A stretch of 64,000 bases of DNA. Origin: Chryseobacterium joostei. Its GTDB lineage: Bacteria > Bacteroidota > Bacteroidia > Flavobacteriales > Weeksellaceae. The position numbers and the translations under genes are program-made. This document shows positions 1 through 64,000 of this stretch, in pieces. The notes under the pieces are model-generated. The model was not told the origin of the DNA. It searched no databases and saw nothing but the letters and a program-made list of their open reading frames with translations. How positions within the stretch are numbered: the stretch's first letter is position 1; every line of letters starts with the position of its first letter. The DNA is taken from the NCBI RefSeq assembly GCF_003815775.1, contig NZ_CP033926.1, forward strand, positions 3,348,001-3,412,000. Direction: 5' to 3'.

Positions 1-110
1 GAAATGAAAGTAATGGTCTGTGCATTGGTAAAGATGGAGATCAAACTAAAAATAATGTAGAACATGTAAATTCTTTTCATAGAAGGACTTTATTTGGTGT
101 TAAAGAATAA
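1..110 (+). CDS. 3' end of an unrecognised gene (partial)
   Basis: An open frame enters from the left edge and stops at TAA 108-110, giving about 35 C-terminal residues that end in LFGVKE. No stop interrupts this frame within the window, and a terminator hairpin follows at 178-208. The fragment is hydrophilic and shows no motif I recognise. It converges on the act operon. The call rests only on frame and context, so the function is unknown. Confidence 0.45.
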   Translation, partial: NESNGLCIGKDGDQTKNNVEHVNSFHRRTLFGVKE

Positions 111-177
111 GACAGTTTTTAATATGAGGATGAAAAATGACTTTTCTAAAAGACAATTATTCACATCATGGCATAAA

Positions 178-208
178 AAAAGACTGATTGTTTAACAATC
201 AGTCTTTT
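178..208. terminator. Bidirectional terminator between the left-edge gene and actF
   Basis: Two perfect 13-base arms (AAAAGACTGATTG and its complement) flank a 5-base loop. A T-rich tract follows on the plus strand, and a run of seven A on the other side gives a U tract for minus-strand transcripts. It lies 24 bases beyond the actF stop, so it should close the act operon and also the convergent gene. Confidence 0.85.
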
Positions 209-232
209 CTCTTTTTATTTTGTTACAAGTCC

Positions 233-1564
233 TTAGAAAGGATACTCATAAATTTCAGATTCGTGTAAGTATGGGTTTCCTGTAGGAATCAGCTTCAATT
301 TAGATAAAGCGGAAAGAACAGTAAACATAAACAATCCAACTACGAATAGAAGAGCTCCCAGGATTAATATAAATACTTCAGGAGTTTTCCAGTATGGTCC
401 TACCGTTCCTGGCATTACCATGTTGAAGTAATCTAAGATGTGTCCTAAGATAACTACTACAGCCATTACTGTTACTACTTTGTAGTTTCTCTTGATGCTG
501 CTACTTACTAATACCAATAGTGGTAATAAGAAGTTTACAATCAGCATTGGTAAGAATGTAGTACCATAGTGTTGGAATCTTCCAAAGAAGTAGTTAACCT
601 CTTCCGGAACGTTTGCATACCAATAAAGCATGAACTGAGCAAACCATGTATATGTCCAAAGCATACTTGTAGCGAAAAGGAATACTCCTAAATCGTGTAA
701 GTGGTTGTCATTGAACTGTGGTAAATAACCATTTTTCTTAAGATAAACACTTAATAAAATGATTACAGCAATACCACTTGAAAGGCAGCTAACCATTGAA
801 TACCAGATATACATTGTAGAATACCAGTGAGGGTCAATAGACATCAACCAGTCCCAAGCCCAAGCAGCAGAAGCAAATCCGAAGAATGCGATATATCCTA
901 CTGCCCATCTGTAAAGCATTTGATACTCAACTTTAGATTTAGTATCGTCTACTTTTTTAGACTGAGCTTTAAGTTTCCATGCGAAGAAAGAAGCACCTAC
1001 TACATAGATGATCGTTCTGATAGCATAGAAAGGTATGTTTAAGAATCTTTTCTTTTCGAATAAAATTACGTCAAAGTGTGCAGATTCAGGATTCGTTAAT
1101 TCCGGATCCATCCAGTGGAATAGGTGGCCATTGTGAGTGATATTTAAGATCATCATAATAACCAGAATAGCACCTCCGTAAGGAATATAAGAAGCAATAG
1201 CTTCCATTACTCTTGTAATAATAATTGGCCAACCAGCGTGGGCAGCATGCTGAATACAGTAAAAAAACAATACAGCACAGCTTACTCCAAAGAAGAACAC
1301 AGCTACAAAGTGTAGCGATGCCAAAGGCTGGTTGTGGACTTGCATGGTAGCATGCTCTAGGTGAGCAGCATGGTCCTGCGGTCCAACCATTTCACTTGAG
1401 TGTGTAGGAGCGTCATGTCCAGAAGCATGAACAGCTTCCATCATGTGTTCTATTTGCTCAGTAGAAAGTCCTTTGTTCATAAAGAAACCAATACCAAACA
1501 GAACTAAACCTACAACAAGAAGTATGATAGAAGTTGATTTTAATTTTGGTGAAAAACTATACAT
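233..1564 (-). CDS. actF: Alternative complex III subunit ActF
   Basis: Polytopic membrane subunit of alternative complex III, the quinol:cytochrome c oxidoreductase that replaces the bc1 complex in many Bacteroidota. The 443-residue protein has about ten hydrophobic segments and matches the ActF/ActC (NrfD-like) type. Residues about 40-75 form a histidine-rich loop between the first two membrane spans. It is the last gene of the operon, 8 bases after actE, and is followed by a strong terminator. No cytochrome oxidase genes follow, so the partner oxidase must be encoded elsewhere. The assignment rests on family recognition plus operon order. Confidence 0.93.
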   Translation of the reverse strand: MYSFSPKLKSTSIILLVVGLVLFGIGFFMNKGLSTEQIEHMMEAVHASGHDAPTHSSEMVGPQDHAAHLEHATMQVHNQPLASLHFVAVFFFGVSCAVLFFYCIQHAAHAGWPIIITRVMEAIASYIPYGGAILVIMMILNITHNGHLFHWMDPELTNPESAHFDVILFEKKRFLNIPFYAIRTIIYVVGASFFAWKLKAQSKKVDDTKSKVEYQMLYRWAVGYIAFFGFASAAWAWDWLMSIDPHWYSTMYIWYSMVSCLSSGIAVIILLSVYLKKNGYLPQFNDNHLHDLGVFLFATSMLWTYTWFAQFMLYWYANVPEEVNYFFGRFQHYGTTFLPMLIVNFLLPLLVLVSSSIKRNYKVVTVMAVVVILGHILDYFNMVMPGTVGPYWKTPEVFILILGALLFVVGLFMFTVLSALSKLKLIPTGNPYLHESEIYEYPF

Positions 1565-1572
1565 TTCTTTTC

Positions 1573-2259
1573 TTATTTTTTAGTTTCGGTAGTCGTTTCA
1601 GTTGCTGGTGCCGCCGCTGTAGCTGCTGCCGGTGCTGCTGCTCCTTTTTTGAAAGCACTCATCACATACATAGCCACTCTCCATCTATCTCCTGCGTTCA
1701 ATTGTCCCGCATAAGATCCCATTGCATTTCTACCGTTTGTTAATACATAATGAACAGATCCTACAGTAAGCTCTCTATCAGCATAGTTAGGTACTCCAGA
1801 GAATGCTCCTGTTTGTACAATTGGACCTTGTCCATCACCTCCTGTTCCGTGACATGCAGCACAAGTGTGGTCAAATAATACTTTTCCTCTTTCTAGATCC
1901 TTAGCTGCATTAGCCGGATTTAGAGGAGAAGCTGTCAGTTTTTTAGAAGCTTCATACCCTGCGTTGTACTCGTCAACATTCTTTGGTAATAAGCTTTCTT
2001 CAAAAACTCCATCTTTATTTTGAGGAACAGATCCTTCTACTGGAGTAAGACCTGTTGCACCATTATTTTTAACAAAAGCAGGAATTTCGTTTTCATGATC
2101 TGAATAAGCATCCTGAGCTTTCATCAATGGATCATAAGCTACCGGAAAATACATATCCGGGAAATATACCAATGGAGTGTTCTCCTTTGGTCCGCAAGAG
2201 TTAAGTAAAACTGTTGTTAAACCTAAAACTGCTGTAATTCTTAATACGTTCTTTTTCAT
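1573..2259 (-). CDS. actE: Alternative complex III subunit ActE, monohaem cytochrome c lipoprotein
   Basis: A 228-residue exported c-type cytochrome. The N-terminus is a lipoprotein signal with the lipid-attachment cysteine near residue 22 (LLNSC). A single haem-binding CAACH lies at about residues 133-137, inside a typical class I cytochrome fold with a distal Met in GRNAMG. The last 20 or so residues are a low-complexity Ala/Thr/Glu tail. In alternative complex III this subunit passes electrons from ActA towards the oxidase. It lies 1 base from actD and 8 bases from actF, so translation is probably coupled. Confidence 0.92.
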   Translation of the reverse strand: MKKNVLRITAVLGLTTVLLNSCGPKENTPLVYFPDMYFPVAYDPLMKAQDAYSDHENEIPAFVKNNGATGLTPVEGSVPQNKDGVFEESLLPKNVDEYNAGYEASKKLTASPLNPANAAKDLERGKVLFDHTCAACHGTGGDGQGPIVQTGAFSGVPNYADRELTVGSVHYVLTNGRNAMGSYAGQLNAGDRWRVAMYVMSAFKKGAAAPAAATAAAPATETTTETKK

Positions 2260-2260
2260 T

Positions 2261-2782
2261 TTAAGCGTCTTTAACAGTTATTTCTTCAACTCCAGTTTCA
2301 ATTAGCAACTGCTTTACAGATTCTACATCTTCAGTTACGAATTCCATCATGAATTTATCATCAGTAGTTCTTGGATCAGGATTCTGAGCTGGAGCTCCCG
2401 GATACATTTTGTTTCTAACTAAGAAAGTTAAAGACATCATGTGAGCTGCACAGAATACCATTAATTCAAACATTGGAACTACGAACGCAGGCATATTGTG
2501 TGCCCAGTCAAAAGCTGGTTTTCCACCAATATTCTGTGGCCAGTCATGATTCATTACATACCAAGTTACAGTAGCACCAATAGTAACACCATAAAGAGCA
2601 TATAAGAATGCGGCATCAGAAATTCTAGTTTTCTTTAACCCTAAAGCCTTGTCTAGTCCGTGAACCGGAAACGGAGTATAAACCTCGTTTATTGCGATTC
2701 CTTTATCGTTGAATGCCTTAACGCCGTTCATTAAATCGTCGTCGTCAGCATAAAGTCCGTATACAATTTTAGTGGTGCTCAT
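2261..2782 (-). CDS. actD: Alternative complex III subunit ActD (DUF3341 family)
   Basis: Small membrane subunit of alternative complex III: a soluble N-terminal domain of about 85 residues followed by two membrane helices (about 70-90 and 115-135) and a short tail. I chose the ATG at 2782 (MSTTKIVYGLY), which gives 173 residues. It has GAAGGAG immediately upstream and overlaps the end of actC by 14 bases. An in-frame start at 2809 would add nine residues that only re-read the actC end. The overlap suggests translational coupling with actC. Confidence 0.9.
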   Translation of the reverse strand: MSTTKIVYGLYADDDDLMNGVKAFNDKGIAINEVYTPFPVHGLDKALGLKKTRISDAAFLYALYGVTIGATVTWYVMNHDWPQNIGGKPAFDWAHNMPAFVVPMFELMVFCAAHMMSLTFLVRNKMYPGAPAQNPDPRTTDDKFMMEFVTEDVESVKQLLIETGVEEITVKDA

Positions 2783-4166
2783 CTCCTTCTTTTGCTTTAT
2801 AAGTTTCACCTGAGATTTTCAAAATCGATTTTAATTCAGCCTGTGCAATTACAGGGAATGTTCTTGCATATAATAAGAATAATACAGAGAAGAATCCGAT
2901 AGTTCCTAAGTATACACCCACATCAATGATCGTTGGCTTAAACATTGTCCAAGATCCTGGTAAGTAGTCTCTAGAAAGGTTGATAACGATGATATCAAAA
3001 CGCTCAAACCACATACCGATGTTAATGATCAATGCAACAATGAATGTCCAGATAATGTTCGTTCTAGCTTTTTTGAACCAGAAAGAAGCAGGAACCACAA
3101 GGTTACAGATGATCAATGACCAGAATGCCCACCAGTAAGGTCCTACTGCAGCACCTGGAGAAAGGTAAGTAAAGTCTTCAAATCTTGATCCGGAATACCA
3201 TCCGATAAAATATTCAGTAGCATAAGCTACAGTTACCATACCACCTGTAAGAACGATTACGATGTTCATAATTTCGATATGATACATTGTGATATATTCT
3301 TCTAAGTGACAAACTTTTCTAGCAATCAACAATAGAGTCTGTACCATTGCGAATCCTGAGAAGATCGCACCAGCTACGAAGTAAGGAGGGTAGATTGTAG
3401 AGTGCCATCCTTTAATAACTGAAGTTGCGAAGTCAAAAGATACCGTTGTGTGTACCGAGAATACAAGTGGAGTTGCTAAACCTGCAAGAACCAAAGAAAG
3501 TTCTTCGAATCTTTGCCAGTGTTTTGCTTTACCACCCCATCCGAATGCTAGGAATGTATAGATTTTCTTCGTCCATGGAGTCTTAGCTCTATCTCTGATC
3601 ATTGCAAAGTCAGGGATAAGTCCCATGAACCAGAATACAGTTGATACTGAGAAATACGTAGAGATCGCAAATACGTCCCAAAGTAGAGGAGAGTTAAAGT
3701 TCCCCCAAAGAGAACCGAATTGGTTTGGCAAAGGGAATACCCAATATCCAACCCAAACTCTACCCATGTGGATTACAGGGAAGATTGCTGCCTGCACAAC
3801 CGCAAAGATCGTCATCGCCTCTGCAGATCTGTTTACAGACATTCTCCATCTCTGTCTAAATAATAATAATACTGCGGAGATTAGGGTCCCGGCGTGACCG
3901 ATACCTACCCACCATACGAAGTTGGTAATATCCCAACCCCAGTTAATAGTTCTGTTAAGCCCCCATGCTCCAATACCTGTTCCGATAGTATAAGCGATAC
4001 AGCCGAATCCGTAGATGAATAGAACTAAGGCTGCATATAATGAGATCCACCATAATTTACCTGCTCTTTCTTCGATAGGTCGTGCAATATCTTCTGTGAT
4101 ATCGTGATAAGTTTTGTGACCAATAATTAGAGGTTCCCTTATCGGAGCTTCGTAATGTCCTGACAT
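2769..4166 (-). CDS. actC: Alternative complex III subunit ActC (NrfD-like)
   Basis: A 465-residue NrfD/PsrC-type integral membrane protein with about ten helices. In the known complex it contributes the quinol site and is paired with ActF. Histidines and acidic residues lie within helices, for example in the stretch VGIGHAGTLISA near residue 90. It sits 25 bases after actB and overlaps actD, the standard actABCDEF order. The length is normal for the family. Confidence 0.94.
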   Translation of the reverse strand: MSGHYEAPIREPLIIGHKTYHDITEDIARPIEERAGKLWWISLYAALVLFIYGFGCIAYTIGTGIGAWGLNRTINWGWDITNFVWWVGIGHAGTLISAVLLLFRQRWRMSVNRSAEAMTIFAVVQAAIFPVIHMGRVWVGYWVFPLPNQFGSLWGNFNSPLLWDVFAISTYFSVSTVFWFMGLIPDFAMIRDRAKTPWTKKIYTFLAFGWGGKAKHWQRFEELSLVLAGLATPLVFSVHTTVSFDFATSVIKGWHSTIYPPYFVAGAIFSGFAMVQTLLLIARKVCHLEEYITMYHIEIMNIVIVLTGGMVTVAYATEYFIGWYSGSRFEDFTYLSPGAAVGPYWWAFWSLIICNLVVPASFWFKKARTNIIWTFIVALIINIGMWFERFDIIVINLSRDYLPGSWTMFKPTIIDVGVYLGTIGFFSVLFLLYARTFPVIAQAELKSILKISGETYKAKEGDEHH

Positions 4167-4191
4167 TTTTTACCTATTTATTATTTAAACT

Positions 4192-7100
4192 TTATTTTTC
4201 TACTCTGTTTCTTACTTTAGTGTGATAGAACACGTTTGGTTTTGTTCCGATCTCCTCTAGTAAATAATATCTTCTGTTAGAAGCATAGCGCTCTCTAATT
4301 TCAGATTCTTTATCATTCATGTCTCCAAATGTCATTGCTCCAGTAGAACAAGCTTTAGAACAAGCAGTCTGGAATTCACCATCCTTCACTTTTCTTCCCT
4401 CTTTCTTAGCCTCAAGAATAGTATTCTGAGTCATTTGGATACACATTGAACATTTCTCCATTACCCCTCTAGTTCTTACAACTACGTCTGGGTTAAGTAC
4501 CATTCTTCCTAAATCGTTGTTCATGTTGAAATCGAACTTATCATTTAGGTTATAAGTAAACCAGTTGAAACGTCTTACTTTGTATGGACAGTTGTTTGCA
4601 CAATATCTTGTACCGATACATCTGTTGTAAGCCATATGGTTTTGACCTTGCTTACCATGTGAAGTAGCCGCTACAGGACATACAGTTTCACAAGGAGCGT
4701 GGTTACAGTGCTGACACATTACTGGTTGGAAGATTACATCCGGATTGTCTGCAGGGTGGTTTAATGCACCTCCGTCTCCGAAAGCAGTACCATACAATTC
4801 TGGTACAGCCATTCCTTCTTTCAATCCTTCGTATACTTCTACTTTTTGTCTTGAAGAATAGTAACGGTCAATTCTTAACCAATACATATCTCTAGACATT
4901 CTTACTTCTTCTTTTCCTACTACAGGAACGTTGTTTTCTGCCTGACAAGCAATGATACAAGCTCCACAACCTGTACATGAGTTCAAGTCGATAGATAAGT
5001 TGAAGTGAGGTCCATCTGTATCGTCGAAAGCATCCCAAAGGTCAATTTTTCTTGCTGGAAGAGCTCCACTGATTGTGTGGTATTCCAAAGGCTTATTCCA
5101 TCCTTTGTGCTCATCATCGAAAGGTACGTTGATGAATTCAGCTAAAGGAACTTCTTTAGCAATCTCGTAACGTCCCATCAGAGTATTCTGAAGCTGGATA
5201 CCTGCAAATTCATGATCTTCTCCAGTTTTTTCGATTTTCACCCCTGAAACAACAAGGTTAGAACCATCGAATAATGGATAAGCATTTACACCTGTATCTG
5301 CAGTAGCCCCTGAGTTTTTCTTACCATAACCAAGTGCAAGACCTACAGATCCTTCTGCCTGACCAGGTTGAATAAATACAGGAACATCTTTTATTGTTAC
5401 TCCATTTACAGTAAGGTTTACGATAGAACCATCTAACTGCATTCTTGCATTAAGATCATTTTCAATCGCAAATTTCTCTGCATCTTTAGGAGAAATCGTC
5501 AAGTAGTTATCCCAAGACATTCTTGTCAATGGATCTGGTAATTCCTGCAACCAAGGGTTGTTTGCCTGAGTTCCGTCTCCCATTGAAGTCTTAGTATATA
5601 ATACCAATTCTAATTCAGAAGCTTTGAAGTTTCCTAGTTCAGCAACAGCCTGTGCAGCATTTCCACCTGCATAAGATAATGTTGTTGAGTTAGTAGAAGC
5701 ATTGATACCGTTATATAATGCTTTGTTGAAAGAAGTACCCCCTAAGATAGAAGCTGAATTAGCTTTTAAATAATCGTAGTAGTTATTAGCAGCATTATTT
5801 TTACCATTCTTCCAAACCAATAGAGATTCTTCAATCTGTCTTGATTTGTAGATTTTCTGGATTGTAGGCTGCATTAGTGAATATACGCCAGTCTGTGGTT
5901 CGATATCTCCCCAAGACTCTAACCAGTTAGCAACCGGAATAACAGCCTTAGCTGCTTTGTACATTTCATTTTTCTTATCAGCTACAGCAACTACATAAGG
6001 AACTTTTGATAAAGATTTTTTGAAATCTTCTCCTTTCGGGTGAGAGTAAATAGGGTCTACATTATTAGCGATTAATACACCAACTTGTCCACCGTTTACC
6101 CAACCTAGGAATTCCTGATATCTTGCACCGTTGAATTCTTTTAAGAAGTTTGCTTTGCCTGTGAAAGCTACTGATCCTAATTTTTGATTGATTAAGTGTG
6201 CTAAAACCTGTGCTCCTTTAGAACCATCAGCAAAAACAACAGCTTTGCTTCCTTTTGCTTTCAATTCGTTTGCAATTTCAGTTGCAGTCTTATCAGAAGT
6301 ACCACCACCTACGATTGCATTGTAAACCTCAACTAAAGTTTTGTTTACAGCACTTGGCTTTAATCTGTATCTTGAGTCAGCGTTAGCACCAGTTAATGAC
6401 ATGTTAGATTCTACCTGAATGTGTCTCAACATGGTTGCACTTGGTTTTCTAGCCGCTGCGTAAGAAGACTCTAAGCTTGAAGCGTTATAATCTCCTAAGA
6501 AATCAGCCTGGAAAGAAACCACCAATTCAGAACCTTTAAGGTCATAGATTGGCAATGCTCTCTGTCCGAATACTTCCTGAGCAGCATCCAAAGCTGCAGA
6601 ATAAGGGAAAGCATCATAAGTTACTAATTCTGCTGTAGGATATTTAGCTTTGAATTCAGCGAATAACTTTTTGAAAGTAGGTGAAGCAAAAGAGTGGGAT
6701 AAAACCACAATCTTTTTGCCTGACGCTTTAGCTTCTTCCAAACCTTTAATAACAAAACTGTCTACTTTATCGAAAGTTTCGTCTTTACCGTCTAGTTTAG
6801 GCTGCTTTACTTTATCGTTATCATAAAGAGAAAGAACACTTGCCTGAGCTCTTGCGTTAGTTTTACCTAAATCACCACCAGCCGGGTTTGGTTCAATCTT
6901 GATTGGTCTACCTTCACGAGTTTTTACTAAAACACTAGCAAAGTCGAACCCATCAAAATATGTTGAAGCGTAATAGTTCGGGGTTCCTGGAATAATATCA
7001 TGCGGCTTTACCACATAAGGAATCGTTTTAATTACCGGAGCTTCACAGGCAGCAAGAGTTACCGCTGCTGTAGAGAATCCTAGTAATTTTAAGAAATCTC

Positions 7101-7251
7101 TTCTTGAAGTACTAGAACCATTCTGTTCAGCATCTCCAAGGAAATCTTCTACCGGAATTTCTTCCTGGAACTCTTTAAGAGCCAGCTTACCATTTAAAGC
7201 TGGATCTTTAAGTTCATGAATACTTCTGAATTGTATTTTGTTTGAAGCCAT
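4192..7251 (-). CDS. actB: Alternative complex III subunit ActB, iron-sulfur protein
   Basis: A 1019-residue fusion of a molybdopterin-oxidoreductase-like region (about 70-730) with a four-cluster ferredoxin region (about 760-1000). Cysteine groups include CTGCGACIIAC, CQHCNHAPCETVCP, CIGTRYCANNCP, and CSMC paired with CSKAC. These are the ligands for three 4Fe-4S and one 3Fe-4S cluster in this family. A twin-arginine motif SRRDFLK lies at residues 49-55, followed by LAAC at 66-69, so the protein is exported by Tat and may be lipidated. ActB relays electrons from the membrane subunits to ActA. It lies between actA and actC with short gaps. Confidence 0.95.
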   Translation of the reverse strand: MASNKIQFRSIHELKDPALNGKLALKEFQEEIPVEDFLGDAEQNGSSTSRRDFLKLLGFSTAAVTLAACEAPVIKTIPYVVKPHDIIPGTPNYYASTYFDGFDFASVLVKTREGRPIKIEPNPAGGDLGKTNARAQASVLSLYDNDKVKQPKLDGKDETFDKVDSFVIKGLEEAKASGKKIVVLSHSFASPTFKKLFAEFKAKYPTAELVTYDAFPYSAALDAAQEVFGQRALPIYDLKGSELVVSFQADFLGDYNASSLESSYAAARKPSATMLRHIQVESNMSLTGANADSRYRLKPSAVNKTLVEVYNAIVGGGTSDKTATEIANELKAKGSKAVVFADGSKGAQVLAHLINQKLGSVAFTGKANFLKEFNGARYQEFLGWVNGGQVGVLIANNVDPIYSHPKGEDFKKSLSKVPYVVAVADKKNEMYKAAKAVIPVANWLESWGDIEPQTGVYSLMQPTIQKIYKSRQIEESLLVWKNGKNNAANNYYDYLKANSASILGGTSFNKALYNGINASTNSTTLSYAGGNAAQAVAELGNFKASELELVLYTKTSMGDGTQANNPWLQELPDPLTRMSWDNYLTISPKDAEKFAIENDLNARMQLDGSIVNLTVNGVTIKDVPVFIQPGQAEGSVGLALGYGKKNSGATADTGVNAYPLFDGSNLVVSGVKIEKTGEDHEFAGIQLQNTLMGRYEIAKEVPLAEFINVPFDDEHKGWNKPLEYHTISGALPARKIDLWDAFDDTDGPHFNLSIDLNSCTGCGACIIACQAENNVPVVGKEEVRMSRDMYWLRIDRYYSSRQKVEVYEGLKEGMAVPELYGTAFGDGGALNHPADNPDVIFQPVMCQHCNHAPCETVCPVAATSHGKQGQNHMAYNRCIGTRYCANNCPYKVRRFNWFTYNLNDKFDFNMNNDLGRMVLNPDVVVRTRGVMEKCSMCIQMTQNTILEAKKEGRKVKDGEFQTACSKACSTGAMTFGDMNDKESEIRERYASNRRYYLLEEIGTKPNVFYHTKVRNRVEK

Positions 7252-7274
7252 TTATACTTCTAATTTTTTAGTTA

Positions 7275-8633
7275 TTAATAATGACATTTACCACACTCAA
7301 GACCTCCAATTGCATCTACAGTGATCTTACCTCCATCTTGTGGATATTGTTTTTTCAACTTGTCGTGTAGATTCTTGAAGTACTCTTTATTATAACCGTT
7401 GTTCATATCGATTTCAGTCGTTCTGTGACATTCGATACACCATCCCATCGTAAAGTCATTAGCCATTTGAACAACATTCATTGTATCAATTTTTCCGTGA
7501 CAAGCCTTACATACAACATCAATTTTGTTGTTAGGATTCTTTTTGTTGAAAGAATTGATGATCGCTTGTTCACCTGCTACTACGTGCTGAGAGTGGTTAA
7601 AGTAAACGAAGTCTGGCATGTTGTGGATTCTTGTCCATTCAACCGGTTGTGTTTTTCCTGTATACTGTTGTTTAGCAGGATCCCAACCTGTTGCTGCGTA
7701 GATCTTCTGGATTTCTCCATCATAGAATGCCTTGTCTTTTCCTGGCTCCATGTAGTGATCTGCGTTGTATTCAGAAATTGTTCTGTGACAGTTCATACAA
7801 ACGTTCATAGAAGGAATCTCAGATACTTTTCCGTATTTAGCACTAGAGTGACATAATTGACAGTCAATTTTCTGTTCTCCAGCGTGGATTTTGTGAGAGA
7901 AGTAGATAGGCTGCTCAGGTTTGTATCCTTTGTAAACCCCGATCCACATTAACCAGTTCCATACTCCGTAAGCAGCAAGAATAGCAAGAATAGCTATTAA
8001 TCCTTTTCCTACATAGTGGAACTTCTCATACATTTCCTTAAACGAACGAACTCTCGTTTCGTTAAGCCCGGATAGTTCGTCAGATTGGCCTAGCTTCACT
8101 AATTGTCTTAGTTTCACCAAAATCCAAACTAATAAACCAGCGATGGCTAAAAGGGAAATGATTACAATGTTTGTTGTGCTTTTGTCTGCAGGAGCTGTCG
8201 CTTCAGCGCCAGGTGCAGGAGTTGCTTCCGTCTTTTTCTCTTCCGGAGCTGGTGGATTAGTTGTGAAAGCTAAAATGTCGTCAATATCCTTATCTGTAAG
8301 ATTTGGAAAGACCTGCATTTCAGTCTTGTTAAACTTTTCAAAAATCTCATTAGCGTATTTATCCCCCGAAGCTCTAAGAGCTTTGTTGTCTTTGATCCAC
8401 TTGTGAAGCCAATCTTTGTCTACACCACCCTCTGTCTTTACTCGCTCTACAACTCCTTTTAATGGGGGTCCTACAACTTGTTTGTCCAGTGCGTGACATG
8501 CAGTACAATTCGCTTTGAAAAGTTTCTCTCCGTTTTTAGGATCGCCGTCTTGCCCGTAAAATGAAGCACTGGTTGATAGCAATAAGCCTATTGCGATCAA
8601 CGTTTTTTTATAATGCTTTCTCCAACTAATCAT
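7275..8633 (-). CDS. actA: Alternative complex III subunit ActA with an extra N-terminal cytochrome c domain (six haem sites)
   Basis: A 452-residue multihaem cytochrome c, first gene of the operon. The C-terminal half carries five CxxCH motifs (about 258-262, 279-283, 375-379, 399-403 and 447-451), the pentahaem ActA core. Ahead of it is a signal peptide, a monohaem domain with CTACH at 43-47, a Pro/Ala/Glu linker at 129-150, and two hydrophobic helices (about 154-175 and 208-228). The family is usually described as pentahaem, so the N-terminal domain is an added, tethered cytochrome. It could hand electrons to or from the oxidase. The ATG at 8633 is followed directly by the signal peptide. 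Confidence 0.93.
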   Translation of the reverse strand: MISWRKHYKKTLIAIGLLLSTSASFYGQDGDPKNGEKLFKANCTACHALDKQVVGPPLKGVVERVKTEGGVDKDWLHKWIKDNKALRASGDKYANEIFEKFNKTEMQVFPNLTDKDIDDILAFTTNPPAPEEKKTEATPAPGAEATAPADKSTTNIVIISLLAIAGLLVWILVKLRQLVKLGQSDELSGLNETRVRSFKEMYEKFHYVGKGLIAILAILAAYGVWNWLMWIGVYKGYKPEQPIYFSHKIHAGEQKIDCQLCHSSAKYGKVSEIPSMNVCMNCHRTISEYNADHYMEPGKDKAFYDGEIQKIYAATGWDPAKQQYTGKTQPVEWTRIHNMPDFVYFNHSQHVVAGEQAIINSFNKKNPNNKIDVVCKACHGKIDTMNVVQMANDFTMGWCIECHRTTEIDMNNGYNKEYFKNLHDKLKKQYPQDGGKITVDAIGGLECGKCHY

Positions 8634-8677
8634 TTAAATTATCTTATGTTAGTAAATTATTGAACATATCAATTCCG

Positions 8678-8685
8678 CAAAAATA
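8678..8685 (-). promoter_or_regulatory. -7 promoter element for the act operon
   Basis: TATTTTTG on the minus strand fits the Bacteroidota -7 consensus TAnnTTTG and lies 44 bases before the actA ATG. No convincing -33 TTTG was found at the usual spacing, so this is a moderate call. Confidence 0.5.
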
Positions 8686-8767
8686 ATATTTTTAACAGAA
8701 ATTTAACGGCATATAGAAAGGGGAAAATATCATTTACGTTTAATTTGTATTGATTCTAAATAACTGG

Positions 8768-8799
8768 TTTGGTATAGTTTTTTAATTTGTATAAATTTG
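8768..8799 (+). promoter_or_regulatory. Promoter of the SPOR-domain gene (-33 and -7)
   Basis: TTTG at 8768-8771 and TAAATTTG at 8792-8799 are separated by 20 bases, which matches the Bacteroidota primary-sigma consensus at both elements. The start codon follows 15 bases after the -7 element. Confidence 0.7.
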
Positions 8800-8814
8800 C
8801 GCAAACAAGTTTAA

Positions 8815-9372
8815 ATGAGAAATTTGATTAAAATATTTTCGATATTATCATTATTTGGTTTTTATAGTATTGAAGCACAGCAGGTTGTTAAAAAAGATAC
8901 GCTTTCGGGAACGGAGCTAATCATCACTATGGATTCTAAAATAAATGCTGCCTTGGAAGGAGTTGAAGGCAAATGTTCAAAAGTTGCCGTTAATAATCCG
9001 ACTAAGGATTACAACAATAATGATGGTAATATTTCTACAGGCATCAGTACGAAACCTCCAAAGATTTATGTGCCGAATAGGGAATTGACCAATGCTGAGA
9101 TTTGTAAGAAAAATCCTCGTATTTTAGGGTATAAAATTCAGATTACAACAGTTAAAAGCAATGAAGAAGCTAATGAGGTTAAATCTTATTTCAGAAAGAG
9201 ATTTCCTAACCTTAAAGTGGAAACGGATGCTTCTTTAAGACCTAACTATAAGATCCTAGCTGGAAGTTATTTTACAAAGCAGAGTGCTGCCAGTGATCTT
9301 TCAAAAATTAGAGAATACTTCAAGTCTGCCGTTGCTGTACAGTATAGAATTTTCTGTGCAGAAGCTAAGTAG
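8815..9372 (+). CDS. Secreted SPOR-domain protein
   Basis: A 185-residue protein with an N-terminal signal peptide (about 1-21, ending near EAQQ) and a C-terminal SPOR-like domain (about 105-180: YKIQITTVKS, then NYKILAGSY). SPOR domains bind denuded septal peptidoglycan, so a periplasmic or cell-wall-associated role is likely. The middle region (about 55-95) is polar and low complexity. It is transcribed alone, divergent from actA, with its own promoter and a strong terminator. The specific function is not known. Confidence 0.8.
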   Translation: MRNLIKIFSILSLFGFYSIEAQQVVKKDTLSGTELIITMDSKINAALEGVEGKCSKVAVNNPTKDYNNNDGNISTGISTKPPKIYVPNRELTNAEICKKNPRILGYKIQITTVKSNEEANEVKSYFRKRFPNLKVETDASLRPNYKILAGSYFTKQSAASDLSKIREYFKSAVAVQYRIFCAEAK

Positions 9373-9391
9373 AATTTTAAGATATAAATAT

Positions 9392-9423
9392 AAAAAAGCT
9401 GAGAATTTTCTCAGCTTTTTTTA
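9392..9423. terminator. Bidirectional terminator after the SPOR gene
   Basis: Perfect inverted repeat AAAAGCTGAGAA with a 2-base loop, flanked by A and T runs, so it works in both directions. Its right edge overlaps the stop codon of the convergent membrane-protein gene at 9421. Confidence 0.9.
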
Positions 9424-10698
9424 TTTGTAATAGGTCTCCAAAAACCAAAAAAACTCTGACATTCTAAACCAATTATTGATGATAAGATAGGTGAATAATA
9501 TGCTAACCGTAAGGGTTAAAAATGCTGTCATTTTTGGTGATGATCTGTATGCATAAAATAACCAGCCAATAAGCAACGGATAAACGAAAACAAAGTGTCC
9601 GCCGTAGATATATGAAGTATGAAGACCAAACCTCATTATGCAATGGATGAAGATGTCAAACAAAAATGAAAGGGCAATTATTTGAACCCATTTATTTTTA
9701 AAATTCTTAAGATAACTCCAACTTATCAATATCAATAATACAGCAATAAAAACATAAGAAAATGGGGAGGAATAAAGATCCATATACAATGCCTTAAAAT
9801 CAAAGCCTTTCATGTTATGTTTGTCGGAAATTGTAAAGCTTGGAAACAAAATATTTCCTCCAAAAAAGAAAGACATGATCATGTCCCAGGTGGGCATAGA
9901 TTCAACATTGGAGAACTTTTCATACTGTTGGTTGGTTTTTGAAAAAATGTTTTGATACTTAAAATCAATCCTGTTTAGATAAAGCAGGATGTAGATAACC
10001 ATAGCAATTGTTCCTCTTATAATAGCATTTCCTATTTTTTTCCAATTCCTAAAAAGATTTTTTTCAAAGAATATCGGGATAAAAACCTTTACAAGGTTGG
10101 TAATGGTAAGTCCGCCAATGGTAATTGCTGCCAATGATAGTGCTGAGACTGGTATTTTTTCTTCTTTTTTGAGTTTTATGGCTGCATAATAATTATAAAG
10201 AGAAAGTAAAAATAGGGTATACGTGAAGTTCTCTGGTGTAAACGATAAAATGATATTTGTAGAAAATGCTCCAAAGAAGAATGTAATCAAAAGACTGAAG
10301 GTAAGTGGAAGTCTGATGATGTTCTTCAGGTATTTAAAAATCTGAACTATATTCAGGGTAATGATGATATTGCTGAGCCAAGCCAGTGTAAGCCTGAAAG
10401 TCATATCCATTTTTCCACCAGAAACAAATAATGAAAATTCCCTAATCCAGTTGAAGAAATAATAGGATAGAGGATGTCTTTCAAAACTGCCGCCAGTAAG
10501 CAATATAGATTTATTGTCGAAACTAAAGTAGGCATCCCATGGAATTCTACTGTCGAAAATGATTCTATAATGGATTGCAATATATGATCCCAGAGTCCCA
10601 TAGCAAGTAATGAAGAATAGGAAAACTGCAAGTTCAGTATATGAGGATGGGAAAACCAACCTTAGAAAATGAATGAATTTTGTTTTGATAATAGACAC
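9421..10698 (-). CDS. Multi-pass inner-membrane protein, possibly GT-C-fold
   Basis: An unrecognised integral membrane protein of about 425 residues with roughly ten hydrophobic segments. An early periplasmic-side loop carries WDAYFSFD and ERHPLSYYFF. Acidic first-loop residues with an HP motif and many spans recall GT-C lipid-linked glycosyltransferases, but the similarity is only in style. The open frame extends to a TTG at 10716, but that codon is part of a -7 promoter element. The GTG at 10698 is therefore the better start. It is probably transcribed alone, between two terminators. Confidence 0.65.
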   Translation of the reverse strand: MSIIKTKFIHFLRLVFPSSYTELAVFLFFITCYGTLGSYIAIHYRIIFDSRIPWDAYFSFDNKSILLTGGSFERHPLSYYFFNWIREFSLFVSGGKMDMTFRLTLAWLSNIIITLNIVQIFKYLKNIIRLPLTFSLLITFFFGAFSTNIILSFTPENFTYTLFLLSLYNYYAAIKLKKEEKIPVSALSLAAITIGGLTITNLVKVFIPIFFEKNLFRNWKKIGNAIIRGTIAMVIYILLYLNRIDFKYQNIFSKTNQQYEKFSNVESMPTWDMIMSFFFGGNILFPSFTISDKHNMKGFDFKALYMDLYSSPFSYVFIAVLLILISWSYLKNFKNKWVQIIALSFLFDIFIHCIMRFGLHTSYIYGGHFVFVYPLLIGWLFYAYRSSPKMTAFLTLTVSILFTYLIINNWFRMSEFFWFLETYYK

Positions 10699-10713
10699 GT
10701 GTCGTATTTTTTG

Positions 10714-10721
10714 CAAAAGTA
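10714..10721 (-). promoter_or_regulatory. -7 element for the multi-pass membrane protein gene
   Basis: TACTTTTG on the minus strand fits TAnnTTTG. It follows directly on the T tract of the selO terminator and includes the TTG that would otherwise be taken as a start codon. Transcription should begin just before the GTG at 10698. Confidence 0.55.
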
Positions 10722-10726
10722 AAATA

Positions 10727-10752
10727 AAAAACCACCAAAGCTGGTGGTTTTT
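10727..10752 (-). terminator. Terminator of selO
   Basis: Stem AAAAACCACCA with a 4-base loop and its complement, followed on the minus strand by a T-rich tract. It lies 18 bases beyond the selO stop. Confidence 0.85.
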
Positions 10753-10770
10753 ATCAATATTGTTTTTTAA

Positions 10771-12312
10771 CTAAGAACTACAGGAAAGAGTAGAACATCC
10801 CGTTGTGTCATCATAGCCGGATGGTCTTTTGGTAGAAAATTCAGGAAATATTTCCTCGTAAGGATTTTCAAGAGCCTTGGTAAGTTTTTGTAGCATTTCT
10901 GTATTGCCGCTGCTTATTTCTTCAATGCATTCGTAAAGCAGATAATTTCTGAGTGTGAACTTTGGATTAGATTTTTCCATCAATTTCTGGGAATCTTCTC
11001 TTGAAATTGAGTTGAGTTTTAATCGGGACTCATAATTTTCAATGAAATTTTTAAGTTTTCCAAGCTTTTCTTCGTTCAAAAAGGTGTAGGAAACCTTACT
11101 AAAGTGTTCTTTTAGGTCTAAGTCTGCTGTTATTTTTTCCAGTTGATTGAAAAATAAGGTGTAATCAAGTTCAAGTTCCTGCATTAATCCTTGCCAATTG
11201 GTGAAAAACTCTTCATCCTCTTTTTTAAGCTCATCGAATCCGAACTTTTTGCAAAGCATTGTATCATGAGCCTCCCAGAAATAAGTGCCATATTTGTTTA
11301 AGGTGTCTTCTAAAAACTTTTCATCCTTTATTAATGGGTGCAATGCATTGGCAAGCTGCCAAAGGTTCCATTGGGAAATCTGTCCTTGTTTTCCAAAAGC
11401 ATATCTTCTTCCAGGTAGATCCGTTGTATTTGGAGTGAAATTCAGATCATATTCATCCATCATGGAATAAGGTCCATAATCGATGGTTAGTCCTAAAATC
11501 GACATATTGTCTGTATTCATCACACCATGTACAAATCCAACGCGGAACCATTCAACCATAAGATTTGCTGTACGGGTACAAATATTTTCAAAAAAGTCCT
11601 TATATTTTTGATTTTCCGAAGATGTGATCTCAGGAAAATAATTTTCAATAGTAAAATCTAGAAGATCCTGTAGTGTTTTATATTCTTGCTGAGCAGACAC
11701 TAGTTCAAAATGACCAAAACGCAGGAAGCTTTCGGAAGTTCTTATGACAACGGCTCCCTTTTCCAGCTGTGGATTTCCATTATACATGATATCACGAACA
11801 ACCTCTTCTCCAGTAAATGCCAAACTTAATGCTCTTGTTGTATGAACTCCCAAATGATACATTGCTTCACTCATCAGGTATTCTCGTACAGAGGATCTCA
11901 GTACAGCTCTTCCATCTGCATGTCTGGAGTAAGGTGTTGCGCCGGCTCCTTTCCATTGGATTTCTGTTTTTTTGCCGGAATCATTAAGGATTTCACCTGC
12001 AAGGATGGCTCTTCCGTCTCCAAGTTGTCCGGCCCAGTTTCCAAATTGATGCCCTGCATAGGCAGTAGCATAGGTTTGAACGTTTTCAGGGAGGTCATTT
12101 CCTACAAGAAAATTCAGGTCTTTCTCTTCATACTTTCCTAATCCTATTTCTTCTGAAAGGACATTGTTAAAAGCAATTAATTGAGGGCGATCAAAACCGG
12201 CAGGCTTGATGGTCGAAAATAGAACCTTAGGAGTATTTCTTTGCATGGTATTGTTAGAAAAATCTCCAGGGAATTTCTTGATGAAAGGTTGTCTGATGCT
12301 TTCGATATTCAT
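10771..12312 (-). CDS. selO: Protein adenylyltransferase SelO (YdiU family)
   Basis: A 513-residue pseudokinase-fold enzyme that transfers AMP to Ser/Thr/Tyr of target proteins. Family landmarks seen are GQLGDGRA (about 95-102), KGAGATPYSRHADGRA (about 120-135), SSVREYLMSEAM, and MNTDNMSILGLTIDYGP in the metal-binding region. The C-terminus ends GCSTLSCSS, with cysteine where animal SelO has selenocysteine. Length and start match bacterial homologues. A -7 element ends only four bases before the ATG, so the mRNA is probably leaderless. It has its own terminator and is likely monocistronic. Confidence 0.93.
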   Translation of the reverse strand: MNIESIRQPFIKKFPGDFSNNTMQRNTPKVLFSTIKPAGFDRPQLIAFNNVLSEEIGLGKYEEKDLNFLVGNDLPENVQTYATAYAGHQFGNWAGQLGDGRAILAGEILNDSGKKTEIQWKGAGATPYSRHADGRAVLRSSVREYLMSEAMYHLGVHTTRALSLAFTGEEVVRDIMYNGNPQLEKGAVVIRTSESFLRFGHFELVSAQQEYKTLQDLLDFTIENYFPEITSSENQKYKDFFENICTRTANLMVEWFRVGFVHGVMNTDNMSILGLTIDYGPYSMMDEYDLNFTPNTTDLPGRRYAFGKQGQISQWNLWQLANALHPLIKDEKFLEDTLNKYGTYFWEAHDTMLCKKFGFDELKKEDEEFFTNWQGLMQELELDYTLFFNQLEKITADLDLKEHFSKVSYTFLNEEKLGKLKNFIENYESRLKLNSISREDSQKLMEKSNPKFTLRNYLLYECIEEISSGNTEMLQKLTKALENPYEEIFPEFSTKRPSGYDDTTGCSTLSCSS

Positions 12313-12316
12313 GCTT

Positions 12317-12324
12317 CAAAGGTA
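12317..12324 (-). promoter_or_regulatory. -7 element immediately upstream of selO
   Basis: TACCTTTG on the minus strand fits TAnnTTTG, with only AAGC between it and the selO ATG. Transcription would begin at or next to the start codon. Confidence 0.6.
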
Positions 12325-12339
12325 TTAATTATAAAAGAA

Positions 12340-12367
12340 AAGACCTTTCAAATTATTGAAAGGTCTT
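12340..12367 (-). terminator. Terminator of the PSP1-gldH-PBP1A operon
   Basis: Perfect 12-base arms (AAGACCTTTCAA) with a 4-base loop and a T-rich tail on the minus strand, 20 bases after the PBP1A stop. Confidence 0.88.
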
Positions 12368-12387
12368 ATGTATTTCTAAAAGAGAAT

Positions 12388-14766
12388 TTATTTATTAAAA
12401 TCTACCTCATCATTGGAATGGAGATTTTCATTAATATTTTCTTCTTTCTTTTCTGTAGGTTTCTTAGGAGTAGGATCTGCCGGTCTCGGATTTTTGATCT
12501 CGTCGATGGTCTGAAGACTTCCGTCATCTCCGTATCCGCCACTGAGTCCTTTAAGGTTAGAGCATCCGTCTTTCCAGTCTGATGGCTTGGTGAATTTGTC
12601 ATCAGGTGTAATACCTAAACTCTTATCCGCCCATACTTTCTTCATGAAGATCGCCCAGATTGGTAATGCCATCTTTGCACCCTGACCTTCTCCTGTTCCA
12701 AAGAAGTGGGTTGCTCTGTCTTCCCATCCAACCCAAGCTCCGGTTGCTAATTTTGGTGTAATTCCCATAAACCAACCATCGGAGTTGTTCTGTGTAGTAC
12801 CTGTTTTAGCTGCAATTTCAACTGCTTTTGAGATTCCTCTTCTTCCAAGTTCTCCTGATGCAGTACCATATTGTGCAACACCTTTCATCAATTCGATCAT
12901 TGTGTATGCATATAATGGATTCATTACTTCTTTAGGCTCTACATTTACTTCCTTAATTACTCTACCATTGGCATCTTCAATTCTCCAGATCATTTCCGGC
13001 TTATTGTGGTTACCGTAGTTTGCGAAAGTACTGTAGGCACCTAGCATCTCATAGATGGTAATATCTGATGAACCCAGGGCAATGGTATTGTTTCTAGGAA
13101 TGTCTTCTGTAACTCCCAAGTCTCTGGCAGTTTGAATAACAGCATCTACTCCGGTCATTTCGATAAGTCTTGCTGCAATCGGGTTTTGAGAGTGTGCTAA
13201 ACCATCTTTTAAAGTAAGCATTCCACCTCTTCCCGGTACGTGCCATCCGTTGTGATCATAAGTTCCGTTAGAAACAGTTGAACAAGGAGTCATTCCAAGT
13301 TTCATAATAGCGGTTGCATATACGAAAGGCTTGAATGTGGATCCTACCTGTCTCTTACCTTGCTTGATGTGGTCATACTGGAAGTGCTGCCAATCGATAC
13401 CACCTACCCATGCCTTGATTTCTCCGGTTCCTGGAACCATAGACATTAATCCGGCCTGTGCAATTTGCTTATGATATCGGATAGAATCCCAAGGTGACAT
13501 TTCCACCTCTTCTTCTCCGTTCCAAGTAAATCTTGAAGTTTTGATAGGCTTCTTGAATTCCATCATGATTGAATCCTCAGGCATTCCGTCTGCTTTTAGA
13601 AGCTTGTATCTTCCTGTTCTCTTCATGGCCTGAAGCATTACATCCTTAATTTGTTTGTCATTAAGGTAGTAGAAAGGTCTGTTCTTTCTTCCTCTTTGTT
13701 CTGCATCAAATCTTTTCTGAAGATCAGTTAAGTGTTCCTTGATAGCCTCTTCTGCATACTTCTGCATTTTAGAATCAAGGGTAACATAGATTTTTAATCC
13801 GTCTTTATAAAGATTTAGTTTCTTTCCTGTTTCTTTTTCATGAGTTTCAAGATATTTATCAATCTCTTTTCTCAGATAGAACTTATAATAGGCAGAATAT
13901 CCGTCTGTAATACTTTTAATAGGGTGGAAATCTACTTCTACAGGAGTGTTGATCGCCTTTTGGTAGGTTTCTTCATTGATGTATCCTGTTTTCTGCATTT
14001 GATCCAATACAACATTCCTTCTTTCCTTTGCTCTTTCAGGATATCTGTAAGGGTTGTTTTTTCTTGGGTTTTCAAGCATAGCCACAAAAGTAGCAGCCTC
14101 AGGCAATGTAAGCTCTGATGTTTTTTTGTTAAAATATACTCTGGAAGCCATTTCAACACCATTGGCATTGAAAAGGAAGTCAAATTTGTTAAAGTAAAGC
14201 GTAATGATCTCTTCCTTGGTATATCTTTTTTCAAGACTTACGGCTACAACCCATTCCTTTAATTTTTGGAAAGCTCTTTCAAATTTATTTTGAGAAGCAT
14301 TTCCTGTGAAAAGAAGCTTGGCAAGCTGTTGAGTAATGGTAGAACCACCTCCACGGCCCCCTCCGTAAGCAACGGCTCTGGCAATAGAGTATAGGTCAAT
14401 TCCTGAGTGTTCCTTGAAACGCTCATCCTCTTTGGCTTGCAGTGCATAGATAAGATAAGGAGGGAGATCCTTATAAACAATAGGTTGGGTTTTTTCTTTT
14501 TCAAACTTACCTAACGTTACCCCATCTGAGGAAATAATTTCAGAAGCGACAAAGATGTCCGGATTTTCAAGTTCCTTTACATCTGGCATTTCTCCAAGAA
14601 AGCCTTGGGAAACCGCAAAGAAAAGTCCTGAAATTCCTAAAACTACCGCAATGAGTCCAATCCAAATAAATGAGACCCATTTTTTCCAAGAGGTATCTTT
14701 CTTTTTTTTAGGAGGCAGGGGAAAAGTTTTCCCTCTGTTTCCTGCATTTTTATTGTTTTCTTCCAT
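12388..14766 (-). CDS. mrcA: Penicillin-binding protein 1A, bifunctional transglycosylase/transpeptidase
   Basis: A 792-residue class A penicillin-binding protein that polymerises and cross-links peptidoglycan. Order of parts: basic cytoplasmic tail, membrane anchor (about 31-53), glycosyltransferase 51 domain with EDERFKEHSG at 113-122 and GGSTITQQLAKLLF at 140-153, then the transpeptidase domain. The latter has GSTFK (Ser 476, Lys 479), SQN at 526-528 and KTGT at 654-657. The C-terminal tail is Lys/Pro/Glu rich. It overlaps gldH by 17 bases, so cell-wall synthesis and a gliding lipoprotein are co-transcribed. Confidence 0.95.
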   Translation of the reverse strand: MEENNKNAGNRGKTFPLPPKKKKDTSWKKWVSFIWIGLIAVVLGISGLFFAVSQGFLGEMPDVKELENPDIFVASEIISSDGVTLGKFEKEKTQPIVYKDLPPYLIYALQAKEDERFKEHSGIDLYSIARAVAYGGGRGGGSTITQQLAKLLFTGNASQNKFERAFQKLKEWVVAVSLEKRYTKEEIITLYFNKFDFLFNANGVEMASRVYFNKKTSELTLPEAATFVAMLENPRKNNPYRYPERAKERRNVVLDQMQKTGYINEETYQKAINTPVEVDFHPIKSITDGYSAYYKFYLRKEIDKYLETHEKETGKKLNLYKDGLKIYVTLDSKMQKYAEEAIKEHLTDLQKRFDAEQRGRKNRPFYYLNDKQIKDVMLQAMKRTGRYKLLKADGMPEDSIMMEFKKPIKTSRFTWNGEEEVEMSPWDSIRYHKQIAQAGLMSMVPGTGEIKAWVGGIDWQHFQYDHIKQGKRQVGSTFKPFVYATAIMKLGMTPCSTVSNGTYDHNGWHVPGRGGMLTLKDGLAHSQNPIAARLIEMTGVDAVIQTARDLGVTEDIPRNNTIALGSSDITIYEMLGAYSTFANYGNHNKPEMIWRIEDANGRVIKEVNVEPKEVMNPLYAYTMIELMKGVAQYGTASGELGRRGISKAVEIAAKTGTTQNNSDGWFMGITPKLATGAWVGWEDRATHFFGTGEGQGAKMALPIWAIFMKKVWADKSLGITPDDKFTKPSDWKDGCSNLKGLSGGYGDDGSLQTIDEIKNPRPADPTPKKPTEKKEENINENLHSNDEVDFNK

Positions 14767-15238
14767 TTATGGTTACGGTTTTAGCCGTTTCTATTTTTAT
14801 CCCAATGTCCTCAATTCCCGGAAGGTTATCATTTCTCATCGCTTGTGTAAGACCAATTTGATATTTTCCTTTTCCTGGAAACCTGTAATTTAATTTATAT
14901 TGAAACAATGTTTCCTTTGTGTCACCAAAGCCTGTACCAAGCCATTCTCCGTTTGGTTTTGCCAGAACATAATTTAAGGTGTCAATTTCCTTTTTTTTGT
15001 TCTGTAGATTAGTGAAATTCACAATAAACCTTATATTACTGTAAGGGTAATTGTTGTTATTTCTTACGACAAATATAATATTTTTAGGATTCTGCGGATC
15101 TGAAATTTCAAGATTAAATTTTTGCTCACTTTTCTTATTCCATTTGTTGTCAACGGAATTCATTATAGTGTCTTCTCCTGAAGAAGAATTACAACTAAAG
15201 AAAAGGATAAGGGAAAATAATCCTAAAATTTTACGCAT
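14750..15238 (-). CDS. gldH: Gliding motility lipoprotein GldH
   Basis: A 162-residue lipoprotein with a lipobox ending at Cys 16 (LILFFSC), matching the size and type of GldH, a gliding/type IX secretion-linked lipoprotein of flavobacteria. I use the ATG at 15238, which gives a proper lipoprotein signal. A longer frame to 15328 would bury it inside the preceding gene. It overlaps the upstream PSP1-type gene by 8 bases and PBP1A by 17, forming a tightly coupled three-gene operon. Most Chryseobacterium do not visibly glide, so the motility role is inferred from the family only. Confidence 0.85.
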   Translation of the reverse strand: MRKILGLFSLILFFSCNSSSGEDTIMNSVDNKWNKKSEQKFNLEISDPQNPKNIIFVVRNNNNYPYSNIRFIVNFTNLQNKKKEIDTLNYVLAKPNGEWLGTGFGDTKETLFQYKLNYRFPGKGKYQIGLTQAMRNDNLPGIEDIGIKIETAKTVTINGRKQ

Positions 15239-16637
15239 CTTTATCTTTTTTTGGAGGATATTTCTTTTTAAATTTTTTCTTGTTTGGGTTGCTTTGCGTG
15301 TTTTGCTCTGCATTTGGAGTAGCCTCACTTTTTACTTTTTCCACTGGCACTTTTTGTTGAGGCTGTGGCTTTTGTTGTCTAGGTTGGTTTCCGGAATTTG
15401 CACTAGGATTTTCAGTTCTTACAGGTTTGTCAGATCTTTCAGGCCTTTCTTGTCTCTCAGGTCTGTTTTTCTTCTGTCCTTGTTGTCCCTGTCCTTGGTT
15501 GTTGCTTGGCTTATTCTGGTTACTCCTGTTATTTCTATTGTTTCTGTTTTTCTTTTCGAAACGGTCTACACTATTCTCCTGAATCAAATCAATAGTCTGA
15601 ACTGATGTTTCGGGCTGTTTTAAATCTTCTAAAGGAAGGATTTTTTCTCCTCTTTTATTTTTAGAAATCAGCTTTTTAACAAGATCAATATCAAAATCAT
15701 ACCATGCAATAGAATGATCTACATAGGCAAACCACATTTTCTTTTTGAAAACATCTATTTTGATACAGAATGCTCTTCCTTTTTCAGTATCCAGTGTTGT
15801 TGAAGAAGAAGGGAAGTGGCTTAATGCATCTAAATAACTATCAAGTTCATAGTTTAAACAACATTTAAGTTTACCACACTGTCCTGCAAGTTTCTGAGGA
15901 TTAATGCTTAGCTGTTGGTATCTAGCTACATTGGTGTTTACAGATCTGAAATCTGTAAGCCATGTTGAACAACAAAGTTCACGTCCGCAAGAGCCAATTC
16001 CACCTACTTTTGCGGCTTCCTGTCTGAACCCGATCTGCTTCATGTCAATCTTGGTTCTGAAAGATCCAGCATAGTCTTTAATTAACTGTCTGAAGTCTAT
16101 CCTGTTGTCTGCAGTGTAATAAAATGTGATCTTTGAAGAATCACCCTGATATTCTACATCAGTAACTTTCATTTCAAGGCCTAATCTTTGAGCAATTTTT
16201 CTTGCCTCAAGCTTTACGCCGTCTTCTTTTTTTCTTGCTTCCTGCCATACCTCAAGATCCTTTTGGTTGGCCTGTCTGTATATTTTAAGTGCCAATTCTT
16301 CAGAAAACTTTTTCTTTTTCATCTGAATTTTTACTAATTCTCCCGTAAGGCTTACAACGCCTACATCGTGTCCCGGACTAGATTCTACTGTAACTACACT
16401 ACCTATATGTAAAGGAATATTATTTACATTTTTATAAAACGATTTCCTGTCATTTTTAAACCTAACTTCTACAAAATCACACCTGTTTGATGTAGGATTG
16501 TTGATGTTAGAAAGCCAGTCAAAAACACTTAATTTATAACTATTCCCGCAGGTATTTACACTTTCACAACCAGTTGCGGTTTTTTTAGGGCCGCAAGAAT
16601 GTGCAGAATCGCCGGATGTTTTACATCCACAACTCAT
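15231..16637 (-). CDS. PSP1 C-terminal domain protein, RicT/YaaT-like
   Basis: A 468-residue cytoplasmic protein. The PSP1 domain occupies about residues 45-275 and carries two cysteine clusters, CGRELCC and CGKLKCC, of the kind that bind Fe-S in RicT. The N-terminal 35 residues add six further cysteines. From about 355 on, the protein is a long disordered tail rich in Asn, Gln, Arg, Pro and Lys, typical of Bacteroidota homologues. RicT in Bacillus takes part in RNase Y-dependent RNA processing. Whether that applies here is unknown. It is the first gene of the operon with gldH and PBP1A. Confidence 0.85.
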   Translation of the reverse strand: MSCGCKTSGDSAHSCGPKKTATGCESVNTCGNSYKLSVFDWLSNINNPTSNRCDFVEVRFKNDRKSFYKNVNNIPLHIGSVVTVESSPGHDVGVVSLTGELVKIQMKKKKFSEELALKIYRQANQKDLEVWQEARKKEDGVKLEARKIAQRLGLEMKVTDVEYQGDSSKITFYYTADNRIDFRQLIKDYAGSFRTKIDMKQIGFRQEAAKVGGIGSCGRELCCSTWLTDFRSVNTNVARYQQLSINPQKLAGQCGKLKCCLNYELDSYLDALSHFPSSSTTLDTEKGRAFCIKIDVFKKKMWFAYVDHSIAWYDFDIDLVKKLISKNKRGEKILPLEDLKQPETSVQTIDLIQENSVDRFEKKNRNNRNNRSNQNKPSNNQGQGQQGQKKNRPERQERPERSDKPVRTENPSANSGNQPRQQKPQPQQKVPVEKVKSEATPNAEQNTQSNPNKKKFKKKYPPKKDKDA

Positions 16638-17127
16638 ATTACTATTATTTATAATCTTGCAAATTTATGTATTTTTATCTTTATGCAATTCTAAAATACT
16701 TAAATAACCTGAATTCAGATAAAACATTTCTATATTTTAACATGGAAAGGAAGCTGGAAGCAGAAAGAATAAAGCTCTAATGGGGCTAGATGGATCGCTT
16801 TTTTTATGATTGTAAAAGCTAGATGCACTTTATACTTAATGAATTTTTAAAATTAACATTCCCACCGATTGTATTCAATTTTCTGTCTTTACTTTTATCA
16901 CAGCTCTGGTTTTTTTTCTTTTGTTAAACATTTGTTTAATATTAAACGAGGTCTTATGTGTTTCTTAATATATTTTTTAAACTACTATAAACTATAGCTT
17001 TGTAGCTTATTATGTGTAGAATGTTATTTTAAACATAGTTTTCTTTTGATGTATTGTTTAAAATATTGGGAAATGTTAACAGTTGTATTCAAAATAATTT
17101 TATATTTGGATTATATAATAATAGTCT
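16638..17127. other. AT-rich intergenic region upstream of the PSP1 and OmpP1 genes
   Basis: About 490 bases with no credible gene on either strand. It separates two divergent units. Several TTAAAC-type words recur between about 16920 and 17060, for example GTTAAACATTTGTTTAAT near 16924, which might be regulatory but have no regular spacing. A candidate -7 element for the plus-strand unit lies at 17101-17108. Confidence 0.5.
17101..17108 (+). promoter_or_regulatory. -7 element for the OmpP1/SGNH operon
   Basis: TATATTTG fits TAnnTTTG and lies 19 bases before the OmpP1 ATG. A possible -33 TTG at 17083-17085 is closer than usual (15 bases). Confidence 0.55.
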
Positions 17128-18366
17128 ATGAAAAAAATATTAGTATCAACTGCTTTATTGGCGGGCGTTCTATCTTACGCAGGAGGCTTTAGAGTTTCTT
17201 TGCAAGGGGTAAAACAATTGGCAATGGCGCATACTAGTGCTCATGCCGAAGATGCGAGTGTGACATTTTTTAACCCAGCGGGTATGTCATTTATCCCTTC
17301 CAAACTGAGTGTTGTGGCAGGAGGATTTGGTGCAAGTAATAAAGTTACTTTTCAAAACTTCAATACTTTACAAAGTGCAGAGACGGATAATCCTATAGGG
17401 ACTCCATTCTATGCGGCGATTACTTATAGACCAATAGAGAAACTTACCGTAGGTCTTAGTGTAACAACGCCTTTTGGGAGTACAATCAAATGGCCTGAAA
17501 ACTGGGAAGGCAGGGAGTTGGTGCAGAAATTGGAACTGAAAAGCTTCTACTTCCAGCCAATGGTCTCTGTGAAACTTGCTCCTTGGGTGTCTTTTGGTGC
17601 CAGCTATATCTATGCAAAAGGAAAAGTAGATTGGGATAAAGCGGTAACGCAATTTGATGGTAAGGTTAATATTAATGACAATAATGCAAGCGGACACGGA
17701 TATGGATTTGGTTTCTATTTCAGACCCGATCCTAAATTAGATGTGAGTATTGCCTACCGTTCAGCAATAGATATGAAAGCTAAAAAAGGAACAGCTACGT
17801 TCCAGTTCCCGTCACAGTCTGTTTATACACAGTTGAAATTGAATGCAGCGGGACAAGATGGCTTCTCTGCAGTTCTTCCATTGGTGGAAGAATATACAAT
17901 CGGTTTAACTTATAAACTGACGCCGAAATGGTTGGTTTCTGCAGACTTTAACTATCATGGATGGGAAAGATACAGCAAGCTTACTTTAGATTTTGACAAT
18001 GCCCCTATTGGGAATAATCCATCGGATGCAACTATTCTTACAAATCCTAAGAATTTCAAAAACTCCAAAACATTCAGATTGGGAACTCAATATGCGTTCA
18101 CAGATATGATATACGGACGTTTGGGAGCTTATTATGATGAAGCACCTTATACTACAGACAACTTTATCCCGGAAACGCCTTCGTATGATACCTATGTGGT
18201 TACAGGAGGGGTAGGTTTCAAGCTGAAGCAGTTCGGAATCGATGTAGCTGGTGGATATGCAATGCCTCAGTACAGAAAGGTAAACAATGTTAATATAGGG
18301 CTTAACGGACAGTCAAAAGCAACAGCTTTCTACTTTGGTCTAGGTTTCTCTTATAATCCATTTTAA
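17128..18366 (+). CDS. OmpP1/FadL/TodX-family outer-membrane channel
   Basis: A 412-residue outer-membrane beta-barrel of the long-chain fatty acid/hydrocarbon transporter family. It has a signal peptide (about 1-19) and the family's N-terminal hatch sequence with VTFFNPAGMSFIP at about 50-62. Alternating amphipathic strands run throughout, and the C-terminus ends in aromatic FSYNPF. It lies 12 bases upstream of an SGNH hydrolase lipoprotein with which it is surely co-transcribed. The pairing suggests lipid or ester uptake: hydrolysis at the surface and import of the acyl product. The substrate cannot be read from the sequence. Confidence 0.9.
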   Translation: MKKILVSTALLAGVLSYAGGFRVSLQGVKQLAMAHTSAHAEDASVTFFNPAGMSFIPSKLSVVAGGFGASNKVTFQNFNTLQSAETDNPIGTPFYAAITYRPIEKLTVGLSVTTPFGSTIKWPENWEGRELVQKLELKSFYFQPMVSVKLAPWVSFGASYIYAKGKVDWDKAVTQFDGKVNINDNNASGHGYGFGFYFRPDPKLDVSIAYRSAIDMKAKKGTATFQFPSQSVYTQLKLNAAGQDGFSAVLPLVEEYTIGLTYKLTPKWLVSADFNYHGWERYSKLTLDFDNAPIGNNPSDATILTNPKNFKNSKTFRLGTQYAFTDMIYGRLGAYYDEAPYTTDNFIPETPSYDTYVVTGGVGFKLKQFGIDVAGGYAMPQYRKVNNVNIGLNGQSKATAFYFGLGFSYNPF

Positions 18367-18378
18367 TTTTAGAAGACT

Positions 18379-19842
18379 ATGAAAAAAATTATAATATCGA
18401 CAATTGCAGTTTCTGCACTTCTTTTTACAGTAACAAGCTGTAATACGGATTTCGATACGGATGTGAAAGATATCCAGGTAACAAAAGGTGATGCAGACTT
18501 TACTAAATATATTTCTTTAGGAAACTCATTGACTGCTGGTTATAGAGACGGAGCGCTTTATAGTAGCGGTCAGAGTGAGTCTTATCCAAGTATGATTGCT
18601 GGGCAAATGCAGTTCGCTGGTGGAGGAGCTTTTAAACAACCTATGATGCCTAATGATACTGGAGGTTTTACCAATTTGTTTAATCCAGTAACGGGAGATT
18701 TTGCAGGTAAATACGTGCTAAGTGTGGTAAGTGGTGCTTTAACTCCGGGGCCAACAGCTCCAGGTGCAGCATTAGATAATGTTTCTGCAGGAGGTCCTTA
18801 CCAGAATATGGGAGTTCCTGGTGCAAGAGTGGCTCATTTAATAGCTCCGGGATATGGAAATCCTGCAGGTTTGGGAACTACACCTGCTACCGCTAATCCA
18901 TATTTCGTAAGATTCGCATCATCAACAACAACTTCAGTAGTAGAAGATGCATTGAAGCAGAACCCTACTTTTGTCTCTTTATGGATAGGAAACAATGATG
19001 TTTTATTATATGCAACTTCAGGAGGTGCTGATCCAAATGTTCCGATTACACCGGTAGAAGGTGCTGTAGGAGTAGGATTCAGTAATACCTATGCTTATTT
19101 AGTAGATAAATTATTCCCGGCTGGAACAACAAGAAAAGGAGTCATTGCTAACATTCCAACAGTTACTAATGTTCCTTACTTTACAAGAGTTCCTGCTATG
19201 CCTCTTACAGGTTTGACGGATGCTCAGGTAACTCAGCTGAATTCAGGATACGCACAGTATAATGCAGGATTACTTCAGGCTAAGACTCTGGGAGCGATCA
19301 ATGATGCAGAATATCAGAAAAGATTAATTAAATTCACTGCAGGTGCAGCAGTTAACGGAGCTGTAATTGTAGACAAAGACTTGGTGACAGTTCCGGGGCT
19401 TCCAAAATACAGACAAACTACAAGCAGAGATTTAATTCTTTTACCAGCAAGTAAAGTTCTTACTCCACAGGCTGGGGGAGGTACTTCTGTACCATTAGAA
19501 GATAAACTTGTACTTACTGAAGCTGAGACTGCAAAAGTGCTTACCGCTACTGCTGGATATAATGCTGCTATTAAAAAGGCTGCAGCAGACAAAGGTCTTG
19601 CTTTTGTAGATATGGATGCTAAAATGATGGAGCTGAATTCTAAATCAGGAATTGTTTGGGATGGAGTGAAATATACTGCAACATTCGTTACAGGAGGTGC
19701 TTTCTCCCTTGATGGAGTTCACCTTACAGGTAGAGGATATGCTATTGTTGCCAATGAATTTATCAAAACAATTAATGGTAAATATAAGTCAACATTACCA
19801 CAGGTAGATCCGAACAAATATTCAGGAGTTAAATTCCCTTAA
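18379..19842 (+). CDS. SGNH/GDSL-family hydrolase lipoprotein
   Basis: A 487-residue lipoprotein (lipobox near Cys 21, TVTSC) with an SGNH hydrolase fold. Block I is ISLGNSLTAGY (Asn in place of Asp in GDS, as is common in this family). Gly of block II lies in GVPGARV, block III is WIGNNDVL, and block V is LDGVHLTGRG with the catalytic Asp and His. It is probably an exported esterase or lipase acting with the upstream FadL-type channel. A long Ala/Gly-rich insertion separates blocks II, III and V. A terminator follows. Confidence 0.88.
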   Translation: MKKIIISTIAVSALLFTVTSCNTDFDTDVKDIQVTKGDADFTKYISLGNSLTAGYRDGALYSSGQSESYPSMIAGQMQFAGGGAFKQPMMPNDTGGFTNLFNPVTGDFAGKYVLSVVSGALTPGPTAPGAALDNVSAGGPYQNMGVPGARVAHLIAPGYGNPAGLGTTPATANPYFVRFASSTTTSVVEDALKQNPTFVSLWIGNNDVLLYATSGGADPNVPITPVEGAVGVGFSNTYAYLVDKLFPAGTTRKGVIANIPTVTNVPYFTRVPAMPLTGLTDAQVTQLNSGYAQYNAGLLQAKTLGAINDAEYQKRLIKFTAGAAVNGAVIVDKDLVTVPGLPKYRQTTSRDLILLPASKVLTPQAGGGTSVPLEDKLVLTEAETAKVLTATAGYNAAIKKAAADKGLAFVDMDAKMMELNSKSGIVWDGVKYTATFVTGGAFSLDGVHLTGRGYAIVANEFIKTINGKYKSTLPQVDPNKYSGVKFP

Positions 19843-19865
19843 TAATTGATAAAATAAAAACTTAG

Positions 19866-19898
19866 AAACCACAGGAGTAATTCTTGTGGTTTTTTTTT
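19866..19898 (+). terminator. Terminator of the OmpP1/SGNH operon
   Basis: Stem AAACCACAGGA paired with TCTTGTGGTTT (one G-T pair), followed by a run of nine T. It lies 24 bases after the stop. Confidence 0.88.
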
Positions 19899-19905
19899 AA
19901 ATTTG
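19898..19905 (+). promoter_or_regulatory. -7 element for prs-rplY
   Basis: TAAATTTG starts inside the T tract of the preceding terminator and lies 22 bases before the prs ATG. No good -33 element is visible. Confidence 0.55.
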
Positions 19906-19927
19906 CAAAATCTTTTAAAAAGTAAAA

Positions 19928-20866
19928 ATGGCCGATCAGTTAAGTTATCTATTTTGTACAAGAACCAGCAGGGACTTGGCAGAGAAAATTGCCCAGAGTT
20001 ATGGGAAAGAATTAGGAAAAATCAACTTTCAGGAGTTCAGCGACGGAGAATTTGAGCCTGTTTTGGACGAATCTGTAAGAGGTGGAAGGGTTTTCCTAAT
20101 TGGATCTACGTTCCCACCTGCAGACAATCTTTTAGAGCTTCTTCTAATGATTGATGCAGCAAAAAGAGCTTCTGCAAAGAGCATTACCGTTGTAATTCCT
20201 TACTTCGGACTTGCTAGACAGGACAGAAAAGACAAACCAAGAGCGCCAATTGGTGCTAAGTTAGTTGCAAACCTTCTTACAGCAGCGGGAGCAACAAGAG
20301 TGATGACAATGGATCTTCACGCAGACCAGATCCAGGGGTTTTTCGAAATTCCGGTAGATCATCTTTATGCTTCTTCTATTTTTGTTGATTATATTAAATC
20401 CTTAAATCTTGACAACCTTACCATTGCTTCTCCGGATATGGGAGGTGCAAAAAGAGCGAAAAACTATGCAGGTCACCTAGGTGCAGAGGTAGTAATTGCT
20501 TATAAGGAAAGAAAAAAGGCAAACGTTGTAGAAGAAATGTTCCTTATCGGGGATGTAACAGGTAAAAACGTAATCCTTATTGATGATATGATTGATACTG
20601 CAGGAACACTTTGTAAGGCTGCGGATATCTTGATGGAGAAAGGAGCAAAAACAGTAAGAGCAATGGCTACTCACGGAGTACTTTCAGGAAAAGCTTACGA
20701 GAATATTGAGAACTCAAAATTGTTGGAAGTTATTGTAACTGACTCAATTCCTGTTAAAAATAATTTGTCATCTAAAATAAAAGTGCTATCTTGCGCCCCG
20801 TTATTTGCAGATGTTATGACCATGGTTCATGAGCATAGATCAATTAGTAGTAAATTTGTTATTTAA
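19928..20866 (+). CDS. prs: Ribose-phosphate pyrophosphokinase
   Basis: A 312-residue PRPP synthetase that makes phosphoribosyl pyrophosphate from ribose 5-phosphate and ATP for nucleotide, His and Trp synthesis. Seen are the flexible-loop motif YFGLARQDRKDKPRAPI, the metal-binding MDLHADQIQGFF, and the PRPP-loop motif VILIDDMIDTAGT. Length is normal. It is followed after 55 bases by rplY with no terminator, the common prs-rplY pairing of bacteria. Confidence 0.97.
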   Translation: MADQLSYLFCTRTSRDLAEKIAQSYGKELGKINFQEFSDGEFEPVLDESVRGGRVFLIGSTFPPADNLLELLLMIDAAKRASAKSITVVIPYFGLARQDRKDKPRAPIGAKLVANLLTAAGATRVMTMDLHADQIQGFFEIPVDHLYASSIFVDYIKSLNLDNLTIASPDMGGAKRAKNYAGHLGAEVVIAYKERKKANVVEEMFLIGDVTGKNVILIDDMIDTAGTLCKAADILMEKGAKTVRAMATHGVLSGKAYENIENSKLLEVIVTDSIPVKNNLSSKIKVLSCAPLFADVMTMVHEHRSISSKFVI

Positions 20867-20921
20867 TTGATTTTTAGCAAATTACAAAACAAAATTAGAA
20901 CAAATTTTTAAATTTTTATAA

Positions 20922-21575
20922 ATGAAATCTATTACAATTCAAGGTACAAAAAGAGAAAGCGTGGGCAAAAAGTCTACAAAAGCTTTACGTGATGCTGAAT
21001 TAGTTCCTTGTGTTGTTTATGGAGGTGGCGCACCATTGAACTTCTCTGCTGAAGAGAAAGCTTTCAAAGGTTTAGTATACACTCCTGAAGCACACACGGT
21101 ATCTATTGAAGTTGATGGTCAAACAATTCCAGCAGTTCTTCAAGATATTCAGTTCCACCCAATTACGGACAAAATTCTTCACGTAGACTTCTATCAATTA
21201 TCTGACGATAAGCCAGTTATTATGGAGGTTCCTGTAAGAATCACTGGACGTTCTAAAGGTGTTGTAGCTGGTGGTGTTTTACGTCAGTCTTTCAGAAAAC
21301 TAAAAGTAAAAGCTATTCCTGCTAACTTGCCAGATGAGATCGTTGTAGATGTTACTCCATTAAGAATCGGTAACAAACTTTACATCGGTGGTATCAAAAC
21401 TACAGGATATTCTTTCGTTCACCCAGACAACGCAGTAGTAGTTGCTGTTAAGATGTCTAGAAATGCAATGAAGGGAGGTGCTGCTGCAATGGATGATGAG
21501 GATGAAGAAGAAGCTGAAGAAGTGGCTACTCAATCTCCTGATGTTCCAACAACAGAAGAAAAATCTGCAGAATAA
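20922..21575 (+). CDS. rplY: 50S ribosomal protein L25/general stress protein Ctc
   Basis: A 217-residue long-form L25 (TL5/Ctc type) that binds 5S rRNA. The N-terminal L25 domain covers about residues 1-90 and is followed by the C-terminal beta domain to about 180. The protein ends in a strongly acidic tail ([10 protein letters not shown], about 188-197) typical of Bacteroidota. It lies downstream of prs and ends at a clear terminator. Confidence 0.96.
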
Positions 21576-21597
21576 GACTTACTTATTTAAAGAATAT

Positions 21598-21630
21598 AAA
21601 AAACCTGTCAATTTATTGGCAGGTTTTTTT
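21598..21630 (+). terminator. Terminator of prs-rplY
   Basis: ACCTGTCAA pairs with TTGGCAGGT (one wobble pair) around a short loop, with flanking A run and seven T. Confidence 0.88.
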
Positions 21631-21805
21631 GTGTCGTTAATAGCAAAAAAGTAAAGAAAAGTGAGAGAAGATATAATCAAATTTGTCTTTTTTTCTATTT
21701 TGTTATTTTACTTTATCAGCTTTATTAGCCCTTAATCATTGAGTATTTCTATGAACTGACAAGTATCAGTAGCCAACCGGATGCCTCCTTTCAGAAAAAA
21801 AGCCG

Positions 21806-21813
21806 TAAATTTG
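21806..21813 (+). promoter_or_regulatory. -7 element for sufS
   Basis: TAAATTTG fits TAnnTTTG and lies 42 bases before the sufS ATG. The remaining intergenic sequence (21631-21805) shows nothing else I can name. Confidence 0.5.
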
Positions 21814-21855
21814 AAGAGTTCTAAATAAGGACGTTTTAATTTAAAAAATAAATAA

Positions 21856-23076
21856 ATGTTTGACATTCAGGAAATAAGAAGCCAGTTTTCTATATTGGAC
21901 AGAGAAGTGAATGGTAAGCCGCTGGTTTATCTGGACAATGCAGCTACATCTCAAAAGCCAAATTCGGTTTTAGAAGTCTGTCACGCATATTATACAGAAC
22001 TTAATGCCAATGTTCACAGAGGAATTCACACATTAAGCCAATTGGCAACAGAAGAAATGGAGCTTTCCAGAAGAAAGATTCAGAAATTCATCAATGCTGA
22101 ACATGATTTTGAAGTAATCTTTACCAAGGGAACAACAGAAGGGTTGAACCTCATCGCTTATATTCTAACACAAAAATTACAAAAAGACGATGAGATCATT
22201 ATTTCATACCTGGAGCACCACTCCAATATTGTTCCTTGGCAAATGCTGTGTGAAAGAACAGGTGCAAAACTTCGTGTAATTCCTATTGATGAAAATGGAA
22301 TTTTGCAGTTGGATTACCTTGATCAGTTCTTAAGTGAAAAAACAAAGGTTGTTTCTGTAAATCAGGTTTCCAATGCATTAGGAATTGTGAACCCTATTGA
22401 AGAAATTATTGCAAAGACGAGAAAGAATTCAGATGCCTATATCGTTATTGATGGTGCTCAGTCTGCTCCTCATTTTAGTATTGATGTCCAAAAGCTGGAT
22501 TGTGATTTCTTTGTTTTTTCAGGTCATAAAATGTATGCTCCAATGGGAACAGGTATTTTATACGGAAAACGTGAAATATTGGAAGCTTTACCACCATTTC
22601 ACGGGGGAGGAGAGATGATTGCCACATGTTCTTTCGATGGAACAACTTATGCGGGTCTGCCATTTAAGTATGAAGCAGGAACTCCCAATGTAGGTGGAAA
22701 TATCGCGTTAGGAGCAGCCGTTGATTTTATGGAAAGAATCGGGCGTCAAAATATCCAGAATCATGAAAATGCTTTGCTGGAATATGCTCAAAGACAGCTT
22801 TTAGAAATAGAGGGTATTAAAATCTATGGTGAAAAGGCTCATAGAACAGGAGTTGTTTCCTTTAATCTTGAGGGAGTAGGAATTTCATCTGATGTAGGAA
22901 TGATCCTGGATAAAATGGGTATTGCTGTAAGAACAGGACATCATTGTACACAACCCATTATGAACTTTTTTAATATTGCTGGAACGGTAAGAGCAAGCTT
23001 TGCAGTGTATAATACCTTTGAAGAAATCGATATTCTGGTTGAAGGAGTTAAAAAAGCACAAAGAATGCTGAGCTAG
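21856..23076 (+). CDS. sufS: Cysteine desulfurase SufS
   Basis: A 406-residue group II PLP enzyme that removes sulfur from cysteine for Fe-S cluster assembly. The PLP lysine is in FSGHKMYAPMGTG and the active-site persulfide cysteine in RTGHHCTQP near the C-terminus. The N-terminal YLDNAATSQKP is the family signature. No other suf genes adjoin it. It stands alone between terminators and converges on hemE, so the rest of the SUF system must be elsewhere. Confidence 0.95.
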   Translation: MFDIQEIRSQFSILDREVNGKPLVYLDNAATSQKPNSVLEVCHAYYTELNANVHRGIHTLSQLATEEMELSRRKIQKFINAEHDFEVIFTKGTTEGLNLIAYILTQKLQKDDEIIISYLEHHSNIVPWQMLCERTGAKLRVIPIDENGILQLDYLDQFLSEKTKVVSVNQVSNALGIVNPIEEIIAKTRKNSDAYIVIDGAQSAPHFSIDVQKLDCDFFVFSGHKMYAPMGTGILYGKREILEALPPFHGGGEMIATCSFDGTTYAGLPFKYEAGTPNVGGNIALGAAVDFMERIGRQNIQNHENALLEYAQRQLLEIEGIKIYGEKAHRTGVVSFNLEGVGISSDVGMILDKMGIAVRTGHHCTQPIMNFFNIAGTVRASFAVYNTFEEIDILVEGVKKAQRMLS

Positions 23077-23103
23077 TAATTAAGCAAATAATCAAAAATA
23101 TAA

Positions 23104-23131
23104 AAAGCCCTGTCAGTAATGATAGGGCTTT
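23104..23131. terminator. Convergent terminator between sufS and hemE
   Basis: AAAGCCCT pairs with AGGGCTTT, extended by TC/GA pairs, with T-rich flanks on both strands. It can serve both converging genes. Confidence 0.8.
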
Positions 23132-23170
23132 ATTATGATCTTAAACTTTCAGCGTGAAAGTTAATTTTTT

Positions 23171-24202
23171 TTAAAGATTAGGTTTCCAGTCAACAACTGC
23201 TCTGATGAATGCCTCAGCATTTTCAACAGGAACATTTGGAAGGATTCCGTGGCCAAGGTTTGCAATATATCTATCCTTTCCGAAACGGTTAATCATTTCA
23301 TTTACCATTTTCTTAATGGTTTCAGGTGTTGAATGTAACCTTGCAGGGTCAAAGTTTCCTTGTAATGTCATCGTGTGGTTAGTAAGTGTTCTTGCGAATT
23401 CTGGCTTAATGGTCCAGTCAACACCAAGAGCAGAAGCCTTAGACATCGTCATTTCTTCCAATGCAAACCAACATCCTTTTCCAAATACTACAACATGAGT
23501 AAGAGGGCTTAGTGCTTCAACAATCTGATTGATATACTGCCAAGAAAATTCCTGATAATCAGTTGGAGAAAGCATTCCTCCCCAAGAATCGAATATCTGC
23601 ACAGCAGAAACTCCTTTTTCTACTTTTCTCTTTAAATAAGCAATAGTAGTATCTGTGATCTTCTGAAGTAATAAATGAGCCGCCTCAGGCTGTTGGAAGC
23701 AGAATGACTTTGCAATATCAAAAGCCTTGCTTCCTTTTCCTTCTACACAATAGCAAAGAATCGTCCAAGGAGAACCTGCAAAACCAATCAATGGAATTTC
23801 ATTATCTAGTTTCTGAAGAGTCAGTTCAATAGCATCAAAAACGTATCCTAAAGTATCATTCACATCCGGAGTTTCAATATTCTGAACCTGTTCCATTGTT
23901 CTGATTGGAGTATCCAACCATGGTCCAACAGATTCTTTCATTTTGAAATCAATCCCCATCGCCTGTGGAACCACCAAAATATCTGAAAACAGAATCGCAG
24001 CGTCCAAAGGAAATCTGCGGATAGGCTGCATGGTAATTTCAGCTGCAAGTTCAGGAGTCTGACATCTTGTAAAGAAATCATACTTATCTCTTAAGGCAAT
24101 GAATTCCGGCAGATATCTTCCAGCCTGCCTCATCATCCAGACAGGAGGTCTTTCAACGGTTTCTCCGCGAAGTGCTTTTAAATATAGGTCGTTTTTTATC
24201 AT
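23171..24202 (-). CDS. hemE: Uroporphyrinogen decarboxylase
   Basis: A 343-residue enzyme converting uroporphyrinogen III to coproporphyrinogen III. The N-terminal signature [16 protein letters not shown] (about 19-34) and the second signature GFAGSPWTI (about 139-147) are both present. It is last in a hemA-hemC-hemD-hemE set on the minus strand, 45 bases after hemD, and is followed by a shared terminator. Length is normal for the family. Confidence 0.96.
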
Positions 24203-24247
24203 AATCTATTTAAAGTAACATTACCTTCCAATTCGGTAACAAATATT

Positions 24248-24931
24248 TTAAAATTTTCCTCCCATTTCGTTCCTGATCAATTCAAAAATTGAGGTCAGTG
24301 TATTTTCTTCGGAAGTAAAAATTCTTTCTTGGGTGTAATTCCTCAATTCTCCGGATGTGGTTTCCCCAATTGAAAACAACTTCATATCCTTTAAGGAATT
24401 TTGCTTTGCAAAACTACGAACTCCGCTTGGACTAAAAAATACTGCAGCATGATATTTTTCAGGTATTAACGGATTGGTTTCCTCTGTGTTGTAGATCGTA
24501 ATTTTTTTATACTTAATATTTTGTAGAGGAAGATCATTGTCCAGAACATTAATGGCAAGGTTGCCACAAAAATGGAGGAACTTTTCGTGCTGACAGTTTC
24601 CAATAATAAATTGGGATAACATTTCAGCGTTTTTCAATACCTTGAATGTTCCAAAGCCATTTTTCCTTAAAGCTCTCTTGGTTTTTTCACCAACGCAGTA
24701 AATCTTATTATAATTTTTTGCCGTAAAATCTTCATTGGGCTTGAAGCGGTTTTTGAAAAACGCAGCCACACCATTCACGCTGGTAAAAATCAGGGAATAG
24801 TTTTTAAGATCAAAAGGGCTAATTATAATAGGTTTGGTCTTGATTACCTCAACACAATCAACCGAAATATCCTCTCCTAATTCTTTGGATATAATCAATT
24901 GGTCTATATTTTTGGTAAATAAGATTTTCAT
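24248..24931 (-). CDS. hemD: Uroporphyrinogen-III synthase
   Basis: A 227-residue protein that fits HemD, which cyclises and inverts ring D of hydroxymethylbilane. HemD sequences are poorly conserved. The visible support is the weakly conserved FTSVNGVAAFF (about 49-59) and FFSPSGVRSF (about 169-178), plus size and position between hemC and hemE. The call rests substantially on synteny. Confidence 0.88.
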   Translation of the reverse strand: MKILFTKNIDQLIISKELGEDISVDCVEVIKTKPIIISPFDLKNYSLIFTSVNGVAAFFKNRFKPNEDFTAKNYNKIYCVGEKTKRALRKNGFGTFKVLKNAEMLSQFIIGNCQHEKFLHFCGNLAINVLDNDLPLQNIKYKKITIYNTEETNPLIPEKYHAAVFFSPSGVRSFAKQNSLKDMKLFSIGETTSGELRNYTQERIFTSEENTLTSIFELIRNEMGGKF

Positions 24932-24983
24932 ATTTCTGCTAAGTAAAGATGAATGGGATGCTAAAGGAAACTTAAAATAATCC

Positions 24984-25892
24984 TTAGATCTGGCTTTTAA
25001 TTTCTGCCATTAATTCTTTTCCGCCGTTTTCCAGAACAACCTTTGCAAATTTTTCACCAAAGTTCTCTGATGAATTGTATTCAAAGTTCTCATCAATGGC
25101 GATGCAGTTTTTACCATCCAAAGAACAAAGTGCTGCCGTAAAGCGGATCTGATCCCCGATGATTTCTGCAAATGCCCCGATAGGTGCGGTACAACCTCCT
25201 TCTAATGTGCTTAGGAAATTTCTTTCTATTTCTACACAGACCTGTGTAGGCTCATGGTTGATTTGTCTTAGAATTTCATTGATTTCCGGTTTGTCCGAAT
25301 GTCCAGCAACAGCAATCACACCCTGAGATGGAGCTGGGGTCATTATCGGAAGCATTTCGTAATCAATTTCCATTTTCATTCTTTTGATTCCTGCCAAAGA
25401 TAGAATGGTAGCATCAAAATTTCCATCTTCAAGCTTTTGAAGACGAGTTTGAATATTTCCACGAATGTCTGAGAACTCCGTGGTAGGGTAATGTCTTAAC
25501 CAGAATGCTCTTCTTCTCAAGCTGCTGGTTGCCAGTTTCAGCTCATGAAGCTCTTTATTTCTTGCAGATTCCTTTCTGATTAGGATATCCTGAGGATAAT
25601 CTCTTTCCAGGTAAGCAATCATCTCAACGTTTTGAGGTAACTGAGTAGGGACATCCTTTAAAGAATGAACAGCAATATCTATTTCGTCGTTGAGTAATGC
25701 CACATCAAGATCTCTTGTGAAAACACCGGTGATTCCCAGTGAATACAATGGCTGGTTAAGGTTCTTATCGCCAGAAGAAACGATAGGAACAATCTCTGTT
25801 AAATAATTGTTGTTCTGAAGGTGCCTCGCAACCTCTCTTGCCTGCCAAAGTGCAAGTGCGGAATTTCTTGTTCCGATTCTAATGCTTTTCAT
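24984..25892 (-). CDS. hemC: Porphobilinogen deaminase (hydroxymethylbilane synthase)
   Basis: A 302-residue enzyme joining four porphobilinogens into hydroxymethylbilane. Seen are the N-terminal RIGTRNSALALWQA, the Arg-rich SSLRRRAF, and the dipyrromethane-cofactor cysteine in STLEGGCTAPIG. The ATG at 25892 starts directly before RIGTRNS and overlaps the end of hemA by 14 bases. A start at 25916 would add eight residues lacking in homologues. Coupled translation with hemA is likely. Confidence 0.95.
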   Translation of the reverse strand: MKSIRIGTRNSALALWQAREVARHLQNNNYLTEIVPIVSSGDKNLNQPLYSLGITGVFTRDLDVALLNDEIDIAVHSLKDVPTQLPQNVEMIAYLERDYPQDILIRKESARNKELHELKLATSSLRRRAFWLRHYPTTEFSDIRGNIQTRLQKLEDGNFDATILSLAGIKRMKMEIDYEMLPIMTPAPSQGVIAVAGHSDKPEINEILRQINHEPTQVCVEIERNFLSTLEGGCTAPIGAFAEIIGDQIRFTAALCSLDGKNCIAIDENFEYNSSENFGEKFAKVVLENGGKELMAEIKSQI

Positions 25893-27153
25893 TGAATTCG
25901 TTGTTTGGTTGTTCAACTAATATTTCGTGCATTAATTTACTAATTTCTTCGGCTTTTAAAGGATTGTCGATGATATATTTTGCAAAACGGTTGGTGATCT
26001 TCTGTATCATTTTGTCCGAAAGTTCCATGTCCGTAATGTCTATATATTTATTCTTCTTATAGAAATTATGCATCTCATTGCGTTCCATGTTCTTTAAAAC
26101 GGCCTTGAAATGATGAATATTTGGTGCTAGTTTTCTCTTTTTTTCCCACTCAATGAAGTCTTTCATCAACTCCTTGATGATCTTTTCCGCTTTTGGGATT
26201 TCTTTTTCCCGCTGCTGGATCGTTTCCTGGATTTGTTTTGAAAGTTCATCAACATCAATTAAAGTTACATTTTCATTTTCCGTTACATTTTTTTCAACGT
26301 TATGCGGAATAGAAAGATCAATAACTAACGTTTCCTTTCCATTAGGGAAGTGAGATTGGTTGATAATCGGGTGCTTGGCCCCGGTTGCCACGATGAGGAT
26401 ATCTGTATTTTTTAATTCCTTGTCAAAATCAGAATAATCAACATGAGGAATATTATATTTCTGGGAAATCTTTTCAGCTTTCTCCTGAGTTCTGTTTGCT
26501 ATTTTAATTTTAGGCTGGAAGACATGTTTTACCAGATTTTCAACGGTATTTTGTCCAATTTCACCTACCCCTAAAAGAAGAATGTTCTTTTCAGTAATTC
26601 TCTTTTGGCTGTTTAAAATATAATGTACTGCAGCATAGGAAACGGAAGCCGCACCATTAGAAATGCCGGTTTCATTTTTAATTCTTTTCGAAATCTGTAT
26701 CGCTGCATTAATAGCCCTTTCCAGATATGGGTTAGAATTTTGTCTCTCTTTTTTGAAGCGGCTGTATGCTTTCTTTATCTGACCGATAATTTCAAAATCT
26801 CCGATAATCTGGCTTTCAAGACCGGCAGCTACTCTGAAAAGGTGTATGAGTGCCTCTTCTTTAGTAAGAATATTAGCAAACTGAAGAAAATCTGTAATGT
26901 TAACTCCAATGGTTTTGCAGTATTCTTCTGCCACTAAAAGATAATTGGGAGAGGTGGTGTAAATTTCAGTCCTGTTACATGTGGAGACCACAAATGCATC
27001 CCCAAGATCTTCCTGATGGACCCGGGAAACGAAGTTTTTGATGTTTTCATCAAAAAATGCAAACTTTCCTCTAGTTTCTACATCGGCCTTTTCGTAGCTG
27101 ATGGAAAGCACGGCAAAATTCGATGTTCGATGGATGTTGGAATACTGTAACAT
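25879..27153 (-). CDS. hemA: Glutamyl-tRNA reductase
   Basis: A 424-residue enzyme reducing glutamyl-tRNA to glutamate-1-semialdehyde, the first committed step of tetrapyrrole synthesis by the C5 route. The catalytic cysteine is in STCNRTEIY (about 60-68). An NADPH-binding domain with LLGVGEIGQNT and a C-terminal dimerisation helix follow. The frame runs back to a TTG at 27165, but that TTG belongs to a -7 element. The ATG at 27153 is the better start. It leads the hem operon. Confidence 0.95.
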   Translation of the reverse strand: MLQYSNIHRTSNFAVLSISYEKADVETRGKFAFFDENIKNFVSRVHQEDLGDAFVVSTCNRTEIYTTSPNYLLVAEEYCKTIGVNITDFLQFANILTKEEALIHLFRVAAGLESQIIGDFEIIGQIKKAYSRFKKERQNSNPYLERAINAAIQISKRIKNETGISNGAASVSYAAVHYILNSQKRITEKNILLLGVGEIGQNTVENLVKHVFQPKIKIANRTQEKAEKISQKYNIPHVDYSDFDKELKNTDILIVATGAKHPIINQSHFPNGKETLVIDLSIPHNVEKNVTENENVTLIDVDELSKQIQETIQQREKEIPKAEKIIKELMKDFIEWEKKRKLAPNIHHFKAVLKNMERNEMHNFYKKNKYIDITDMELSDKMIQKITNRFAKYIIDNPLKAEEISKLMHEILVEQPNNEFNEKH

Positions 27154-27162
27154 AAGCAGTCG

Positions 27163-27170
27163 CAAATTTA
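27163..27170 (-). promoter_or_regulatory. -7 element of the hem operon
   Basis: TAAATTTG on the minus strand is a perfect TAnnTTTG match, with nine bases between it and the hemA ATG at 27153. The expected 5' leader is only a few bases. Confidence 0.6.
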
Positions 27171-27597
27171 CGATTTTTTTAATTAATCAGCCCCTGATAG
27201 TGTATATGATAATTATCGTAAAAAACTATAAAAGGTTTATAGAAAAAATGTAAGAGGATAGAATGGTAAAAAGGCAGATAGGTTGTGTGATTTTTTATGC
27301 TTATTGTCTTCTTTATCATGTTAATCGCAAATTTCCAACCTTATACAGAATTTAAGCTTCTTTGCTTCCGTATTTTTCAGGCATCCTTTTTGCTATCTTA
27401 ATATTTTACTATTTAACCTTTTTGCCTTTCAATTTCCCTCATTAATTTTAGTTTAACTCAAACTCTGTAATTATCTAGACAGAAAGTTAATAAAGAATTA
27501 TAAATTTTAATAAAATTTTAACCAAATAATGTTGGTGGGAAATTTCTTTAGTAGTGTTAAATTTATATCTTTGTAATCTTAAAATCAGAAGAAAAAT
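27171..27597. other. Intergenic region between hemA and mreB
   Basis: About 430 bases between divergent operons, AT-rich and without a credible gene. A small palindrome CTATAAA-AGG-TTTATAG lies near 27225-27241. Besides the two -7 elements nothing else is recognisable. Confidence 0.45.
27566..27573 (+). promoter_or_regulatory. -7 element for the mre operon
   Basis: TATCTTTG fits TAnnTTTG and lies 24 bases before the mreB ATG. A near-match TTTC lies at the normal -33 distance (27543-27546). Confidence 0.6.
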
Positions 27598-28623
27598 ATG
27601 AGTTTATTTGATATGTTTACGCAAGAAATTGCGATAGACCTAGGAACAGCTAATACCCTTATCATCCATAATAATAAGATTGTTATAGATCAACCGTCAA
27701 TTGTCGCAATTGAACGTTCTACGGGTAAACCCATTGCTGTAGGTGAACAGGCTAAGCATATGCAAGGTAAAACTCACGAGGATATCAAGACGATCCGTCC
27801 TTTGAAAGATGGTGTTATTGCAGATTTCCACGCTTCTGAACACATGATTAAGGAATTTATCAAAAAAATTCCTGGAATCAAGGGTAAATTTATACAGCCT
27901 GCATTAAGAATTGTAATCTGTATTCCTTCTGGTATCACTGAAGTTGAAAAAAGAGCGGTAAGAGATTCTGCTCAAAAAGTAAATGCTAAAGAAGTGAGAT
28001 TGATCTATGAGCCAATGGCAGCTGCTATAGGAGTTGGGATTGACGTACAGAAACCTGAGGGGAACATGATTATTGATATAGGTGGAGGTACTACTGAAAT
28101 TGCTGTAGTAGCTTTAGGTGGTATTGTATGTGACAAATCTGTAAAAATTGCAGGAGACGTATTTACAAATGATATTGCTTATTACTTAAGAACCCACCAT
28201 AACCTTTATATTGGGGAAAGAACTGCTGAAAGAATCAAAATTGAAGTAGGTTCTGCAGTGGAAGATCTTGATGTAGACATCGAGGACATCCCGGTACAAG
28301 GTAGAGACCTTATTACAGGTAAGCCTAAAGAAATTATGGTTGGATACAAGGAAATTGCACGTGCATTAGACAAGTCTATCATTAGAATTGAAGATGCTGT
28401 AATGGAAACCCTTTCTCTTACTCCACCGGAATTGGCTGCTGATATCTACAAAACAGGTATTTATCTTGCAGGAGGAGGAGCATTGCTAAGAGGTCTTGCA
28501 GACAGAATCCACAAAAAGACAGGTCTTCCTGTATTTGTAGCGGAAGATCCGTTGAGAGCCGTAGTTCGTGGAACAGGTATTGCCCTTAAGAATATGGATA
28601 AATTCAATTTCTTAATTAAATAA
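27598..28623 (+). CDS. mreB: Rod shape-determining protein MreB
   Basis: A 341-residue bacterial actin that directs lateral wall synthesis. The N-terminal phosphate-1 motif IAIDLGTANTLI, the phosphate-2 motif MIIDIGGGTTEIAVV and the adenosine motif YLAGGGALLRGL are all present. It is the first gene of mreB-mreC-mreD-mrdA-rodA, with normal length and strong conservation. Confidence 0.98.
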   Translation: MSLFDMFTQEIAIDLGTANTLIIHNNKIVIDQPSIVAIERSTGKPIAVGEQAKHMQGKTHEDIKTIRPLKDGVIADFHASEHMIKEFIKKIPGIKGKFIQPALRIVICIPSGITEVEKRAVRDSAQKVNAKEVRLIYEPMAAAIGVGIDVQKPEGNMIIDIGGGTTEIAVVALGGIVCDKSVKIAGDVFTNDIAYYLRTHHNLYIGERTAERIKIEVGSAVEDLDVDIEDIPVQGRDLITGKPKEIMVGYKEIARALDKSIIRIEDAVMETLSLTPPELAADIYKTGIYLAGGGALLRGLADRIHKKTGLPVFVAEDPLRAVVRGTGIALKNMDKFNFLIK

Positions 28624-28651
28624 TTTTAACTTTTTACGACTTTATATCTGA

Positions 28652-29506
28652 ATGGGATTTTTGCTGAGACTATTTTCGAAGAACACACTTTTTGTCTTCT
28701 TTATATTCCTGCAAATTATTGCTCTGGTTTTGATATTCACCAGAAATGCCATGCAGAAATCCTGGATAGCAGGCCAAACGGCTGCTTTTAACTCCTGGGT
28801 TTCCGGATATATTGATGAAGGAGTTTCTTATCTGAAGCTAAAACAGATCAATGAAGATCTTGTAGTTCAGAATAAAGCCCTTATGACAGAACTTTATGGA
28901 AAAGACGGAGCGAAAAAACCTGTCTTCAGAAGAGTTCATGATACCATTGGTGGTGGGCAAATCTATACTTTTGTTGACGGAGAAATTGTTTTTAACAGTA
29001 TCAACAGAAGAAATAATTACTTTACAATCAACCGTGGAAAAAGAGATGGTGTATTTCCTCAAATGGGAATAATGGGACCTAGAGGAATTGCGGGGATTGT
29101 GATTAATTCTACAGATAGCTATGCACTCGTTCAATCTGTATTGAGTGTAAACAAAATCAGAATTAATGCAGCACTCAAAAATTCAGGGTACTTCGGTACC
29201 TTAACATGGAACGGAGATAATTCCAGGGTGATGCACCTTGCGGATATTCCTAAATATGTTGCATTAAAAATAGGTGATACGGTTGTTACAGACGGAAAGT
29301 CGGCAATCTTCCCGAAAGGGGTTACCATTGGTACTATTGCCGGTTATTCTGTGGATAATAAAACAGGATTCTGGGATATCTCAGTTGAACTGAGTGAAAA
29401 AATGGGGGCATTGAATAAAGTGTTTGTAGTAAAGAATCTTAAAAAAGCAGAAGTGCAAAAGATTCAGGATACTATGCAAGCTGTAATAAAGAAAGAAAAT
29501 GATTAG
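28652..29506 (+). CDS. mreC: Rod shape-determining protein MreC
   Basis: A 284-residue periplasmic scaffold with one N-terminal membrane helix (about 10-30), a short helical/coiled region (about 55-80), and the two beta-barrel MreC core (about 110-270). It links MreB to the wall synthases PBP2 and RodA. It is 28 bases after mreB and overlaps mreD by 8 bases. Confidence 0.95.
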   Translation: MGFLLRLFSKNTLFVFFIFLQIIALVLIFTRNAMQKSWIAGQTAAFNSWVSGYIDEGVSYLKLKQINEDLVVQNKALMTELYGKDGAKKPVFRRVHDTIGGGQIYTFVDGEIVFNSINRRNNYFTINRGKRDGVFPQMGIMGPRGIAGIVINSTDSYALVQSVLSVNKIRINAALKNSGYFGTLTWNGDNSRVMHLADIPKYVALKIGDTVVTDGKSAIFPKGVTIGTIAGYSVDNKTGFWDISVELSEKMGALNKVFVVKNLKKAEVQKIQDTMQAVIKKEND

Positions 29507-30005
29507 CAGGACTTTATTTACCGACATATTGATCATGATTTTTCTTGTTGCATTACAGGTATTTGTATTGAACAGGATTACTCTTTTCGGGAAATATACT
29601 CCGGTATTATATCCTGTATTTGTCATGTTTTATCCTTTCTTTAGAAACAAATTTCAGTTTCTGGCATTAAGCTTTTTAATGGGGTTGGCTATTGATGGAT
29701 TCTTGTATTCATGGGGAATCAATGCCTTTGCAACAACGTTGATTGCTTATTTTAGAACATTGATATTCAGGACTTCCACGGATACTTCCACAGACTTTTT
29801 TTCTTTTCAGTCCCTTCAATGGGCGCAGTTTTTGCTGTTTTTATTTTCAAGTATTTTTCTGCACCAGCTTCTAGTACAGTATATTGAGTTCTTTAAGTTT
29901 AGCAGATTTTTTGAAATATTATTTAATGTGTTGGTAACAAGTGTTATTTCATTTATCTTTATCGTCATCTACGCATTAATATTTAAAATCAAACAAAAAG
30001 TTTGA
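29499..30005 (+). CDS. mreD: Rod shape-determining protein MreD
   Basis: A 168-residue polytopic membrane protein with about five helices, of the size and place expected for MreD. Sequence conservation in this family is low, so operon position is the main support. It overlaps mreC by 8 bases and mrdA by 4. Confidence 0.88.
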   Translation: MISRTLFTDILIMIFLVALQVFVLNRITLFGKYTPVLYPVFVMFYPFFRNKFQFLALSFLMGLAIDGFLYSWGINAFATTLIAYFRTLIFRTSTDTSTDFFSFQSLQWAQFLLFLFSSIFLHQLLVQYIEFFKFSRFFEILFNVLVTSVISFIFIVIYALIFKIKQKV

Positions 30006-32047
30006 ACACACGTTATTTAAAAATTTTTTCCATCCTTGTTGTAATCGCTCTTATTTTTGTAGCGAGGCTTGCTTATTTGCAGTTGTTTACAGATCGCTAT
30101 GCATTAAATGCAGCCAATACCTCCATTAAAACAGAATATGTTATTCCGCAACGTGGGGTTATTTTTGACAGGAATGGTAAAATCATGGTAGGAAACCAGC
30201 CTGCCTATGAAATTTCCTTTACCCAAGCCTTGATGAAGCCAGATTTTGATACGTTAGGCTTTTGTGGCTTGATGAAGATCAGTAAAGCTGATTTTATCAA
30301 AAAGATTGATTTCATTAAAAAAGAAAAATACTATTCCAAGCTGACCCCAATGACTTTCATTAAGGACCTCAGCAGAGAAGATATAGCAAGAGTTCAGGAA
30401 ATTATTTTTAAGTATCCTGCTTTTAATATTGTTTCAAGACCTCAGCGTCAATATGAAGTCTCCACATCCGGAAATCTTTTGGGGTATACCAGCGAGGTGA
30501 ACGAAAGAGATATTAAAAAAGATTCCTTATACTATTTACCTGGAGATTTTATCGGGAAAACAGGAGTGGAAAAATCTTACGAAAAAGAACTTCGTGGAGT
30601 AAAAGGAGTGAAATACATTCAAAAAGATATCAGGCTCCGAAATATTGGTTCCTATAAAAACGGATCTTTGGATAAAGATGTGATTACAGGTAAAGATATT
30701 ACCTTAACCATTGATTATGATCTTCAGAGAACAGCTGAAGAAATGTTGGTAAACAAGCACGGCGCTATTGTAGCTTTAGATCCTAATAATGGAGAAGTAT
30801 TAGTGGCGGCAACAGGACCGGATATTGATCCGAATCTTTTCACCGGACCCTACAAATCAAAAAATTTATATGCTCTGTCAAAAGATACGCTTTATGAGAA
30901 TAAACCGACTTTTGATCGTTCTTTACAGGCGGGATATCCTCCGGGGTCAACTTTCAAATTGCTGACAGCCCTAGCTGCAATGCAGATGGGGGTAATGGAT
31001 GAAAAAACTATTTTTCCTTGTGGAGGAGGATTTTTCTATAAAGGTAAAAGAATTAAAGGGCATGGTGGAGCTGATCCATTAATTCCTTCAATTCAGGTAT
31101 CCAGTAACTGTTTTTTCACCTACGCATTTATTGCAATAATCAAAAAATATCCAGGAAATCCTTCAAAAGGTGTTGATGAGTGGAAAAAGATCATGAGCAG
31201 CTTTGGAGTTGGAGAGTTTTTAAATAATGATTTTGCTGTGGGGGCAAAGGGAAGAATACCTTCAGGAGATTTTTATGAGAAAAGGTTTAAAGCCATCATG
31301 AAAGCAAGTGGTTCCCAGAGAACTGATTTTAAAAACTGGGATGAGATGTCAACCGGAGCTATTTATAATGGGATGGGGCAGGGAGATGTTTTGGTAACTC
31401 CTATTCAACTTGCGAATTATGTGGCCGCTATTGCTAATAAAGGTTGGTATTATACGCCTCATATCGTAAAAGGAATTGACGGAAAGGCAAATCCTGATCC
31501 AAGATTTAAGGTTAAGCATAAAACTTTGGTTGATCCAAAACATTTTGAACCTGTTTTAAAAGGTATGGAAGCCGTAGTTTTGAGAGGAACGGCAAGAGGG
31601 TTAAAATCCAACGACTTTACACAATTAGCAAAAACAGGTACCGCACAGGTTCCACAAGGAAAGGATAATTCCATCTTTGTATTGATTGCTCCGGCTGATA
31701 AACCCAAAATTGTTGTGGTTGCAGTAATGGAGCATGCGGGATTTGGAGCTACATGGGCTGGTCCAGCGTGTACAGTGATTGCTGAAAAATATATTACGGG
31801 TGATTTGAAAAGAGAAAATCTGTATAAAAAAATGATTACTTCGAGTTTCATGCCGGAATATAAAAGACAATGGATTGCAGATTTGAAGCGTAAAGGACTT
31901 TATAAAGATCCTAAACCGGATTCAATTAAGCAAAAAAGAATAAAGGATAGTCTGGACTTGGTTAAGCAACAAAAAGCCAAGCTTCAAAAGAAGATACAAG
32001 AGGAAACTAAAAATAATAAAGCTGCTAAAAAACCTGCCAAGCAATGA
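30002..32047 (+). CDS. mrdA: Penicillin-binding protein 2
   Basis: A 681-residue class B transpeptidase of the elongasome. It has an N-terminal membrane helix (about 7-25), a dimerisation region, then the transpeptidase domain with PPGSTFK (catalytic Ser), SSN in VSSNCFF and KTGTAQ. The start is a TTG at 30002 overlapping the mreD stop (TTGA). No in-frame ATG occurs before the membrane anchor, so the TTG is real. A Lys-rich tail of about 60 residues ends the protein. It partners RodA, which follows with a 4-base overlap. Confidence 0.95.
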   Translation: MNTRYLKIFSILVVIALIFVARLAYLQLFTDRYALNAANTSIKTEYVIPQRGVIFDRNGKIMVGNQPAYEISFTQALMKPDFDTLGFCGLMKISKADFIKKIDFIKKEKYYSKLTPMTFIKDLSREDIARVQEIIFKYPAFNIVSRPQRQYEVSTSGNLLGYTSEVNERDIKKDSLYYLPGDFIGKTGVEKSYEKELRGVKGVKYIQKDIRLRNIGSYKNGSLDKDVITGKDITLTIDYDLQRTAEEMLVNKHGAIVALDPNNGEVLVAATGPDIDPNLFTGPYKSKNLYALSKDTLYENKPTFDRSLQAGYPPGSTFKLLTALAAMQMGVMDEKTIFPCGGGFFYKGKRIKGHGGADPLIPSIQVSSNCFFTYAFIAIIKKYPGNPSKGVDEWKKIMSSFGVGEFLNNDFAVGAKGRIPSGDFYEKRFKAIMKASGSQRTDFKNWDEMSTGAIYNGMGQGDVLVTPIQLANYVAAIANKGWYYTPHIVKGIDGKANPDPRFKVKHKTLVDPKHFEPVLKGMEAVVLRGTARGLKSNDFTQLAKTGTAQVPQGKDNSIFVLIAPADKPKIVVVAVMEHAGFGATWAGPACTVIAEKYITGDLKRENLYKKMITSSFMPEYKRQWIADLKRKGLYKDPKPDSIKQKRIKDSLDLVKQQKAKLQKKIQEETKNNKAAKKPAKQ

Positions 32048-33273
32048 AATGGACTGAAGGAATAGATAAACTGGGCCTTGGGCTGTATTTCCTGCTTTGC
32101 ATTTTTGCCATTGCAAATATTTACAGTGTTGACCAGAAATTAGGAGAAAAGCAGTTGGTTTTCTTCTGTATATCGGTATTTGTAGGTCTTATCATATTTG
32201 TAGGACGAAGTAAGTTCTTCGAGAATATGTCAGGGATTATTTATATTGGTGGCGTTCTCTTGTTAATAGGTCTTTTCCCTTTTGGAAAGGAAATACTGGG
32301 TCAAAAGAACTGGTATAAGTTCGGAAGCTTTACCATGCAGCCTGTAGAATTTGCAAAAATAGGTACGGCCTTGATGCTTGCAAATTATGTTTCGGGACCT
32401 GATTTTAATCTTAAAAACAGGAAGTCCTTATTAACGGCTTTGGCGGTTATTGGTATTCCAGCTGTAGTAGTATTGGCCATTCCTGATGTTGGATCAATGC
32501 TTGTATTTATTGCATTTTTCATTGCTTTATATAGAGAGGGGCTTAGTGGAATGTTGTTTGGCGTAGGCTTTATCTTTGCGGGAGTTTTCCTTATTTCCTT
32601 GGCAATACCTCCGGTTTACGTGGCTGTGGCCGTTTTGGTAATAGCCGGTGTTTTGATTGCCATGAACTACCATAGAATGTCCTGGGATGTGATTTCTATT
32701 TCAGGAATTACGGGATCTATTCTTTTGCTTTGTGGGTTGGCATTTGGCTCACCTTTTATCTTAGAAAAACTTCCCAAGCACCAGAGAGAAAGAATTGAGG
32801 TTCTTTACAAAGGTGAAAAGGCATTTAGGGATACTTCAGGATACAACTTGTTATATTCCAAAACTGCAATTGGCTCCGGAGGACTTTGGGGAAAAGGATA
32901 TCGTGAAGGATCTGTTACCCAAGGGAAATTTGTTCCTGAGCAGGAAACCGATTATATATTCTGTACAGTAGGAGAGGAATGGGGATTCATGGGAAGTGCT
33001 ATTCTTATTTTGTGCTACATGGTTTATATTGGCCGAATCTATTATCTGGCTGAAAAACAGAAGTCCACCTTTAATCGTGTATTTGGATATTGCTTTGCTT
33101 CGATCCTGCTGATGCACTTTTCAATCAATTTAGGAATGGTTATGGGGCTTTTCCCGACAGTAGGGATTCCTCTTCCGTATTTCAGTTATGGGGGTAGTTC
33201 TTTGTTGGCATTCTCAATGATGACCTTTATTTTCTTTAAACTTAATTATTCAGACAAAAACAGCTTAGTATAG
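32044..33273 (+). CDS. rodA: Peptidoglycan polymerase RodA (SEDS family)
   Basis: A 409-residue SEDS glycosyltransferase with about ten membrane helices. Family sequences include the large extracellular loop with ETDYIFCTVGEEWGF and the C-terminal PTVGIPLPYFSYGGSSLL. It polymerises lipid II together with PBP2, and the two genes overlap by 4 bases. It is the last gene of the mre operon. Confidence 0.96.
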   Translation: MKWTEGIDKLGLGLYFLLCIFAIANIYSVDQKLGEKQLVFFCISVFVGLIIFVGRSKFFENMSGIIYIGGVLLLIGLFPFGKEILGQKNWYKFGSFTMQPVEFAKIGTALMLANYVSGPDFNLKNRKSLLTALAVIGIPAVVVLAIPDVGSMLVFIAFFIALYREGLSGMLFGVGFIFAGVFLISLAIPPVYVAVAVLVIAGVLIAMNYHRMSWDVISISGITGSILLLCGLAFGSPFILEKLPKHQRERIEVLYKGEKAFRDTSGYNLLYSKTAIGSGGLWGKGYREGSVTQGKFVPEQETDYIFCTVGEEWGFMGSAILILCYMVYIGRIYYLAEKQKSTFNRVFGYCFASILLMHFSINLGMVMGLFPTVGIPLPYFSYGGSSLLAFSMMTFIFFKLNYSDKNSLV

Positions 33274-33370
33274 GTACTATCTTTAAGTAATTGAAAAAAC
33301 CTATTCTTATTTTTTTAAATCTGCCCAATCCGCAGACTGTGAAGTTGTACCCATATACCATTATATTTTT

Positions 33371-33946
33371 ATGAAAGAAGCCTATGTTTTAGATCAAAAC
33401 TTTGAAAATATAGATTGTTCTCAATTAGAAAAAGGAGAATACGAAAATTGTACTTTTAGAAATTGTAATTTCGAATACATCAACCTATCAGGTTTTAGTT
33501 TTACTGACTGCGAGTTTATAGAATGCAATCTTAGCATGGCAAAACTTATAAGTACAGCCTTTTGGGAGGTGAATTTTAAAGAATGTAAAATGTTTGGTCT
33601 AGAGTTTAGTAATTGCAATGAATTTGGGATGTCATTTACATTTGAGTGTTGTTCGCTGAATAATTCCATATTTTATCAGACTTCAATTAAGAAAACCGTT
33701 TTCAAAAACTCTAGATTGATTGAAGTTGATTTCACTGAATGTGACTTATCAAATGCAATCATTAGTAACTGCGATTTGTCTGGTGCTGTTTTCGATAGTA
33801 CAAACCTTGAAAAGACAGATTTGAGGACGTCGTTCAATTATTCAATAGATCCGGCTTTAAACAGGCTTAAAAAGGCCAGGTTTTCGCTTTCTGAAGTATA
33901 TGGTCTGTTATATAAGCTCGATATAGAAATAGATAAAAATAGCTGA
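33371..33946 (+). CDS. Pentapeptide-repeat protein
   Basis: A 191-residue protein made of degenerate pentapeptide repeats of the A(D/N)LXX type over about residues 15-155 (for example CNLSMAKL, CDLSNAII, CDLSGAVF, TNLEKTDL). These predict a right-handed quadrilateral beta-helix. Some relatives of this fold mimic DNA and protect gyrase (Qnr/MfpA). Nothing here shows that this one does. It is plus-strand and probably transcribed on its own, 97 bases after rodA. Confidence 0.85.
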   Translation: MKEAYVLDQNFENIDCSQLEKGEYENCTFRNCNFEYINLSGFSFTDCEFIECNLSMAKLISTAFWEVNFKECKMFGLEFSNCNEFGMSFTFECCSLNNSIFYQTSIKKTVFKNSRLIEVDFTECDLSNAIISNCDLSGAVFDSTNLEKTDLRTSFNYSIDPALNRLKKARFSLSEVYGLLYKLDIEIDKNS

Positions 33947-34029
33947 GATAAAGAACTTGGATTTTAGAAACCCATACCCTTTAAATATATTAGATTATTT
34001 ATTCAGGTATTTAGATAGAGTAGATAAAA

Positions 34030-34052
34030 AAGCCATCAGGATCTGATGGCTT
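34030..34052 (-). terminator. Terminator of the NlpC/P60 gene
   Basis: AAGCCATCAG-GAT-CTGATGGCTT is a perfect hairpin, followed on the minus strand by a run of T. Confidence 0.85.
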
Positions 34053-34079
34053 CATTATTTAAATCAATTATTTATAAAA

Positions 34080-34790
34080 TTAAAAATTTGCTGGTGTAGC
34101 TGGAGTAGTTGACGCTAGGTTGTTATAAGCTTCTCCTTCTTCGTTGATAACTCTTTTTGCGAATCTGTATTTAGGGCCCCAATAAGAATCATTCAGTGAA
34201 GAGATCATTACTCCCTTTGATGTAGCTGCGTGGATGAATTTTACTTCTCCATCTTCAGTAACACTTTCTACAATACCTACGTGAGAAATTCTTCTTCCAT
34301 GAGAAAAGAAAATTAAGTCTCCTTTCTGTAGGCTTTCTTTTTCAATTCTTTCTCCCTCCTGAGCCTGAGATGCTGCTACTCTTGGTAAGCTAAGACCTGC
34401 TGCAGCTCCGAATACAGAAAGAACAAAAGCCGAACAATCTATACCTCTTCTTGTAGTTCCTCCATATCTGTAAGGAGTTCCAAGGTATGTTTCAGCTTCA
34501 GTAAGGATACCGTCAATGGTTTTATTATATCTGACTGCTTTTGCAATCTCAGAATTCTTAATGGCTTTTTTAGCGCTAGCTATAGATGCTGCCTTTTCAG
34601 CAAGAAAAGAATCAATAAGCTTTTGCTTATCCAGCTCCATTTTTTTGTTATCAATAGAAGCTAGTTTGGCATCTGTTTTGTATTCTTTAGCGTAAGTTGC
34701 TGGTTTTGAAACTACATAATTAGTAGCACACGATTGCAATGATACTGTAGTAACTATAGCAACTAAATAAGACAAAACTCTTTTCTTCAT
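34080..34790 (-). CDS. NlpC/P60-family peptidoglycan endopeptidase lipoprotein
   Basis: A 236-residue lipoprotein (lipobox Cys 21, SLQSC) with a C-terminal NlpC/P60 domain. The catalytic Cys is in GIDCSAFV and the His in ISHVGIVES. Such enzymes cut gamma-D-Glu-diaminopimelate bonds. The middle third (about 40-85) is a charged helical linker. I use the ATG at 34790, because it gives the lipoprotein signal and lies 50 bases after a -7 element at 34841-34848. A longer frame to 34862 would begin upstream of that promoter. Confidence 0.9.
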   Translation of the reverse strand: MKKRVLSYLVAIVTTVSLQSCATNYVVSKPATYAKEYKTDAKLASIDNKKMELDKQKLIDSFLAEKAASIASAKKAIKNSEIAKAVRYNKTIDGILTEAETYLGTPYRYGGTTRRGIDCSAFVLSVFGAAAGLSLPRVAASQAQEGERIEKESLQKGDLIFFSHGRRISHVGIVESVTEDGEVKFIHAATSKGVMISSLNDSYWGPKYRFAKRVINEEGEAYNNLASTTPATPANF

Positions 34791-34840
34791 ATATATTTGA
34801 TTAACCGTGTTAAAAGGAATATTTATTTCCAAAAGCAATA

Positions 34841-34848
34841 CAAAAGTA
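34841..34848 (-). promoter_or_regulatory. -7 element of the NlpC/P60 gene
   Basis: TACTTTTG on the minus strand fits TAnnTTTG, with about 50 bases to the ATG at 34790. Confidence 0.5.
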
Positions 34849-34940
34849 GAGATTCCGAGCAAAAGACCCCTGATATGATAATTGTCAGGATCTTATTTTA
34901 ACACTATTTAACATATTATTTGCTTATGTTAAAGAAAAAT

Positions 34941-34977
34941 AAACCGCAACAGCCTATTTTTGGTGAGTCTGCGGTTT
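34941..34977. terminator. Isolated hairpin between glutamine synthetase and the NlpC/P60 gene
   Basis: AAACCGCA pairs with TGCGGTTT across a 21-base loop, with T tracts on both outer sides. It lies 100 bases beyond the proper glutamine synthetase terminator. It may be a second terminator, or end an unrecognised small RNA. The rest of 34863-35076 shows no gene. Confidence 0.5.
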
Positions 34978-35076
34978 TTTTTATTAAGATTCTTTAACAA
35001 ACAATATCGATTTTCTTCTATAATTCGGCATTTAAGATTTGAAACTCCAATTTTTCAGGTTGTTAACAAAACAAAA

Positions 35077-35102
35077 AAATTCCCCGGAAAACCGAGGAAT
35101 TT
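35077..35102 (-). terminator. Terminator of the glutamine synthetase gene
   Basis: AAATTCCTCGG pairs with CCGGGGAATTT on the minus strand (one wobble pair) around TTTT, followed by a T run. It is 26 bases after the stop. Confidence 0.88.
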
Positions 35103-35127
35103 AAACTAATATGGAACTTTACAGATG

Positions 35128-37323
35128 TTATTTTGTAAACAACATTTCTCTGTATTTTGTCAGCGGCCAAAGCTCATCGTCTACCATCATCTCAAGAGCA
35201 TCAGAAGCTTCTCTGATTCCATCGAATAAAGGCTTAACATTGTTGCAATAGCTTTCTGCCTGCTTTTGGCTGTCTGATATGCTTTTTGTTGTTTCTCTGG
35301 CTTTAAGAAGATCTTCAACGCCAAGTTTGATTTTAGAAACATTTTCAGAAATGCTTGTAATTAAACTCATTTGTTCTTTTGCCAATGGTTTAAAATCTTT
35401 ATCTCCGAAGATTTCTTTAAGACCTTTTACGTTTTCAATTAATCTGTTCTGATAATTTAAAGCAGAAGGAATGATGTGGTTTCTTGCGATATCACTTAAT
35501 ACTCTTGCTTCAATATCAATAACGGTAGAGTATTTCTCTAATTTAATTTCGTTTCTTGCTTCAACTTCTCTATGGTTGAAAATTCCCATTTCTTCATATA
35601 AATCCAAGAATTTCTTATCCATCTCCTGCTTAAGAGCTTCAGGAGTTGTTTTAAGGTTATTCAGTCCTCTTTTTTCAGCTTCTTTTGCCCAGTCATCAGA
35701 ATACCCGTCACCTTCAAACATAATGTTTTTACATTGCTTGATGTATTCTCTTAATACATTAAATATAGCTTCATCTTTCTTAAGGCCTGTTTCAACTAAA
35801 GCATCAACTTCTTTCTTGAAATCATTTAATTGTTTTGCCGCGATGGTATTCATTACGGTCATAGACTCTGCACAGTTTGCAGAAGATCCTACTGCTCTGA
35901 TTTCAAATTTATTTCCTGTAAATGCAAATGGAGAAGTTCTGTTTCTGTCCGTGTTATCCAATAGGATTTCAGGTATTTTTCCAACTACATTTAATTTTAA
36001 TTCTGTTTTTTCTTCCGGAGATAATTTCCCGTTAGTTACTTTTTCAAGTTCTTCCAAAACGCTGAACAACTGAGTTCCGATGAATACGGAGATAATTGCA
36101 GGCGGAGCTTCATTGGCACCTAGTCTGTGATCGTTGCTCGCTGAGGCAATACTTGCTCTTAAAAGGTCTGCATATTCGTGAACAGCTTTAATTGTATTCA
36201 CGAAGAATGTTAAGAACTGTAGGTTTTTCTTTGGATTCTTTCCTGGGCTTAAAAGGTTTTCTCCTGTGTCTGTAGCTAAAGACCAGTTATTGTGCTTTCC
36301 GCTTCCGTTTACTCCTGCGAATGGTTTTTCGTGGAATAGAATGTGGAAGTGGTGCTTGTGAGCTACTCTTGCCATGATGTCCATCAATAAAGAGTTGTGG
36401 TCTACAGCAACGTTTACTTCTTCAAACATTGGTGCAAGCTCAAATTGGTTAGGTGCTACCTCGTTGTGTCTTGTTGTTGCAGGAATGCCCAATTTCATAC
36501 ATTCGATTTCCAACTCCTTCATGAAGTTCATTACCCTTGTTGGGATAGAACCGAAGTAATGGTCATCTAACTGCTGTCCTTTTGCAGGAGAGTGTCCCAA
36601 TAATGTTTTACCTGTTAAAACAAGATCCGGACGTGATTGGTATAATGCTGAATCAACAAGGAAATATTCTTGTTCCCAACCTAAGGTAGGGGTTACTTTC
36701 GTTACGTTTTTATCAAAATACTGCATTACGCTGGTTGCGGCTTCATCTACAGCATTCAAAGCTCTTAATAAAGGTGCCTTGTAGTCTAAAGTTTCACCAG
36801 TATAAGAAATGAAGATGGAAGGAATACATAATGTAGTTCCCATAATGAAAGCAGGGGATGTAGGGTCCCAAGCTGTATAACCTCTTGCCTCGAAAGTGTT
36901 TCTGATTCCTCCGTTAGGGAAAGATGATGCATCCGGCTCCTGTTGGATCAGCATGTTTCCACTGAATCTTTCAATAGCTCTACCTCCTTCAATAGGTGTA
37001 AAGAAAGAATCGTGCTTTTCTGCAGTTGTCCCTGTCAAAGGCTGAAACCAGTGAGTGTAGTGAGTTACTCCTTTGCTCATAGCCCAGTCTTTCATCGCCA
37101 CAGCTACCTGGTCTGCGATATGTCTTTGGATCTTAGTGCCTTTTTTAATGGCATCCATGATAGAACCGAATGCTTCTTTTGTTAAATATTCTCTCATCGT
37201 TTCTTCCGAGAAAACATTTTTACAGAATAGTTCCGATAGTTTTGCAGGAATTTCAACAGAGTTATCTTTTCTGAAATCCTTAAATGGTAGGGTTTCTAAT
37301 GCTTTGAATCTTAAGGTTGACAT
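35128..37323 (-). CDS. glnN: Glutamine synthetase type III
   Basis: A 731-residue GSIII enzyme forming glutamine from glutamate, ammonia and ATP. GSIII is the large form common in Bacteroidota, roughly 270 residues longer than GSI. Seen are the GSIII region THWFQPLTGTTAEKHDSF (about 80-97), the catalytic barrel with GWEQEYFLVD and FHEKPFAGVNGSGKHNNWS, and the family's C-terminal helical region. It has its own promoter and terminator. No GlnB or amtB genes adjoin it. Confidence 0.96.
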   Translation of the reverse strand: MSTLRFKALETLPFKDFRKDNSVEIPAKLSELFCKNVFSEETMREYLTKEAFGSIMDAIKKGTKIQRHIADQVAVAMKDWAMSKGVTHYTHWFQPLTGTTAEKHDSFFTPIEGGRAIERFSGNMLIQQEPDASSFPNGGIRNTFEARGYTAWDPTSPAFIMGTTLCIPSIFISYTGETLDYKAPLLRALNAVDEAATSVMQYFDKNVTKVTPTLGWEQEYFLVDSALYQSRPDLVLTGKTLLGHSPAKGQQLDDHYFGSIPTRVMNFMKELEIECMKLGIPATTRHNEVAPNQFELAPMFEEVNVAVDHNSLLMDIMARVAHKHHFHILFHEKPFAGVNGSGKHNNWSLATDTGENLLSPGKNPKKNLQFLTFFVNTIKAVHEYADLLRASIASASNDHRLGANEAPPAIISVFIGTQLFSVLEELEKVTNGKLSPEEKTELKLNVVGKIPEILLDNTDRNRTSPFAFTGNKFEIRAVGSSANCAESMTVMNTIAAKQLNDFKKEVDALVETGLKKDEAIFNVLREYIKQCKNIMFEGDGYSDDWAKEAEKRGLNNLKTTPEALKQEMDKKFLDLYEEMGIFNHREVEARNEIKLEKYSTVIDIEARVLSDIARNHIIPSALNYQNRLIENVKGLKEIFGDKDFKPLAKEQMSLITSISENVSKIKLGVEDLLKARETTKSISDSQKQAESYCNNVKPLFDGIREASDALEMMVDDELWPLTKYREMLFTK

Positions 37324-37345
37324 ATTTGGGTGATTTTTTACAGGG

Positions 37346-37353
37346 CAAATTTA
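37346..37353 (-). promoter_or_regulatory. -7 element of the glutamine synthetase gene
   Basis: TAAATTTG on the minus strand, 22 bases before the ATG at 37323. Confidence 0.58.
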
Positions 37354-37379
37354 CAAAAAAAATAAATCGAAAATATTTT

Positions 37380-37400
37380 ACCCCTAATTTTTTTAGGGGT
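37380..37400. repeat. Palindrome upstream of the glutamine synthetase promoter
   Basis: Perfect 8-base arms ACCCCTAA / TTAGGGGT around five T. It lies 26 bases upstream of the -7 element, across the region where a -33 element or regulator site would sit. There is no U tract directly after it on the minus strand, so it is more likely an operator than a terminator. Confidence 0.4.
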
Positions 37401-37538
37401 ATTTGTAATTTTAACTAAAATTTAAACAATGGTTTTACTTTTTTGAGAGGGGTAAATTGGAATTGAGACTTATTGTTACGAAATATTAAAATGAAAAATA
37501 GCATTGAGCATTGCCGGAAATACAGTGTTGGAGGTTTT

Positions 37539-37979
37539 CTATGTATGGATGATGTGCTTTCTAAAAATAACCATATTAAGTATAATTGTTATTACTAGAC
37601 ATATAACAGTTATGGTATTTGAACCATAGCCTTCATTACAAAACTGCATAAAAATAGGATACGTTAAAGCTAATGATAGGATATAGCTTATGTAGAACTT
37701 CTGAAAGTACAGATTGATCAGATACATTGTTATCATTGATATAATGACTAATCCCCCGATTCCGTCCAATATCCCGAATAATCCTATTATGGTGCTTCTC
37801 AATATCAGTAGGAGGATGTCGTTACGAAAAATACCATCATCAGTCTTGCCTTCTTTTATGATTAAAAATATAATCAGCAGTAAAAAATAAATTAAAATAT
37901 GACATATCCATACTTTCCCAAAAAGGGGAATATTATTTAATCTGCCTTTCATCAGGTTAAATGCCTTTGATATTGTCAT
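37539..37979 (-). CDS. Small integral membrane protein, unrecognised
   Basis: A protein of about 146 residues with four hydrophobic segments and a short basic N-terminus. No family is recognised. The frame extends to 38066, but the ATG at 37979 has GGAGAG five bases upstream and gives a cleaner start, so I prefer it. It lies alone on the minus strand upstream of the glutamine synthetase gene, with no clear promoter. Confidence 0.55.
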   Translation of the reverse strand: MTISKAFNLMKGRLNNIPLFGKVWICHILIYFLLLIIFLIIKEGKTDDGIFRNDILLLILRSTIIGLFGILDGIGGLVIISMITMYLINLYFQKFYISYILSLALTYPIFMQFCNEGYGSNTITVICLVITIILNMVIFRKHIIHT

Positions 37980-38178
37980 GTTACTCTCCAAATTGAATTT
38001 ATTTTTTAACCTCAGCCATAAAACTTTATGCTTGTATAAATATAAGATTAAAACCGTAATATTCATTTCATATTAAAATAAAGAAGAAGATCATTATATC
38101 TTAAAATAATACTGTCTATTTATGGGTTTTAAACAACTGAATTAAAAGATAGTTAAAATAAGTTGAGCGGAGATTTTG

Positions 38179-38186
38179 TATATTTG
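38179..38186 (+). promoter_or_regulatory. -7 element of the following large gene
   Basis: TATATTTG fits TAnnTTTG, 15 bases before the ATG at 38202. It also shows that an in-frame TTG at 38163 lies upstream of the promoter. Confidence 0.55.
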
Positions 38187-38201
38187 TGTGAAATTTATTT
38201 T

Positions 38202-39893
38202 ATGACAAATTCTAGAGCAAGAGAAACTACAGAGGCTATTGAAAGGTTATACATCTCTATGAGACATTTATTTTATAGAGGGTTTTTCAAGCCAGGAGGG
38301 GTTTCAGGAGAAAGTATCAGAAGTTTGTTAAAGACGATCAATCCGGAAATTTATGGTACCATGAATATTCCAAACAAATTGGAACTGGACGGGTTGATGT
38401 ATGTTTTAGACAGACTTCCTGAGGGGATTGAAGAATGTGCTTTTATTCATCTTACATCAGATGAAGGGTTTGATAAAGGAAGTTTCGAACCTATTGTTCC
38501 AAAGAAAAGAAGAAGAAACTGCTATAGAATAGACGAACACCAGATGAATATTGAGGTTCTTTTGGGCCGTTCCGAAATTTATGACATTCTTACCCACCTT
38601 ACATTCCTATTTATAGAAGCGGATAAAATCCGTAATCTGGCTTTCATCCAAGATGAAAACTGGAAACCAATCCGTGCCTTTAAAATTATTGAAGAGGTAG
38701 TGAAAGGTGAGAAGAAATTCAGCAGAAAAGAAAAAGAAGTGGCACTTATTCATCTTTCTTCTTTAATAGGAAGATCCTTTGATGAAACGTTAAGAGCTTA
38801 CAATACTTTTGGTGATGATGATAATCCTGACCGTTTATTCAAAATTATCTACAACCTGGGAAAGGTAAGTCTTGAAGATGCAAAAGGCGCAAGAGAAAGA
38901 GAAATTCATTTCAGTGCTATATTAAAAGAAAGAGTAGGACATCACTATTTTGGTGAGAAATGGGCAAACAAAGTGAAAGAGGTTTTATTTGAAAATAATC
39001 TTCATATGCGTCCATTACATATTATTTCTGCCAATATGCACTCAGTGAAAAATGTGCTGTATGCGAATGAAGCTCTTAAAAAGAAGCATCATAATGAGGT
39101 AGACTATAAGCTGTATGAAGAAATTTCAAATAAAAAAGAACTTCGCGACAAGGTATTAAAGTATGCCTTGGACGAGGGAATGATTCATATTGCTGATAAA
39201 AGCGGAAGTAATATTGATGTTCAGATCATCGATCTTAGTAAGACTGATCTGAAAAATACTCCATTTGCTGACTGCAAGTTCTCAGGAGATGATGTAGTGA
39301 TGGTTTTCGACTACGCATTCGGAGAGCAGGCTTTCGAGGTAATGGATGAGTTACTGAAGCCTTTTGAGCAGAAAGGAGAAATATACATGATGCACGTGAA
39401 GTCTGTTTCCATTATGGGGAAAGCAGGAATTCTTACCGGTGCAAAAGGAGATATTATGATCCCTACTTCTCATATTTTTGAAGGAACTGCAGATAACTAT
39501 CCTTTTGAGAACGCATTAAAGCTTGATGATTTCAATGACGACGAACTAAAGGCTTTTGAAGGTCCGATGATCACTGTTTTAGGAACATCACTTCAGAATA
39601 AGGATATTCTTTCTTACTTTATGAACACTTCATGGAAAGCCATTGGTCTTGAAATGGAAGGCGCACATTACCAAAAAGCCATTCAGGTAGCATCCAAGAT
39701 CAGACATCACATTTCACCGGATCTGTTTGTTTGCTATGCATATTATGCTTCGGATAATCCTTTGGAAACAGGAAGTACATTGTCTTCAGGAGGATTAGGC
39801 CTTACAGGAGTGAAGCCAACATACCTGATCACATTGAGAATTCTTGAAAAGATCCTAAGAAGTTCGAAAAAAGAAGCTTCTTCTAAAAAATAA
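38202..39893 (+). CDS. Large conserved protein with a nucleoside-phosphorylase-like C-terminal region
   Basis: A 563-residue cytoplasmic protein. I believe it belongs to an uncharacterised Bacteroidota family (possibly DUF6909, not verifiable here). The N-terminal 300 residues are helical and charged. The C-terminal part resembles the PNP/UDP phosphorylase superfamily: GKAGILTGAKGDIMIP, then GLEMEGAHYQKA (compare the ME-E ribose-binding motif) and YYASDNPLETGSTL (compare the catalytic SD-PL motif of AMP nucleosidase). I infer a nucleosidase or phosphorylase activity or a nucleotide sensor. The start at 38202 follows a -7 element. A terminator follows. Confidence 0.7.
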   Translation: MTNSRARETTEAIERLYISMRHLFYRGFFKPGGVSGESIRSLLKTINPEIYGTMNIPNKLELDGLMYVLDRLPEGIEECAFIHLTSDEGFDKGSFEPIVPKKRRRNCYRIDEHQMNIEVLLGRSEIYDILTHLTFLFIEADKIRNLAFIQDENWKPIRAFKIIEEVVKGEKKFSRKEKEVALIHLSSLIGRSFDETLRAYNTFGDDDNPDRLFKIIYNLGKVSLEDAKGAREREIHFSAILKERVGHHYFGEKWANKVKEVLFENNLHMRPLHIISANMHSVKNVLYANEALKKKHHNEVDYKLYEEISNKKELRDKVLKYALDEGMIHIADKSGSNIDVQIIDLSKTDLKNTPFADCKFSGDDVVMVFDYAFGEQAFEVMDELLKPFEQKGEIYMMHVKSVSIMGKAGILTGAKGDIMIPTSHIFEGTADNYPFENALKLDDFNDDELKAFEGPMITVLGTSLQNKDILSYFMNTSWKAIGLEMEGAHYQKAIQVASKIRHHISPDLFVCYAYYASDNPLETGSTLSSGGLGLTGVKPTYLITLRILEKILRSSKKEASSKK

Positions 39894-39919
39894 TTGTAGT
39901 TTTAAAATTACAAGATTAG

Positions 39920-39949
39920 CCTCAGGTGTATTTGCATCTGAGGTTTTTT
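39920..39949 (+). terminator. Terminator of the phosphorylase-like gene
   Basis: CCTCAG pairs with CTGAGG across a 12-base loop with further CA/TG pairing, followed by six T. Confidence 0.82.
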
Positions 39950-40036
39950 GTGTGTAAGAAATTTACTCTATTGATCATCAAAAATCTCCTTTAACATTTG
40001 AAATAAAAATCAATCTAAAACCATATTCAACAGAAT

Positions 40037-40068
40037 AAAACCTCCGGATAACTCCTGTTTGAGGTTTT
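40037..40068 (+). other. Hairpin upstream of the M1 peptidase gene
   Basis: AAAACCTC pairs with GAGGTTTT across a 16-base loop and is followed by TTATTT. It sits 40 bases before the peptidase ATG. It looks terminator-like and could be a second terminator for the preceding gene or part of a leader. A weak -7-like TACCTTTA lies at about 40081-40088. Confidence 0.4.
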
Positions 40069-40107
40069 TATTTAAAATAACTACCTTTAGAAAAAATAAA
40101 ATTTTAA

Positions 40108-41946
40108 ATGAGAAAATCGGCTGCAATCATTTTTGCGTTTATCATTTCACAATTTCATGCTCAGCAAGGATCTTATTATCAGCAGGCTGCGAAATACAAG
40201 ATGGATATTGATGTTAACGCTGAAAAATTTACCTATCAGGGAAAACAAACCTTAGAATACACCAACAATTCTCCGGATGAGCTGAATGTGGTTTATTTCC
40301 ACTTGTATTGGAATGCTTTCAAGCGTAATTCGATGATGGATCAAAGGGTGGCTTCCCAAGGAAAAAATGGTGACTCAAGATTGCAAAAAGACGGGATCTC
40401 AAGATTGTCTTCTATTCCAAAAGATCAGGAGGGCGCTCAAAATATTCACTGGATCAAGCAAAATGGCAAGGATCTGAAGTTTGAAGTTCAGGAAACCATA
40501 ATGAAGGTGTATCTGGCAGAGCCTATCAAGCCAAATTCTACAACAACTTTTACAATGGATTGGGATGCGGTAATTCCTGAGCAGATTAGAAGAAGCGGAA
40601 GAAATAACAGAGAAGGTGTAGATATGACCATGACGCAATGGTACCCAAAAATTGCTGAATATGATTATGATGGCTGGGCAACATTCGATTACATGGGAAG
40701 AGAATTCCATGCACCGTTTTCAGATTTTGATGTCAATATTAAGATCAATAAAGATTATGTAGTAGGAGCAGGAGGGATTCTTGAAAATCCAGCTGATGTA
40801 AAAGGATATGACGCTAACGCAAAAATAAAGGCAGAGAAAGATAAAAAAGTAACCTGGAAATGGACAGCTAAGAATATTCTTGACTTTGCATGGAGTGCAG
40901 ACAGGGACTATTCTGTAGAAAGCTTTAACGTTCCGGATGGACCGAAAGTATATTTAGTATATCAGAAAAATGATAAGACTAAAGTTTGGAGCGAGGCACC
41001 CTCTTATATCACAAAGTATTTCCAGATCATGAATTCTCATTTCGGAAAATATGTGTATCCTACCTATGCATTTATTCAAGGAGGTGATGGAGGAATGGAG
41101 TATGGAATGTGTACGATGATTCTTGGAGAGGCTAAAAATATTAAAGATTTAATGGGGCTTATGGCTCATGAAGGAGCACACTCATGGTATCAGCAGATGC
41201 TTGCCACCAATGAATCTGTACGTCCATGGATGGATGAGGGTTTTACAAGCTACGCAGAGGGGTATACAATGCACCAGCTATTTCCTGAAGAACTTCCAAA
41301 TCCTTTTGCTAAAACCATAGAAGCCTACAGAAACTTCATTAAAAAAGGAATTGAAGAACCTGCAGTTTGGTTAGGAGACCACCATGATAACGGAACGGCT
41401 TATACTTATTCTACTTATGTGAAAGGAGAGTTGTATCTGGTACAGTTAGGATACATTATGGGGGAGCAAAACCTTGCAGAAACCCTAAAGCAATATTATG
41501 ATCAATGGAGCATGAAGCATCCTTCAGATAGAGATTTTCTTCATATTGCCCAAAAAGTTTCCGGGATGGATCTGAAGTGGTTCCACAATTACTGGATCAA
41601 TACTACCAAGACAATAGATTATGGAATTAAGGATGTAAAGTACGATGAAAAATCTACTACAATTACCCTTGTGAATAATGGTCAGGTTCCAATGCCAATT
41701 GATTTCAGTGTAATGACAACAGACAAAAAGATTGTTACGTATCAGATTCCATTGAACATGACGCATACGTGGAAAGAAAAGGATATTTATGGTGATTTTA
41801 AAACAATGCCTTATTGGCCTTGGACACAGAAAGAATATACCATCACTGTTCCTTATACAAAATCTCAATTATCCGTTTTGGGAATTGATTTCAGCCAAAG
41901 AATTGCAGATGTAAACATGGCGGATAATTTTGTAGAAGTAAAATAA
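40108..41946 (+). CDS. Exported M1-family zinc metallopeptidase
   Basis: A 612-residue gluzincin aminopeptidase with a signal peptide (about 1-18, ending HAQQ). The zinc site is HEGAH at 354-358 with the third ligand Glu 377 in DEGFTSYAE, which is the exact HEXXH-18-E spacing. The exopeptidase motif region GGMEYGMC lies at about 330-337. It is probably periplasmic or outer-membrane associated and trims peptides. It is transcribed alone and has a strong terminator. Confidence 0.93.
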   Translation: MRKSAAIIFAFIISQFHAQQGSYYQQAAKYKMDIDVNAEKFTYQGKQTLEYTNNSPDELNVVYFHLYWNAFKRNSMMDQRVASQGKNGDSRLQKDGISRLSSIPKDQEGAQNIHWIKQNGKDLKFEVQETIMKVYLAEPIKPNSTTTFTMDWDAVIPEQIRRSGRNNREGVDMTMTQWYPKIAEYDYDGWATFDYMGREFHAPFSDFDVNIKINKDYVVGAGGILENPADVKGYDANAKIKAEKDKKVTWKWTAKNILDFAWSADRDYSVESFNVPDGPKVYLVYQKNDKTKVWSEAPSYITKYFQIMNSHFGKYVYPTYAFIQGGDGGMEYGMCTMILGEAKNIKDLMGLMAHEGAHSWYQQMLATNESVRPWMDEGFTSYAEGYTMHQLFPEELPNPFAKTIEAYRNFIKKGIEEPAVWLGDHHDNGTAYTYSTYVKGELYLVQLGYIMGEQNLAETLKQYYDQWSMKHPSDRDFLHIAQKVSGMDLKWFHNYWINTTKTIDYGIKDVKYDEKSTTITLVNNGQVPMPIDFSVMTTDKKIVTYQIPLNMTHTWKEKDIYGDFKTMPYWPWTQKEYTITVPYTKSQLSVLGIDFSQRIADVNMADNFVEVK

Positions 41947-41964
41947 AAAGATAAACATATAGAT

Positions 41965-42000
41965 AAAAGGAGTATTTGCAAATACTCCTTTTATTTTTTT
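41965..42000 (+). terminator. Terminator of the M1 peptidase gene
   Basis: A perfect 28-base palindrome with 14-base arms (AAAAGGAGTATTTG and its complement) followed by TATTTTTTT. Confidence 0.93.
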
Positions 42001-42001
42001 A

Positions 42002-42009
42002 TAAATTTG
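42002..42009 (+). promoter_or_regulatory. -7 element of coaX
   Basis: TAAATTTG, 40 bases before the coaX ATG. A TTTG at 41975-41978 inside the terminator stem lies 23 bases upstream and could act as -33. Confidence 0.55.
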
Positions 42010-42049
42010 AAGCTCAAATTTTTTCAAATCATAGCCTGTTAAAATATAA

Positions 42050-42808
42050 ATGAATTCAATTGTAATAAATGTAGGGAACAGCAATATCAGATTCGGCCTT
42101 TTTAATGGTGATAATTGTGATATTTCCTGGGTGATCAATACGAAACCTTACAGAACAGCGGATGAGCTGTATGTACAAATGCTGATGCTTTATCAGACCT
42201 ATAAAATTGATCCAAAGGAAATAAATAAAGTGATCATAGGATCGGTAGTTCCTCAGCTTACCAAAGTGATGAGTTCAGGGATCAAAAAGATTCACGGAGT
42301 TAATCCGGTTATTGTTGACAGAGGAACTCCATCAGGGGTACAGGCAAAATCAAAGCAGATGGGAACGGATATTTATGCCAATCTTGTTGCCGCTCACAAT
42401 TTGTACCCAGGCAGAAAAAAAATTGTTATCGACTTTGGAACGGCTCTTACAGCAAGCTGTGTAACGGAAACAGGAGAAACACTTGGAGTTATTATCGCTC
42501 CGGGAATTGTAACCTCCTTAAACTCTCTGATCAATCAAACAGCCCAGCTTCCAGATATAGAACTTAAAAAACCAAAAACTGTTTTAGGACTGGATACCGT
42601 AACTTGTATGCAGAGTGGAATGGTGTATGGATTTTTGGGAATGGTAGAGGGGTTTATTGATCGTATTAATGAAGAGGTAAATGACGACTGTTTCGTGGTT
42701 GCAACAGGAGGGGTCTCTCATGTTTATAAGCCTTTAACAGATAAAATCCATGTGATGGATAGGCTACATACCCTAAAAGGGCTTTATTTTCTTGGAAAAG
42801 ACCTATAA
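42050..42808 (+). CDS. coaX: Type III pantothenate kinase
   Basis: A 252-residue CoaX kinase for the first step of coenzyme A synthesis. It has the ASKHA fold with the N-terminal phosphate motif INVGNSNIRFGLF, the conserved GTDIYANLVAAH, and the second phosphate motif IDFGTALTASCV. The adenosine-site ATGGVSHVY is near the end. A GNAT acetyltransferase gene follows after 41 bases, probably in the same transcript. Confidence 0.95.
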   Translation: MNSIVINVGNSNIRFGLFNGDNCDISWVINTKPYRTADELYVQMLMLYQTYKIDPKEINKVIIGSVVPQLTKVMSSGIKKIHGVNPVIVDRGTPSGVQAKSKQMGTDIYANLVAAHNLYPGRKKIVIDFGTALTASCVTETGETLGVIIAPGIVTSLNSLINQTAQLPDIELKKPKTVLGLDTVTCMQSGMVYGFLGMVEGFIDRINEEVNDDCFVVATGGVSHVYKPLTDKIHVMDRLHTLKGLYFLGKDL

Positions 42809-42849
42809 ACTTAAATCAGGTCCGAACCTTAACTTTAACCTTGAGTAAT

Positions 42850-43386
42850 ATGAAAGAATTAAATGAGTTTCCGATCATAGAAACCGAAAGGCTCATTCTC
42901 TCACAGTTGGAAGAGGCGGATATTCCTTTTATCGTGGAGTATCTTCAGCACAGAATTTATTCAGATTTGACGTCTAATATTCCTTATCCTTATACGGAAG
43001 ATGATGCCAGGTTCTGGTTAAAGATGTCCAAGGACGCCTTTGAAAATAATAGTGGCTATACTTTTGGGATTCGTAATAAAGAAAATCAACTTATTGGGGC
43101 CATCGGATTGCATGACAGAGATGATGATAAAGCTGAATTGGGATATTGGATAGGAATGCCTTATTGGAATAAAGGATATGTCACCGAGGCAGCAAGAGCT
43201 ATTGTAGATTTTGGATTTAAGGAATTGAATTTCAATAAAATATTTGCTACTCACTTTCTTCATAATCCTGCTTCCGGAAAGATTATGGAAAAGATAGGAA
43301 TGGAGAGAGAAGCTATATTAAAACAGGAAATAAAGAAAGACGGAGAATATCTGGATCTTGCTCTGTATTCTATTTTCAAGGAATAA
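42850..43386 (+). CDS. GNAT-family N-acetyltransferase (RimJ/RimL type)
   Basis: A 178-residue acetyltransferase with the RimJ/RimL architecture: ETERLILSQLEEADI at the start, ELGYWIGMPYWNKGYVTEA (acetyl-CoA P-loop region), then HNPASGKIMEKIGM. These enzymes acetylate protein N-termini or small amines, and the substrate is unknown here. The ATG at 42850 is preferred over the in-frame TTG at 42841. It is co-transcribed with coaX and ends at a terminator. Confidence 0.88.
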   Translation: MKELNEFPIIETERLILSQLEEADIPFIVEYLQHRIYSDLTSNIPYPYTEDDARFWLKMSKDAFENNSGYTFGIRNKENQLIGAIGLHDRDDDKAELGYWIGMPYWNKGYVTEAARAIVDFGFKELNFNKIFATHFLHNPASGKIMEKIGMEREAILKQEIKKDGEYLDLALYSIFKE

Positions 43387-43403
43387 TTTCTTCTTAAAAA
43401 TAT

Positions 43404-43431
43404 AAAAACAGCCTTTAAGGCTGTTTTTTTT
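43404..43431. terminator. Convergent terminator after the GNAT gene
   Basis: Perfect arms AAAAACAGCCTT / AAGGCTGTTTTT around one T, with T runs on both strands. It also lies just beyond the stop of the small minus-strand peptide gene. Confidence 0.88.
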
Positions 43432-43433
43432 GT

Positions 43434-43613
43434 TTAGCATGGTTGGCATTCATGTCCGGGATTAGGGTATACCCATCCTCCACAGCAATCAGGAATAGGC
43501 TGTAGCAAACACCCGATCCTTGTTTTTCCTGTTTCAGGATCTTTATAAAGGCATTGGCCTACTCCCACACTTCCGTTAATTTTGGAAGCTTCTTTTCTCG
43601 TTAATTTTTTCAT
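43434..43613 (-). CDS. Small cysteine-rich 'bacteriocin-like' peptide
   Basis: A 59-residue peptide that most ORF cut-offs would miss. The N-terminus MKKLTRKEASKINGS resembles the L(S/T)R-x-ELK-x-INGG leaders of Bacteroidota bacteriocin-like and ribosomally made peptides, with Ser in place of the second Gly. The remaining 44 residues carry six cysteines (21, 35, 43, 44, 56, 59), Gly and Pro, and few charges, ending GHECQPC. A -7 element TAAATTTG lies 22 bases upstream and a terminator directly downstream, so it is a complete unit. No transporter or modifying enzyme adjoins. It could be exported or metal-binding, and its function is unknown. Confidence 0.68.
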   Translation of the reverse strand: MKKLTRKEASKINGSVGVGQCLYKDPETGKTRIGCLLQPIPDCCGGWVYPNPGHECQPC

Positions 43614-43635
43614 ATTGATTGAGTTTGGTTGTATT

Positions 43636-43643
43636 CAAATTTA
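43636..43643 (-). promoter_or_regulatory. -7 element of the cysteine-rich peptide gene
   Basis: TAAATTTG on the minus strand, 22 bases before the ATG at 43613. Confidence 0.58.
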
Positions 43644-43695
43644 GGTAATTATTTGATTACTTGCGTGTTGTTTGTTCAATATGTAGTGGCGAAAA

Positions 43696-44127
43696 TTATC
43701 TTTTACTTTTAAAAAAGGATTTAACAATGGCAGAACATTCGTTTTCCATAATGCCTGTAATAATTTCTGTTTTAGGATGTAGGGAAAGATGCTTATTGAT
43801 AAAGCCTCTCTGCTCATCTCTGGCACCAATAACCACCTTTGAGATCTGTGACCAGGAGAGTGCTCCGGAGCACATTACACAAGGCTCCATTGTTACGTAT
43901 AATGTACAGTCTTTTAAGTATTTGCCTCCAAGAAAGTTGGCTGCTGAAGTTATTGCCTGCATTTCAGCGTGAGCGGTAACATCATTTAATGTTTCAGTAA
44001 GGTTGTGTGCTCTTGCAATAATTCGGTTATTGGAAACCACAATACATCCGATAGGGACCTCATCTTTCTCCAAGGCTGTTTCTGCTTCCTGCAAAGCCAT
44101 TTTCATGTAATATTCGTCAGTAAACAT
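43696..44127 (-). CDS. tadA: tRNA-specific adenosine deaminase-like nucleoside deaminase
   Basis: A 143-residue cytidine/deoxycytidylate deaminase-fold enzyme. The zinc site is HAEMQAI (His and catalytic Glu) with PCVMCSGAL (two Cys). Length, and the sequence EVPIGCIVVSNNRIIARAHN, match TadA, which converts wobble A34 to inosine in tRNA-Arg. It lies 50 bases downstream of a TonB-C-like gene on the same strand. TadA is the best call, though guanine deaminases share the fold. Confidence 0.9.
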   Translation of the reverse strand: MFTDEYYMKMALQEAETALEKDEVPIGCIVVSNNRIIARAHNLTETLNDVTAHAEMQAITSAANFLGGKYLKDCTLYVTMEPCVMCSGALSWSQISKVVIGARDEQRGFINKHLSLHPKTEIITGIMENECSAIVKSFFKSKR

Positions 44128-44177
44128 TTTAATCGAAATTTAAATTGAAAAATAAAATAAAAAAGAATACTTCTTCA

Positions 44178-44804
44178 TTAATCTGAAATAGTTAACGTTA
44201 AGGGAATTCTGAAACGAAACCTTTCCGGGTCACCTTTAACAAGGGCAGGAGAAAACTTTTCAGTAATAGAATACAGTGCAATCTCTGCCTGTCTGTTGAA
44301 AGTGAAATTATCACCTTGAGCGTGAACATTGCTGATGCTTCCGTCCTTTTCTACAATAAAGACAACATCTGTTTTTACGGTTTTAGCATCAGAATTAACG
44401 CCATCCACGTAAAGCAGGTTGGCAACTTCCTGTCTCAGCGTATTCATTCCTCCAGGATAATCAGCAATCTTTTCTACATTGGCGGGTTTATCAGTAGGAT
44501 TTTGAGAGATTCCACCTATTGTTTTCAAGGTCTGAAGGTCTTCTATATTTCTTACTTTTAGCAAAGCCCCGATTAAAGCAGTGTTCTCAATACTATCCAT
44601 TTTTTTCATGAAAAAAAGAAAGTCCCCCTTGATTGCTTCTTTTTTGAAAGTATTGCTTTCTGCATCAAATTTTTTCTTGAACTCCTTATTCAGCATACCT
44701 CTGTGCTGGTTGTAGTAGTTTTTTACAAGCCGAAATTCTTCTTTCTGCTGTGATAAGCAAAATGAAGAAATAATACAGCAAATGCAAATGAATATAGTTC
44801 TCAA
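44178..44804 (-). CDS. Secreted protein with a TonB-C-like domain
   Basis: A 208-residue exported protein: signal peptide (about 1-19), helical middle, and a C-terminal domain (about 115-206) resembling TonB-C. It contains VVFIVEKDGSISNVHAQGD, followed by a long helix and FSPALVKGDPERFRFRIPL. Unlike TonB it lacks a Pro-rich linker, so an energy-transducing role is doubtful. The start appears to be a TTG at 44804. No ATG precedes the signal sequence. It lies 55 bases after the WYL regulator gene stop and may be read from that promoter. Confidence 0.72.
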   Translation of the reverse strand: MRTIFICICCIISSFCLSQQKEEFRLVKNYYNQHRGMLNKEFKKKFDAESNTFKKEAIKGDFLFFMKKMDSIENTALIGALLKVRNIEDLQTLKTIGGISQNPTDKPANVEKIADYPGGMNTLRQEVANLLYVDGVNSDAKTVKTDVVFIVEKDGSISNVHAQGDNFTFNRQAEIALYSITEKFSPALVKGDPERFRFRIPLTLTISD

Positions 44805-44859
44805 TAAGGATATATTTATGTAAATATAATCAAAAAATATGAGAATTATTTATGATCTG

Positions 44860-45780
44860 TTAGCTCTCAAGATATCGGTTTAATGATTCCTGAAGATGGT
44901 TGCGAATGTCATCAACTAAACATTTAGGTTCTAGAACCGTTACCTCTTTCCCATAAGAAAGAATTTCCTGCATAAAGTCATAGGTAGGGTGAAGAAAGAA
45001 CTCAAAATAGATTTCTTCCGGAGTTTCCTTGGTTTCTTTTTGTGATTGGTGAAGCGGAAAACTTCTGATATATTCTCCCTGATGACGGCTGCATTTTAAT
45101 ATAATATTCTGAGGCTTTTGTTCTGCCAGATTCATCACTCCGAAAGCATTTTTAAAATGCTCCTTGAAATTATATTTGTATTTTTCTCTGAATTGGTTCT
45201 TTGCTACATCCAGATAATTGATTCTGTCCAGTCCAAATGACTTTAGAATTTTGTCCTTGGTATCAATGGCGATGAGGTACCATCTGTCTTTAGATTCTTT
45301 TAAAGCCAGAGGGTGTACCTTTCTGGAAGTCATTAGTTTGTTTTTGTAATTGTAGTGTTCAAAAGATACTACTCTTTTATTACGAATAGCGAAGAACAGA
45401 TCGTAAAAATGCTCTACACCGGTTGGTTTTCTACTTTCAAAGAAAATAAAGTCGGAAAAGTTGGGATGAAGATTCAGGGCATTGCTTACCTGAAAAGATT
45501 CCAATAGCTTTTGGTTGTATTCATCCACTTCCATGATAGGGCGGCTCTCAATATAATAACGGTTGTCACCCTTTTTTTTGTTGTGAATAGAAAGGTTAAA
45601 AAGATCCGAAATTTCACGAATATCCCTCTGCAAGGTACGAATAGAGTAGCTCTTGATTCCAGCATCCTGGAATTCGAAGGAGTTTAAAAGATAGTCCTCC
45701 AGCTGAGAATAAGTAGCCGGAGAACTTTCTAGTCTTTTAATAATTAAGGCATATCGTGTCAGATAAAAATCTTTCTTCAT
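44860..45780 (-). CDS. HTH-WYL-WCX transcriptional regulator
   Basis: A 306-residue regulator with an N-terminal winged HTH (about 5-75, recognition region SYSIRTLQRDIREI), a WYL domain with the name motif WYL at 167-169 (KDRWYLIAI), and a C-terminal WCX dimerisation extension (about 220-305). Relatives include DriD and PafBC, which activate DNA-damage genes, and CapW/BrxR, which repress phage-defence operons. Several are thought to sense nucleic-acid ligands. A copy of the inverted-repeat box lies at its own promoter (45865-45904), and four more lie upstream of nearby genes. I infer that it controls this local regulon and itself. Confidence 0.9.
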   Translation of the reverse strand: MKKDFYLTRYALIIKRLESSPATYSQLEDYLLNSFEFQDAGIKSYSIRTLQRDIREISDLFNLSIHNKKKGDNRYYIESRPIMEVDEYNQKLLESFQVSNALNLHPNFSDFIFFESRKPTGVEHFYDLFFAIRNKRVVSFEHYNYKNKLMTSRKVHPLALKESKDRWYLIAIDTKDKILKSFGLDRINYLDVAKNQFREKYKYNFKEHFKNAFGVMNLAEQKPQNIILKCSRHQGEYIRSFPLHQSQKETKETPEEIYFEFFLHPTYDFMQEILSYGKEVTVLEPKCLVDDIRNHLQESLNRYLES

Positions 45781-45864
45781 TCGGATATATTTATGTTTAC
45801 AGTGTTACTTACAGTTATTAATAGGGTATGAAACACAGGTGTTTCATGGTAAAGTTTTGTAAGA

Positions 45865-45904
45865 CAAATATATGCTCTTAATGCGACAAAACTTGTCGTG
45901 TTTT
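45865..45904 (-). promoter_or_regulatory. WYL-box A and -7 element, promoter of the WYL regulator
   Basis: In gene sense an inverted repeat CGACA-N5-TGTCG followed by C (box 45883-45904 with its A/T flank) is 10 bases upstream of the -7 element TATATTTG (45865-45872). The ATG lies 84 bases further. Both half-sites are intact. This suggests autoregulation. Confidence 0.75.
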
Positions 45905-45966
45905 ATTTTTTTGAAGAAACAATATTGAAAATTAATATCATTATATCTTCCATAATCTGACATATT

Positions 45967-46128
45967 TTATAGTTCTTCTTCGTCTTCCCATTCCTCAGCA
46001 TAGCCATGTTTTGTTGAAGTAAAAAGGACTTCTCCTTTTTCAGCATCTACAATAACAAATTGAAGAATGGGCTCCGGGTATCCTTCAATCTTATTTTTCT
46101 CTTGAAGCAAGAAACTCAAAAGATTCAT
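45967..46128 (-). CDS. Small protein with an acidic C-terminus
   Basis: A 53-residue protein starting at the ATG at 46128 (MNLLSFLLQEKNKIEG). The frame extends to 46161 without better support. The central part (EPILQFVIVDAEKGEVLFTST) looks like a small beta sheet, and the end is strongly acidic (EEWEDEEEL). No family is recognised. It lies between the WYL regulator and another small acidic protein, inside the box-controlled cluster, but has no box of its own. It might be read through from 46723. Confidence 0.5.
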   Translation of the reverse strand: MNLLSFLLQEKNKIEGYPEPILQFVIVDAEKGEVLFTSTKHGYAEEWEDEEEL

Positions 46129-46161
46129 TGTTATATAAAAGTGAACCTCCAATTTCCTCAA

Positions 46162-46425
46162 ATTCTTTTTGAAACTTTTCTCGTAATTTTAAAGAATATT
46201 GGATGGCTTCAAGGTATTATAGCCTTGTTTTTGGGGTGGTTGTAGGCTGTTCTGCTTTTGGGTGGGTTTTATTAGTGTTTTTATGATTATTTTAAACACA
46301 GCTCTGGCTGTTCAGCATCTTGTGATGGTGATTCAAAGGATTCGAGAATAATAGTAATGAGACTGTTGGTGTGTAGTATAGAATGACTGAACAGCAGCAG
46401 AACGTGTTGTGTTTAAAAGTATATA
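46162..46425. other. Gene-free stretch containing a long inverted repeat
   Basis: About 260 bases between two small acidic genes with no credible frame. G/T-rich sequence (about 46225-46270) precedes the inverted repeat at 46291-46417. Confidence 0.4.
46291..46417. repeat. Long imperfect inverted repeat
   Basis: Outer arms TTTAAACACA (46291-46300) and its exact complement (46408-46417), and inner arms GCTGTTCAG (46307-46315) and its exact complement (46387-46395), enclose a 71-base loop with a small CATC-TTGT-GATG hairpin. It could be a structured RNA element between the two small genes or the remains of a small mobile element. Confidence 0.5.
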
Positions 46426-46596
46426 TTAAATTGTGTCTTCTTCCAGAACATCGTCTTCAAAGTCTGTTCTGAAGAAGTTTTCAATGTCATTGAGATAGTT
46501 TTCATAGTCCATCTCTGCATTTTCGATGTCGCTCCACTCTATGGTGTAGAGATCTTCATCGAAGATTGTATCTGTGTTGTGAGTTGGCGTTTCCAT
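46426..46596 (-). CDS. Very acidic 56-residue protein
   Basis: A small protein starting at the ATG at 46596 (METPTHNTD). It has 20 Asp/Glu and a single Arg, giving a net charge near -19, with regularly spaced aromatics (Phe, Tyr, Trp). Such composition is seen in DNA-mimic inhibitors and in some antitoxins. No family is recognised. Box B with its -7 element lies upstream (46723-46760), so it should be under WYL control. The longer frame to 46671 is less likely, as its extra residues are not acidic and resemble leader sequence. Confidence 0.6.
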   Translation of the reverse strand: METPTHNTDTIFDEDLYTIEWSDIENAEMDYENYLNDIENFFRTDFEDDVLEEDTI

Positions 46597-46722
46597 GTTT
46601 TTTGTGATAAGGTGTTGGTTATATTTTGAACATATTTTGAGTTGTTCAGCATTGATAAATGTTGAAATCAAAGGCTTTTAAAGTTTTTGTTGATTGTTAT
46701 TTTGTGGCTTTGTTTATACTAC

Positions 46723-46760
46723 CAAAAGTAGTGGTGGGAAGCGACAAAACTTGACGTATT
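46723..46760 (-). promoter_or_regulatory. WYL-box B and -7 element, promoter of the acidic protein gene
   Basis: In gene sense CGTCA-N5-TGTCG then C (46741-46760 with flank), 10 bases upstream of TACTTTTG (46723-46730). The distal half-site has one change from CGACA. The ATG is 126 bases downstream. Confidence 0.72.
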
Positions 46761-46829
46761 AAAAAAATATTTTTCTAGGTAATGATATAATCTTTTTAGC
46801 TTATATTGGGTATTTATAAGCTTAAAAAC

Positions 46830-47867
46830 TTATATTTTGTTTTTGATGAGCTTCTGAACAATTTGATTCAATGTTTCTCTGTTATCATCAATATAGCTTA
46901 ATCCTGCCTGTATCAGGTTTTCAATATTAGAGCGTCTTACATTATCCATAGCGGGAGAGGCATTTTTCAAGGATGGATTGAGGCGGTAATAGTTTTTCTG
47001 GTTTCTCAATCCTAAGGTCTGAAACATCTGACCCAGCTGATAATCCACCGTTTCTGCGTTGGCAGACATTAAGATATCAATGATAGGATTTACCCAGCCT
47101 ATTTTCCCGGCCTTTTCCAGTCTTTTAAAAGAATAAGGGCGGGCTTCAATTCCTGTTCCGATAGAAATGATAATCATATCATTAACTCCCGGATGGTTGG
47201 CTTTCTGATGGTTTTTTAAAACCTCAGCAAAAGGGATTTTTCTAGCCTCTGCATAAGCACAAAGAGCAGGGTTGTTTGCAAACATACCCCCATCAATCAA
47301 GCTGAAGATTTGTCCGTACATAGATTTAATCTGCACAGGACTAAAATAGGTGGGTGCTGCTGATGTGGCTCTGCAAACATCTTTTACGTAAAAATTATCT
47401 GTGCTAAGATGAGCTTCCCAGGAATTGAAAAGCTTTGCACGTCTGTTCTCTATATCATAACTTGTTATTAAACATGGTTTTATTAATTCCTTTAATTCTA
47501 AATTTCCAAAAAAGTCATTTAGGTTTTTCTGAAGCGCTTCCTGCGAAATCCTCTCATTCAACAATCCAAATGGATTAACCAGTTTTTCCCAAAAGGAAAC
47601 CTGGAAGATATCACCGCCCTTTTCAGCATACAATTCCAAACCTTTCTGAATGGAATATTTTGCTTTACGAACTTCATCAGGACAAAGAATAATAGATGCA
47701 ATCAGACCTCCTGTGCTGCTGCCTGCTACCAAATCAAAATAATCCCCAAGCTTGGCACTTGGTTTATCATAATACTGGAGCTGTTCTTCTATGTAGCGTA
47801 GAATAATACAGGTAATAATTCCTCTTATTCCGCCTCCGTCCAAAGAAAGAATGGTTGTCTTTTTCAT
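46830..47867 (-). CDS. Patatin-like phospholipase
   Basis: A 345-residue patatin-fold lipid acyl hydrolase without a signal peptide. The oxyanion motif DGGGIRG is at 10-16, the nucleophile motif GSSTG at 49-53 (Ser 51), and the catalytic Asp at 192 in DGG. This is the group of bacterial patatins that includes CBASS effector phospholipases (CapV), but no cyclase gene adjoins. Box C with its -7 element lies upstream at 47998-48037. I infer a stress-induced enzyme attacking the cell's own membrane or a lipid substrate. Confidence 0.9.
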   Translation of the reverse strand: MKKTTILSLDGGGIRGIITCIILRYIEEQLQYYDKPSAKLGDYFDLVAGSSTGGLIASIILCPDEVRKAKYSIQKGLELYAEKGGDIFQVSFWEKLVNPFGLLNERISQEALQKNLNDFFGNLELKELIKPCLITSYDIENRRAKLFNSWEAHLSTDNFYVKDVCRATSAAPTYFSPVQIKSMYGQIFSLIDGGMFANNPALCAYAEARKIPFAEVLKNHQKANHPGVNDMIIISIGTGIEARPYSFKRLEKAGKIGWVNPIIDILMSANAETVDYQLGQMFQTLGLRNQKNYYRLNPSLKNASPAMDNVRRSNIENLIQAGLSYIDDNRETLNQIVQKLIKNKI

Positions 47868-47997
47868 GTGATATTTTTAATTGTTTTTTTTTTGAAGAAT
47901 ACAGACAAATTTTAATTAGGAAATTAGCTGTTTACCAAATCTGTTATTGAGCTTAATGCCTGAATTTCATTGCCTTTTTAGTTGTTTTCTTGTAAAT

Positions 47998-48037
47998 CAA
48001 AGATAGGACGGAGAAGCGACAGAACTTGTCGTGTTTT
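47998..48037 (-). promoter_or_regulatory. WYL-box C and -7 element, promoter of the patatin gene
   Basis: In gene sense CGACA-N5-TGTCG then C (48016-48037 with flank), 10 bases upstream of TATCTTTG (47998-48005). Both half-sites are intact. The leader to the patatin ATG would be about 120 bases. Confidence 0.75.
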
Positions 48038-48049
48038 AATTAATTTCAA

Positions 48050-48550
48050 TTAAAAAATGACATAATTTTGTTCATCTTTTGGCATCTTTAAAAGCTTTCT
48101 CCAGCTAATTTTTATATGTCCTTTTTTCGATGAAATACTCTTTTTTTCAAAGTGGGGAAGGTCTTTGAATGTTTTCCAGTTTCCGCCCCAATCCCAACCA
48201 TGTCTGGCAAAAACCTTTACACATTCGTCCCAGTCGGCAATTTTATCATTATCCCAGTCTTTTACCGTATCCCAACTTGCGGTTTTTCCGTCAATCATCA
48301 GGCAAATATCTATAGCAAGCCCATAGTTATGAATACTTTGTCCGGCTTTGGCATTGGTCACCTTTTTCCCGGAAGTAATTCTTCCTATGGCATAGAGCTT
48401 TTCCTGTTCCTCAAAAGACCTTAATCCTTGGGTGATTCTTATTTTGGCTCTTCCGGTAAGAGCTTCGTCACACTCCTTGATAATTTGTTTCACTTCATCT
48501 CTTACCAGCGGGTGAAGTTTCTGAATTCTTTCTGATGTTACTTTGTCCAT
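48050..48550 (-). CDS. M15-family endolysin-type L-Ala-D-Glu peptidase
   Basis: A 166-residue zinc peptidase resembling phage T5/Ply500 endolysins. Zinc ligands are His 74 and Asp 81 in SIHNYGLAID and His 133 in LPHFE, and the region HGWDWGGNWKTF is typical of the phage enzymes. It has no signal peptide, so like phage endolysins it would need membrane disruption to reach the wall. No holin, spanin or other phage genes adjoin. Two boxes (D and E), each with a -7 element, lie upstream. It is probably a stress-induced lysis or wall-remodelling enzyme. Confidence 0.9.
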   Translation of the reverse strand: MDKVTSERIQKLHPLVRDEVKQIIKECDEALTGRAKIRITQGLRSFEEQEKLYAIGRITSGKKVTNAKAGQSIHNYGLAIDICLMIDGKTASWDTVKDWDNDKIADWDECVKVFARHGWDWGGNWKTFKDLPHFEKKSISSKKGHIKISWRKLLKMPKDEQNYVIF

Positions 48551-48568
48551 AATCTTTATCTTTTAAAG

Positions 48569-48608
48569 CAAAATTAGTAGGGGAAAGCGACAAAAATTGA
48601 CGTGTTTT
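48569..48608 (-). promoter_or_regulatory. WYL-box D and -7 element, proximal promoter of the endolysin gene
   Basis: In gene sense CGTCA-N5-TGTCG then C (48587-48608 with flank), 10 bases upstream of TAATTTTG (48569-48576). The ATG is 18 bases downstream of the -7 element. Confidence 0.75.
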
Positions 48609-48657
48609 AATTAAAAACGGAAAGAAAAATAGAAGTATAGAAAAATGTTTTTGAAAA

Positions 48658-48697
48658 CAAAACTATAATGATAATGCGACAAAATATGTCGTATTTA
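48658..48697 (-). promoter_or_regulatory. WYL-box E and -7 element, distal promoter facing the endolysin gene
   Basis: In gene sense CGACA-N5-TGTCG then C (48676-48697 with flank), 10 bases upstream of TAGTTTTG (48658-48665). It points the same way as box D, giving tandem promoters, but also lies 113 bases upstream of the divergent umuC start and may influence it. Confidence 0.7.
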
Positions 48698-48779
48698 AAA
48701 ATATCATTCATTTGTTTTTCAGTGTGTTAAATCTAATGTTAATTCCGGCTTAAAAGATTATTTTGTTCTTTAAAAACAA

Positions 48780-48787
48780 TAATTTTG
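48780..48787 (+). promoter_or_regulatory. -7 element of umuC
   Basis: TAATTTTG fits TAnnTTTG and lies 22 bases before the umuC ATG. A TTTTG at 48761-48765 is 14 bases upstream, the same short distance found between the box-internal TTTTG and the -7 element at boxes A, B, D and E. No full box is present here. Confidence 0.55.
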
Positions 48788-48809
48788 CATAGATAATTCA
48801 AGATACATC

Positions 48810-50081
48810 ATGTATGCACTGGTAGATTGTAATAATTTTTTTGTTTCCTGTGAAAGGACTCTGGATCCTGCACTTGAGGGCAAACCCGTTGTGGTTCTTT
48901 CCAACAACGACGGATGTGTTGTATCCCGAAGTAAGGAAGCGAAAGACCTGGGTATTCCCATGGCTGCCCCGGCCTTCAAATACAAGGAGCTTTTCAAGCA
49001 GCATGATGTAAAAAGCTTTTCAGCGAAATTTGAGCTGTATAATTACAAAAGCCAGCAAGTTATTAATATTGCCAGCTCTTATGTTTTGGATTATGAGGTG
49101 TATAGTATTGATGAACTTTTTCTCGATTTAACGGGGTTTAAGTACATTGATATTTATGATTATTGTTTTAAAATTAAGGAAGAAATTGATGAAAAAGAAA
49201 ACATTCCTGTAAGCATAGGAGTTGCACCTAGTAAAACCTTGTGTAAGGTTGCCAATAGAATTGTAAAGGATTTTCCGGAACAATTTAATGGGGTTTATAT
49301 CATGGATACTCCTGAGAAAATTGAAAAAGCTTTGAAATGGCTTAATATAGGTGATGTATGGGGAATAGGTAGAAAGCTGGCTGTAAAGATGAATGACAGT
49401 GGGGTTTATAAGGCATGGGATCTTCTTCAGAAACCGGAAGCTTGGGTTAGAAAAATAATGGGAATTCATGGAATAAGAATGATCAATGAGTTGAAAGGAA
49501 TTCGTCAGCTGGAATTAGATGCTCCATCACCCAAAAAGTCTATTGCCGTTACCCGAAGCTTTATGCAAATGCTTACAAATAAGGAAGACATCCGAGAGCG
49601 CATAGAAACCTTTGGAATGTATTGTTCGGAAAGGCTACGCAGGCAAAATACCTGTTGCAGGATGATAACGGTGTTTGTACAAACCAATAGGTTTAGAAAA
49701 GATCTTCCTGAATATAGAAATGGAATGACCCAAATTCTTCCCAATCCCACCAATTCCTCCATTTTAATAGGAAGAGTTGTAAATGAACTGTTTGAAGCCA
49801 TCTACAAGGATGGGTTTCATTATAAAAGGGCCGGCGTTATGGTAAATGACTTTGTTCCTGAAGATCAAAGACAGATCAGTCTTTTCGAAGAAGATACCCA
49901 AAATCAACATCTTCCTGTGATGAAAGCAATGGACGCCATGAACAGAAAATACGGGAAAGATAAAGTGCGTCTGGGAAGTATGAGCGGTGAGAATACTTTT
50001 GGCCGTACGCAGCTGTCTCCTGAATATGAAGCTTTCTTAAAAAATAATACTTTACCTGAAGCTAACTTTAGGTTCCATTAG
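48810..50081 (+). CDS. umuC: Y-family DNA polymerase UmuC (DNA polymerase V catalytic subunit)
   Basis: A 423-residue translesion polymerase. Catalytic acidic residues are Asp 6 in LVDCNNFF and Asp 101/Glu 102 in YSIDELFLDL. UmuC-specific features include SNNDGCVVSR at 31-40 and the C-terminal domain with a beta-clamp motif QISLF. The usual partner gene umuD (LexA-like, S24 peptidase) is absent on both sides, so the polymerase either uses a remote UmuD or acts alone. It is divergent from the endolysin gene, and the two share a 259-base region with boxes D and E. Confidence 0.95.
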   Translation: MYALVDCNNFFVSCERTLDPALEGKPVVVLSNNDGCVVSRSKEAKDLGIPMAAPAFKYKELFKQHDVKSFSAKFELYNYKSQQVINIASSYVLDYEVYSIDELFLDLTGFKYIDIYDYCFKIKEEIDEKENIPVSIGVAPSKTLCKVANRIVKDFPEQFNGVYIMDTPEKIEKALKWLNIGDVWGIGRKLAVKMNDSGVYKAWDLLQKPEAWVRKIMGIHGIRMINELKGIRQLELDAPSPKKSIAVTRSFMQMLTNKEDIRERIETFGMYCSERLRRQNTCCRMITVFVQTNRFRKDLPEYRNGMTQILPNPTNSSILIGRVVNELFEAIYKDGFHYKRAGVMVNDFVPEDQRQISLFEEDTQNQHLPVMKAMDAMNRKYGKDKVRLGSMSGENTFGRTQLSPEYEAFLKNNTLPEANFRFH

Positions 50082-50311
50082 GAGTTCAAGATTTGTATTG
50101 AGAAACCATCCTTTCAAAAATTCTGAAAAAAATAGGGCTTTATTTCTTTAAATATATCAAAATACCGAATTTTGATATTGTAAAACAATGTGTTAACTTG
50201 CTTTAAATCAGGGTTTTTTATTGTTTTTAGCTTGTGGGGCTATTGTGTAAGACATCCTTTTGGATTTATCTTTGAAACAGAAATTCTACACATTTTAAAA
50301 CCACAAATTAC
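50082..50311. other. Intergenic region between umuC and the C1q-like cluster
   Basis: About 230 AT-rich bases with no credible gene and no clear umuC terminator. It contains the promoter at 50243-50274. Confidence 0.4.
50243..50274 (+). promoter_or_regulatory. Promoter of the C1q-like gene cluster
   Basis: TTG at 50243-50245 and TATCTTTG at 50267-50274 are 21 bases apart, in the accepted range. The first ATG follows 37 bases later. The three genes downstream have gaps of 11 and 8 bases, so one promoter probably serves all. Confidence 0.62.
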
Positions 50312-51172
50312 ATGAAAAATTTAAATTATCTGGTAAAGGGGATTCTGGTCTCAGGATGTCTTTCTTTTAATTTTACAAACGCACAGGTAGGAATTAATAC
50401 AGCTAATCCTCAGGCAATGCTCCATGTGGATGGGGGGAAAGATAACCCTGCATCTGGAAATATAACCTCTGTACAGGCTGCCAATGATATGGTGATTACT
50501 TCTTCTGGTGAGATGGGAATAGGAACATTGTCTCCGGCAGTAAAGATAGATGCCCGCTCCACTGATAATACGGATAATTCGATTGGTATTGGTGAGACTT
50601 CCCAAGCTGCTTCTGTAGCAGGAGGTGGGGCTGTAAGATATAATCCCTTAAATGGTGGGAAAATGCAATATTCAGATGGAGTAGTGTGGCAGGATCTTAT
50701 TTCTACTCCTACCAAAGCTGTTGTAGTGGCTAATATAGAGGCCGCTAGTTTTGCCATTAAAATTCCTTATCAAGTTTCTACAGGCATTCTGGGATGGAAC
50801 GAAATTACCGATCCTACAGGCGATTTTACCCCGGCCACAGGAACTTTTACAGCACCAAGAACAGGAGTTTATCTGGTATCCTTTACGTATGATTTTGTGA
50901 GAATCCCTATTGAATCCGGATATTTTTCTGAAGCGAGATATGTAGTGAACGGAAATGCTACTGTTAAGAAGTGTGTAAAATCATTTTCCAATATTTCAAA
51001 ACAGGCTCAGGTAGCAGGCTCATGCGTTGCAGGAGTGCAACTGAACAAAGGAGATACGCTTCAACCACAAATCTATCAGTCAGTGTACAACGGAAGTTTG
51101 AGTTTACGAACAAACACTTCGTCTTCAAGTAATGACTATGGCTTTGTAAATATTTCAATATTAGAACAATAA
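50312..51172 (+). CDS. C1q-like secreted/surface protein, copy 1
   Basis: A 286-residue exported protein: signal peptide (about 1-24), then AQVGINTANPQAMLHVDGG, the start common to many flavobacterial surface proteins. Next come a short repeat segment with GIGTLSPAVKIDAR and AVRYNPLNGG, and a C-terminal jelly-roll (about 145-286) with FTAPRTGVYLVSFTYDF typical of C1q/TNF-like domains. It is the first of three tandem paralogues. Such proteins are probably trimeric adhesins or matrix proteins. The role here is unknown. Confidence 0.75.
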   Translation: MKNLNYLVKGILVSGCLSFNFTNAQVGINTANPQAMLHVDGGKDNPASGNITSVQAANDMVITSSGEMGIGTLSPAVKIDARSTDNTDNSIGIGETSQAASVAGGGAVRYNPLNGGKMQYSDGVVWQDLISTPTKAVVVANIEAASFAIKIPYQVSTGILGWNEITDPTGDFTPATGTFTAPRTGVYLVSFTYDFVRIPIESGYFSEARYVVNGNATVKKCVKSFSNISKQAQVAGSCVAGVQLNKGDTLQPQIYQSVYNGSLSLRTNTSSSSNDYGFVNISILEQ

Positions 51173-51183
51173 CACATTTTGAT

Positions 51184-51996
51184 ATGATAAAAAAATTAAT
51201 ACCCATCCTAATCATTTTCGGAGGTTTAGAGATTAACGCACAGGTAGGTATAAATACAACCTCGCCTGAAAGGGTGCTTCATGTGGACGGACAAAAAAAT
51301 ACTTCTGCTTCAGTACCCTCTACTTATTATGATGATGTAGTGATAACTTCTAGCGGTAATATGGGAGTGGGAACAAAATCTCCTAAAACAAGGCTGGACT
51401 TAAGATCAAAGGAAAATGTAAATGCAATTGGTGTTGGAGGGACTTCCCAGACTGCAACCGCAGCAAAATCAGGAGCGGTGAGGTATAATTCTGGCACCCA
51501 AGACCTAAGTTATTCTAATGGTACATCTTGGGTTACCCTGGCTCACAAGGCTTCAAATGACTTTGTAGACGCTGAAAATGCATCTGGGCAAAGCTTTAGC
51601 AATAGCACACAGACTACTATTAAGGGCTGGACGAAGAAAACTGATGTGAACAGCAGCTTTAATGCGGGAACCGGAACATTTATCGCTTCAAAAACAGGGG
51701 TTTATGTTGTCTCTTTTGTATTTTCATTGGCTTCCGGAAGTGTGGCAAACGACTCACGGTATGAAACCCTGATTCAGACAAATTCTACTTCTACTGCTAC
51801 CAATACGGTTTTCAAGTGCGTAGGGAGCTATCCAGGAAATAATACCATTGGGAATCGTATTGCCGGAAACTGTTCAGGAATCTTTAACCTCATCAAAGGA
51901 GATAATATTACGGTAAGCCTGAACCAAAAACTAGGCAGCACAAAAACTCTGGATGCAGATGCAACCCTTACTTCTTTAAGTATTTTCGGATTATAA
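51184..51996 (+). CDS. C1q-like secreted/surface protein, copy 2
   Basis: A 270-residue paralogue of the preceding gene with the same order: signal peptide, AQVGINTTSPERVLHVDG, MGVGTKSPKTRLDLR, a GAVRYNSGTQDLSYSNG segment, then a C-terminal C1q-like domain with FIASKTGVYVVSFVF. Cysteines occur only as a pair in the last 50 residues (FKCVGS, GNCSG), and the equivalent pair is present in copies 1 and 3, suggesting a conserved disulfide. It starts 11 bases after copy 1. Confidence 0.75.
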   Translation: MIKKLIPILIIFGGLEINAQVGINTTSPERVLHVDGQKNTSASVPSTYYDDVVITSSGNMGVGTKSPKTRLDLRSKENVNAIGVGGTSQTATAAKSGAVRYNSGTQDLSYSNGTSWVTLAHKASNDFVDAENASGQSFSNSTQTTIKGWTKKTDVNSSFNAGTGTFIASKTGVYVVSFVFSLASGSVANDSRYETLIQTNSTSTATNTVFKCVGSYPGNNTIGNRIAGNCSGIFNLIKGDNITVSLNQKLGSTKTLDADATLTSLSIFGL

Positions 51997-52004
51997 AAAA
52001 ATTA

Positions 52005-52919
52005 ATGATGAAAAAGAACTGTTTACTGATTTTGATGACATTAGGTTTCAATTGTGCATTTTCACAAGTTGGAATCAATACTCCAAATCCACAAGGCATT
52101 TTGCATATTGATGGAAAGGCGGATAATCCCGTTTCGGGAACACTTTTTACTCCTGTTCAACAAAGTAATGATATCCTGATTAATAGCGACGGAAGAGTAG
52201 GAGTGGGTACTCATAGTCCTGCTGTAAAAGTAGATGCCAGAAACTCTGGAAATGGTGCTGTTGGCTTTGGAACATCTTCACTGACGGCAGCAGCAGCAGA
52301 CGAGGGGGCTGTCCGTTATAATAATGGAATGGAATACTCCAACGGAAAAGAGTGGCTGCCATTACTTACAGCACAGCCGACAAATAATAAGATCATTGTG
52401 ATTGCAGCCAAGACCAATAATAATGTAAAACTGGGTACTCCCGCCATACCTACAGTAAATGCAGGTTTGCAAAACAGAGCCAGTAATTATCTGGTAGATT
52501 GGGCAAAGACCTTTGAAAGTAATTCCGGTACAAGCTTTAATGCATCTACAGGAGTTTTTACAGCACCCAGAAATGGGGTTTATGTAGCTTCTTTCACTAC
52601 AGATCTTGCACCGCTTGCCATTAATTATACTACGGATGTTTTAAATCCGATTCAGATAGAGGCGATCTGGCAACTGTATGATAATACAACAGGATTGCTC
52701 GTCACCAATATTGTAAATACAGTAAAGTGTGTGAATACAATGTCTTCGAATAGTTTAACCAATATTGATGCAGGAAGTAACTGTACGGCATCATTCTATA
52801 TGACTACAGGACAAAGACTAATGCCTTATATCTGGTTTAACTTAAATAATTCAAATACTGCCAATTTTTCATTAAATAATACGGGCGGGTATAACAACCT
52901 TACCATTGCAGAGCAGTAA
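52005..52919 (+). CDS. C1q-like secreted/surface protein, copy 3
   Basis: A 304-residue third paralogue: signal peptide (about 1-23), SQVGINTPNPQGILHIDG, VGVGTHSPAVKVDAR, GAVRYNNGMEYSNG, and a longer C-terminal C1q-like domain with FTAPRNGVYVASF. Two adjacent ATGs (52005 and 52008) could start it. It ends one base before the stop codon of the convergent regulator gene, with no terminator between. Confidence 0.73.
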   Translation: MMKKNCLLILMTLGFNCAFSQVGINTPNPQGILHIDGKADNPVSGTLFTPVQQSNDILINSDGRVGVGTHSPAVKVDARNSGNGAVGFGTSSLTAAAADEGAVRYNNGMEYSNGKEWLPLLTAQPTNNKIIVIAAKTNNNVKLGTPAIPTVNAGLQNRASNYLVDWAKTFESNSGTSFNASTGVFTAPRNGVYVASFTTDLAPLAINYTTDVLNPIQIEAIWQLYDNTTGLLVTNIVNTVKCVNTMSSNSLTNIDAGSNCTASFYMTTGQRLMPYIWFNLNNSNTANFSLNNTGGYNNLTIAEQ

Positions 52920-52920
52920 T

Positions 52921-54480
52921 TTATGTAACCTCTCCAAGAGTTTTAATAAAGGCTGACGGATGTAGTCCTGTGATTCTTTTAAACTCAATGGAAAAGGCGC
53001 TGTGAGAAGAATAACCCGTAATTTCAGCAAGGTGATTAATCTTGTATTTTCGATATTGCGGGTCATTTTTTAGTTGATTTACAATATAGTTGATCCTAAG
53101 ATGATTGATATACTGATTGAAGTTGAGGTTCTTATGCTTTCTTATAACCGCTGAAAGATACTTCGTATTTATATTAAGGGTATTGGCTAGGTTATAGCGT
53201 GAAATATTCTTGCTGTTAAATTGAAGACTCTCTTCAAAGTTTTTTAATCCCGTTAAAATATTTTCTTCTGCTTCAGCGGAAATTTTTACTTCCGCCCGAG
53301 TATTGCTGTGTTGAGGCTGGGGTTCCTCAGAAACTTCACTGGAATCCTCTTCATAGGCAGGAAGAGCAACCCCTTCTCTATATATTCTGGCAACTGTTTC
53401 TTTATGTTTTTTTCTAAGGCGAATACTATTAAAAATACCCGCACCCAATATCAGAACCATTACAAGACAAACAATAAGTAACCCTTTTGAAAATCTATGA
53501 CTTTTGTTAAGTTCCTTGTCAAAATTTTCCTCTTTTTTTGAAAGTGTTTTATTGATCGCTATTGCTTTGTTGTAGGAAATACTGTCTTTCAGTTTTAGAT
53601 TTTCAACTTTATATTTTTGAATATTGGATGAGTCGTGAAGCTGGGTATAGGCCGTTTCAAGATTTTTTGTAACTTCTATTTTCTTTTCATTAAAACCATA
53701 CTTATTGACAATAGCCAATGCCTGCTGATAATACAAAACGGCACTGTCCGGTTTATTTTGCTTAAAGAATGAAAACCCGATATCATTAAGAATATTGGAT
53801 TTAAGATAATGGTTGTTATCGTCTATCAGGGTGAGAGCCTGTATAAAATAAGATTTTGCTTCCTTGAATTTTTTTACCTCAGATAAACTGTACCCCATAT
53901 TGGTATAGGCTGAGATCAATAGTTCGTTTCGCCGGGGTATATTTTTGATCTTTCTGAATTCCTGAATAGCATTTTTGGAGTAAAGTTCTTTTTCCTTGTA
54001 CTGATTTTCATTGAGGAGAATCAGAAAAGAATTATAAATCATTCCTTTCAGTTCATGTCCTTCATCTGTATTATTATTTTTGACTTCGGCCAATGCCTTT
54101 TGTAGATTTCTAGAAGATTCTTCTAAAAGTCCCAACTTTGCATATTGTGTGCCCTGCATTCTGTAGGCAAGGGCTTTTCCTATAGCATAATTATTTTGTA
54201 TGGAAGTCTTCAGTGTTTTTTCGGAAAAGTCAAGACTGCTCTTTGCATCTGATCTTAAATAGCTGTTGTATGACTTTAAATAATAAGCCTTGGCAAGATA
54301 TTCTGTCAAGTTTCTTCTTTGTGCGGAGTCTATAATTGTATTGAGAACAATTTCTGAACTGTCCGGATTTTTTGAAGAAAGTCCTCGTGCATATTTATAC
54401 TGTCTCTCAAAATCAAATGTTTGAGAAAATGAATATGTCGAAATAATGAGGAAGAAAAAGAACGTAATTTTTTTCTTCAT
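52921..54480 (-). CDS. TPR-transmembrane-AraC regulator
   Basis: A 519-residue membrane-bound transcriptional regulator of a type common in Chryseobacterium. It has a signal peptide (about 1-19), helical TPR repeats outside the membrane (about 25-300), a membrane helix (about 335-353), and a cytoplasmic AraC-type double HTH (about 405-519, with ISRYNLANTLNINTKYLS and ITGYSSHSAFSIEFKRITG). It is last of a three-gene minus-strand unit, 12 bases after the YdeI-like gene. By position it may regulate the adjoining C1q-like genes or its own operon. The signal is unknown. Confidence 0.85.
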   Translation of the reverse strand: MKKKITFFFFLIISTYSFSQTFDFERQYKYARGLSSKNPDSSEIVLNTIIDSAQRRNLTEYLAKAYYLKSYNSYLRSDAKSSLDFSEKTLKTSIQNNYAIGKALAYRMQGTQYAKLGLLEESSRNLQKALAEVKNNNTDEGHELKGMIYNSFLILLNENQYKEKELYSKNAIQEFRKIKNIPRRNELLISAYTNMGYSLSEVKKFKEAKSYFIQALTLIDDNNHYLKSNILNDIGFSFFKQNKPDSAVLYYQQALAIVNKYGFNEKKIEVTKNLETAYTQLHDSSNIQKYKVENLKLKDSISYNKAIAINKTLSKKEENFDKELNKSHRFSKGLLIVCLVMVLILGAGIFNSIRLRKKHKETVARIYREGVALPAYEEDSSEVSEEPQPQHSNTRAEVKISAEAEENILTGLKNFEESLQFNSKNISRYNLANTLNINTKYLSAVIRKHKNLNFNQYINHLRINYIVNQLKNDPQYRKYKINHLAEITGYSSHSAFSIEFKRITGLHPSAFIKTLGEVT

Positions 54481-54492
54481 TGTGTGTTGTGT

Positions 54493-55104
54493 TTATTTTT
54501 TTTCGTACTTCCAGTTTCTGCCCTTGCCCTCTTCAATCCATTCCAAAGCCTGTTCCATTCTTTTGTTTCTGGTAGCTTCTGTTTTAGCTTCAGTAAGCCA
54601 CGTGATGTATTCCTTTCTGAAAGAGGGAGATGCTTTTTCAAAGAAACCTAATGCCTTTGAATTATCGTTTAAAGCTGCCTGAAAATAATCAGGAATCTCC
54701 ATTTCTGTTTTGGATGGGGCTGCTTTTTTCATGGTAACTCCCATATCCGTAAGTTCCATGGCTTCCAAGATCGCTTTTTTAAGCTGAGGTTTTGAAGGGA
54801 GATCTTCCGTTTTTGTAATTTTTCCCAGACTGAACATGGAATTCTTTTCAATATCATGAGTAATTTCCTGCATAGTTTTCATCTCTTTCTCCAGCCAGAA
54901 TCCAAAGGTGCAATGTTGCTTAAAAGAGGCCATTGCACAAAGATTTTTCCCTTTGTAGATAAAGTGAGGAAAGCTCCACTTCATGGCTTCCTCTGCATCT
55001 GGACAGTATTCATGAACGGTTTCCCGAATGTAGTGAAGAATAGGCTTCGCGAAATCCTGTGATTTTTCAATGTAAGAATCTATTTTTGAGCTGTATTTTT
55101 CCAT
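54493..55104 (-). CDS. DUF1801/YdeI-like protein
   Basis: A 203-residue cytoplasmic protein. The N-terminal two thirds match the DUF1801 fold (AEEAMKWSFPHFIYKGKNLCAMASFKQH, about 37-64). The C-terminal part (about 140-200) matches the YdeI/OmpD-associated end with FRKEYITWLTEAKTEATRNKR. E. coli-type YdeI relatives have been linked to stress and peptide resistance, but no enzymatic role is established. It lies 5 bases after the serine hydrolase gene. Confidence 0.82.
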   Translation of the reverse strand: MEKYSSKIDSYIEKSQDFAKPILHYIRETVHEYCPDAEEAMKWSFPHFIYKGKNLCAMASFKQHCTFGFWLEKEMKTMQEITHDIEKNSMFSLGKITKTEDLPSKPQLKKAILEAMELTDMGVTMKKAAPSKTEMEIPDYFQAALNDNSKALGFFEKASPSFRKEYITWLTEAKTEATRNKRMEQALEWIEEGKGRNWKYEKK

Positions 55105-55109
55105 GTTTT

Positions 55110-56243
55110 CTATTGAAATAACGATATGGTTTCATTGACAAGGAATTTTACCTGATCCGGTCTTCCTCTGTCATTTTTAGGATTATTAGCATAGCTTCCG
55201 GTCTTTACAATAACCATATTGTGCTCCGGAATCATAATGATATACTGCCCCTGAAGACCTAAAAAATAATAATGTTTGATAGGATTGTCGTGATTAATCC
55301 AAAGTCCCATTCCATAGATGTTTTCAGATTTTTCTGTAGGGGTTCTCATCTGCTCAATAAAATCAGAATTAAGGATCTGTTGATCACCTACCTTACCATC
55401 ATCCAGAAATAATTGGCCCAGTTTTGCAAAGTCCCTTGCATTAGAATGGATACAGCAATATGTTTTTTCCATTCCATAATTGTCCGTACTCCATTTTGCA
55501 TTTTGTTCCATTCCCAGCGGAACCCAGAATTTTTCAGATAAATAGGTTGCCAAGGGTTGCTTTAAAGCCTTTTTTAGAGCAAAGCCAAGAAGTTGTGTCG
55601 CTCCGCTTTGATATTCAAATCTTGTTCCCGGAACTTCCTTGAATTTTCTTGAAAATACAGCTTTTACAAGACTTTTTCCATAGTAGGCTTTGGCGTTAGG
55701 AAGAAACGGACTGTTATAGTTTTCATCCCAGTCAAGACCGGCTTCCATTTGAGCCAGATTTTTGAGAGTGACTGTATTTCCAAATGATTTTTCCTTAAAT
55801 TCAGCATAAAAGTCAGAAACCTTTTCGTCAATATTATGAATGATCCTTTCTTCCAATGCTTTCCCTAAAAGCATAACGGTAACAGCTTTGGCCATGGAAA
55901 AGGAATTGGTTTGCGAAAGCTGATTATAACCATCCCAATATTGTTCATGAAGAATTTTCCCATTCCTTATTACCACAAAAGCGGCTGCTTTAGAATGTTT
56001 TAAATCTTCGACTAAATGTTTAGGTAATTCTTTTTTATTGTAATCAGAATCTTCTTCCCATAGTCTAGGCTCTTCTGTAGCAATAGGATTGCTTGGAAAC
56101 AGGTTTCCGTCATCAATATAGGCACTTGATTTTCCCTTAAGGTAGGTTTTGGAAATGCCACTAAATAAATAATCGTATCCCAAAAAGTAAGCTGCTGCCG
56201 CTCCGGCTACTGCCCCGCCTATCATGTACTTTAATATTCTCAT
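55110..56243 (-). CDS. Serine hydrolase, class C beta-lactamase-like
   Basis: A 377-residue membrane-anchored beta-lactamase/esterase-fold protein with an N-terminal hydrophobic segment (about 7-28). The active-site SxxK is SMAK in TNSFSMAKAV, the second motif Y-x-S is in FEYQSGATQ, and the third motif is replaced by GLQGQY. Such enzymes are often esterases or D-peptidases rather than beta-lactamases. It leads the unit with the YdeI-like and AraC-type genes. Confidence 0.85.
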   Translation of the reverse strand: MRILKYMIGGAVAGAAAAYFLGYDYLFSGISKTYLKGKSSAYIDDGNLFPSNPIATEEPRLWEEDSDYNKKELPKHLVEDLKHSKAAAFVVIRNGKILHEQYWDGYNQLSQTNSFSMAKAVTVMLLGKALEERIIHNIDEKVSDFYAEFKEKSFGNTVTLKNLAQMEAGLDWDENYNSPFLPNAKAYYGKSLVKAVFSRKFKEVPGTRFEYQSGATQLLGFALKKALKQPLATYLSEKFWVPLGMEQNAKWSTDNYGMEKTYCCIHSNARDFAKLGQLFLDDGKVGDQQILNSDFIEQMRTPTEKSENIYGMGLWINHDNPIKHYYFLGLQGQYIIMIPEHNMVIVKTGSYANNPKNDRGRPDQVKFLVNETISLFQ

Positions 56244-56264
56244 TTTTCGTCAATGGGTCTCTAA

Positions 56265-56272
56265 CAAATTTA
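56265..56272 (-). promoter_or_regulatory. -7 element of the serine hydrolase operon
   Basis: TAAATTTG on the minus strand, 21 bases before the ATG at 56243. Confidence 0.55.
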
Positions 56273-56323
56273 AACAATTTGAGACTTAAAAATAATAAAA
56301 TAAGATAGAAGTACTGAAAATAA

Positions 56324-56349
56324 AAAAGCCCTGATTTCTCAAGGCTTTT
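56324..56349 (-). terminator. Terminator of glyQS
   Basis: AAAAGCC and GGCTTTT, extended inward with one mismatch, followed on the minus strand by TATTTT. It starts 4 bases after the glyQS stop. Confidence 0.8.
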
Positions 56350-56352
56350 ATT

Positions 56353-57894
56353 CTATATTTTAGAAAGTAAATTTCTGAAGTTGGTCTTCTCATCAATGAT
56401 TCTTCTCAACTCTGAAACCGGAACTCTTTCCTGCTTCATCGTATCTCTGTCTCTTATTGTTACTGTATGATCCGTTAGAGAGTCGTGGTCAATGGTAATA
56501 CAGTAAGGAGTACCGATGGCATCCTGTCTTCTGTATCGTTTTCCGATGGCATCTTTCTCTTCGTAGAATAAGTTGAAATCATATTTCAGGTCATTGAAGA
56601 TTTTCTCAGCATACTCAGCAAGCCCATCTTTTTTCATCAATGGAAGGATTGCTGCTTTAATTGGAGCAATAGCAGGAGGTAAAGATAATACTGTTCTTTC
56701 TGAACCGTCTTCCAATACTTCATCTCTTAAACAATGAGAGAAAATAGAAAGGAATAATCTGTCTAAACCTACTGAAGTTTCCACTACATAAGGAACATAG
56801 TTTTCGTTTCTTTCAGGATCGAAGAACTGAAGCTTTCTTCCTGAGAACTCCTCGTGAGCCTTTAAGTCGAAATCCGTTCTTGAGTGAATTCCTTCCAATT
56901 CTTTAAATCCGAATGGGAAATTGAATTCAATATCTGCTGCTGCATTCGCATAGTGAGCCAGTTTTTCATGGTCATGGAATCTGTAATTTTCATTACCTAA
57001 CCCTAAAGCTAAGTGCCAGTTCAGACGTTTCTGCTTCCATTGCTCGTAGAATTCAAGTTCTGTTCCCGGAGCAACGAAGAATTGCATTTCCATCTGTTCA
57101 AATTCACGCATTCTGAAGATAAACTGTCTTGCAACAATCTCATTTCTAAATGCCTTACCAATCTGTGCAATACCGAAAGGAAGTTTGTGACGTGAAGTTT
57201 TCTGTACATTCAGGAAGTTAACAAAAATACCCTGTGCTGTTTCAGGTCTTAGGTAAAGATCCATTGCAGAATCAGCAGAAGCCCCTAGTTTTGTTCCGAA
57301 CATCAGGTTGAACTGTCTTACTTCCGTCCAGTTTTTAGAACCTGTATCAGGATCTGCAATTTCTAATTCTTCAATTAAAGATTTTACATCAGCAAGGTCT
57401 TCATTTTCCAGAGATTTTGCCAGTCTTGAAAGAATAGCCTCTCTTTTTGCTCTGTATTCCAAAATTTTTGGATTGGTAGCCACAAACTGATCTTTATCAA
57501 AAGCATCACCGAATCTCTTCGCAGCTTTTTCAATCTCCTTATTCTCTTTATCTTCAATCTTAGCACAATAATCTTCCACCAAAACGTCTGCTCTGAAACG
57601 TTTCTTAGAATCTTTATTATCAATCAATGGATCGTTGAAAGCGTCTACGTGGCCTGATGCCTTCCATGTTGTTGGGTGCATAAGGATCGCCGAGTCAATG
57701 CCGACAATATTTTCGTTAAGCTGTACCATAGCTTTCCACCAATATTGTTTGATATTGTTTTTTAATTCGGCACCGTTCTGTCCATAATCATAAACAGCGG
57801 ATAAACCATCATAGATCTCACTTGATGGGAAAATAAACCCATATTCTTTAGCGTGAGAAATTACTTTCTTGAAAACATCTTCTTGCTTTGCCAT
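56353..57894 (-). CDS. glyQS: Glycine--tRNA ligase, dimeric type
   Basis: A 513-residue class II aminoacyl-tRNA synthetase of the alpha2, eukaryote/archaea-like type. Landmarks are the N-terminal FIFPSSEIYDGLSAVYDYG, motif 2 with FRNEIVARQFIFRMREFEQME, and motif 3 in ETSVGLDRLFLSIF. A C-terminal anticodon-binding domain follows. It charges tRNA-Gly. It is probably monocistronic, with its own -7 element and terminator. Confidence 0.97.
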   Translation of the reverse strand: MAKQEDVFKKVISHAKEYGFIFPSSEIYDGLSAVYDYGQNGAELKNNIKQYWWKAMVQLNENIVGIDSAILMHPTTWKASGHVDAFNDPLIDNKDSKKRFRADVLVEDYCAKIEDKENKEIEKAAKRFGDAFDKDQFVATNPKILEYRAKREAILSRLAKSLENEDLADVKSLIEELEIADPDTGSKNWTEVRQFNLMFGTKLGASADSAMDLYLRPETAQGIFVNFLNVQKTSRHKLPFGIAQIGKAFRNEIVARQFIFRMREFEQMEMQFFVAPGTELEFYEQWKQKRLNWHLALGLGNENYRFHDHEKLAHYANAAADIEFNFPFGFKELEGIHSRTDFDLKAHEEFSGRKLQFFDPERNENYVPYVVETSVGLDRLFLSIFSHCLRDEVLEDGSERTVLSLPPAIAPIKAAILPLMKKDGLAEYAEKIFNDLKYDFNLFYEEKDAIGKRYRRQDAIGTPYCITIDHDSLTDHTVTIRDRDTMKQERVPVSELRRIIDEKTNFRNLLSKI

Positions 57895-57916
57895 AATTTT
57901 TTTAACGTCTGATGTG

Positions 57917-57924
57917 CAAAAATA
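57917..57924 (-). promoter_or_regulatory. -7 element of glyQS
   Basis: TATTTTTG on the minus strand, 22 bases before the ATG at 57894. Confidence 0.52.
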
Positions 57925-58003
57925 TGAATTTGGATTCCAAAATCATGAAATTCCATAAAAAAAGCAGTAAATAAAAGTTCAAAAATTTACATTTTTATTT
58001 TAA

Positions 58004-58090
58004 GGAGCCGGGAACCTGCTTTCCGCTGTATCTTTTTCACTTTGCTTGGGCCACCACAAAAAAGGATGTCGCTGCAATCAGGGCTAGATC
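58004..58090. repeat. Imperfect extragenic inverted repeat upstream of truC
   Basis: A G+C-richer block in AT-rich surroundings. CCTG-CTTTCCGCTGTATC (58015 on) and the complement of GATGTCGCTGCAATCAGG (to about 58082) form arms around a loop with GGGCCACCAC, and outer AGCC/GGCT pairs extend them. It looks like one of the REP-like intergenic elements seen in flavobacterial genomes, though no second copy is recognisable in this window. Confidence 0.5.
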
Positions 58091-58103
58091 GGTTGAAAAT
58101 TTC

Positions 58104-58111
58104 TATTTTTG
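58104..58111 (+). promoter_or_regulatory. -7 element immediately upstream of truC
   Basis: TATTTTTG with only CCCC between it and the truC ATG at 58116. The transcript would start at or beside the start codon. Confidence 0.6.
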
Positions 58112-58115
58112 CCCC

Positions 58116-58811
58116 ATGTTAGAAATTCTTTATCGGGACGAACATCTTATTGCCATCAATAAACCAAGCGGATTATTGGTTCATAAATCTTACTATGCAG
58201 GAGAGGCGGATACCTACGCCATTCAGGAATTGAGAGATCAGATCGGGCAGTATGTTTATCCTGCGCATCGTTTGGACCGAAAAACTTCTGGTGTCTTGTT
58301 GTTTACTTTAGATAAAGATTCATTGAGAGTGATGAACGATCAATTTGCGACACGAAAAGTTGAGAAAAAATATTTAGTCATTGTTCGTGGCTGGACGAAG
58401 GAGGAAGAAACAATTGATTATGATTTGATTAATGAAGATGAAATTCAGCAGAATGCCATTACCTATTATCATCGTTTACAGACTTCAGAAATAGATTTAG
58501 CTTTTGGAAAACATCAGACTTCCCGATACTGTTTGGTAGAAGCCATTCCGGAAACAGGTAGGATGCATCAGCTGAGAAAGCATTTTAAACATATTTTACA
58601 CCCCATTTTGGGCTGTCGTCCTTATGGATGTAATAAACAGAATAAACTTTGGCTGGAAACTTTTAATATGAAAAAAATGATGCTTCACGCTCATCAATTA
58701 ATCTTCGATCATCCTGTTACCAACGAAAGAATAACACTGAATGCCAAGGTAAACGAAGAGTTCAAAAGAGTAGGAGATATTTTGAACCTCGATTTAAGTT
58801 CATATTCTTGA
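58116..58811 (+). CDS. truC: tRNA pseudouridine(65) synthase TruC
   Basis: A 231-residue RluA-family pseudouridine synthase. The start MLEILYRDEHLIAINKPSG and the catalytic-Asp motif AHRLDRKTSGVLL match TruC closely, as does GRMHQLRKHFKHILHPILG. The enzyme modifies U65 in tRNA. It is slightly shorter than the E. coli enzyme at the C-terminus. The start fits the family, although the -7 element is only four bases upstream, so the mRNA is probably leaderless. Confidence 0.92.
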   Translation: MLEILYRDEHLIAINKPSGLLVHKSYYAGEADTYAIQELRDQIGQYVYPAHRLDRKTSGVLLFTLDKDSLRVMNDQFATRKVEKKYLVIVRGWTKEEETIDYDLINEDEIQQNAITYYHRLQTSEIDLAFGKHQTSRYCLVEAIPETGRMHQLRKHFKHILHPILGCRPYGCNKQNKLWLETFNMKKMMLHAHQLIFDHPVTNERITLNAKVNEEFKRVGDILNLDLSSYS

Positions 58812-58902
58812 TGCTTATTGCATAGATGTACTTTATAGATAGTATTTATAAAACATTTTGATAAAATATCATAGGTAAATCGATGGTTAATTTTAAAATG
58901 AG

Positions 58903-58910
58903 TAATTTTG
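58903..58910 (+). promoter_or_regulatory. -7 element of pyrD
   Basis: TAATTTTG fits TAnnTTTG and lies 15 bases before the pyrD ATG. Confidence 0.55.
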
Positions 58911-58925
58911 TAAAACTTTTTTTCA

Positions 58926-59963
58926 ATGTACAAAAGCATCATCAGACCTATTCTTTTCAAATTTGACCCGGAAGATGTTCATCACTTTACTTTTTCGGTG
59001 CTCAAGAATTTTGGATTTCTTACTAAATTATTTTTCCCTAAACCCATTGAGGACAAGCGCCTGGAAAGAGAAGTTTTCGGATTAAAATTTAAAAATCCTG
59101 TAGGATTGGCTGCTGGTTTCGATAAAAATGCAGTTTTATTTAATGAATTGGGTGACCTAGGTTTCGGATTTGTAGAAATCGGGACGGTAACTCCAAAAGC
59201 CCAGGCAGGAAATCCTAGGAAGAGATTGTTCCGTCTTATTGAAGATGGCGGAATCATCAACAGAATGGGATTCAACAATGATGGACTTGAAGCTGCTATT
59301 GAAAAGCTGAAATCCAACAAAGGAAAAATAATCATCGGCGGAAACATAGGAAAAAACACTAATACAAGCCCTGAAAACTATACCCAGGATTATCTGGACT
59401 GTTTTGAAGGTCTTCATCCTCATGTAGACTATTTTGTCTTGAATGTAAGCTGCCCGAATGTGGGAAGCCACGCTAAACTGGAAGATGTAGAATATCTGAG
59501 AGAGCTGATTACAGAAGTGAAAAAAATCAACCAATCAAAAACGGTACAGAAACCTATATTACTGAAAATTGCTCCAGATCTTAATAACAATCAATTGGAT
59601 GAAATTGTTGAGCTTATTGCAGAAACAAAAATTGATGGAGTGATTGTTTCCAATACATCTGTAAACAGAGAGGGTTTAAAAACTTCATCGGAAGTTTTGG
59701 AACAAATAGGAAATGGTGGTCTAAGTGGAAAGCCTATTCGTGAAAGAAGTACAAAAATGATCAAGTACCTTTCCGATAAAAGTAACAGAGCATTTCCAAT
59801 TATTGGAGTAGGAGGGATTCACTCTGCAAAGGATGCCATTGAAAAATTAGATGCGGGTGCAAGTTTAATTCAACTGTATACCGGATTTATTTACGAAGGC
59901 CCGGAATTGATTAACGAAATTAATCAGGAGCTTTTGAAAAGAGCAAGCAGATTACCTAGATAA
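58926..59963 (+). CDS. pyrD: Dihydroorotate dehydrogenase (quinone), class 2
   Basis: A 345-residue membrane-associated FMN enzyme oxidising dihydroorotate to orotate with quinone. It has the class 2 N-terminal helices (about 1-35), then [15 protein letters not shown], the active-site region [18 protein letters not shown] with the catalytic Ser type of class 2, and FMN phosphate motifs [13 protein letters not shown] and [10 protein letters not shown]. Length is normal. It is transcribed alone and ends at a terminator. Confidence 0.96.
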
Positions 59964-59971
59964 GATAAAGT

Positions 59972-60000
59972 AAAAGAGTTCATTTTTGGACTCTTTTTTT
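59972..60000. terminator. Convergent terminator between pyrD and the following minus-strand gene
   Basis: AAAAGAGTTCA pairs with TGGACTCTTTT (one wobble pair), followed by a T run on plus and a T-rich tract on minus. It touches the stop codon of the convergent gene. Confidence 0.85.
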
Positions 60001-60886
60001 ATTTTGACTTTACAATGAGAGCATTTTTCACATCAACGGTAAGGGTGTGGGCTGGTAAAGAATCGGATTTACCCACTTTAAGCTGTATCATTTTTCCATC
60101 TTTTGATTTTGTTTCAACCGTATCATATATATTTTCCAGACAGCTTTCGGTAAGGAACTCCTCATATCGTTTGTAATTCCAGTCTTTGGTAAAATAGAGA
60201 ATCCTATATCCTTTTTCTCCCTCACTGGCTCCGCATCTTCCACAGGCATTAAAATTCGAGGAATGTTCAAAGTACAATAAAACCCGATTTCCTTTTTCTC
60301 CGGAAACATATGAAATCAATTCATTTCCACCATGTTGATTGATGAAGTCAAAAGTGTTGATCTTTTTATTATTAGGTAGGATCAGATAGTTGTTATATCG
60401 GTAGATCATGTCATTACCGGTGAATAATTGGGCTGGCAGCACTTTATTTCCTAGATGAAATTTTCCTGAAATAGGATTATCCTTAGTTTGATCTTCTCCA
60501 AATATGATGGATTCTTTTGGATTGAGGTTTTGTGCAATTTCAGCGATCTTTTCCACTTTCTGCGGTGAAGTGATTTGTTCTTTGAGCTTTGACGAATTTT
60601 GTTTATGCTTGGTTCCGAAATTGTATAAAGCCAGTTTACCATAATCATAAATTCCGGTAAGAGGAAGTTTCTTCTGATACTTATCGTAATAATACCAGCC
60701 CTCCACAAAATACTGATACAGGCTACAATCTGCAATACCGGCATAATGAAGCTGCATGGTGATAGGAACACCTGCAATTTCTCCCTTGAAGAGTTGTGAA
60801 GAATCTGTAACCTTTCTTAATTCAACTTTTTGACAGAAAAGAATAGTAAAGGTGAGGGATAATAATAACGTAAGGATTTTTTTCAT
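59999..60886 (-). CDS. Secreted protein of unknown function
   Basis: A 295-residue protein with a signal peptide (about 1-18, ending FCQKV). The rest is mostly beta and polar. A notable segment near 215-235 reads NACGRCGASEGEKGYRILYF, with two closely spaced cysteines that may bind metal or form a disulfide. No family is recognised. It lies 18 bases downstream of the DUF445 gene on the same strand and is probably co-transcribed with it. Confidence 0.65.
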   Translation of the reverse strand: MKKILTLLLSLTFTILFCQKVELRKVTDSSQLFKGEIAGVPITMQLHYAGIADCSLYQYFVEGWYYYDKYQKKLPLTGIYDYGKLALYNFGTKHKQNSSKLKEQITSPQKVEKIAEIAQNLNPKESIIFGEDQTKDNPISGKFHLGNKVLPAQLFTGNDMIYRYNNYLILPNNKKINTFDFINQHGGNELISYVSGEKGNRVLLYFEHSSNFNACGRCGASEGEKGYRILYFTKDWNYKRYEEFLTESCLENIYDTVETKSKDGKMIQLKVGKSDSLPAHTLTVDVKNALIVKSK

Positions 60887-60904
60887 GGTTAAGGGACTGT
60901 GTTT

Positions 60905-62149
60905 TTAAAGGAAGAAGTTGGCAATGGTATAGATAATTAACCCTACCAGACCTCCCACCAATGTACCGTTTACACGGATAAACTGAAGATCTTTTCCTAC
61001 TTCCAGCTCCAGCTTTTCACTTAGCTCCTTACCCTGCCAGTTTCCTACGGTATTACTGATAAGACTTCCGAATTGATGGGTATTTTTCAGAATGTATTTG
61101 TAGGCTGTTACACGAACCCAGTGATCAATCTTGTTTTGAAGATTTTCATCTGTCTTTAAGTTTTGTGAAAACTCGTTGAGGTTATTCAACAGATAGTTTT
61201 TCAATGCCGAATGATCTTCCTGCAATTCTTTCATCAATGTTTTCTTGATGGAAACCCAAATGTCATTGGAATATTCATCAAGTTTATCATTCTTCAGAAG
61301 ACCATTTTTGATTGTCTTGAACTCTTCATCCCATTTTGGATCTTCCTTAAGGTCTGTAGAAAATTCATGAATTTTTTGAGTGATTAATGCTCTTACTTCA
61401 TGTTCCTGATTTTCTTCAATTTCCCTAAAGAAATCAGATAAGCCATCTGTAATTTTATCTGCAATTTTATTATCAACAAAGGATGGAATGAACGAGTAAC
61501 TTCCTTTCTTTACCCGATCCTGAATCATTTCATCATTTTCAATAATATACTCCTTGATCTGTTTAGACAGGTTGGTAATGATTCTCTGATGATCATTCTT
61601 TTCCAGAATATAATGGATTCCGTTTCCTACCACTTTATTGAGCTTAATGTCATCAGTCATATCAGATACTTTTTTACTGATAAACTGGCTTACTGTAGAG
61701 TCATCAAGTTTATTGAGGATGTCAAGAACAATATCTGCGAGATTTTTGACAAGAATATTCTGATTTTTTTGCTTTCCAAGCCACTCGCCTACAAAGTTGG
61801 AAATCTTTATCTTTTGAATGTAGGGACGTATATTCTGAGGCGAAAGAAAATTACTGACAACGAAGCTACCCAGATTATCCCCTAATCTTTGTTTACTGTT
61901 TTCAATCAGATTCGTATGAGGAATGGGCAAGCCTAATGGATGGCGAAACAGAGCTGTTACAGCAAACCAATCGGCTAGGGCACCTACCATGGCTGCTTCA
62001 GCAAAAGCGCGTACATAACCAACCCAATGAGAGGGATTGGACTTCTGTAATATGGTTGTAACAATGAAAATAAGGGCCATCAGAACAAATAGACCTGTGG
62101 CAAAAGCCTTATATTTTCTAAGCTGTTTTCTTTTTGCTTCGTCATTCAT
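60905..62149 (-). CDS. DUF445 (YjiN-type) membrane protein
   Basis: A 414-residue protein with two N-terminal membrane helices (about 15-32 and 45-65, with VRAFAEAAMVGALADWFAVT, the DUF445 signature), a long helical cytoplasmic or periplasmic middle, and a C-terminal helix ending GLVGLIIYTIANFFL. The family is widespread and uncharacterised. A -7 element ends five bases before the ATG, suggesting a leaderless mRNA. The following gene is probably in the same transcript. Confidence 0.88.
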   Translation of the reverse strand: MNDEAKRKQLRKYKAFATGLFVLMALIFIVTTILQKSNPSHWVGYVRAFAEAAMVGALADWFAVTALFRHPLGLPIPHTNLIENSKQRLGDNLGSFVVSNFLSPQNIRPYIQKIKISNFVGEWLGKQKNQNILVKNLADIVLDILNKLDDSTVSQFISKKVSDMTDDIKLNKVVGNGIHYILEKNDHQRIITNLSKQIKEYIIENDEMIQDRVKKGSYSFIPSFVDNKIADKITDGLSDFFREIEENQEHEVRALITQKIHEFSTDLKEDPKWDEEFKTIKNGLLKNDKLDEYSNDIWVSIKKTLMKELQEDHSALKNYLLNNLNEFSQNLKTDENLQNKIDHWVRVTAYKYILKNTHQFGSLISNTVGNWQGKELSEKLELEVGKDLQFIRVNGTLVGGLVGLIIYTIANFFL

Positions 62150-62154
62150 ATTCT

Positions 62155-62162
62155 CAAATTTA
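62155..62162 (-). promoter_or_regulatory. -7 element of the DUF445 gene
   Basis: TAAATTTG on the minus strand, with five bases to the ATG at 62149. One base separates it from the divergent -7 element at 62164-62171. Confidence 0.58.
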
Positions 62163-62163
62163 C

Positions 62164-62171
62164 TAAATTTG
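62164..62171 (+). promoter_or_regulatory. -7 element upstream of msrB
   Basis: TAAATTTG on the plus strand, back to back with the DUF445 -7 element. A 14-codon frame (62175-62219) begins three bases later. The msrB ATG is 98 bases downstream. Confidence 0.5.
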
Positions 62172-62269
62172 GTTATGAAACTGTTTAATCTTTATAAAAG
62201 CTTTAAACACTTTAGGTAACCTAAATGTTTTTAAATCTTGCAGTTCAACTTTAAGAGTTAAAATTTACG

Positions 62270-62797
62270 ATGAAATTCTTAGTTTCAATCATTATATTAA
62301 TTTTTCTGCAGGGATGTACGCAGAAACAACAACCCATTAAAACCACTTCTATGGAAAATACAGAAGCAAAAAACAATCCATACTATTCAAGAACCGATAC
62401 TACAAAGCTGAATATCTCCAATGACGAATGGAAGAAAATTCTGGCTCCCGATCTTTATGCTATTGCGAGAGAAGCCGCAACAGAAAGAGCATTTACAGGA
62501 AAGTATAATGAATTCGATGAGGTAGGAGATTACTATTGTGCCGTTTGTGGAAACCATTTATTCCGTTCCACTTCAAAATTTGCTAGCAGCTGTGGTTGGC
62601 CAAGTTTCTTTGAAGCGGATAAGGAAGGGGTGTATTACAAAAGAGATCAAACCTACGGAATGGAGAGGGTAGAAGTTCTTTGTAAAAGATGCGATTCTCA
62701 TTTGGGACATGTTTTTGATGATGGTCCAAAGCCTACCGGATTAAGATATTGCATGAATTCCGTAAGTCTGGAATTTGTTTCGGACTCACAACAATAA
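62270..62797 (+). CDS. msrB: Peptide-methionine (R)-S-oxide reductase, exported lipoprotein form
   Basis: A 175-residue MsrB that repairs methionine-R-sulfoxide. A lipoprotein signal with Cys 16 (FLQGC) precedes the catalytic domain. The zinc ligands are CAVCG and CKRCDSHLGH, the substrate pocket includes SSCGWPSFFEA, and the catalytic cysteine is in LRYCMNSVSLEF. It should act in the periplasm or on the outer face. The coding frame of the next gene begins 20 bases after its stop. Confidence 0.95.
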   Translation: MKFLVSIIILIFLQGCTQKQQPIKTTSMENTEAKNNPYYSRTDTTKLNISNDEWKKILAPDLYAIAREAATERAFTGKYNEFDEVGDYYCAVCGNHLFRSTSKFASSCGWPSFFEADKEGVYYKRDQTYGMERVEVLCKRCDSHLGHVFDDGPKPTGLRYCMNSVSLEFVSDSQQ

Positions 62798-62817
62798 AAT
62801 CATATTATCCATTTACT

Positions 62818-63204
62818 ATGGGAGAGGAGAGTCTGGAAAACAGAAAACAAGTCTGGGTCGCTCTGTCAGAACTCTATCTTGATACTGAGCTTCAGGAGTC
62901 AGATTTCACGTATATGGCAAAAATTCTCTTTGAAAGCTCTTTTACTTTTGATGAAATAAAACGAATTGACCAATATGAAGTTTTTCCGGTCCTCTTTTCA
63001 AATCTATTAAGCCCGGCAGGAGAATGGGCAGGGTTTAATGAGCCGATATTGGTTAAAAATATTATGAAATGGATCGAAACAAGAAGTAAGCTGGATATTT
63101 TCGCTGTTAAATGTATTTATCTTTTCTATGGTAAGATAAATAGGAGTTATTGGAAAAGAATAGAAGAGATTTATAATCAGATAGATGGAGAAAGTCACCG
63201 TTAA
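62818..63204 (+). CDS. Small conserved protein (possibly DUF7079)
   Basis: A 128-residue helical, acidic cytoplasmic protein. The ATG at 62818 (MGEESLENRKQVWVALSELY) is chosen because a longer frame would start inside msrB. The pattern VWVALSELYLDTEL followed by IDQYEVFPVLFSNLLSPAGEWAGF resembles proteins annotated DUF7079, a name I cannot verify here. Function unknown. It is probably read with msrB. Confidence 0.65.
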   Translation: MGEESLENRKQVWVALSELYLDTELQESDFTYMAKILFESSFTFDEIKRIDQYEVFPVLFSNLLSPAGEWAGFNEPILVKNIMKWIETRSKLDIFAVKCIYLFYGKINRSYWKRIEEIYNQIDGESHR

Positions 63205-63263
63205 AGTTTCTTAAATTGAGTTAAACTTTGTGGAGTTATAACTGGCTGGTAATTATGTTTTTA

Positions 63264-63271
63264 TAATTTTG
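63264..63271 (+). promoter_or_regulatory. -7 element of the L,D-transpeptidase-like gene
   Basis: TAATTTTG fits TAnnTTTG, 31 bases before the ATG at 63303. Confidence 0.5.
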
Positions 63272-63302
63272 CTCCACTAATTTGGAATTAATATATTATT
63301 GA

Positions 63303-64000
63303 ATGAATGGATTTTATGGCGTATTAGGCCTTATTTACATGGTGACGACATCATTCTATCTTTCTCCAAGAACGGCGGTAAAGAATGAAAATGTAATCAC
63401 GACAAAAACTGAAAGAGTAACTGACACGAAATCTGAGAAGAATGCAGCTGTTGTATCTTCGTCAGAAGCATTATACAATTCAATTATATTTGAACCTGAA
63501 CACGAACTGAACTACGAAGTATTCTCTAAGGCATTAACAGGATTTGAAAATCTAAAGAAAGCCGGATTGCTTACCAAGGACTCGCATTTATTGACTATCT
63601 GCGATTTTTCTATGTCTTCCAATATGAAAAGACTTTGGGTAATAGACCTTGATGACAAAAAAGTAGTATTCAACTCATTGGTTGCCCACGGAAAAAATAC
63701 AGGCGAAGAATTTGCTACGAATTTTTCTAACACGGAAAGTTCGCGGCAGAGCAGCATGGGATTTTATATCACAGATGCAACCTATCAGGGTGATAACGGA
63801 TATTCACTGAAGTTACTGGGAATGGATAAAGGATTTAATGATGCAGCCTATAGAAGAGCAATTGTAATGCATGGTGCAGATTATGTAAGCGATGAATTTG
63901 CAGCTACACACAAAAGAATCGGAAGAAGCTGGGGATGTCCGGCAATACCAAGGGAGCTGACACAATCTATGATCAATACAATAAAAGGAAGAAATTTACT
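63303..64000 (+). CDS. Murein L,D-transpeptidase catalytic-domain protein (3' end cut by the window)
   Basis: An open frame of 232 codons runs from the ATG at 63303 off the right edge. The N-terminus has a hydrophobic segment (about 4-20), then a charged linker and a domain (about 75-225) with ICDFSMSSNMKRLWVIDL, a conserved VMHGADYVS and GRSWGCPAIP. The last of these supplies the catalytic cysteine in the SxGC pattern of YkuD-like L,D-transpeptidases (the PF13645 type). It is exported and probably cross-links or trims peptidoglycan. The C-terminus is missing, so completeness is unknown. Confidence 0.85.
   Translation, partial: MNGFYGVLGLIYMVTTSFYLSPRTAVKNENVITTKTERVTDTKSEKNAAVVSSSEALYNSIIFEPEHELNYEVFSKALTGFENLKKAGLLTKDSHLLTICDFSMSSNMKRLWVIDLDDKKVVFNSLVAHGKNTGEEFATNFSNTESSRQSSMGFYITDATYQGDNGYSLKLLGMDKGFNDAAYRRAIVMHGADYVSDEFAATHKRIGRSWGCPAIPRELTQSMINTIKGRNL

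Follow-up and report, generated by a model that had tools for sequence, protein, structure and literature searches.

Scattered promoters of a shared architecture were found before a lysis enzyme, a phospholipase and polymorphic toxin clusters, and before recA in a genus related to that of Chryseobacterium joostei. A DriD-like WYL regulator very probably reads them, and the set suggests a switch that turns on weapons and cell lysis under stress. The best reading of this arrangement, to which we assign a probability of about 0.68, is that the WYL protein acts as a DriD-like activator of lysis and toxin genes. The features of the WYL locus within the window (the whole stretch of DNA analyzed, 64,000 nucleotides) were the following:

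44860..45780, minus strand: gene of a wHTH-WYL-WCX regulator of 306 aa, a candidate activator of DriD type, with Pfam matches and PafBC and DriD as best PDB matches
45865-45898, minus strand: box A with its -7 element, the WYL gene's own promoter, 84 nt from motif end to ATG
46426..46596, minus strand: 56-aa acidic protein with no Pfam, PADLOC, NCBIfam or PHROG match
46723-46756, minus strand: box B with its -7 element, 5' of the acidic ORF, 126 nt to ATG
46830..47867, minus strand: patatin-like phospholipase, 345 aa (Pfam 3e-25, PADLOC 8.5e-61)
47998-48031, minus strand: box C with its -7 element, 5' of patatin, 130 nt to ATG
48050..48550, minus strand: M15 peptidase of phage endolysin type, 166 aa (Pfam Peptidase_M15_4 2e-20, PHROG endolysin 5e-30)
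48569-48602, minus strand: box D with its -7 element, proximal M15 promoter, 18 nt to ATG
48658-48691, minus strand: box E with its -7 element, distal tandem promoter of M15 and not of umuC, 107 nt to ATG
48810..50081, plus strand: umuC-type Y-family polymerase gene, a neighbour whose membership is not supported

The pattern CGWCA-N5-TGTCG occurred at five sites of the window, all on the minus strand, three of which matched on the plus strand too, giving eight pattern matches; shuffles of the window averaged 0.01 (eight were reached in 0 of 100 shuffles). In gene sense, each of the five boxes was followed by C, ten further bases and TAnnTTTG. The five boxes with TAnnTTTG at a fixed distance that the original prediction had described are thus all real; calling them identical was too strong, since position 3 (A or T) and the five central bases differ. 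When the whole genome (4.9 Mb) was searched with CGTCA-N5-TGTCGC-N10-TAnnTTTG, five exact and five one-mismatch matches were obtained. Allowing up to three mismatches raised the total to 19, against 9 with the reversed-pattern control, and weak matches were not trusted because the control gives about half as many at that level; L119-L126 were left out of the evidence, and similar doubt attaches to the L132 and L133 sites.

The spacing was counted exclusively in loci retrieved through the WYL protein and by no other criterion, 80 in all; there TAnnTTTG stood at exactly +11 in 158 of 178 core boxes (background 0.0007 per position). Box-N11-TAnnTTTG is a promoter architecture: TAnnTTTG is the housekeeping -7 element, lying at -12 to -5 in a flavobacterium, and this position together with the fixed spacing places the box at about -38 to -24, over the -35 region. 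Such a fixed spacing could also be expected if an alternative sigma factor used the box as its -35 element, or if the box belonged to a shared leader spread by duplication, and this very improbable explanation draws in addition on the near-identical leaders of the three RHS clusters in the genome under study and on a distal half-site more variable than the proximal one (CGTCA in 68 and TGACG in 26 of 190 relaxed motifs from the 80 loci). Against it, the site is a dyad with arms CGACA and TGTCG at 80/80 self-promoters, the -7 element is the housekeeping one, and the box is common to unrelated genes.

The orientation of the motif also bears on umuC, which had been proposed as a regulon member. 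Box E sits between M15 and umuC, and its umuC side carries no TAnnTTTG at +11; no box with that element at that distance points toward the gene. The relaxed motifs of the 80 loci, 190/190, share the direction of the WYL gene, and membership of umuC was therefore rejected; umuC was present in 19 of these loci, each time reading away from the WYL direction.

The link between the box and the WYL gene (WYL 3e-13 and WCX 2e-7 in Pfam) extended well beyond the window. The gene had its own box in 80/80 loci; of 12 further genomes of the window's genus, 11 had a self-box, as did 9 of 10 orthologues read from other genera, the genus and family of compared genomes having been inferred from named loci. 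Ten loci with WYL homologues of 34-38% identity likewise carried a box upstream, with some half-sites altered. Outside the family the motif was found in a single one of 386 Bacteroidota genomes. In this blind match, from another family, 21 nt separate the motif end from a WYL-WCX gene (41% identity) downstream of it, a result that, together with the self-boxes, supports the proposal of a self-regulated WYL regulon. WYL orthologue and strict box co-occurred in the family (35/4/8/101; Fisher p 8e-22, relatedness ignored) and within genus g9 (7/0/0/13). A random genome-wide occurrence of the box was countered by the reversed control, with 0 matches in scans of 59, 148 and 395 genomes. The prediction that boxless genomes of the window's genus lack the WYL gene failed for two genomes: G017 has a WYL self-box that was missed by a pattern with a fixed TTN centre, and G028 has a WYL gene without self-box. 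Covariation between recognition helix and box form, sought by eye, was not established.

By sequence profile against PDB chains, the nearest relatives of the regulator are PafBC (5e-15) and DriD (2e-12), followed by BrxR (6e-5) and CapW (0.16). In the structural comparison with VIA-align, rows within 1 Z counted as ties, so that the fold by itself is compatible with BrxR or CapW as well. DriD of Caulobacter crescentus is a WYL activator switched on by ssDNA, whose consensus ATACGAC-N7-GTCGTAT overlaps the -35 at a constant distance from the -10. Both proteins share the wHTH-WYL-WCX architecture, and the operator core CGAC-N7-GTCG of DriD is contained in the CGACA-N5-TGTCG of the self-promoters; a distal AYA flank here recalls the ATACGAC of DriD (the loci compiled for the flank included motif-selected ones, and part of the centre was preset in the search pattern). 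The position over the -35, the constant distance and a DNA-damage role, here a proposed one, are further likenesses, and operator and profile together reinforce the comparison with DriD and PafBC made earlier. The two systems differ in that identity in structural alignments is 14-20%, the WYL pocket reads FGLDR instead of WRLDR, the present promoters belong to a Bacteroidota sigma-A with a -7 box, and the targets are lysis and toxin-type genes, whereas DriD targets didA, bapE, recJ and dnaG. Mycobacterial PafBC, also a WYL-WCX activator, relies on the housekeeping sigma factor to run a damage regulon that is independent of LexA, but is a heterodimer with a non-palindromic motif that binds promoter DNA only together with RNA polymerase, while a single gene and a palindromic box were found here. 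SiwR of Mycobacterium smegmatis, a WYL activator whose palindrome lies between -35 and -10, resembles the present case, yet it is known for one adjacent operon and not for a scattered regulon. Among the equivalents of the PafB ssDNA contacts, R181, Y196 and R214 are kept, R208 is K, R204 is D and R211 is G; a nucleic-acid trigger is only a candidate, given that two contact residues (R204 and R211) are replaced.

CapW and BrxR share with the regulator the fold and a palindromic operator, as well as autoregulation in the case of CapW, and the WYL protein might accordingly be a repressor of the same genes, released on phage infection or damage. We regard this as unlikely. Known members of that group are repressors, and CapW, which is tied to CBASS, has sites overlapping the -10, while 11 bp separate the end of the box described here from the -7 element downstream; moreover, an activator touching the polymerase, but not a steric repressor, would be expected to keep one spacing across a variety of promoters, and the profile places DriD and PafBC closer. 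The PADLOC scan of 14 locus proteins detected no CBASS cyclase or BREX gene; only patatin resembled an effector, other matches being weak and scattered. Patatin resembles CBASS phospholipase effectors (NF041079, 161 bits, below the NCBIfam cut-off of 200).

In the 80 loci, 25 of 129 full motifs stood 5' of patatin and 12 of 129 stood 5' of the acidic ORF family. In some strains a tail module adjoins the endolysin/patatin locus. No contractile sheath homologue, sought as a sign of a tailocin or phage tail cluster, was found in the genome under study; sheath homologues were present in 10 of 59 genomes of the genus, two of them close, including one (G020) beside the box locus. The regulon is wider than the one originally proposed, since RHS toxin-type clusters began at 21 of 41 sampled boxes away from the WYL locus (40 unlinked regions were hand-picked among the matches listed; L194 and L206 are short contig ends). 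The toxin domains identified were Tox-MPTase4 and, just under the cut-off, Ntox44. A conserved orphan of 231 aa was a further target; its model was of modest quality (pLDDT 71) and matched nothing in the PDB at E 0.001.

A recA box was present in 7/7 genomes of genus g11. In the window's genus, recA was rejected as a target because 7/7 upstreams read (about 600 bp each) had no box-like site; the same held for 10 further recA upstreams outside g11 (G088, in which no recA start was found, was left out). In the window's genus, the link of the regulon to damage is accordingly indirect.

The claim of LexA independence is plausible, yet has to be set against three S24-peptidase proteins encoded in the genome, one of which has an XRE-type start and adjoins a Y-family polymerase gene. 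No convincing member of canonical LexA (PF01726) was found in the family: 11 of 148 family genomes gave matches, 8 over the cut-off; the three matches read from g11 (L244-L246) looked TetR-like by eye, and that of the genome under study (23.7 bits, at cut-off) lies inside a 473-aa frame. The box might instead serve as operator for a non-canonical LexA (XRE-S24) of Bacteroidetes, the WYL gene being just one target. According to the parts of PMC8565304 consulted, such repressors exist in the phylum, where they control damage regulons through N5-spacer dyads, and have been duplicated and diverged in Weeksellaceae. They differ from the present regulator in their S24 peptidase and, in the same source, their operators (GGA-N5-TCC, CTAA-N5-TTAG and TTAC-N5-GTAA). 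LexA-type genes are usually self-regulated, but the box was absent upstream of all three S24 genes, and no S24 gene was recognized by eye among the matches listed as box targets. An XRE-S24 operator would also leave unexplained the fixed -7 spacing and the WYL self-boxes across genera, and we give this alternative very little credence.

Under the DriD-like reading, the 306-aa WYL protein, presumably as a dimer, would bind CGWCA-N5-TGTCG over the -35 and recruit or reshape RNA polymerase at a fixed distance from the sigma-A -7 element. Its likely trigger would be a nucleic-acid signal, sensed by the WYL domain, that arises when the genome is damaged or phages attack. Activation would reach its own promoter and scattered targets, comprising the phage-type endolysin, the patatin phospholipase and, also at the WYL locus, genes of phage-tail-like and polymorphic-toxin type, besides the RHS toxin-type clusters elsewhere, the conserved orphan and, in one related genus, recA. 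Weapon production would in this way be coordinated with lysis; in a comparable manner, LexA controls colicins. What the analysis observed is the motif with its spacing and genomic distribution, its association with WYL genes and the genes that follow it, whereas binding, activation, signal and physiological outcome are inferred.

The regulon was not described in the titles and abstracts among the literature matches listed, subscription papers and preprints being mostly outside the search. WYL regulators are common, yet few have a known regulon. The explicit grammar CGWCA-N5-TGTCG-Y-N10-TAnnTTTG makes candidate targets listable by sequence in any Chryseobacterium genome. A broader proposal, which we hold tentatively and at somewhat less than even odds, is that bacteriocin-style warfare in Weeksellaceae is governed by a nucleic-acid-sensing WYL activator and not by LexA, as a damage-triggered kill-and-lyse regulon (RHS toxins and tail-like genes as the arsenal, endolysin and phospholipase for release) that recruited recA in one genus and whose operator grammar is shared across phyla with Caulobacter DriD. 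Should the reading hold, Bacteroidota would gain a WYL-based stress regulon beside the XRE-S24 repressors. Toxin and lysis genes would then be linked to a DriD-like activator, and how WYL activators work could be put to the test in a new phylum, one whose -7 element is different.

CGWCA-N5-TGTCG occurred at the five sites within the 64 kb where the original prediction had placed it, and eight matches were found over both strands of the window, versus 0.01 expected. Read on the minus strand, each of the five boxes runs on into a C, a 10-base spacer and TAnnTTTG. As had been claimed, box A stands before the WYL gene, box B before a 56-aa acidic ORF and box C before a patatin gene; boxes D and E form tandem promoters of the M15 gene. 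Inclusion of umuC was not supported: its side of box E has no TAnnTTTG at the same offset. In 80 loci from Chryseobacterium and relatives (1.57 Mb in total), collected by the WYL protein alone without use of the motif, TAnnTTTG lay at exactly +11, on one strand, for 158 of 178 core sites (background 0.0007 per position). By manual reading, 11 of the 20 exceptions read CGACA-N5-TGACG in the direction of the WYL gene and keep TAnnTTTG at +11, seven had a -7 element altered by one base, and two were unexplained. A relaxed pattern gave 190 motifs in these loci, all 190 co-oriented with the WYL gene. Box and TAnnTTTG at fixed distance are thus a promoter architecture; passages of PMC9723704 place TAnnTTTG, the sigma-A -7 element of Flavobacterium psychrophilum, at -12 to -5, so the box would span about -38 to -24.

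The single spacing at unrelated promoters, the site over -35 and the kinship of the WYL protein with the activators DriD and PafBC indicate an activator that would need contact with polymerase; the opposite role, as a repressor, is unlikely. Regulation by a non-canonical LexA (XRE-S24), for which passages of PMC8565304 were consulted, is a weak rival: all three S24 genes of the window's genome lack the box. Separately, an XRE-S24 protein of this type is encoded divergently to a Y-family polymerase gene in that genome (L308, about C1:1378000), an arrangement that passages of PMC8565304 describe for Elizabethkingia; this module, which has no WYL box, is a damage module separate from the WYL-box regulon. 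The umuC promoter of the window's species (L074) carries two GATAC-N5-GTATC dyads, perhaps an S24 operator.

The WYL gene has a box before itself (self-box), present as CGACA-N5-TGTCG with TAnnTTT at +11 in 80/80 loci. Twelve further genomes of the genus were selected for few or no strict motifs; the expectation that a boxless genome lacks the WYL gene was wrong, as all twelve have it, 11 with a self-box and one (G028) without. Of the orthologues from other genera, ten were read; nine had a self-box (half-sites altered in two) and one (L189) had none. Homologues of 34-38% identity carried it at ten loci, several in altered form (CGTCA-N5-TGACG and similar), and not at nine others (L247, L248, L250, L254, L255, L258, L261-L263).

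L237, L238, L249, L251-L253, L256, L257, L259, L260: homologues of 34-38% identity with self-box
L130:5988-6680; box in the window's genome at C1:4168932: 231-aa orphan protein, box-driven in 5/5 genomes read

The strict motif was found in 57/59 genomes of the genus and 43/148 of the family, and a free-centre motif in 9/395 Bacteroidota genomes; a reversed-pattern control had no match among the matches listed in the three scans (59, 148 and 395 genomes). Orthologues (59% identity or more) and strict boxes co-occurred in the family (both/orthologue only/box only/neither, 35/4/8/101; Fisher p 8e-22, ignoring relatedness), outside the window's genus (15/4/8/101; p 1e-10, relatedness likewise ignored) and within genus g9 (7/0/0/13), where 7/8 strict motifs were self-boxes. 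In the eight box-positive, orthologue-free genomes, the box preceded a more distant WYL gene (G086, G088, G143), recA (four genomes) or a reading frame without identification (G062). Eight of the nine positive Bacteroidota genomes were family members, of which the sample had nine. The ninth, G338, had a single match, with 21 nt between its end and the start codon of a WYL-WCX gene (41% identity); no other single finding argues as strongly as this blind match that WYL proteins read the box. At residue G183 of the WYL family, all 46 aligned relatives have FGLDR in place of the PafB FRLxR loop, a hint that the ligand or the way it is bound may differ in Bacteroidota.

At the 80 loci, 129 full motifs preceded genes for WYL (75), patatin (25), the acidic ORF (12), M15 (10), DUF2589 (2), a 1255-aa-type protein (1), a phage-tail-like protein (1) and unassigned products (3). 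M15 is an endolysin of phage type, and a Tox-MPTase4 domain was found in proteins of the WYL locus as well as in distal ones. In G020 (same contig as L099) and in three IMG/VR contigs (L336-L338), the box-driven genes for endolysin and patatin adjoin a contractile tail module, with sheath, baseplate hub and tape measure assigned by PHROG (sheath of L337 and L338 by eye). A 144-aa protein of the module matched a head family as well as a tail family, and FENGD-type proteins weakly matched minor-tail and peptidase families. The window's genome lacks this module; a search there for a sheath homologue found none. Window positions 43434-43613 encode a 59-aa peptide with a leader (MKKLTRKEASKINGS...) resembling those of ribosomally made peptides and a cysteine in the C-terminal part (kinship by eye).

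A further 41 motifs, in 40 regions outside the WYL locus, were hand-picked among the matches listed. In this selection, 21 motifs start RHS-type clusters (a carrier with a type IX sorting signal, an RHS_repeat protein and a DUF6443/RHS protein), four precede the 231-aa orphan, two relatives of the WYL-locus toxin protein, one recA, four other known kinds (one each) and nine unclassified genes. The window's genome has the motif at three RHS clusters (two exact, one TGTCGT variant) and at the orphan. One of its RHS proteins ends in Ntox44 (8e-5; 23.3 bits, below the cut-off of 24); the other RHS proteins scanned had no known toxin domain. For the orphan protein, Pfam gave no match and neither did PDB at E 0.001, and its named relatives among the matches listed were all Chryseobacterium. 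The sole DNA-repair gene found behind the box was recA: in genus g11, 7/7 genomes have the box roughly 80 nt before the recA start, whereas the 17 other recA upstreams with recognised start, seven of them from the window's genus, have none.

The full WYL motif also stood upstream of small ORFs on a phage contig of IMG/VR (L335:13613-13646, next to a regulator-like gene, and L339:7866-7899); a phage may thus tap the host regulon. On L340, a contig classed viral, a boxed RHS carrier gene adjoins recombinase-like genes (by eye), so RHS clusters may travel.

The WYL family and activators of this kind are already known; no description of the regulon, its Bacteroidota operator or the link to toxin-type and lysis genes was found among the listed titles and abstracts of the literature searched. 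The presence of both lysis and toxin genes suggests that the regulon would serve release under stress, by a logic like that of the control of colicins by LexA.
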